Of a stretch of DNA of 26,789 nt, positions 1 through 26,789 are shown in pieces. The DNA is from a bacterium. Its GTDB lineage: Bacteria; B130-G9. The stretch spans positions 1 through 26,789 of the forward strand of contig JAGHCW010000136.1 in assembly GCA_021160245.1 (NCBI GenBank), read 5' to 3'. The stretch's first letter is position 1. Every line of letters begins with the position of its first letter. The notes below the pieces were generated by a model, which did not search any database, was not told the origin of the DNA, and saw only the letters and a list, made by a program, of their open reading frames with translations. The position numbers and the translations under genes were made by a program.

Positions 1-185
1 GCCCAGCGGAGGCCCCAATCGCTAAGGTCAAAGATAGATACCGTTTCCAGACATTTGTGAGGTCTTACAGCTCATTGACATTGCGAAGATTCCTGTCGGA
101 AAAGCGTGTCGAGTTTGGCAAACAAGGACTCCTCAAAGGCGGCATAAGAATATCAGTTGATATTGACCCGAGCTCAATGCTTTAG
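1..185 (+). CDS. priA: Primosomal protein N' (PriA helicase), C-terminal fragment
   Basis: Open from the window edge (codons start at base 3) to a TAG at 183-185, giving about 60 residues. They begin PAEAPIAKVKDRYRFQ and end in RISVDIDPSSML. This matches the known end of PriA: a PAPAPI..L..RYR-like segment, then a final beta-strand of the V-D-V-D-P type closing the C-terminal domain. PriA is a 3'-5' DNA helicase that restarts stalled replication forks. The helicase motifs and zinc cluster lie outside the window. The gene ends about 40 nt before a strong promoter, so the beta-barrel gene after it is probably a separate unit. The family call rests on the short tail only. Confidence 0.82.
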   Translation, partial: PAEAPIAKVKDRYRFQTFVRSYSSLTLRRFLSEKRVEFGKQGLLKGGIRISVDIDPSSML

Positions 186-224
186 ATTCTTGCGTTGTGG
201 ATTTTCGTGAGCGGCGCATTTCGC

Positions 225-253
225 TTGACATACCTTAGCCGTGCTTATATAAA
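225..253 (+). promoter_or_regulatory. Strong sigma70-like promoter for the beta-barrel gene
   Basis: A perfect -35 TTGACA (225-230), a 17-nt spacer and TATAAA (248-253). Transcription would start near 260, leaving a leader of about 70 nt that carries GGAGGA (318-323) 7 nt before the ATG at 331. This is the closest match to consensus in the window. Confidence 0.7.
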
Positions 254-330
254 GGCAGAGCGGATCTTAAAGGGATCGGTGCATCTTTATCAGATGCTAT
301 TTTAGTATCTATTCACCGGAGGAACTACGA

Positions 331-1080
331 ATGAGACGTAATTATTGGATACCTTTGCTGCTAATCGCAATGCTTGCCGGCTCGGCGTTCTCTGATGACA
401 TGACGGACAAGTTTGGTCTTGAGATATCGGGCGGGTGGTATCACCCAGAATTCTCGCAGTTAAACGGAGGCATAAATTACGGCGGCTCTTTCTCATATCA
501 CTTTCTGCCGTGGCTTTACGCTGAGCTGCGTGCCTCAGTGTTCAAGCGTGAAATACTGGATTTTGATGTTCAGAGAAGAACCACCACAAAGTACAAGATC
601 ATTGAGCGCGGGCAAGTTTACATGGCGGGTTCTGAGACCCTGGACGAGCATTTCAATTTCGACAACATAAAGGCTCGGATTGCACCCATAGACATCAACA
701 TCGGTTTCTCATTCCTAAATGATAGCAAGGTCAATCCCTATATCTCATTGGGTGGCACATTTTTCGATGCGAAGATCGATGAATTGCCCGACCCAAATAT
801 CACGGCATTTGGCTTCAACGCTGGGCTCGGGACAGAGATATTCCTAGCCAGTCTCTTTGAGGACAGAGCTAACCTCGCGATAGTAATTGATGGCCGGTAT
901 CACTGGGGTGAGGCTAGTTTCGGACTCGATTACACGAAGAAGTCCTGCAACAGGTACTTCATGAGTAGTACGATGAGAATGGACGTTGACGAGTATGTGA
1001 ACGACAAGTTGAAGGACCTCGACGATGAGATAGATCTTGGTGGGTTCAGCGGCAGCCTCGGGCTGAAGCTCTATTTCTAA
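331..1080 (+). CDS. Outer-membrane beta-barrel protein (OmpA/OprF-barrel or porin-like), function unknown
   Basis: 249 residues. The start is fixed by GGAGGA 7 nt upstream. Residues 1-21 form a Sec signal peptide: Arg-Arg, a hydrophobic core IPLLLIAMLAGSAF, and cleavage near Ser21. The mature part alternates hydrophobic and polar residues with many aromatics and Gly, e.g. GGSFSYHFLPWLYAELRA and PYISLGGTFFDA, as in antiparallel barrel strands. It ends in GSLGLKLYF with a terminal Phe, the usual BAM recognition signature. About 8 strands would fit the length. Known for the class: small outer-membrane barrels act in adhesion, membrane stability or transport. No family member is recognised by name, and the ligand is unknown. 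It has its own strong promoter. Confidence 0.72.
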   Translation: MRRNYWIPLLLIAMLAGSAFSDDMTDKFGLEISGGWYHPEFSQLNGGINYGGSFSYHFLPWLYAELRASVFKREILDFDVQRRTTTKYKIIERGQVYMAGSETLDEHFNFDNIKARIAPIDINIGFSFLNDSKVNPYISLGGTFFDAKIDELPDPNITAFGFNAGLGTEIFLASLFEDRANLAIVIDGRYHWGEASFGLDYTKKSCNRYFMSSTMRMDVDEYVNDKLKDLDDEIDLGGFSGSLGLKLYF

Positions 1081-1084
1081 AAGG

Positions 1085-1225
1085 GTGTGCGGTATTTCGG
1101 AACTCGCTTGGATTGAAAGGGCTAGTCCGCACATCGAGTCTATATTCGATGATCAATTGTTCGTCGCCCGGCGCTTCACCGAAAGTTGGCTTGCCTATAG
1201 AGACCCTAAAAGCAAGGACGAATAG
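1085..1225 (+). CDS. Possible 46-codon small ORF abutting the S41 gene
   Basis: A frame running from GTG 1085 to TAG 1223-1225 reads like protein, with the segments IFDDQLFVARRF and ESWLAYRDPKSKDE. Its stop touches the ATG of the S41 gene at 1226. The GGA ribosome site of that gene lies inside it, which would allow translational coupling. There is no good Shine-Dalgarno before the GTG and no recognised homologue, so it may equally be leader sequence or a remnant. Confidence 0.2.
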   Translation: MCGISELAWIERASPHIESIFDDQLFVARRFTESWLAYRDPKSKDE

Positions 1226-2395
1226 ATGTTGTTCAGAGACGGTTCTAGATGGCTTGTTCTTGCCATAGCAGTTCTTCTGCCGGTCGGGCTTTTCATATCT
1301 AGCGCTCTCTCAAAAAAAGAGTCGAAGGACCTTGAGACCAGCTTCCCCTCTCTCTCCGCGCTTGTGCGAACACTTCATACGATTGACACCTTCTACGTTG
1401 ATGAAGTGGATATGGATAAGCTTCTCAAGCAGGGCACGAGGAGACTTGTCTCAAGCCTTGATGCTATATCGAGAGTCGAGCTTGCGGGTGATGACCAGAA
1501 GCAGGCTCCGGCCGATGTCGGACTCAACTTCATGCTAAGAAATGGCGCCTTTGTCGTGATCTCAAAGGAGAAGGGCTCGCCATCGGACGAATCCGAGCTT
1601 CAGCCCGGAGATATTCTTCTCGCCCTGAATGACGATCCGGTCATCGGACTAACGCTAGATGAGCTCAACTCACTTCTCAGAGGTCAAGTCGGAAGCGAGA
1701 TCACACTTACACTCAGCAATAGTGAATTCGCAGTGAAGAAAGTCACTCTGACGAGGCAGACCTATATCCCGGTCCCAGCTAGCGCCTCAGTCGAAGAGAA
1801 CGGCATTATAGTATTCCGGTGCTGCAGGTTCACAGACGGCACCGCAAAGGTTCTTAAAGAGGCGCTCGTTGAGCTAAGAGGCGTTCCGCTGACCGGTATC
1901 ATTCTTGACCTGAGGGACAACATCGGCGGATCGCTCAGAGAGGTGAGGGACATCTGCAGCCGTCTCGTCCGTTCGGGCCCTCTTTACACCCTGTTCAGCA
2001 GGGAAGTCAGCAAACCGGTTCAAAGAGATGATAGCGTCAACGCAATCAAGACCAACGTCCCGGTCGTCGTGATAATCAATAGACAATCGGTGGGCGAGGC
2101 GGAGGTGCTTTCTGCTTGTCTGAGAGGACATCGGATTGCAAGACTTGTGGGTGAGGCAAGTTTCGGATTTGCGCTCTGGACGGAGTGCATAATGACGACG
2201 GACAACACGAAGGTGATACTCGCCACGTCGGAAATAAGGGGTCCCTTCGGCCGGAAGATACACAATGTCGGCCTTACGCCTGACATCGTCGTCCACCCAG
2301 AGAAGGGGGCTGATCCGCAGTTGGAGGAGGCGCGCAAGGTCATCCTCAACTGGGCGCCAATTGAGGAGGAGCCCGCCGAAAAGAAAGCGGCATAG
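1226..2395 (+). CDS. S41 (CtpA/Prc-like) peptidase homologue with PDZ domain, apparently catalytically inactive
   Basis: 389 residues; start after AAGGA at 1214-1218. Residues 10-28 are a signal anchor (WLVLAIAVLLPVGLF). A PDZ domain follows at about 105-175, containing SELQPGDILLALND. The S41 core lies at about 185-375, with GIILDLRDNIGGSL around 225-238 matching the family D-L-R-N-N-P-G-G signature. The catalytic segment aligns without gaps to E. coli Prc. The position of Prc Ser430 (third residue of SASAS) is Gly290, and Lys455 (FGKG) is Phe315 (FGFA). The fold is therefore kept but the Ser-Lys dyad is gone. Known family role: periplasmic trimming of protein C-termini. I infer a binding or scaffold role here. 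The C-terminal tail EEEPAEKKAA is charged. Confidence 0.85.
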   Translation: MLFRDGSRWLVLAIAVLLPVGLFISSALSKKESKDLETSFPSLSALVRTLHTIDTFYVDEVDMDKLLKQGTRRLVSSLDAISRVELAGDDQKQAPADVGLNFMLRNGAFVVISKEKGSPSDESELQPGDILLALNDDPVIGLTLDELNSLLRGQVGSEITLTLSNSEFAVKKVTLTRQTYIPVPASASVEENGIIVFRCCRFTDGTAKVLKEALVELRGVPLTGIILDLRDNIGGSLREVRDICSRLVRSGPLYTLFSREVSKPVQRDDSVNAIKTNVPVVVIINRQSVGEAEVLSACLRGHRIARLVGEASFGFALWTECIMTTDNTKVILATSEIRGPFGRKIHNVGLTPDIVVHPEKGADPQLEEARKVILNWAPIEEEPAEKKAA

Positions 2396-2529
2396 TGGCG
2401 ATTTCATCCGCCGGCAAGGTGGCAGCATCGGAGCTCTGGCCTTGATGCCGGAGCAACCGTGGTTCATTCTCGTCAAACAGAGCGAATTTTGCCCTTCGGT
2501 ACTGGGGTAGGCGCACTTATCTCGGCAAT

Positions 2530-2580
2530 GCCACTTGACAAAGTGGCTTGATTAACTCAGATTAGTCTTTTGTCTAGGAT
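2530..2580 (+). promoter_or_regulatory. Hairpin plus candidate promoter upstream of rpsO
   Basis: A perfect 7-bp inverted repeat (GCCACTT, loop GACA, AAGTGGC; 2530-2547) contains a consensus TTGACA (2535-2540), but no good -10 stands 16-18 nt after it. A second option is TTAACT (2552-2557), 17 nt, TAGGAT (2575-2580), which would start transcription near 2587. The hairpin has no T-tract, so it is a poor intrinsic terminator. Which element drives rpsO-pnp is uncertain. Confidence 0.35.
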
Positions 2581-2617
2581 AATTTAGAAGGTTTTTGGAG
2601 TAGGAAGAGCAGAGAAC

Positions 2618-2887
2618 ATGGGCTTAAGTAGAGAAGCGAAGCGAACGGCTATCAGAGAGTTCAGAGTACATGAGACGGACACAGGTTCTCCGGAGGTTCA
2701 GGTCGCCATTCTGACGCGTCGGATAGAGCAATTGACCCAGCACTTCGCGGTTCACAAGCATGATCACCACTCAAGACGGGGATTGCTCATGCTCGTTGGA
2801 GCAAGACGTCGCCACCTCAGATATCTGAAGTCTCGTGAAGTAGTGCGTTATCGCGAGTTGATTGAGCGATTAGGTCTGCGTAAGTAG
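2618..2887 (+). CDS. rpsO: 30S ribosomal protein S15
   Basis: 89 residues, the usual S15 length. It has the family signature [19 protein letters not shown] (about 19-38), then [25 protein letters not shown] (about 47-71) and a closing [11 protein letters not shown]15 binds 16S rRNA early in assembly of the 30S platform and often represses its own mRNA. AGGAAGAG (2601-2608) precedes the ATG. pnp follows 50 nt later, the near-universal rpsO-pnp arrangement, so the two are almost certainly co-transcribed. Confidence 0.97.
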
Positions 2888-2937
2888 TAGCATCTACGCG
2901 CTTCCATAACACCCTCATTCGGGAGTACCATAGATTT

Positions 2938-5148
2938 ATGTTACACACAACTCAGGCGGAAATAGGCGGCAAACCACTAATTCTCGAGACCGGTAAGTAT
3001 GCCAGGCAGGCTGACGGCTCCATTCTGGCGACCTTTGGCGAGACCGTTGTGCTTGCCACCGCGGTATCACAGAGAAAGCCTAGGGAGGGAGCGGACTTCC
3101 TTCCACTCACGGTTGATTACGTAGAGAAGACCTACGCGGCAGGCAAGATACCCGGCGGCTTCATCAAACGAGAGGGTCGCCCACGGGAGAAGGAGACTCT
3201 GACATCAAGGCTATTGGACCGCCCTCTGAGGCCCTTGTTCCCGGACAACTACTACTTCGAGACGCAGGTTATTGCGCTCGTGCTTTCTGCGGACGTCGAG
3301 AACAACCCAGATGTCATTGCCCTGAACGCCGCATCCGCCGCGCTCACCATTTCTGACATCCCATTCGGCGGCCCAATCGGAGCCGTGCGTGTCGGGCGTG
3401 TCGAAGGTGAGTTTATTGCGAATCCGACGCTTACTCAGCTTGCAGAATCCGATCTCAACCTTATTTGTGCGGGACGGGAAGATGCAATTGTCATGGTGGA
3501 GGCCGCGGCCTTGATGGTCGATGAGGCCGTCCTTGTCGATGCGCTCGATTTCGCCAAGGGCCCAATTGGCGCCTCAATCGAGGCTCAGCGCGAGCTTCGC
3601 AACTTGGCGGGTAAACCAAAGCGAGAGTTTGACAACAGCGCTTACATTGTCCCCGATGAACTGCTTGCCTCGGTTGAGGATGCGGTCGGTGTGCAACTTA
3701 ATGAGCGGATTCGGATTGCGGAGAAACTCGAGCGAGAGAAGTCGCTCAAAGAGCTGCGCGACGAGCTCTTGGTCAAGTATGAAGAAGAAGAAGACAGTGT
3801 CAAATCTTTCGTTCGCACAGCTTTCAAGGATCTTGAGAAGCGGTATGTGCGAGCAATGATATTGAATGAAGGCATTCGCGCTGACGGTCGGCGGACTGAC
3901 GAGGTTAGGCCGATTACTTGTGATGTTGGTCTATTGCCCAGAACACATGGCTCGGCGGTCTTCACACGAGGCGAGACGCAAGTGCTTGCCGCCCTGACAC
4001 TTGGAACGTCAGTTGACGAGCAGAAGATTGACGGCCTTGAGGGAGAGAGTTTCAAGCGATTCATGCTTCATTACAACTTTCCTCCGTTCAGCGTTGGCGA
4101 GGCGTCTTTTCTTAGGGGCCCGGGTAGGCGCGAGATAGGCCACGGGGCCTTGGCCGAGAAGGCTTTGCTGCCGTTAATGCCGGCCGACACTGATTTCCCC
4201 TATACAATTCGAATAGTGTCTGAGGTTTTGGAGTCGAATGGCTCGAGTTCCATGGCCACCGTCTGCAGCAGCACGTTGGCTCTGATGGATGCAGGAGTTC
4301 CGATTGCGGCGCCGGTCAGCGGAATTGCGATGGGTCTCATAACAGAGGGCGACCGCGTCTGTGTGCTATCCGACATTCTCGGCCTCGAAGACCATCTAGG
4401 CGAGATGGATTTCAAGGTGACCGGAACGAAAGAGGGCGTTACAGCCCTTCAACTAGACGTCAAGTGCGGCAGCGTGAGCACGGAAATACTGAAGGGCGCT
4501 CTTGAGCAGGCCAAGAATGGGCGTCTTCATATTCTTGACATAATGGTGGAGGCCATTTCTGCGCCTCGCGAGTCGCTATCCCCGCACGCTCCAAGAATCA
4601 TCACGATTATGATCAGCAAGGACAAAATCCGCGACGTGATTGGACCGGGCGGCAAGATGATTCGGAGTATTGTCGAGCAGACCGGAGTCAAAATAGATGT
4701 AGACGATTCGGGCGAGGTCAAGATCGCCTCATCCGACGAGGAGGCGTCGCAAGCGGCAGTGAAGATGGTTAAGGACTTGACCGCTGAGCCCGAGGAGGGC
4801 AAGGTCTATGTCGGAACGGTCAAGCGCGTCGAGAATTACGGCGCTTTTGTCGAGATATTGCCCGGTAAAGAAGGTCTTCTGCATGTTTCCCAAATATCAG
4901 AAGAGCGCACACGAGAGGTGAGTGACGTTCTGAAAGAGGGAGATGAGATTAGCGTAATGGTTCTTCCTTCGGACGAGAAGGGCAGGTTACGCCTGAGCAG
5001 AAAAGCGGCCATAAGACATGAGGCTGGCGAAGTAGTTGACCTGGAAGCAGAGCGGCCCAGACCAGAGAACCGGCGACCCAGAGGTGGCAGGGATGATAGA
5101 GGCGGCCAGCGACGTTTCGATCGGCCGAGGGGCCGTGGACGGGACTAA
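2938..5148 (+). CDS. pnp: Polyribonucleotide nucleotidyltransferase (PNPase)
   Basis: 736 residues, slightly over the usual ~700. Order: first RNase PH core (about 1-145, with RPLRPLFP), an all-alpha linker, second RNase PH core (about 310-520, with GIRADGRRTDEVRPI and FTRGETQVLAALTLGT), KH domain (about 555-615, GPGGK at 569-573), S1 domain (about 622-695, YGAFVEILPGKEGLLHVSQIS), then an Arg/Gly-rich tail (RGGRDDRGGQRR). PNPase degrades RNA 3'-5' using phosphate, as a trimer and often in an RNA degradosome; the RG-rich tail is a plausible RNA or partner contact. It follows rpsO. GGGAG at 2920-2924 lies 13 nt before the ATG, a weakly placed ribosome site. Confidence 0.97.
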   Translation: MLHTTQAEIGGKPLILETGKYARQADGSILATFGETVVLATAVSQRKPREGADFLPLTVDYVEKTYAAGKIPGGFIKREGRPREKETLTSRLLDRPLRPLFPDNYYFETQVIALVLSADVENNPDVIALNAASAALTISDIPFGGPIGAVRVGRVEGEFIANPTLTQLAESDLNLICAGREDAIVMVEAAALMVDEAVLVDALDFAKGPIGASIEAQRELRNLAGKPKREFDNSAYIVPDELLASVEDAVGVQLNERIRIAEKLEREKSLKELRDELLVKYEEEEDSVKSFVRTAFKDLEKRYVRAMILNEGIRADGRRTDEVRPITCDVGLLPRTHGSAVFTRGETQVLAALTLGTSVDEQKIDGLEGESFKRFMLHYNFPPFSVGEASFLRGPGRREIGHGALAEKALLPLMPADTDFPYTIRIVSEVLESNGSSSMATVCSSTLALMDAGVPIAAPVSGIAMGLITEGDRVCVLSDILGLEDHLGEMDFKVTGTKEGVTALQLDVKCGSVSTEILKGALEQAKNGRLHILDIMVEAISAPRESLSPHAPRIITIMISKDKIRDVIGPGGKMIRSIVEQTGVKIDVDDSGEVKIASSDEEASQAAVKMVKDLTAEPEEGKVYVGTVKRVENYGAFVEILPGKEGLLHVSQISEERTREVSDVLKEGDEISVMVLPSDEKGRLRLSRKAAIRHEAGEVVDLEAERPRPENRRPRGGRDDRGGQRRFDRPRGRGRD

Positions 5149-5215
5149 TCAGAAAAAGCCCCAACGCCATATTCTCAAGAGATGATGAAATATATATCAC
5201 AGGGAGATCATTAAC

Positions 5216-5635
5216 ATGCGCCCACCGATAAAACAGCAATCGCAGTCGGAGGCTTATCGCAAAAAAGCATCCGGCCGAAAGTTGATTTGGTACCTCATTC
5301 TGGTGTTTATTCTCTACTCAATCTATGCTGTAGGGAAGCCACTCATTGTGATGTGGCTCTTCGAGAACGCGACGGCCGACATCTGTGAGGAGAAGAGGCT
5401 CTCGAATAAGGACATTGATTTTGCCCCTATCGTTGCGGAAATCCGTACCGCCGCCGATGGCTATGCTGATCACGGTCTCGTTTTGTCCCCGGACGCTATC
5501 ACCTGTCGAACCGAGGGTGGAATAAACCACATAGCAATCAAATTCACGACGGTAGGCAGCTGGTGCGGCGTCGAGATCAAGTACGAGGACTGGGAAACCA
5601 AGTACATGTCCCAGAAAAAACGGATGGGCTACTAA
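5216..5635 (+). CDS. Small single-pass membrane protein, unknown function
   Basis: 139 residues; GGGAG lies 9-10 nt before the ATG. The basic N-terminus (YRKKASGRK) is followed by a membrane segment at about 24-45 (LIWYLILVFILYSIYAVGK). By the positive-inside rule the remaining ~90 residues face outside the cytoplasm. That part contains two Cys (in ADICEE and AITCRT) and a third in GSWCGVEI, so a disulfide is possible. The layout, a short anchor and then a small alpha/beta domain ending in a strand-rich stretch, recalls DUF4845-type pilus-like small proteins, but I do not recognise it firmly. It ends 12 nt before the glycosyltransferase gene, so the two are probably co-translated. Confidence 0.7.
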   Translation: MRPPIKQQSQSEAYRKKASGRKLIWYLILVFILYSIYAVGKPLIVMWLFENATADICEEKRLSNKDIDFAPIVAEIRTAADGYADHGLVLSPDAITCRTEGGINHIAIKFTTVGSWCGVEIKYEDWETKYMSQKKRMGY

Positions 5636-5647
5636 ACGGCCAGGCGG

Positions 5648-6814
5648 ATGCCTTTCAAGGCTGAAGACAGAATCGAACCGCTGCCAGAAGTCGTCATCAA
5701 TGCTCTCCAAGTCGGCAACAGGAGCGGAACTGGATACTATTGTCAGAAGCTGATCAAGCATCTGCCGTCCATAGGGACGGACTTCCGATTTTGCATGGTC
5801 TTGCCGGACTCATTTCGCCCAAGCCCCATTTGCAGGATAATTGAACCGCTACCGAATGTCCGCCTGCTCTTCGTCAAAGCAAACGGCCAATTGCGGAGAA
5901 TAGCATTCGAGCAGATTATCCTGCCTCGTCTCGCAAAAAGACTGGGGGCGGCGCTACTTCACTCGCTTGCATTCGTCGCCCCTCTGCGCCTCACCACGAG
6001 AAGCGTTGTAACCGTTCACGATCTTGCCTATCGCCTTTTTCCCGAAACGCTGACGAGATTTCGGCGACTATATCTTGAGATGGGCACGAAACAGGCGATG
6101 CGAAAAGCAAGCAGGATAATAACCGTATCCGAGGCGGTTAAGACGGACATCGTCCATGAAGCGGGGATTCCACACGGGGACGTCGTCGTAACTCATGAGG
6201 GCGGTTTTGAGGCGCGTGGGCTTTCGCCGCGAGTTGAGGACCAATACATCAATAGACTATTGAGCTGGGAAGGCGAATATATTTTGTTTATAGGGACAAT
6301 GGAGCCTCGCAAGAACCTGCCCAGGCTTCTCTCAGCATTCGCGCTCTTCAAGCAGCAATACAATGGCCGATGCAAACTGGTTATCGTCGGTCGAAAGGGC
6401 TGGTTGACGGAGGAGACAGCCCAGAGACTCTCTAGACTTGGGATTGCTGGCGATGTGCTTATGACGGGATTTTTGCCGTCAGATGTTGTCTTCAGTCTGA
6501 TGCGGAAGGCGAGTCTCTTTGTCATGCCCTCGCTCTATGAGGGCTTCGGCCTGCCGCTCGTAACCGCGATGGGGAGTGGGACTGCCGTCGCAGCCTCAAG
6601 AGCTGGCTCCATACCTGAGATATTGGGTGAGTCGGGCCTCCTTTTTGACCCACTAAACGTCGAGGATATGGCCGAGTCGCTACTTACTTTAATGAGCGAG
6701 CCTTCTCTGAGGAAACGGCTAGTTGAGATGGGCATAAGGCGTGCTGAGCATTTCACATGGGAGAGGTGCGCCTCCAAGACGGTAGCGATTTACAGAGACC
6801 TTCTCTGCGCTTGA
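5648..6814 (+). CDS. Glycosyltransferase family 4 (GT-B fold)
   Basis: 388 residues. The N-terminal Rossmann half begins INALQVGNRSGTGYYCQKLI, where the Gly-rich turn binds the acceptor. The C-terminal nucleotide-sugar half carries YILFIGTMEPRKNLPRLLSAF (about 213-233), VIVGRKGW, and SLYEGFGLP (Glu298). Such enzymes transfer a hexose from an NDP-sugar with retention, usually in cell-wall or extracellular polysaccharide synthesis in the cytoplasm. The EX7E motif is incomplete: its second Glu is Thr306 (EGFGLPLVT). The start is chosen because the alpha/beta core begins about 16 residues later. Sugar and acceptor cannot be told. Only a GCGG-like weak ribosome site is seen, which suggests coupling to the gene before it. 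Confidence 0.88.
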   Translation: MPFKAEDRIEPLPEVVINALQVGNRSGTGYYCQKLIKHLPSIGTDFRFCMVLPDSFRPSPICRIIEPLPNVRLLFVKANGQLRRIAFEQIILPRLAKRLGAALLHSLAFVAPLRLTTRSVVTVHDLAYRLFPETLTRFRRLYLEMGTKQAMRKASRIITVSEAVKTDIVHEAGIPHGDVVVTHEGGFEARGLSPRVEDQYINRLLSWEGEYILFIGTMEPRKNLPRLLSAFALFKQQYNGRCKLVIVGRKGWLTEETAQRLSRLGIAGDVLMTGFLPSDVVFSLMRKASLFVMPSLYEGFGLPLVTAMGSGTAVAASRAGSIPEILGESGLLFDPLNVEDMAESLLTLMSEPSLRKRLVEMGIRRAEHFTWERCASKTVAIYRDLLCA

Positions 6815-7349
6815 GACCTAGCCGCCTGAGATTCCGCCCCTGAAAAAAGCCTCTCCTGCGTAAAAAGCAGGTTGAGCATACTCAAAGCTCGAAACTCGAG
6901 CATCGTCGAGAATTGACCACTCGATAGGCGGACTCGCGTCTCGACACTATGAGGACAAGGCAATCTGGCAGAAAACTCAAGCTCGCGATCGATCGTTGAC
7001 AACGTTGGTTGCCTCGTCCTTGTGATCGCTGTCACAGATGATGACGACGAGCCGCCCTGCATTCACCGATGAGATTCCCTTCGATGGCGGGGCACGCTCC
7101 TGCATTGACGCCTCGCCCAAGATGCTTCCCGGACGGCGATCACAGTTCCAAGCTCGCCCCGCTGCCTTTGCATCTCCTGGTTACTCCTCTCTAAGAGGAA
7201 GTGCCGAAGACGTTGCGCCAGCCGTCGGAAAAGGCGGATTACCCCAGATACTGGCCACCAGGTCCGAAACAACGACTGCTGCTGCGATCTTACCCAAACC
7301 GATCGCTCATTTATCTACCAAAGACTGAGTGCCGAATACCCTTCAGACA
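6815..7349. other. Gene-free interval between glycosyltransferase and ilvE
   Basis: 535 bp with no supportable gene on either strand. It lies between two convergent genes. Visible structures are small: CCTGC...GCAGG (about 6855-6871), a 6-bp perfect hairpin GCTCGA-AAC-TCGAGC (6887-6901), and CCTCT-CTA-AGAGG near 7187-7199. None has a T-tract. Reading frames here give low-complexity Ser/Arg/Ala translations without domain signatures. Confidence 0.5.
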
Positions 7350-8231
7350 TCAGTCATAAACCGGAGCGCCTCTATGCTTCGTCATCTCCCTAAACTCTGC
7401 CAGAAGCTTCTTGAAGACCGGGCCCGGCTTGCCGTCTCCGATGATCCTGTCATCGACATTGATCACGGGAATCAGCTCGGCCGCTGAGCCGGTCAAGAAG
7501 ACCTCATCGGCGACATAAACATCATGCACGACCATATTCCGCTCAATCACCTTAATGCCGAACTTCTCCGCTATGTCCAGAACACACTGCCGCGTTATCC
7601 CAAGCAGAACGCCCACGAACGGCGGTGGCGTGAACATGGTCCCGTTCTTGATTGTGAATATGTTGTCCGCCGTTGCCTCGCAAACGTAGCCGCGCGGATT
7701 CAGCATCAGCCCCTCATCCGCTCCAGCGCGGTTCACCTCGATCTTCGCGAGTATGTTATTGAGATAGTTCAGGGACTTGACCTGCGGGCAAAGAACGTCC
7801 GGCGAGTTCCGACGTGTGGAACAAGTAACGATCGTCAGGCCCACGTCATACTTCTCCTTCGGATAGAGCTGAATGCTGTCCGCAATGATGTAAATGCTCG
7901 GGCGACCACATTTTCTGGGATCAAGCCCGAGATCGCCCTCACCTCTGGAGACGACAAGCCTAATATAAGCATCCCGATAGCCCGTGCGCCTCACCGTCTC
8001 CATCGTTATTTCGCTGAGTTCCTCTATTGACATCGGTATCGTGAGGGCTAGCGACTTGGCAGAATCGTAAAGCCGCTTCATGTGCTCCTCAAACATGAAT
8101 ATCCGACCATTGTAAACACGGATGCCCTCGAAAATGCCGTCACCATACAAAAAGCCATGGTCGTAAATCGATGTCACGGCCAGCTTCTTGTCGGTAATAA
8201 ACTCACCATTCAGATAGATGCACAATCCCAT
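7350..8231 (-). CDS. ilvE: Branched-chain-amino-acid aminotransferase (class IV PLP enzyme)
   Basis: 293 residues from the ATG at 8231. GGAGG stands 7 nt before it (8243-8239), so a longer in-frame start at 8285 is rejected. Domain order is typical: DHGFLYGDGIFEGIRVYNGR near residues 24-43, the PLP lysine Lys152 in VKSLNYLNNILAK, then GADEGLMLNPRGYVCEATADNIF (cofactor-binding Glu) and GITRQCVLDIAEK. It converts Leu, Ile and Val with 2-oxoglutarate to the branched 2-oxo acids, and the reverse, in the cytoplasm. The FEGIR.Y pattern favours a branched-chain enzyme over D-amino-acid transaminase or aminodeoxychorismate lyase. No other ilv or leu genes are nearby. Confidence 0.9.
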   Translation of the reverse strand: MGLCIYLNGEFITDKKLAVTSIYDHGFLYGDGIFEGIRVYNGRIFMFEEHMKRLYDSAKSLALTIPMSIEELSEITMETVRRTGYRDAYIRLVVSRGEGDLGLDPRKCGRPSIYIIADSIQLYPKEKYDVGLTIVTCSTRRNSPDVLCPQVKSLNYLNNILAKIEVNRAGADEGLMLNPRGYVCEATADNIFTIKNGTMFTPPPFVGVLLGITRQCVLDIAEKFGIKVIERNMVVHDVYVADEVFLTGSAAELIPVINVDDRIIGDGKPGPVFKKLLAEFREMTKHRGAPVYD

Positions 8232-8354
8232 ATATGAGCCTCCAAATTTGTTGATGGTAGGTGCAGCGAAAACGCCCGGCCACATCTCTGTATCTATATA
8301 AAATGAAACTGCATGGTCTCAAAACAGCCAATCTAAGAATCCATATAAGATTAA

Positions 8355-8383
8355 ATCTAATCGCCTGAGCTCGGCTGTGTCAA
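8355..8383 (-). promoter_or_regulatory. Candidate promoter for ilvE
   Basis: On the minus strand, a perfect TTGACA (8383-8378), 17 nt and TTAGAT (8360-8355). The -10 is weak. The predicted leader is about 115 nt. Confidence 0.35.
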
Positions 8384-8421
8384 GCTTATGAGCCTCGTGA
8401 AAATCCAATTGTTAAAACGCC

Positions 8422-8451
8422 TTGCCCATTACCTCGACTCCAAAGTATAGT
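8422..8451 (+). promoter_or_regulatory. Candidate promoter for the 14-TM protein gene
   Basis: TTGCCC (8422-8427), 18 nt and TATAGT (8446-8451). The start would fall near 8458, giving a leader of about 50 nt that ends in AGGAGG (8495-8500). It diverges from the ilvE promoter candidate about 40 nt away. Confidence 0.4.
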
Positions 8452-8506
8452 GCGTTAAACGCCCATGGAATGTGCGAGGCGCATAAGAGTATCGAGGAGG
8501 TGAGTG

Positions 8507-10639
8507 ATGTTTCCACCGGGTCAGCTTCTTTTCGCGCGAAAGATACCGCTATTCTCTAAACTCGCTGACAACTCGACGTTTACGCCTTTCGAGGAGACAT
8601 CGATCGGCCTCTACCGCTTCAACTGGTCGGAGGTGGGCGCCGGCCATTTTCTCTCTGATTTGGCGCTGTTCGTGCTCGGATTTCTGCTCCTAACCCTCGC
8701 CATCGGCTATGGGAAGCACTACCTAAGGAGAGACCTGACATCGGTGCTTCTCCGAGCAGGGCGAGTATGGGGCGCCCTCTGGTGCGCTATCGCGGCCGTC
8801 TGCTTCATAATCGGCGCTATCGATCTCAGCCGTCTGCCAATTGATCGAGCCATAGCTGCATTCTGGACGGTCATTCTCGTGATAGTTGGATTGGGCCTAT
8901 TCGCCCTCACCATCAAGAGCCTCAGGAGAGCGGCTCCAGACAATCCGGGGAGGCGCACATCGGACAGAGTGATCAAGGTCTCCGGATTCATTATTGCCGC
9001 CGCTTGCGCCTCGTTACTCCACGTTGTTGATTTCCCACCCCAAACCTCCCTGGGCTGGGTCGTCGTTCAGCTTCTGATTCTCGGAGTGCCCGCCGGCATC
9101 GGCTTCCTTCTGCCCTCCCGCGAGGCGGTCGAGTCGCCTGGATATGAGCCGGAGCGAGAGCTCACTGGGGCGCGCTACTTCCGGACTCTTGATTTTGTGC
9201 TGTTCATTCCATTTGTGTTATTGATGCTATATGGGCTAAATGCGCTTCCAAGACTCGGCCAGAACAACATCATCCCGATTATTCAGGCGCTGCTTCTTTC
9301 GATCTGCCTCTTCAATCGGGTACCAGAAAGGGAGATCGCAGAGCACCCGAAGTCTCTATTCGGCAACGTTTTCAGCGCGATGATTCTCCTTCAGTTTGCG
9401 GCTATTGGCGCGTACGCTATCTTCACCACATCGAATGAAAACGTGCCATTTGCCTTTAGCCTCATAATCTATATGAATCTCACCATTGCCGCGATAGTAG
9501 TGTGTCTGGTGCTTAGCCTTCGCGTGCTTCAAAAGGGCGAGGTGCTGAAAAGGCCCTGGTGGCGGAAGGCGCGGTATTGGATTATAGCTGCACTTGCCAC
9601 ATCTGTCTTCTTGGAAATCGACATTGGACCAGCCATCACCTCTTCACCGGGGGGAGGAATGGCAATACCTGTGATCTTGACTGCCCTAGTCATTGCACTC
9701 GTCATGGTGAGCATTGCGTTCTTCACGCGAAGACGTCACCTCCGACGCCCCATCAGGTTCGTTCTCATTGGTATATTGCTACTAGTAGGCGTCCTGTTCT
9801 TCGCTTACAGCCGTTCACCCGAACACAGACGAAGTGTGAGTTGGATCATGCAGTCTATGGTGCCTCAATACGGGACGGTCGCGACTCTTGTGTTGCTACT
9901 CTTGGTGTTGACGTTCAAAAAGCCCGCTGAAGGGGTGGCCAGAGCGCTCCGGGGCCGGCCGGCGAGAGTAGCGTTTTACTCGCTCGTCATCGCTCTCGCG
10001 TTTCTGTGCCGTGGTCTTGAGAACTTCCCTTCCTGCCCGCTTGGGTCCCTTTATTACTCATCATTGGGACTGACCGAAGATGATGGCCATGCTCTCAACA
10101 TCCTACCGCTTGAGAGCCTGGCCGCCTCGAGGTTCCTTGAGCAATCAACGTTCGACGATCTGAAAGGCGCTCAGGAAGATGCAATCTATGTGTGGGCGGG
10201 GGTATTCGCCACGCCGGTTAACTTCCGCAAGACGCTTAGTTATACGCCTGAACTCATGGGCGCCGCCTCGCAGCTCGTCGTCGGCGCTGCAAGGGTCATC
10301 GGGGCCAGTAATCCGTCCGACGTCCAACTTGATGTTCTGTACAGCCGTCGTGTCATCGGAACAGGCCTCGCCGACCACCTTCGGCTACAGCTGACACCCA
10401 ATCGCATAAGGAAGAAGGCGGCGCGGATTCTGTCCCAGTTGAAACAGGCCGAAGCCTGGAGGGGATACTTTGACTATCCCCGCGCCGCAATACAGACCTT
10501 TGGCTCATGCAGACAATCGAATTCTATGATTGAGGCCATTGTTGGCGTCGCAGTATTCGCCCTCTCCGACCCACCCGGCCACGAGGCGCTCAGGCAATTC
10601 TGGCGCATGGATGGGATGCCTGGGGTAACGATTTACTAG
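8507..10639 (+). CDS. Large polytopic membrane protein with C-terminal soluble domain, unknown function
   Basis: 710 residues from the ATG at 8507, which has AGGAGG 6 nt upstream; the GTG three bases earlier is too close to that site. After about 45 residues come roughly 14 hydrophobic segments up to about residue 510, for example ALFVLGFLLLTLAIGYG, WVVVQLLILGVPAGIGFLL, AIPVILTALVIALVMVSIAFF and TLVLLLLVLTF. A soluble domain of about 200 residues follows (from about 515), with a Cys pair region (SCPLGSLYYS and a late TFGSCRQ). No transporter or enzyme signature was recognised. It is flanked by unrelated genes on its own promoter, so context gives no function. Codon use resembles its neighbours. 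Confidence 0.72.
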   Translation: MFPPGQLLFARKIPLFSKLADNSTFTPFEETSIGLYRFNWSEVGAGHFLSDLALFVLGFLLLTLAIGYGKHYLRRDLTSVLLRAGRVWGALWCAIAAVCFIIGAIDLSRLPIDRAIAAFWTVILVIVGLGLFALTIKSLRRAAPDNPGRRTSDRVIKVSGFIIAAACASLLHVVDFPPQTSLGWVVVQLLILGVPAGIGFLLPSREAVESPGYEPERELTGARYFRTLDFVLFIPFVLLMLYGLNALPRLGQNNIIPIIQALLLSICLFNRVPEREIAEHPKSLFGNVFSAMILLQFAAIGAYAIFTTSNENVPFAFSLIIYMNLTIAAIVVCLVLSLRVLQKGEVLKRPWWRKARYWIIAALATSVFLEIDIGPAITSSPGGGMAIPVILTALVIALVMVSIAFFTRRRHLRRPIRFVLIGILLLVGVLFFAYSRSPEHRRSVSWIMQSMVPQYGTVATLVLLLLVLTFKKPAEGVARALRGRPARVAFYSLVIALAFLCRGLENFPSCPLGSLYYSSLGLTEDDGHALNILPLESLAASRFLEQSTFDDLKGAQEDAIYVWAGVFATPVNFRKTLSYTPELMGAASQLVVGAARVIGASNPSDVQLDVLYSRRVIGTGLADHLRLQLTPNRIRKKAARILSQLKQAEAWRGYFDYPRAAIQTFGSCRQSNSMIEAIVGVAVFALSDPPGHEALRQFWRMDGMPGVTIY

Positions 10640-10696
10640 GACAATCTTGTTCCCTAGGAATGCTCTCTCCATCGATTTGCAGACGAATCTCCGACC

Positions 10697-10724
10697 TTGA
10701 ACTTTTGGCCTCGAACTCTACAAT
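10697..10724 (+). promoter_or_regulatory. Candidate promoter giving a leaderless gatB transcript
   Basis: TTGAAC (10697-10702), 16 nt and TACAAT (10719-10724). The expected start, 6-8 nt after the -10, is 10730-10732; the gatB ATG is at 10733. No Shine-Dalgarno is present in between or just upstream. Confidence 0.5.
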
Positions 10725-10732
10725 GTTGAATC

Positions 10733-12187
10733 ATGGTATTACAGCCCGTTATTGGTATTGAGGTTCACGTTCAGCTGCTGACTGAGAGCAAGGTATTCTG
10801 TTCTTGCAGCACACAGTTTGGCGCTGAGCCGAACTCAAACACCTGCCCCGTCTGCCTCGGCCTCCCCGGCGTCCTGCCGGTTCTCAATAAGAAGGTGGTG
10901 GAGCTCGCGGTCAAGGCCGCGCTGGCGCTCAACTGCGAGATAACTAGACGGAGCCAGTTTGCGCGGAAGAACTATTTTTATCCCGATCTGACAAAGGGCT
11001 TTCAGATAACTCAGTTCGATCTGCCGATCGCGACGAATGGCTATATCGACGTCGATGTCTCGGAGAACGGAGGCGAGGCGAAGACGAAGCGAATCAGGAT
11101 AAATCGCCTGCACATCGAGGAGGATTCGGGCAAGTCGCTTCATGGCGAGGCGCTCAACGTTGAGGGCACAAGCCTCATCGATTTTAACCGTTGCGGCGTC
11201 CCGCTGGTCGAGATCGTTACCGAGCCTGATATCGAGAGCCCGGAGCAGGCGCGGCAGTATCTTCTGAAGCTCAAGACGATTATGCAGTATTGCGGGATAA
11301 GCGACTGCAACATGGAGGAGGGCAGCCTTCGTTGCGACGCGAACATCTCGTTGCGCAACGAGGACGGGAGCCTCGGGACTAGATGCGAGATAAAGAATCT
11401 CAATTCATTCCGCTTCGCCAAGCGCGCGATCGAATATGAGATGAGGCGGCAGGCGGAGGTGCTTGAGGCTGGCGAAAAGGTGAAGCAGGCTACTTATGGG
11501 TTCAACGCGGCGACGGGAAAGACTTTTATGATGCGGACTAAAGAGGAGTCGCAGGATTACAGGTATTTCCCCGAGCCCGACCTCGTATTCCTTGAGGTCG
11601 ATGACGATCGCATCGAAGCGACGCGGAAGATGATGCCCGAGCTCCCCGACGCAAAGCGCGAGAGGTTGACGAAGCAGTATCGGATACCCAAGTATGATGC
11701 AATGGTGCTTTCGACCAGCCAGGAGATCGCCGACTATTTTGAGAAATGCGCCTCGCTTCATCCCAACGGAAAAGCGGTCAGCAATTGGGTGATGGGGTCG
11801 GTTCTCGGGCTATTAAAGGAGCGTAACATCGGCATCGCTGACTGCCCGGTTTCGCCGACGCGCCTCGCGGAACTGCTCAATCTGGTGGCTGACGGCAAGA
11901 TAAGCGGCAAAATAGCGAAGGATGTCTTTGAGCAAATCGTTGAGACGGGCAAGTCCCCTGAGGCAATCGTATCCGAGCAGAATCTCGGCACAGTCTCGGA
12001 CGAGAGCGCTATAGCCGACATCATCCGCGAGGTTGCTGATAAAAGGCCGGATCTTGTTGCGAAGCTCCAGTCGGGCAAGCTCAACGTGCTCGGATTCTTC
12101 GTTGGCCAAGTAATGAAGCGCACGAAGGGGCAGGCAGACCCGCAAATCGTCAACCAGATCATCCGAAAGGTGTTGCTGAAGGAATAG
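10733..12187 (+). CDS. gatB: Asp-tRNA(Asn)/Glu-tRNA(Gln) amidotransferase subunit B
   Basis: 484 residues, the normal GatB length. It starts VIGIEVHVQLLTESKVFC, followed by the Cys cluster FCSC...CPVCLGLPG (zinc site, about 21-45), the catalytic-cradle segments HIEEDSGKS and GVPLVEIVTEPD, then DYRYFPEPDL and a C-terminal YqeY-like helical domain (about 335-484) that handles tRNA. In the GatCAB complex, GatB phosphorylates the Glu or Asp on misacylated tRNA and receives ammonia from GatA. gatA and gatC are not in the window, so the operon is split. The start agrees with the family and is the first possible one. No ribosome site precedes it; a promoter directly upstream suggests leaderless translation. 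Confidence 0.96.
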   Translation: MVLQPVIGIEVHVQLLTESKVFCSCSTQFGAEPNSNTCPVCLGLPGVLPVLNKKVVELAVKAALALNCEITRRSQFARKNYFYPDLTKGFQITQFDLPIATNGYIDVDVSENGGEAKTKRIRINRLHIEEDSGKSLHGEALNVEGTSLIDFNRCGVPLVEIVTEPDIESPEQARQYLLKLKTIMQYCGISDCNMEEGSLRCDANISLRNEDGSLGTRCEIKNLNSFRFAKRAIEYEMRRQAEVLEAGEKVKQATYGFNAATGKTFMMRTKEESQDYRYFPEPDLVFLEVDDDRIEATRKMMPELPDAKRERLTKQYRIPKYDAMVLSTSQEIADYFEKCASLHPNGKAVSNWVMGSVLGLLKERNIGIADCPVSPTRLAELLNLVADGKISGKIAKDVFEQIVETGKSPEAIVSEQNLGTVSDESAIADIIREVADKRPDLVAKLQSGKLNVLGFFVGQVMKRTKGQADPQIVNQIIRKVLLKE

Positions 12188-12197
12188 AAACGCAGTC

Positions 12198-12224
12198 AGT
12201 GTAGGGCGGGCTTTCCAGCCTGCC
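12198..12224 (+). repeat. Dispersed hairpin repeat, copy 1
   Basis: AGTGTA followed by GGCGGGCT-TTCC-AGCCTGCC (stem 12205-12212 with 12217-12224, 8 bp including one G-T pair). It lacks a T-tract. The 14-nt core GGGCTTTCCAGCCT (12208-12221) and the preceding AGTGTA recur on the other strand at 23776-23803. Confidence 0.55.
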
Positions 12225-12284
12225 AGAGGATTCCGTCCGCAGATTACTCAGATTGACAGCCGGAGATGAATCCCTCCCTTATCT

Positions 12285-12311
12285 TCTCTGTGGAACTGTG
12301 TGTCTCTGTGG
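12285..12311 (+). repeat. Short direct repeat TCTCTGTGG x2
   Basis: TCTCTGTGG occurs at 12285-12293 and again at 12303-12311, an 18-nt period, inside an intergenic stretch that also reads as stock repeat-like phrases. I infer membership in a dispersed extragenic repeat family. Confidence 0.35.
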
Positions 12312-12409
12312 TGCATTCTTCTAATCAAGCAGACAGCCATCATTGGACAGGTTGGAAAGCGCGTCCTACAGATCAGAAATCAACAGAAATACGAGAAAAG
12401 GAGAGAGAG

Positions 12410-12844
12410 ATGGCAACCGAGAATCAAGATTCCATTCACGAGGAGCGCATGCACATCCTGAAGATGGTCGAGGACGGCAAGATCTCCGCGGACGAGGCAA
12501 CGGGTCTGCTGAAATCAGTCGGTGGCGGCATGTCCTACTTCACGACCAGCACCAAGTCCGCAGGGGCCGCGAAGGTCAAAGACAAGAAATCGCTGAAGGG
12601 CAAGAAACTGCGAGTACAGGTCTTTGAGGGCGACAAGGAAAAGCCTAAAGTGAACATCAAGCTTCCGCTTTCTTTGGCAAACTTCGCCGGCCGCTTCATA
12701 GCAAAGCACGGCAAGATCAAGATTGACGGACTCGATGACAACCTGGCCCCCTTGCTGGCCAACCTCGATGAGCTCGACGAGGAGACCAACATAGAGATCG
12801 ATGACGAGAAGGGCAAAACGCGCGTCAAACTCTCTATTGAGTAG
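12410..12844 (+). CDS. SHOCT-like domain protein (YvlB/LiaX N-terminal type)
   Basis: 144 residues. AAAGGAG (12397-12403) 6 nt before the ATG at 12410 sets the start; a longer in-frame start at 12266 would add residues read from the repeat-rich leader. Residues about 8-36 (HEERMHILKMVEDGKISADEATGLLKS) match the SHOCT-like helical hairpin. Residues about 60-144 hold the strand-rich partner region (KLRVQVFEGDKEKPKVNIKLPLSLA...NIEIDDEKGKTRVKLSIE) seen in small bacterial YvlB/DUF2089-associated proteins. There is no signal peptide or membrane segment, so it is cytoplasmic. Homologues are linked to envelope stress or anti-sigma-type regulation, but a specific role is not shown here. Rich in Lys, Asp and Glu. 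Confidence 0.8.
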   Translation: MATENQDSIHEERMHILKMVEDGKISADEATGLLKSVGGGMSYFTTSTKSAGAAKVKDKKSLKGKKLRVQVFEGDKEKPKVNIKLPLSLANFAGRFIAKHGKIKIDGLDDNLAPLLANLDELDEETNIEIDDEKGKTRVKLSIE

Positions 12845-12913
12845 GATTGCAGCACGAAGCAGCGTGCATAGAATATTCTTGCTCGGACCTATAGTCGGCC
12901 GATTGGCCCTCTG

Positions 12914-15667
12914 CTAGTAGCCTATAGCCTTAAGCTGCTTCAGGTTGGATATCGTGCCCTGGGATTCGGGCTTCAGTCTGAGAGCCGCCTCCCACTCTTT
13001 CCTGGCGCTTTTGTAGTCCTTCCGCTTTGCGTAGGCCACACCAAGCGCGTTGTGCGCCTCGGCCGAGTTGGGGGCCAAGGCAATCGCGCGCCGGAAAGCC
13101 GACTCAGCCTCATCCGAGGCGCCGGTCTTGTCCAATAGCACTCCCATCGCCACGATTGTCTCGGCGTCGTTGGGCTGAATCTCGATGATTCGTCGATACG
13201 CTTGTATGGCCTGGCTGAGGTTGCCCGAGGCGATGGCGGCATCTTTTTGTGCTCTCAACGCCTCCACCGAGAGGCCCTCCAGCTCCTTCGACATCGTGTC
13301 TTGCATTTCAGCGGCTATGTTACTGCCAAGCTCGCTCTTTGCGAAACGCCCATCTCGCTTAGCAAGCGATGGCTCGAGCGCGAGTGCCCGCCTTAAGGAG
13401 TTTGACGCCTCGCTCATATCGCCCATTTTCTCTCTCAAGAATCCAATATCGGCATGAACAAGAGCATAGGTGGGGTCCCTCGCCACAGCGACCTCGAAGG
13501 CGGCCAGAGCCTCCTGCTGCCTGCCGGCGAGTTCAAAGACGACGCCCAAGTTCCGATTCGCTTCGGGATTAGCAGGCGAGAGGTCCCGAAGCCTCCCGGC
13601 GGTCTCGACGGCGTTGTCATAGTCTCCCAACTCAAGGTAGATGTTTACCAGCGACTTCAGAGCGGAGGGGAAGTTTGGCTCGATGCGCTCCGCGCTCCCA
13701 AATGCCTTTGCAGCCTCTTCCAGTCGGCCTTGTCCCTGAAGCAAGACGCCTATATTGAATCGCACGAGGTGATCATTCGGCCTCAGCTCGGCGATGTTTC
13801 GGTATTCATCAAGAGCCAGTTTCTTTTCCCCAAGGGCAACGGCTCTCTCGGCAAGCGTCTTGTGCATTATCATAATATCACCGGCCACATCACTCGCTAT
13901 CCTATAGAGTCGCAGAGCCACCTGCTTATTCCCCTGAGCATAGAACGAGTCACCAAGCTGTTGCTCTCGAACCATGGCCACGCAGCGAGACGTGTAGTCC
14001 TTGAAGATTGTGGGGTCATCAATGCCTCTTCGCTCAAATGTCTTGGATATGGCACGTTCCCAATCGGAATAGACCATGCTCTCAGCCGGTGGGACTGCAA
14101 TGCTGCCGAGGCCAATCGGCTTCAGGGCAAAATCCTCGATCGGGCCGAGGTCAACGCCGGGCACATATAGAACCGGGCTATTTCCGCTCTTCATAAGAAC
14201 ATGCTCCGCCTTCAGCTGGGCGCCCTTCCGCTGCTGCTGATCCATAAGCCGTATATTTTCTGGGTAGAAATCACGCCTCAGTATTCCTGAACGGTCAATC
14301 ATCTCGAGCCCGGGTTCTATGCCCTCAACGTGCTTGAGGAATAGCAGCGTGAATACTTCCATGTCGCGGTCAACCAGAACGACCGTGTCATCCTCTGGCA
14401 TCGATCTAATGACGTTCATGCCATAGTCATAGCTGAGCAGATTGCGGCTTTTGTCGCAGTAGAAGTAATTGGCACATAGCGGCATACCGATTACGAGCGC
14501 CATAACAACGGCTGCAGTGAATGAAAACGCACGTCGTCCAAGACGCCAACCGGAAAGCCTATCAAACAACCAAGCGATGCCTGGCGCGGCTAGAATGGCG
14601 GCGATTGCGAACGACGGGATGAAGAACACCTCAACTAAGGACTTATCGCGAGGGATCAACCTGAAGTTCGTATATAGTATGAAGAATAGACTACAGAGGA
14701 GAAAGGCCCCAATCAGCAAAATGAGCCTCTTCTCTCGTCTGCGAGCAAGGATTGCAGCGCCAATAATGGAAAACAGCGGCAGGATTGGCGTGAACTGCCT
14801 CAGCAGGAGCCCAAGATAATAGCGCGACTGCCCCATGAAGAGGGTGAGCGTTCTCTCAGCCTGGTCAGGGCTGCCATACGCTTTGCGCAACACTTGGCTC
14901 CAAAACGCCTGAAAAGTCCTTGCATCTCCCCAATTTAGAATCGGTCCCGTTGATGCCCTGAAGACGAGGTAGAAGTGCACCGAGGCGCCGAGAAGGCCCA
15001 GCAGCGTTGCGCCCAGAATCAGGCCAGGATCCTTGAGCACTCTTGGCTCACGAAAGACAACATAGACGACAAGCGCCGCAAGCAGAAGGGCGACCGTATG
15101 ATGGCTTGAGAGGCCGAGTCCACCGAGGAAGGCCGCGAGAAGAAGCAGTCTATTTTCTCTAGTGGCGCCTTTTCCTCGTTCCCAAAGAAATACGACAAAG
15201 AGAAGCATGAGAGCGAAAAGCAGTGATAGTGTATAAACCTCAGCAATTGTGGTCTGCGACCAGAAGGTTAGTGATACTGCAAACGCCGCAGCTGATACCG
15301 CCGCCCCTACACCTGCGAACCGCATTTGCCCCCTTAGCCCGTTCCCAGTAAAGCCAACGAGAAGTGAGAGCCTGTAAACCAGAAAGACGGACGAGGCGCC
15401 GAATATGGCGGACGCGAGGGCGGACCTTTGGGCGAATGAGCCGAACGGGAATAGGAAGCTGGCCAGTTTTAGGAGGAGAACGAAGATGGCGTATCCGGGT
15501 GGGTGGGGTATGCCGAGGCAGTTGGCCGCAGTCATCAATTCGCCGCTGTCGCCGACGTATATTGTGGGGCACTGCGTCTTGAGATATACGAGGAATGCGA
15601 TCACAAAGAGCGCAATGCCTGTCCAAAATTGACAGACATCGCGCCCAAATGAGTTTCGATATAACAA
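12914..15667 (-). CDS. DUF2723 (TMEM260-like) membrane glycosyltransferase with C-terminal TPR domain
   Basis: 917 residues from a TTG at 15667. The N-terminal half has about 11 membrane segments. The first extramembrane loop contains GDSGELMTAANCLGIPHPPGY (key residues Asp40, Glu43 and His55-Pro-Pro-Gly-Tyr59), diagnostic of DUF2723, a GT-C fold family related to the GT39 O-mannosyltransferases; its animal member TMEM260 mannosylates proteins. From about residue 575 to the end are some nine TPR units, e.g. GRLEEAAKAF, GDYDNAVETA, GRQQEALAAF and GASDEAESAF, which should lie outside the membrane and bind protein. The gene starts 26 nt after the surface-protein stop and is surely in its operon. 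I infer that it glycosylates exported protein, possibly its neighbour. Confidence 0.85.
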   Translation of the reverse strand: MLYRNSFGRDVCQFWTGIALFVIAFLVYLKTQCPTIYVGDSGELMTAANCLGIPHPPGYAIFVLLLKLASFLFPFGSFAQRSALASAIFGASSVFLVYRLSLLVGFTGNGLRGQMRFAGVGAAVSAAAFAVSLTFWSQTTIAEVYTLSLLFALMLLFVVFLWERGKGATRENRLLLLAAFLGGLGLSSHHTVALLLAALVVYVVFREPRVLKDPGLILGATLLGLLGASVHFYLVFRASTGPILNWGDARTFQAFWSQVLRKAYGSPDQAERTLTLFMGQSRYYLGLLLRQFTPILPLFSIIGAAILARRREKRLILLIGAFLLCSLFFILYTNFRLIPRDKSLVEVFFIPSFAIAAILAAPGIAWLFDRLSGWRLGRRAFSFTAAVVMALVIGMPLCANYFYCDKSRNLLSYDYGMNVIRSMPEDDTVVLVDRDMEVFTLLFLKHVEGIEPGLEMIDRSGILRRDFYPENIRLMDQQQRKGAQLKAEHVLMKSGNSPVLYVPGVDLGPIEDFALKPIGLGSIAVPPAESMVYSDWERAISKTFERRGIDDPTIFKDYTSRCVAMVREQQLGDSFYAQGNKQVALRLYRIASDVAGDIMIMHKTLAERAVALGEKKLALDEYRNIAELRPNDHLVRFNIGVLLQGQGRLEEAAKAFGSAERIEPNFPSALKSLVNIYLELGDYDNAVETAGRLRDLSPANPEANRNLGVVFELAGRQQEALAAFEVAVARDPTYALVHADIGFLREKMGDMSEASNSLRRALALEPSLAKRDGRFAKSELGSNIAAEMQDTMSKELEGLSVEALRAQKDAAIASGNLSQAIQAYRRIIEIQPNDAETIVAMGVLLDKTGASDEAESAFRRAIALAPNSAEAHNALGVAYAKRKDYKSARKEWEAALRLKPESQGTISNLKQLKAIGY

Positions 15668-15693
15668 ATGCCTACACGAAGGACGCTGCCTCG

Positions 15694-18600
15694 CTATTCG
15701 ACTACGCTAAGATACGGGAAGAAGGTGCTCTTGTGGCCTTCTTTGTCCACGACTGCGATTTCTATAACGTGGTGTCCTCTCTCTCCGCCGGCGATGAAGC
15801 AGCTGGCGCCATAAATGGCCCTCTGGCCATCGGACGTGAGCCCGTCAAGCTGAACGCCCTCGAACTCAATCGATGTGTCCGCCTCGCGCCTGGTCGCCTC
15901 AACCGTCGCCACGTTGGTCGGCCCATTTGGATCATTAACTATCACATTGAACTGAACCTGGCCGCCTCTATTGACATCCACGTTTGAGCCGCCAAAGCCC
16001 GCGAGGAGTATTTCCGGATACGACACCAGGAACTCACGACTGCGCACGCCTCGAATGGCGTCAAGTATGTAGTTCTGTAGATTGATATCCAAGGATCCGC
16101 CCTTACTCGTCTCACCATACGCTGCGCCATCGGCGAAACTGCCCATAATGGAAGAGCTCGGAGTCGCAACGGCCCGAGGATTAAAGTCCGGGTAGTCATC
16201 TATCGTCACATACGGCCATACGTTACTGTGATTGCCCTCATAATCCGTGGCGATCACCTCAAATGTATAGTTCCCACTGCAGATGCTTCCCGCCTCCACA
16301 TCGGAATAGTATGCATAGACGCCGTCTCCGGCGAGGCCATCGTAGGAGTTTCCATCGTCCTTCAAATCGACCATCGGCAAGCCATTATAGCAAAGCTGCA
16401 CCACAGCAATGTCATTATCAGGGTCCGTGCAATAGGCTACTACATGGAACTTGCCTCCGAATCTCTCGGAAATGTGAGTGCCATAATAGCCGGCCATCCA
16501 CACCCGAGGCGGCATTGAATGCGTCGCGGGCGGGTTACTGTGGACGGGGTCTGAGACTTTCGGGCCATCTATCGCTCCAGCGCTCGGATACAGCCATCTT
16601 TCGCTCGCCGCGTCGGCGAAAACGAAGTAGTGATTGTAATCGCCGGGGGTGAGAACTACCGTCGCCCCGAAGAACCCATTGGCCTCGTCTCCCTCAAGCA
16701 GGGAAAGCGGATATTCAGAATCGCCAATCACGAGTTTCGCCACGGACGGTGGATTCATGTTCTCGTCATAATAGTGAATCTTAAACTCGTATCTGGTCGC
16801 GCTCTTGCCGACTGAGTTGAAACTTGCATTCGAGAAATTGGGGCCCCTACTCTGCGCTGCACGGTCCTTCAGAGCATAGAACTTCTCCTCTGAACCGAAA
16901 TAAACGCTTCCATCCGGCCCAATTGCGGGGGAGCTATGAATGAAATAGCCGGCGCTCGTCCTCTGTGGATCGTGGAAGCGCCACAACAGCGAGCCATCCT
17001 TGCCCAGGCAATAGAGGTTGCCGTCGTGGGAACCAAAGATGATGTTGCCGTCTCCGTCTATGGCCGGCGATGTGTATATCCTGCTGTTCGTCTCGAACGT
17101 CCAATTAACCGTGCCGGCCTCAGCGTCAATCGCGTAAAGCTTGTGATCGTATGAACCGACATAGAGCACGCCATCATCGGAAAGCGCCGGTGATGAGTGG
17201 ACGGTGTGGTCAGTATAGACCCGCCATTTGAGCGTGCCGTCAGAGTTAATCGCAAGAATCCTGTTGTCGTAGGTCCCGAGATAGACTGTCGCATTCGGCC
17301 CGACAACAGGCGAAGATGTGATCACGGCGCCCGTGTCGTAGCTCCAGCGAGGATTGCCATCGTGCCTCACGGCATAGAGCATGTGATCATCAGAGCCAAA
17401 GAATACCGTCCCGTCGAACCATATCGCCGGTGAGGACGTAATCCAGCTACCGGTCTCGAATCGCCATCTCAGTTCGCCAACTGGCGTCATCGAATAGAGA
17501 TAGTTGTCACTGCAGCCGAAATAGACATTTCCGTCAATCCCGATCACAGGTGAGGAATCGACCGCGCCCCCGGTCTTATAGGACCACTTAAGCGAGCCAT
17601 CCGGCTCATAGCAGTAGAAGCTCTCGTCCCCCGATCCAACGAAGAGGCAGCCATTCTCGTCAAGCGCCGGGGTTGAGGCGACATAATCGCCGGTGCTTGC
17701 CACCCATTTCCTTGTGCCATCGACATTGAGCGCGTAAATGTTGCCATCGTAGCTGCCAAAATAGACGATGTTATTTTCGTCCACGACAGGCGAGGAGATT
17801 ATGTAGTCGCCTGCAATGAAGCTCCAATTCAGCGTCGGTGACGAGGTCGCGCTTACAGGGGAGCAGGCCGTATGGTCTGGGTCGTGCCCGAACATCGGCC
17901 ATGCAGGGCCTCTCTCGTCCGGCAAAACGGTCGGCCCATAGTAATGAACTGGAACCTCGCCAGTCTCCGGAAGGCGAACAATACCGGCGCCGCTTCCACC
18001 TTCAAACTCAAACCAGAAGGTGTGGTAGCCAACCTTTAGCGAAGTTGCGTACACAAATGTACCTTGCCAAGCGTCCCCGGCGTTCACAGCCATCGTCCTG
18101 GGCGAGCCATCGATATAAACGAGAGCCGAGGCCGGAGCGACAAGGTCCCTATCAAAGAAATCTACACTGTATGTAAACTGCGTCCTGGTCGATCCTATGT
18201 CAGGCGTGACCTGGCCGAATGCTAGTCCGATATTGTCACCCGTCCTGAAGCAGAACGTCTCCTGGTCTGTGTTCGGGCAAAGCTCAAGGTCTGACGCCTC
18301 AATGCGAACGCAGATCATTCTGTCCGAGGCAAATGGCTGGCCCGGGATATAGCTGTACCGGTAACCGTTTGCAGAGTCCGCTCGAATGATAAGTCCGCCG
18401 TTGTAGTTCTGGTCCACGCCTTCCTTAAGAACGTACACATAACCGTTGCCGTCAGTGTGATTGACCCTGATCGACACGGTGTTCGGGTCCACGCCGCTGT
18501 CGGCGTCCGTGATGCTTGCAGAGATGATCGTGTTTGTGGAGACATCGACCGAGCTCGGCGCGGGGAAGATATCTCCGAAGACCGGCGGCGCCGGATCGAT

Positions 18601-21228
18601 AGCGAAGTTAGGCACCGTCTGAAAAGGCTCGAATATCGTTATGCCCGAAATCGCGTCGCCATTGCCGTCTCCGTCACCCGATGGACCGTCAATAGCGCCC
18701 CACCAGTTGTTTCGAGCGTCAATCACGGGCTGGGGTTGAAGGTTCACAACACCAAAATTTTCGTTGTTGACTATGTCGTTGGATTGAATAATCGGCATCG
18801 CGCCGTTCGGGTCGCTGAAACCTTCATCCGTCTCGCACAAGACACCATTGCGATTGCACATGATGCCGTTCTTGATTATCTGAGGAGATGACATCTTGCT
18901 GTGTGCGTAACAGTGGATACCAGCCTCCTCAAATAGCGTAATTATGTTGTGCTGGATAATCGGCGAACAGCTGTCAATGAGCAATGATGTCCCATACTTG
19001 AAGACACATTCTTCGACCTTGTTATTGTTGTTGTTCTCATACTTGATATGGCCCCAATCCCCGGGCCTCGGCATAGGCGTCGGGCCAGTCAGGAGAATCG
19101 AGCCACCTACCGTATCGTCGTTGAATGACGTGACGTAGATTCTGTCCCTGGACGTGCCGTCAAGGACAAGCTGCCCCTTAGCATAGATGCTCATGTCAGC
19201 AGCCATCTTGATTATCGTGCCCTGAGGCACCAGAACCGCAGCATCCTCGACCACGACTTCAAAGGGATCCCCCGACTCCGCAACACCGGACATGTCGTCG
19301 GCAACCACGATGGCAGTATTCGAATTCGACACAATCGCGAAGTGTGCGTCGCTCTTCGTATTCGGATAAAGACGGGAACCTGTAAGAACGTTTCTCTTCC
19401 AGTCCGCGCTCACATCGACCAAAATATCGTAAACACCCGTCAGCGCGTCGCTGGGCGAGATAGAGGTGGAAAGGCCTGTCAATCTGTAACCACCCGCGAT
19501 CACCACAGGATCTATGACGGCGTAGGGATAGTTATAGCCCGTTACATCATCCCAAGTCGCCCCCGCGCCTCGTATAGTTCCGCCTATTCCGACTGCGCGG
19601 TAGTAGTTGGTCGTCAGTTTGTTTCCTATATATTGGGGATCGCATGTTCCAAGAAGCGTGAGCGGAAAACCGTAGTTATGAGTCAGACTGTTGTCCTGGA
19701 GTATTGGCTCGCAAGGACCGAGATAGTCACTACCCGTCTCGAGGCATATTCCGCCACCTTCATAAAGACCAAGACTCGCGTCAACCACATGACCGCAATC
19801 GCTGATTACATTGCGAGAAATCTCAGGCCTTGCTGGGTCAGACTCAGCGTAGATGTAAAGGCCGTAAGAATAGTTGTTCGAGATGTGGTTGTTAATGAAC
19901 GCTGGAGAGCTCTGGTCGATCATCACATAGCGACCATAGCTGATGAAGCAGTTCGCAATCAGACATTCATCGCAGCATATCTTGAAGCAGCCCCAATCGC
20001 CGGCGGCCGGCATACTGGAACTGCCCGGAACTCGCAGACCAAAGACGTCATTATGCAGTGATGTAAGGTAATTTGGAGATGGACCGTCGTCCGAAGTCTC
20101 GATATTACCGAGAATCTCGAAGTTCGTCCCCTCCGCAAATTTAACCACACATCCCGGCGGCAACCTGAGACCGCACCCCGGCGAAATCGTTAGATCATCC
20201 AGAACAAGAAACGGAAGAGGCAGGAACTGATTTGAGGCAACTGCGCTATCGTCAACCTGTGGGAAGAAATAGTCTGTATATTCAAACTCCCCGCTCCCGT
20301 CTATCTGAATGCCGGGCTTTATGTAACCCTTCACGCCGATCGCGGAAACGAACGCGTCGTCGCCTTCTCGCTGGCGAATTATATTCCCATCGGGAAATGG
20401 GTTCACAAGCTGTCCATCCACGTCCAACATCACGGGCAACGTATTCTCAAACACAATTGGCAAGCCGCCTCGCGATACGTCAGGATCACTGCTCATGACG
20501 ATGTCGTTGAAGTTCACGATCGGCACGCTGAGGCCGTATGAATAAGGCGGTGTGTAGCAATATATGGCATTGCCAGCGTCGTACTGGTCGTTCATGTCCA
20601 AGTCCTGGTATTCCTCTTGACCAGGATCGAACTTCCCATTCTCGGGATTGTCATCGGTGTATGGCTCACCAATATCGACTATTGTGTTGCACTCCAATGT
20701 CGGGTTCACCAAAATATCGTGTGCCACAATCCGGAAGCCATAGCGGCTGAAGTTCTCAATGCGATTGCCAAAAAGATACGGAGAACAGTTCTCGATTTCT
20801 ATCGACTTCCCATAGCGGAAAGTACTGCTCTCAAACCGACAATCGTGATGATAGATGTGGATCGAGTTCCAGTCGCCGATTTCAGGCTGTCCCGAGCTCT
20901 CCTCCCAAGAGCCGTCAGGTGTGGAATCATCGTTAATCGATGTGAAAAGCGCCTCCTGCGCGATCAATACGCCCTCAACAAAAATGTCAACGTGGGCGCC
21001 GAGCTTCACAATCGTGCCCGGCATGATGGTCAACTTAACTCTATCAGTCAGATCATTCGGATTGACGTCATGAACGTAAAGATCACGCGTCAAGACAATC
21101 GGATTCTCACTTGGATCCCAAACCGTATCCTCTGTTATCTGGTATTTGGTCCACTCGCCGGCTTGGCAAAAGGCAAGGCCAACTAGAAAGATAAATACCG
21201 AGCAAATCGCAACTCGCCTGAATAGCAT
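15694..21228 (-). CDS. Giant exported protein: triplicated beta-helix-like modules plus eight-unit PQQ-type propeller
   Basis: 1,844 residues. The ATG at 21228 is preceded by GGAGGAG and opens a clear Sec signal peptide (LFRRVAICSVFIFLVGLAFCQA). Three modules of about 120-170 residues follow, near 63-177, 345-480 and 663-833. Each runs: a PGT/PGC..VK strand, ...TS.NDD/HND..., GDW, C.F.YG, SP.I..N.I. Module 3 ends with NNWWG...GP, typical of NosD-like beta-helices. Between 1 and 2 is an Asp-rich, EF-hand-like segment (NGKFDPG...DLDMNDQYDAG). Ig-like domains follow (about 880-1130), then eight ~40-residue PQQ-like repeats (about 1135-1455) of the W....TG....SP...DG.VYFGS.D..LYA..DG type, then C-terminal Ig-like domains with DGLAGDGVY. 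No LPXTG or barrel anchor is seen. Probably a surface or secreted adhesin or matrix protein. Confidence 0.85.
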   Translation of the reverse strand: MLFRRVAICSVFIFLVGLAFCQAGEWTKYQITEDTVWDPSENPIVLTRDLYVHDVNPNDLTDRVKLTIMPGTIVKLGAHVDIFVEGVLIAQEALFTSINDDSTPDGSWEESSGQPEIGDWNSIHIYHHDCRFESSTFRYGKSIEIENCSPYLFGNRIENFSRYGFRIVAHDILVNPTLECNTIVDIGEPYTDDNPENGKFDPGQEEYQDLDMNDQYDAGNAIYCYTPPYSYGLSVPIVNFNDIVMSSDPDVSRGGLPIVFENTLPVMLDVDGQLVNPFPDGNIIRQREGDDAFVSAIGVKGYIKPGIQIDGSGEFEYTDYFFPQVDDSAVASNQFLPLPFLVLDDLTISPGCGLRLPPGCVVKFAEGTNFEILGNIETSDDGPSPNYLTSLHNDVFGLRVPGSSSMPAAGDWGCFKICCDECLIANCFISYGRYVMIDQSSPAFINNHISNNYSYGLYIYAESDPARPEISRNVISDCGHVVDASLGLYEGGGICLETGSDYLGPCEPILQDNSLTHNYGFPLTLLGTCDPQYIGNKLTTNYYRAVGIGGTIRGAGATWDDVTGYNYPYAVIDPVVIAGGYRLTGLSTSISPSDALTGVYDILVDVSADWKRNVLTGSRLYPNTKSDAHFAIVSNSNTAIVVADDMSGVAESGDPFEVVVEDAAVLVPQGTIIKMAADMSIYAKGQLVLDGTSRDRIYVTSFNDDTVGGSILLTGPTPMPRPGDWGHIKYENNNNNKVEECVFKYGTSLLIDSCSPIIQHNIITLFEEAGIHCYAHSKMSSPQIIKNGIMCNRNGVLCETDEGFSDPNGAMPIIQSNDIVNNENFGVVNLQPQPVIDARNNWWGAIDGPSGDGDGNGDAISGITIFEPFQTVPNFAIDPAPPVFGDIFPAPSSVDVSTNTIISASITDADSGVDPNTVSIRVNHTDGNGYVYVLKEGVDQNYNGGLIIRADSANGYRYSYIPGQPFASDRMICVRIEASDLELCPNTDQETFCFRTGDNIGLAFGQVTPDIGSTRTQFTYSVDFFDRDLVAPASALVYIDGSPRTMAVNAGDAWQGTFVYATSLKVGYHTFWFEFEGGSGAGIVRLPETGEVPVHYYGPTVLPDERGPAWPMFGHDPDHTACSPVSATSSPTLNWSFIAGDYIISSPVVDENNIVYFGSYDGNIYALNVDGTRKWVASTGDYVASTPALDENGCLFVGSGDESFYCYEPDGSLKWSYKTGGAVDSSPVIGIDGNVYFGCSDNYLYSMTPVGELRWRFETGSWITSSPAIWFDGTVFFGSDDHMLYAVRHDGNPRWSYDTGAVITSSPVVGPNATVYLGTYDNRILAINSDGTLKWRVYTDHTVHSSPALSDDGVLYVGSYDHKLYAIDAEAGTVNWTFETNSRIYTSPAIDGDGNIIFGSHDGNLYCLGKDGSLLWRFHDPQRTSAGYFIHSSPAIGPDGSVYFGSEEKFYALKDRAAQSRGPNFSNASFNSVGKSATRYEFKIHYYDENMNPPSVAKLVIGDSEYPLSLLEGDEANGFFGATVVLTPGDYNHYFVFADAASERWLYPSAGAIDGPKVSDPVHSNPPATHSMPPRVWMAGYYGTHISERFGGKFHVVAYCTDPDNDIAVVQLCYNGLPMVDLKDDGNSYDGLAGDGVYAYYSDVEAGSICSGNYTFEVIATDYEGNHSNVWPYVTIDDYPDFNPRAVATPSSSIMGSFADGAAYGETSKGGSLDINLQNYILDAIRGVRSREFLVSYPEILLAGFGGSNVDVNRGGQVQFNVIVNDPNGPTNVATVEATRREADTSIEFEGVQLDGLTSDGQRAIYGASCFIAGGERGHHVIEIAVVDKEGHKSTFFPYLSVVE
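16864..17826 (-). repeat. Eight tandem PQQ-type propeller repeats (protein level)
   Basis: Eight consecutive units of about 120 bp, each coding for one blade. Every unit begins at a Trp (W.F/W.Y) and contains SSP or STP and a V/I-Y/F-F/V-G-S or G-T-Y-D strand followed by L-Y-A/C. The DNA copies have diverged, so this is an old duplication inside the gene and not a recent tandem array. Confidence 0.85.
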
Positions 21229-21590
21229 CTGCGCTCCTCCATAATGTGACCGAACATCTTGCCCAAACAGCCCTAAACAGGCCCTGGTCAAGCGTGCCCA
21301 GCGTCAATATGCCGCTTCTGGAATAATGGTTCTATTGATCTATCTTTATTATAGCCACGTCTAACATACCTGTTTTTTCACGCCATTCAAGTCTTTTCTG
21401 AGGTGCAATCACCATCGAGAGAGCCGGCGAGGAGGAAAAACAACTCATCTCCAGCTCAATTCGCCGCAATCACAACCAGACCGAAGGGGGTGAACGATAC
21501 CTCTTGCATGAGCTCAAGCCTCAGGCGGGGCCAATCCCATCAGTCGCTTTCTCCCTTTCTCCCATCTCCATTCATATTCTAAGAATACAA
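21229..21590. other. Intergenic interval upstream of the surface-protein operon
   Basis: 362 bp. It holds GGAGGAG for the minus-strand surface protein, a perfect minus-strand -10 TATAAT (21353-21348) whose -35 is poor (AAAACA, 17 nt), and a nested inverted repeat at 21568-21599 that spans the stop codon of the nuclease-like gene. No coding sequence is supported here. Confidence 0.5.
21348..21376 (-). promoter_or_regulatory. Candidate promoter for the surface-protein/DUF2723 operon
   Basis: A perfect TATAAT on the minus strand (21353-21348) with a weak -35 (AAAACA, 21376-21371) at 17-nt spacing. The start near 21341 would leave a leader of about 110 nt. Confidence 0.4.
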
Positions 21591-21599
21591 TTAGAATGG
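21568..21599. repeat. Nested inverted repeat at the nuclease-like gene stop
   Basis: Outer arms CCATTC (21568-21573) and GAATGG (21594-21599) enclose ATTCT-A-AGAAT (21576-21586). The outer arm includes the last two codons of the minus-strand nuclease-like gene. It could help end transcription on either strand, but no T-tract follows. Confidence 0.3.
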
Positions 21600-22676
21600 A
21601 TGCCTTGAGCTTCCAAGAACCAATCGCCGCTCCATATCAAACGCTGCATACTGCCGAGAAAGCAAAGCCATCAGTTCCCGACCTATCGGAGTCAAGAAGG
21701 GGGCTTCGTCCGAGCGCATTCGTCTCTCTAAGAGTAGAAGCTCTGATGAATACTCCAAATACCAGCCAAAACTTGCCTTCCGTGACCCCGGAGACCATCG
21801 CATCTCGGCCGAACATAGAGAGACAAAACTCGCCAGAAGCTGCTCCCGCGAGCCGGGAGACGCCGCATCCGCCTCATCTACCGCCTTAAGAAGACAGAAC
21901 ATCCCAAACTTGTGGCCATTCGTGCAGCGGGCTCCAGCTATACCTGCAATCAGAAGACGTCTCTGTGTTTGATTGAGAGACCACAAGAACGACCTATCGA
22001 CGCTCTCTGAGTAACTCATCCCCAGCGAGGTTAGCCTCACCACTCCATCTTTCTGCTCCAGCAGCCCGAAACTCTTCCCGAATCGAACGAATAACCTCGC
22101 GCGATACTCAGGATTGCGAATCTGCCTCGGATTCTTCACGATGTTCGGGATGTTATTTATTATCTGTCTGAGAGTCGTGTGGTTCCCTCTGCCCATGAAA
22201 GCAAAAAAGCCATTTAGATATGACAGCCGAGCAAAGGCGTCCACTGGTGGCTTCGGACTGCAAAGCCCGAAAATCTCCTCATCACGAAACTCCAGAGCCG
22301 CAGCTCGCCTTAACATACTGCTAATGGTATATCGCGACCTATAAAGTGGTGGCATGTACCGAGGCAAGCCCGCCGGAAATCGCTCGGCAAAATGAGCGCC
22401 AATTACATTTGAGGCGCCGAGCCTATCGGTATAGTCGAGAACGTATCCGGCAAGGCGGTCGTGGTGGTCCTTGTCAGCAAGGCCCAGCTGTAATTCGATC
22501 AGGACGATACGTTTCCCTGAACGTTCTCTAAAAGCAAGATCAACACGCCCAGAATCGCACACATCCTCGCATCTATAGAGCTCAAGACCTGAAACCGGAA
22601 TCCGCCTCGCATTGAGCTGAGATTCGACTATCTTCGGAAACCTGGCAAAAAGGACCTGTAAACTGCGCTCGTCCAA
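21591..22676 (-). CDS. PD-(D/E)XK nuclease-like protein (DUF91/NucS-type core) with C-terminal winged-helix-like region
   Basis: 361 residues if it starts at the TTG 22676, where GAGGGG lies 11 nt upstream just after the queD stop. A longer start at 22799 would overlap queD by 105 bp and add non-conserved residues; the family-like segment begins right after the TTG (LDERSLQVLFARFPKIVE). The core reads GRVDLAF (Asp46), then IVLIELQLG (Glu61, Gln63), a D-x14-E-x-Q pattern, and a helix DRLAGYVLDYTDRLG as in DUF91/NucS proteins. Gln replaces the usual Lys, a variant known in some families. Around 220-250 is a winged-helix-like stretch (LFVRFGKSFGLLEQKDGVVRLTSLG). Probably acts on DNA in the cytoplasm; specificity unknown. 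Confidence 0.65.
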   Translation of the reverse strand: MDERSLQVLFARFPKIVESQLNARRIPVSGLELYRCEDVCDSGRVDLAFRERSGKRIVLIELQLGLADKDHHDRLAGYVLDYTDRLGASNVIGAHFAERFPAGLPRYMPPLYRSRYTISSMLRRAAALEFRDEEIFGLCSPKPPVDAFARLSYLNGFFAFMGRGNHTTLRQIINNIPNIVKNPRQIRNPEYRARLFVRFGKSFGLLEQKDGVVRLTSLGMSYSESVDRSFLWSLNQTQRRLLIAGIAGARCTNGHKFGMFCLLKAVDEADAASPGSREQLLASFVSLCSAEMRWSPGSRKASFGWYLEYSSELLLLERRMRSDEAPFLTPIGRELMALLSRQYAAFDMERRLVLGSSRHPF

Positions 22677-22693
22677 GATAGGATTGTCCCCTC

Positions 22694-23062
22694 TTACTCC
22701 CGATAAGTCGCGCAACAATTGGCGTTCTCCCAGACCGAGACCCGAGAAAGAGTGACGGGCATGTCCGAGATAGTCTCCTTGAGCGATCCGAATATCCAAT
22801 GTGCGATATTCTCAGAAGATGGATTTAGATTTATGAACGGGTTAATATCATTGAGGTTGTCGTGGTCGAGCTTGGTCAAAACCGACTCTAGGGCCTCTTT
22901 TAAGTCCTTGAAATCCAAAGCGAGCCCGATTGAGTTAAGCACAGAGGATTCGACAGTAATCTCCACAACCCAGTTGTGACCGTGGAGATGCTCGCACTTC
23001 CCTTCGTAGTCGCGAAGGCGGTGCGCCGCCGCAAAAGAACTTTTCACCGTTAGCTCGAACAT
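22694..23062 (-). CDS. queD: 6-carboxy-5,6,7,8-tetrahydropterin synthase (QueD)
   Basis: 122 residues; GGAGG stands 8 nt before the ATG. Zinc ligands are His14, His27 and His29 in AAAHRL and C23-x3-HGHNW; Cys23 is the catalytic thiol. DFKDLKEAL and LDHDNLND are the other family marks, the latter with the Asp-His pair. The enzyme converts dihydroneopterin triphosphate to CPH4, the second step toward preQ0 and queuosine or other 7-deazaguanines, in the cytoplasm. queC, queE and folE are not in the window. It sits between spoVG (56 nt upstream) and the nuclease-like gene that follows its stop. Confidence 0.93.
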   Translation of the reverse strand: MFELTVKSSFAAAHRLRDYEGKCEHLHGHNWVVEITVESSVLNSIGLALDFKDLKEALESVLTKLDHDNLNDINPFINLNPSSENIAHWIFGSLKETISDMPVTLSRVSVWENANCCATYRE

Positions 23063-23118
23063 CCCATATCCTCCAAGTCTCCTTGCAGTACTCGGACTGC
23101 ATTACCGTCATCCGAGTC

Positions 23119-23391
23119 CTAGTCCTTAGGATAGTATTCCCTGTACTTCGCAACAACCGCCTCGCGTATCTTCGCTTTAAGCTCGCTTGAGTTTGCCACG
23201 ACGGTTTGAACAAACTCACCAGAGGGTTTGGCTGAGGGATAGCCTACAAAAAGGGCCCCGTTTGGTTTCATCACGAGCTTGAAGCCCTTGACCAAAAGCT
23301 CGCTGCCGAATGTAACGTCTGCATAAGCCTGCACCTGGCTCGCGCCCTCCCGCGCCTCGAATGGATATATCCTCACGTCCGTAACTTCCAT
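23119..23391 (-). CDS. spoVG: SpoVG family nucleic-acid-binding regulator
   Basis: 90 residues, the usual SpoVG length. It opens MEVTDVRIYPF, as in the family, then YADVTFGSELLVKGFKLV and GALFVGYPSAKPSGEFVQ, the conserved FV-P-S strand pair, and ends AKIREAVVAKYREYYPKD. SpoVG proteins bind RNA and DNA and act as broad regulators; sporulation is not implied, since the gene occurs in spirochaetes and other non-sporeformers. There is no Shine-Dalgarno. A promoter ends 8 nt before the ATG, which suggests a leaderless message. It heads the spoVG-queD-nuclease run. Confidence 0.93.
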   Translation of the reverse strand: MEVTDVRIYPFEAREGASQVQAYADVTFGSELLVKGFKLVMKPNGALFVGYPSAKPSGEFVQTVVANSSELKAKIREAVVAKYREYYPKD

Positions 23392-23399
23392 AGTATCAA

Positions 23400-23428
23400 A
23401 TCTTACAAACTGCCCAACAACGCGTCAA
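23400..23428 (-). promoter_or_regulatory. Promoter giving a leaderless spoVG transcript
   Basis: Minus strand TTGACG (23428-23423), 17 nt, TAAGAT (23405-23400). Only 8 nt separate the -10 from the ATG at 23391, so transcription should start within about 0-2 nt of the start codon. Confidence 0.55.
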
Positions 23429-23821
23429 GCACGCCTGAATTGATTTTCTTAGACAATGGAAATGGGAAGACTGGCTGAGGAGATTCGTGTGATGCGTGAA
23501 ATCGCCGCTGAGACGGACGTTAAGTACTCCCTTTTCTCGCTTTGTCCCAATCTTGACGCTATCGCCGGCGGATGCTTTGGATTGAAGAGTCCGACGGATT
23601 CTCGGCGTCTGTCTCATAGTTCGTATTTGCTGTTTTGTGGGGACGGAGCTTGTCTTCGCCATCCAGATAATGAGCAGACACAAGGCCTGCCTCTTCTGTG
23701 ACATCTTCGTCGAAGGTCGATCTATGAGATAGCCTCTTTCATTCTTGTCATTGATGTGGCTACGAGTGGTTATATCGTAGGCTGGAAAGCCCATCCTTAC
23801 ACTCCAATCGGATTTTTCGGG
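23406..23821. other. Intergenic interval between divergent spoVG and lipoprotein genes
   Basis: About 416 bp with no supported gene. It carries the spoVG promoter at one end, a second copy of the hairpin repeat (23776-23803) and, just past its other end, the lipoprotein promoter. Frames on both strands translate to Ser/Thr/Arg-rich or Cys-rich stretches with no domain signature. Confidence 0.5.
23776..23803 (-). repeat. Dispersed hairpin repeat, copy 2
   Basis: Read on the minus strand it begins AGTGTAAGGATGGGCTTTCC and continues AGCCTACG, sharing the 14-nt core GGGCTTTCCAGCCT and the AGTGTA lead with 12198-12224. The outer stem is weaker here; the AGGCT/AGCCT pairing is kept. Confidence 0.55.
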
Positions 23822-23850
23822 TTGACATAGGTGGAATTATTTTCTAAGTT
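23822..23850 (+). promoter_or_regulatory. Candidate promoter for the lipoprotein gene
   Basis: A perfect TTGACA (23822-23827), 17 nt and TAAGTT (23845-23850), whose -10 is weak. The start would be near 23857, giving about 90 nt of leader before GTG 23946. Confidence 0.4.
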
Positions 23851-23945
23851 GTCTTACAGTGATAATAGCCACTCGTGTAAGAAGTGTTCCGACGCAACGG
23901 AAGTGGCGTCTGATGGGACATCAACAAGAAAGTTTGAGAGTGCTC

Positions 23946-24413
23946 GTGAACAGAAGAAAGCTTGTATCAGTATTGTCGTGCGCTTTTGTCGCGCTTGTGC
24001 TGACAGCGTGTGACTTTGAGCCGAGCTTTGATCCTCCCTTTTCGACTGTTCAGACCTATGTCTGGGCCTACAACCACAATGACGAGATACTTATGAAAGA
24101 GTGTGGGTATAGCGCGGATCTATGCAAGCAATTCAGAAACAAAATAGATGTCGATGTGGGTGAACCCAAATACGAAAAAGTGACGGATATAAGGGCAACG
24201 TTGCTATCCAAGGAATGGGCTCGCCCAAAGGCCACGATGAAAGCAACCAACGAACGAGCTCTTCTGACAGTCCTCTTCACATCCGATTCAAATCCAATAT
24301 TCAAAGTCAAAATTAAGCTATTGCTGGTATGGAGCCGACGAGCTTTTTCGCAGTTTGGACAGCCGGCGCGATGGCGGCTTATGCCACTTAAGGACGCCAA
24401 CGAGGAAGGCTAG
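23946..24413 (+). CDS. Lipoprotein of unknown function, possibly NTF2-like
   Basis: 155 residues from GTG 23946 (GAGAG about 6 nt upstream). The signal is NRRKLVSVLSCAFVALVLTAC, with a lipobox LTAC ending at Cys22, so signal peptidase II should cut and lipidate it. An in-frame GTG at 23859 would give an unusually long n-region and is less likely, though it lies 8 nt after a candidate -10. The mature part starts with a helix (STVQTYVWAYNHNDEIL) and then strands (KATMKATNERALLTVLFTSD, FKVKIKLLLVW, ARWRLMPLK). This order, helix then curved sheet ending in W-R-L, suggests an NTF2-like or DUF4878-type fold; that is inference. It is followed 48 nt later by another exported protein gene. Confidence 0.7.
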   Translation: MNRRKLVSVLSCAFVALVLTACDFEPSFDPPFSTVQTYVWAYNHNDEILMKECGYSADLCKQFRNKIDVDVGEPKYEKVTDIRATLLSKEWARPKATMKATNERALLTVLFTSDSNPIFKVKIKLLLVWSRRAFSQFGQPARWRLMPLKDANEEG

Positions 24414-24461
24414 CCGTTCAGATCAGACCAGAAATAAATGGGATAATTTAGGGAGCGCGCA

Positions 24462-25175
24462 ATGAGTAAGCATTTGTTTTCAATAGTATGTATCTCGGTC
24501 TTGACGCTATTCGCTACATCGCTTGCGCACGCCAACTGGTATGCGAAAGAGCGCACGGAAAGGGCCTCGGCTTTGATGTCTCACGGGTCGTTTGACGAGG
24601 CGATTAGGCTCTACAGGGAAGCGATTCTATCATACGAGAACTGCCAGAAAACGAAATATAGCCTGGACCGCACACCGATCTATTACAACCTAGCGCGAGC
24701 TTATTATCAGAAGATGCAGACCTTTCCTCTTCTCTCTCGCGGATATGAGTACTACTGGCAGCTCGGCCTCATGGCTGCCCAAAGGGCGACGGCGGCTCAA
24801 TACAAGAATCCCCACGTGAACCGGTACTTCAAGACAAGTCCATCTGAGTTGTTTGATATGAGCATGACCGCCGGCAGCAAGGAGATCCGCGCTTTCCTAA
24901 AAATGCGCAATCTTGTCCACGTCTTTCGAACGGCCAGGAAGATGTCGATGTTCAAAAACTGCACGAATCCGGGGCCATCACCTGCAAGCAATATTCTAAC
25001 AATCGGGCCAACCGAGTTCGCACCCGGCGGCGTCAAGTCTGCTCCTGGCAGCACGCGGATGCCCGATAAGAGAGAAATTCAGCCTCTTGGAGGACCTGGC
25101 ACAAAAGGAGCCGAGAATCAATCGCTCGAAAGAGCCCAAGAGCTCGGCGAAACAACCGCAAAAACGAACCACTGA
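24462..25175 (+). CDS. Exported TPR-like helical protein with proline/glycine-rich tail, unknown function
   Basis: 237 residues; AGGGAG 6 nt before the ATG. Sec signal peptide of about 24 residues (LFSIVCISVLTLFATSLAHA, cut before NW). Residues about 35-115 form TPR-like helix pairs: ASALMSHGSFDEAIRLYREAI and TPIYYNLARAYYQK. A further helical part ends near 165, and the last 70 residues (GPSPASN...GGPGTKG) are disordered and rich in Pro, Gly and Ser. Likely periplasmic and used for protein contacts. Probably co-transcribed with the lipoprotein gene; a joint envelope role is inference. I see no enzyme motif. Confidence 0.72.
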   Translation: MSKHLFSIVCISVLTLFATSLAHANWYAKERTERASALMSHGSFDEAIRLYREAILSYENCQKTKYSLDRTPIYYNLARAYYQKMQTFPLLSRGYEYYWQLGLMAAQRATAAQYKNPHVNRYFKTSPSELFDMSMTAGSKEIRAFLKMRNLVHVFRTARKMSMFKNCTNPGPSPASNILTIGPTEFAPGGVKSAPGSTRMPDKREIQPLGGPGTKGAENQSLERAQELGETTAKTNH

Positions 25176-25230
25176 AGAGTCTCTTTTTGTCGGCATCGGG
25201 TACTCCACCTAAACTACCTGAACGCTTAAT

Positions 25231-25252
25231 CCTCCGCGGGAGGCCATCTCCC
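25231..25252 (+). promoter_or_regulatory. Two mutually exclusive hairpins over a GGAGG element
   Basis: CCTCC-GCG-GGAGG (25231-25243) competes with GGGAG-GCCAT-CTCCC (25238-25252). Only one can form, and either would bury the GGAGG. It could set initiation at 25255. No aptamer is recognised. Confidence 0.25.
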
Positions 25253-25374
25253 GAATGCACTCCGCCGGCGAGAAGCAGAGAATATTCTGCTTATACGCTA
25301 ATCAGAACGACCCAGACGCGACTTGCGCGCCGGTACTCGGGCCGAAACTCATGATATCAAAGAGAATCCCCTAT

Positions 25375-26379
25375 ATGCCCGTATCGGTCAGCAAGACCCC
25401 AGCGCGACTCAGCTTTGGAGGAGGCGGAACCGATCTTAAGGCCTACTATGCGAGGCACGGTGGCCTGGTGATAAGCGGCGCCATCGACAAGTACTTCGTT
25501 TCGGTTGTCAGTGGGCGAGCGGACAAGAAGCTAGTTATTTCCTCCGCCGATTACGATCGTGTAGAGGAATACGATAGCATAGACGCAATCAATACAGACG
25601 GAGTATTTGGCCTGATGAAGGCTGTTGTGGAGACATTCCGCCCGGGATTTGGCCTCCGAATGCACTCAACTTCTGACATTCCACCCGGCTCCGGCCTCGG
25701 GCTTTCTGGCGCCGCGACAGTCGGAACGATCAAGGCCGTCTCGTCGCTTCTTGGGAAACGACTCTCCCCAGCGGAAATAGCTGAAGTCGCATCATATATC
25801 GAAATCGATCAGTTGAGGCGACCGATAGGCAAACAGGACCAATATGCCTCGACATTCGGCGGCCTGAATGAAATAGAGTTCTCATCAGATTCGGTAACCG
25901 TCTCCCCGCTATCCATAAGCGCCCAATCGCTGAGAGAGCTCGGCCGATGGACGATGCTCTACTTCACCGGGAAAAGCAGAGACTCTGCGTCCATACTCTC
26001 TGAGCAGACTGGCAAGACGAGTCGCGGTCAAGAAGGAGCAATTGACGCGCTGCATCAGATAAAGGAAAGGGCGAGGCAGATGAAGGCTGCCATCCTTGAC
26101 GGCGACTACGTGCGACTTGGAGAGCTCGTTCATGCTTCATGGCAGGCAAAAAAATCGATAGTCGATACGATCTCATCCTCGAAGATCGATGACATTTACG
26201 GTCTCGCCCGCAAAGAGGGCGCCATCGGCGGCAAGATATGCGGAGCTGGAGGCGGCGGGTTCCTGATGCTAATATGCGCTCCTGAGAAGCAAGCAACTGT
26301 GGAAGCCGCGCTCAAGAAAGTGAGACTTGATAGACTTCGATTCAAGTTCACGAAGAGGGGGACCCACATTGCCAGCTGA
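25375..26379 (+). CDS. GHMP-family sugar kinase (D-glycero-D-manno-heptose 7-phosphate kinase-like)
   Basis: 334 residues from the ATG at 25375. Order: TPARLSFGGGGTDLKAYYARHGG (about 8-30), the sugar-site start typical of HddA-type kinases; the ATP loop PPGSGLGLSGA (about 103-113); IGKQDQYASTFGGLNEIEF; and near 290 the C-terminal GHMP motif CGAGGGGFL. These enzymes phosphorylate C1 of a heptose (or related sugar) phosphate on the way to GDP-heptose for envelope or S-layer glycans, in the cytoplasm. In-frame ATGs at 25351 and 25255 would add 8 or 40 residues outside the family core; GGAGG at 25239-25243 lies 11 nt before 25255, so the longer form cannot be excluded. Its substrate is inferred from family resemblance. 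Confidence 0.85.
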   Translation: MPVSVSKTPARLSFGGGGTDLKAYYARHGGLVISGAIDKYFVSVVSGRADKKLVISSADYDRVEEYDSIDAINTDGVFGLMKAVVETFRPGFGLRMHSTSDIPPGSGLGLSGAATVGTIKAVSSLLGKRLSPAEIAEVASYIEIDQLRRPIGKQDQYASTFGGLNEIEFSSDSVTVSPLSISAQSLRELGRWTMLYFTGKSRDSASILSEQTGKTSRGQEGAIDALHQIKERARQMKAAILDGDYVRLGELVHASWQAKKSIVDTISSSKIDDIYGLARKEGAIGGKICGAGGGGFLMLICAPEKQATVEAALKKVRLDRLRFKFTKRGTHIAS

Positions 26380-26789
26380 GAGCAACCAAGTGGCGAGTCC
26401 CGCAAAAAAGGCGCTTTCCGTCCTTCTGCTGCCCGCAATTGCGGTGCTATTGATCGCGTACTTCGTGCTCTTCGAAAGGGATTCGGATAATGCTCTTAAA
26501 TCCCCTCGCACGTCTCGACATCTCTTTTCCGGTCTTGACATGAGTTCCGCAGAGAGAATAGAGGTTAGCGCTGGCGAGAAGAGGCTCGTAGTCTCGGTGG
26601 AAAACGGACAGTTCCGGCTGCTACACCCGAGCGCCGGTGATGCTAACCAGGATGAGGTGGCCCGCCTTCTATCCATACTCTCGAGTGCTGAGTATCAGCG
26701 GATTCTTCCACTCGAACAGGCCGGCGGTGGCCTCGCTCAATTCGGACTACAGAAGCCCCGATTGATCGTAGAAGTCAGGCTTAAGCCAA
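26369..26789 (+). CDS. DUF4340-like membrane-anchored protein, 5' part
   Basis: 140 codons to the window edge. It starts at TTG 26369, with GAGGGGG 8 nt upstream, and overlaps the last 11 nt of the kinase gene. GTG 26390 is a second option. Residues about 17-35 form a membrane anchor (LSVLLLPAIAVLLIAYFVLFE). The outside part, ERIEVSAGEKRLVVSVENGQ, then EVARLLSILSSAEY, then LAQFGLQKPRLIVEV, matches the repeat layout of DUF4340. Such proteins often accompany gliding-motility or other ABC exporters (GldG-like); here the neighbour is a sugar kinase. The rest lies beyond the window. Confidence 0.7.
   Translation, partial: MPAESNQVASPAKKALSVLLLPAIAVLLIAYFVLFERDSDNALKSPRTSRHLFSGLDMSSAERIEVSAGEKRLVVSVENGQFRLLHPSAGDANQDEVARLLSILSSAEYQRILPLEQAGGGLAQFGLQKPRLIVEVRLKP

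Follow-up and report, generated by a model that had tools for sequence, protein, structure and literature searches.

The protein encoded at 12914..15667 on the minus strand of the DNA analysed here (26,789 nucleotides, hereafter the window) is probably a bacterial protein O-glycosyltransferase of the TMEM260 type, which would use a polyprenyl-phosphate hexose and act on exported proteins in general. The product of the gene directly upstream, an exported protein of 1,844 aa (15694..21228, minus strand; hereafter the giant), is a plausible substrate, though neither an exclusive nor a demonstrated one. The homology, fold and catalytic-loop residues of the enzyme, the presence of a donor-synthase homologue in the genome and the co-inheritance of the two genes are all observed. 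The original prediction went further and took the pair for a dedicated surface-protein glycosylation unit, in which the TPR array of the enzyme specifically recognises the giant and the two genes form an operon whose purpose is to produce the giant in glycosylated form. We consider this unlikely, given that the contiguity of the genes is broken in two related genomes, that no recurrence above background is seen across lineages, that sister genes of the enzyme have unrelated neighbours and that the Ig-like modules of the giant are shared with other proteins.

Family, fold and proposed activity of the enzyme

The 917-aa enzyme is a DUF2723/TMEM260-like (GT117) protein consisting of a GT-C glycosyltransferase part (residues ~9-540) and a C-terminal helical TPR array (~558-914). 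Pfam places it in PF11028 (TMEM260-like) at 107 bits, where the curated cut-off is 24.2, and also recognises TPRs. By phmmer the catalytic half, residues 17-469, matches the TMEM260 structure 9rql at 5.9e-45, with the GDSGE and HPPGY motifs aligned. In the enzyme, the first extracytoplasmic loop carries GDSGE at 39-43 (including D40 and E43) and HPPG (H55); among 62 homologues D40 and H189 are invariant (62/62 each), and E43 and H55 are found in 60/62 and 61/62, respectively. The AlphaFold model, computed from 62 aligned sequences, has a mean pLDDT of 92.6 and superposes on the structures of OST, Pmt4 and Pmt1-Pmt2 with Z of about 26-27 and rmsd 4.3-4.8 over about 380-440 residues. Since 9rql is absent among the structure matches listed for the model, other GT-C enzymes had to serve for the structural comparison. 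Taken together, sequence profiles and model support the view that the protein is a TMEM260/GT117 homologue with a predicted GT-C fold followed by a TPR array. The kinship of DUF2723 to O-mannosyltransferases, as first proposed, is thus borne out by the Pfam and 9rql matches, the GT-C model and the invariant first-loop Asp. A search for close relatives in a collection of named genomes returned one weak TPR-only match.

In the mechanism that we propose, the GT-C half would be embedded in the inner membrane, its D40/E43 loop on the periplasmic side. A hexose, probably mannose, would be drawn from a lipid carrier charged by a DPM-synthase homologue and passed to Ser/Thr residues of proteins under export, and the periplasmic TPR array may contribute to the choice of acceptor proteins, in line with what has been proposed for TMEM260 and the TMTCs (PMC11292533). 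A lipid-linked donor pathway is plausible because the genome encodes a dolichol-phosphate-mannose synthase homologue (contig C66), which matches 5mlz at 1.4e-29 and is 53% identical to a GT2 gene located near a DUF2723 gene.

The acceptor could also be a glycan or a lipid instead of a protein. The enzyme would then modify a cell-envelope glycan, a lipid A-like lipid or an exopolysaccharide, and its place beside the giant would be a historical accident. The GT-C enzymes ArnT and AftB, fold relatives that modify lipids or glycans, align with the enzyme model too, and glycosyltransferases of glycan synthesis are encoded close to some other DUF2723 genes. Exported-protein neighbours, moreover, are not enriched around DUF2723 genes (see below). 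Counted against a protein acceptor, along with the ArnT and AftB alignment, is the frequency of the D(S/T)(A/I/L/M/T/V) motif in the giant, which is not enriched (5 sites versus 7.3 expected in shuffles), but this consensus is that of Bacteroidota and the organism need not use it. However, among proteins of known function the closest in sequence is TMEM260, which O-mannosylates proteins, and a long TPR array fits protein binding. We therefore regard a non-protein acceptor as doubtful and favour exported proteins.

Organization of the gene pair

The reading frames and the signal peptide agree with the prediction of an exported 1,844-residue protein and a DUF2723-TPR protein encoded 26 nt apart on the same strand. 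The open frame of the giant extends over 1,865 codons (15694-21291, minus strand), and translation from the ATG at 21228, which is followed by the signal peptide, yields the 1,844-aa product. The enzyme gene lies downstream, its TTG start 26 nt from the stop codon of the giant; this TTG is the sole early start in the frame and is not preceded by a clear ribosome-binding site. The two genes are presumably co-transcribed. A pattern scan revealed a 16-bp RNA hairpin at the beginning of the enzyme coding sequence (15608..15646, minus strand; fold z = -3.6 for 15595-15700), with a weak T tract, where the transcript might be attenuated or processed between the two genes. A promoter scan was uninformative (2 found versus 7 expected). 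On the opposite strand, gatB and a DUF2089-C/SHOCT gene (10733..12844, plus strand) are convergent with the pair.

Domain architecture of the giant

Pfam, profiles, the model and the orthologues define a signal peptide, a beta-helix, Ig-like domains and an 8-bladed PQQ-type propeller flanked on its other side by further Ig-like domains (residue numbers are those of the 1,865-codon frame). The beta-helix region (about residues 61-879; 18655..21110, minus strand, as are all domains given here) is single copy and family-specific, and was recognised by a PF13229 match and a weak NosD match. It is followed by an Ig-like domain of type A on the N-terminal side of the propeller (residues 1023-1111; 17959..18225), found with a genome-internal profile and through the matches of the A3 profile, and by the PQQ/BamB-like propeller itself (residues 1152-1475; 16867..17838), modelled at a pLDDT of ~90. 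C-terminal to the propeller are a second type A domain (residues 1494-1572; 16576..16830, genome-internal profile), a type C domain with a choice-of-anchor X match (residues 1594-1697; 16201..16512, profiles) and a second type C domain at the C-terminus (residues 1758-1863; 15703..16020, genome-internal profile). The beta-helix and propeller that had been read from the translation are corroborated by Pfam (Beta-prop_ACSF4 233 bits, PQQ_2 102 bits, Beta_helix 41 bits) and by the confident 8-bladed model, which gives Z of 50.8 to the designed Cake8, 42 to YxaL and 37-39 to BamB. As for the giant being a surface protein, export is backed by its signal peptide; its location at the surface is presumed, as no recognised anchor was found except the choice-of-anchor X match.

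The Ig-like label holds for the giant, because its profiles match solved Ig-like domains, namely those of a biofilm-associated surface protein (1.8e-8) and of a multidomain protein (1.7e-14; A3, type A), together with weak matches to antibody and cadherin structures. The fold has to be argued from these profiles since, in the model of the C-terminal half (built on a four-sequence alignment), the propeller alone is confident and the Ig-like parts mostly have a pLDDT of 20-70. It had been pointed out that TMEM260 acts on Ig-like (IPT) domains and that Ig-like domains flank the propeller of the giant. Ig-like domains do occur on both sides, but Pfam and profile searches gave no IPT/TIG (PF01833) match in the giant, nor in any of 56 related Ig-like domains, and by sequence the domains rather appear to resemble bacterial adhesin types. 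Furthermore, many other exported proteins of the same genome contain the Ig-like modules found in the giant, so that these do not single it out as a substrate. Giant exported propeller/Ig-like proteins abound in the source genome (on contigs C86, C162, C17, C74, C142 and others), with open frames of up to 3,628 aa and about 20 PQQ-propeller ORFs in all.

Conservation of the pair and of its sister genes

The bacterium belongs to a group that has seldom been sampled. Four genomes of its family, from three genera, were compared, and each carries both genes together; any other sampled genome is no closer than the same domain. In the three genomes other than the source (G001, G002 and G003), orthologues of the giant are 60-69% identical and those of the enzyme 54-59%, and the joint occurrence of orthologues at 54-69% identity in three further genomes implies that the pair is not due to chance. 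The beta-helix half is conserved at 69%, and among 60 genomes only G001 and G003 match this region at E<=1e-10, the G002 contig beginning past it. The joint presence of both genes in all four genomes, the conservation of the single-copy beta-helix half (69%) and of the enzyme (54-59%) and the Ig-like domains in the giant are what one would expect if the enzyme were dedicated to its neighbour, all the more so since the TPR parts of the human homologues TMEM260 and TMTCs have been proposed to recruit Ig-like substrates (PMC11292533).

Tight contiguity of the genes, however, is not conserved. G001 has 24 nt between the genes and has also retained gatB and the DUF2089-C gene next to them. In G002, by contrast, the genes are separated by 203 nt containing a strong, perfect GC-rich hairpin (L101, about 2465-2495) that lacks a good T tract, and in G003 they are parted by an insertion of ~2 kb (L102:6308-8086) with two ORFs, the first of 516 aa and weakly matching papain-like proteins (phytochelatin synthase), the second of 74 aa; this insertion may possibly be a toxin-antitoxin-like or mobile cassette. 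These interruptions speak against an operon that exists for one substrate.

The same conclusion follows from the other DUF2723-TPR genes of the source genome, which has three in total. The two sister genes, on C190 and C240, have as upstream neighbours a thioesterase gene (overlapping) and a metallo-beta-lactamase gene (1 nt away), both closer than the giant at 26 nt, and these unrelated neighbours are also kept across genera: G001 retains both, and G003 the thioesterase. Conserved adjacency is thus common to all three paralogues, whatever the function of the neighbour. The best explanation is that the pair has been kept because local gene order was inherited vertically within one family.

Neighbourhoods of DUF2723 genes in other lineages

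DUF2723/TMEM260-like genes were found in 73 of the 193 sampled genomes, and we surveyed the neighbourhoods of 140 such genes, mostly from other lineages. Using a crude home-made signal-peptide rule to call export, exported operon-adjacent neighbours were not enriched (19/154 versus 128/787 in controls; 12% versus 16%, p 0.27). Propeller proteins adjoined DUF2723 in five cases, three in the family plus L151 and L181, two unrelated cases in which the neighbour is a short PQQ propeller protein; with 10 propeller ORFs among the 1,566 ORFs of the surveyed neighbourhoods, the two cases outside the family are near background. The expectation that DUF2723 genes would recurrently be found beside PQQ-repeat secreted proteins was consequently not confirmed across lineages, which again argues against a dedicated unit. 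GT2/DPM-like genes were modestly enriched next to DUF2723 (14/246 versus 16/605, p=0.04).

Two further loci came up in the survey. In G037, the genes for a DUF2723 protein, a GT2 glycosyltransferase and a 1,344-aa exported S8 peptidase/FG-GAP/Ig-like protein form a tight cluster (L123:7210-13838); here DUF2723 is independently found grouped with an exported Ig-like protein. In G132 (L216:8889-14504), a DUF2723 gene is followed after 51 nt by a gene for a 1,192-aa exported Ig-like protein with a type IX secretion sorting tail. Overall, such clusters of DUF2723 with large exported Ig-like proteins are not above background. The negative result of the survey indicates that gene adjacency alone is unfit for naming substrates of the DUF2723 family.

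Comparison with known systems

A literature search found no paper using the name DUF2723, nor any under 'glycosyltransferase family 117'. The closest known system is TMEM260 (GT117; 9rql), the O-mannosyltransferase for IPT domains, with which the enzyme shares a homologous catalytic half (17-469) and the GDSGE and HPPG motifs, and whose C-terminal extracytoplasmic module is said to hold TPRs. The enzyme differs in being bacterial and in having a clear, long TPR array, and the Ig-like domains of its neighbour resemble those of bacterial adhesins, with no IPT domain found. TMTC1-4 (GT105) and their prokaryotic homologues (PMC7801869) likewise combine a GT-C membrane half with a following TPR array, and the animal enzymes act on Ig-fold (cadherin) substrates, but by sequence the enzyme is a PF11028/TMEM260 relative and no TMTC profile match was seen. 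As full-length prokaryotic TMTC-like homologues with TPRs were already known (PMC7801869), the enzyme belongs to a known kind.

The general O-glycosylation system of Bacteroidota resembles the proposed activity in that it modifies many exported proteins; here, in contrast, the giant shows no excess of the D(S/T)X motif, and no glycan cluster is seen within the window. The giant shares its 8-bladed PQQ-type propeller with the exported YxaL and the lipoprotein BamB, but in the giant it lies inside a 1,844-aa chain that also contains a beta-helix and Ig-like domains. One could imagine that the TPR array is specialised on the Ig-like domains of the adjacent giant, which would make the pair a bacterial counterpart of animal domain-specific O-mannosylation in which gene order would point to the substrate, a view that we find rather improbable. 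How TPR arrays select Ig-fold acceptors is a question left open by the human work (PMC11292533), and a bacterial member of the family with a candidate Ig-like substrate encoded next to it would offer a simple system in which to address it.
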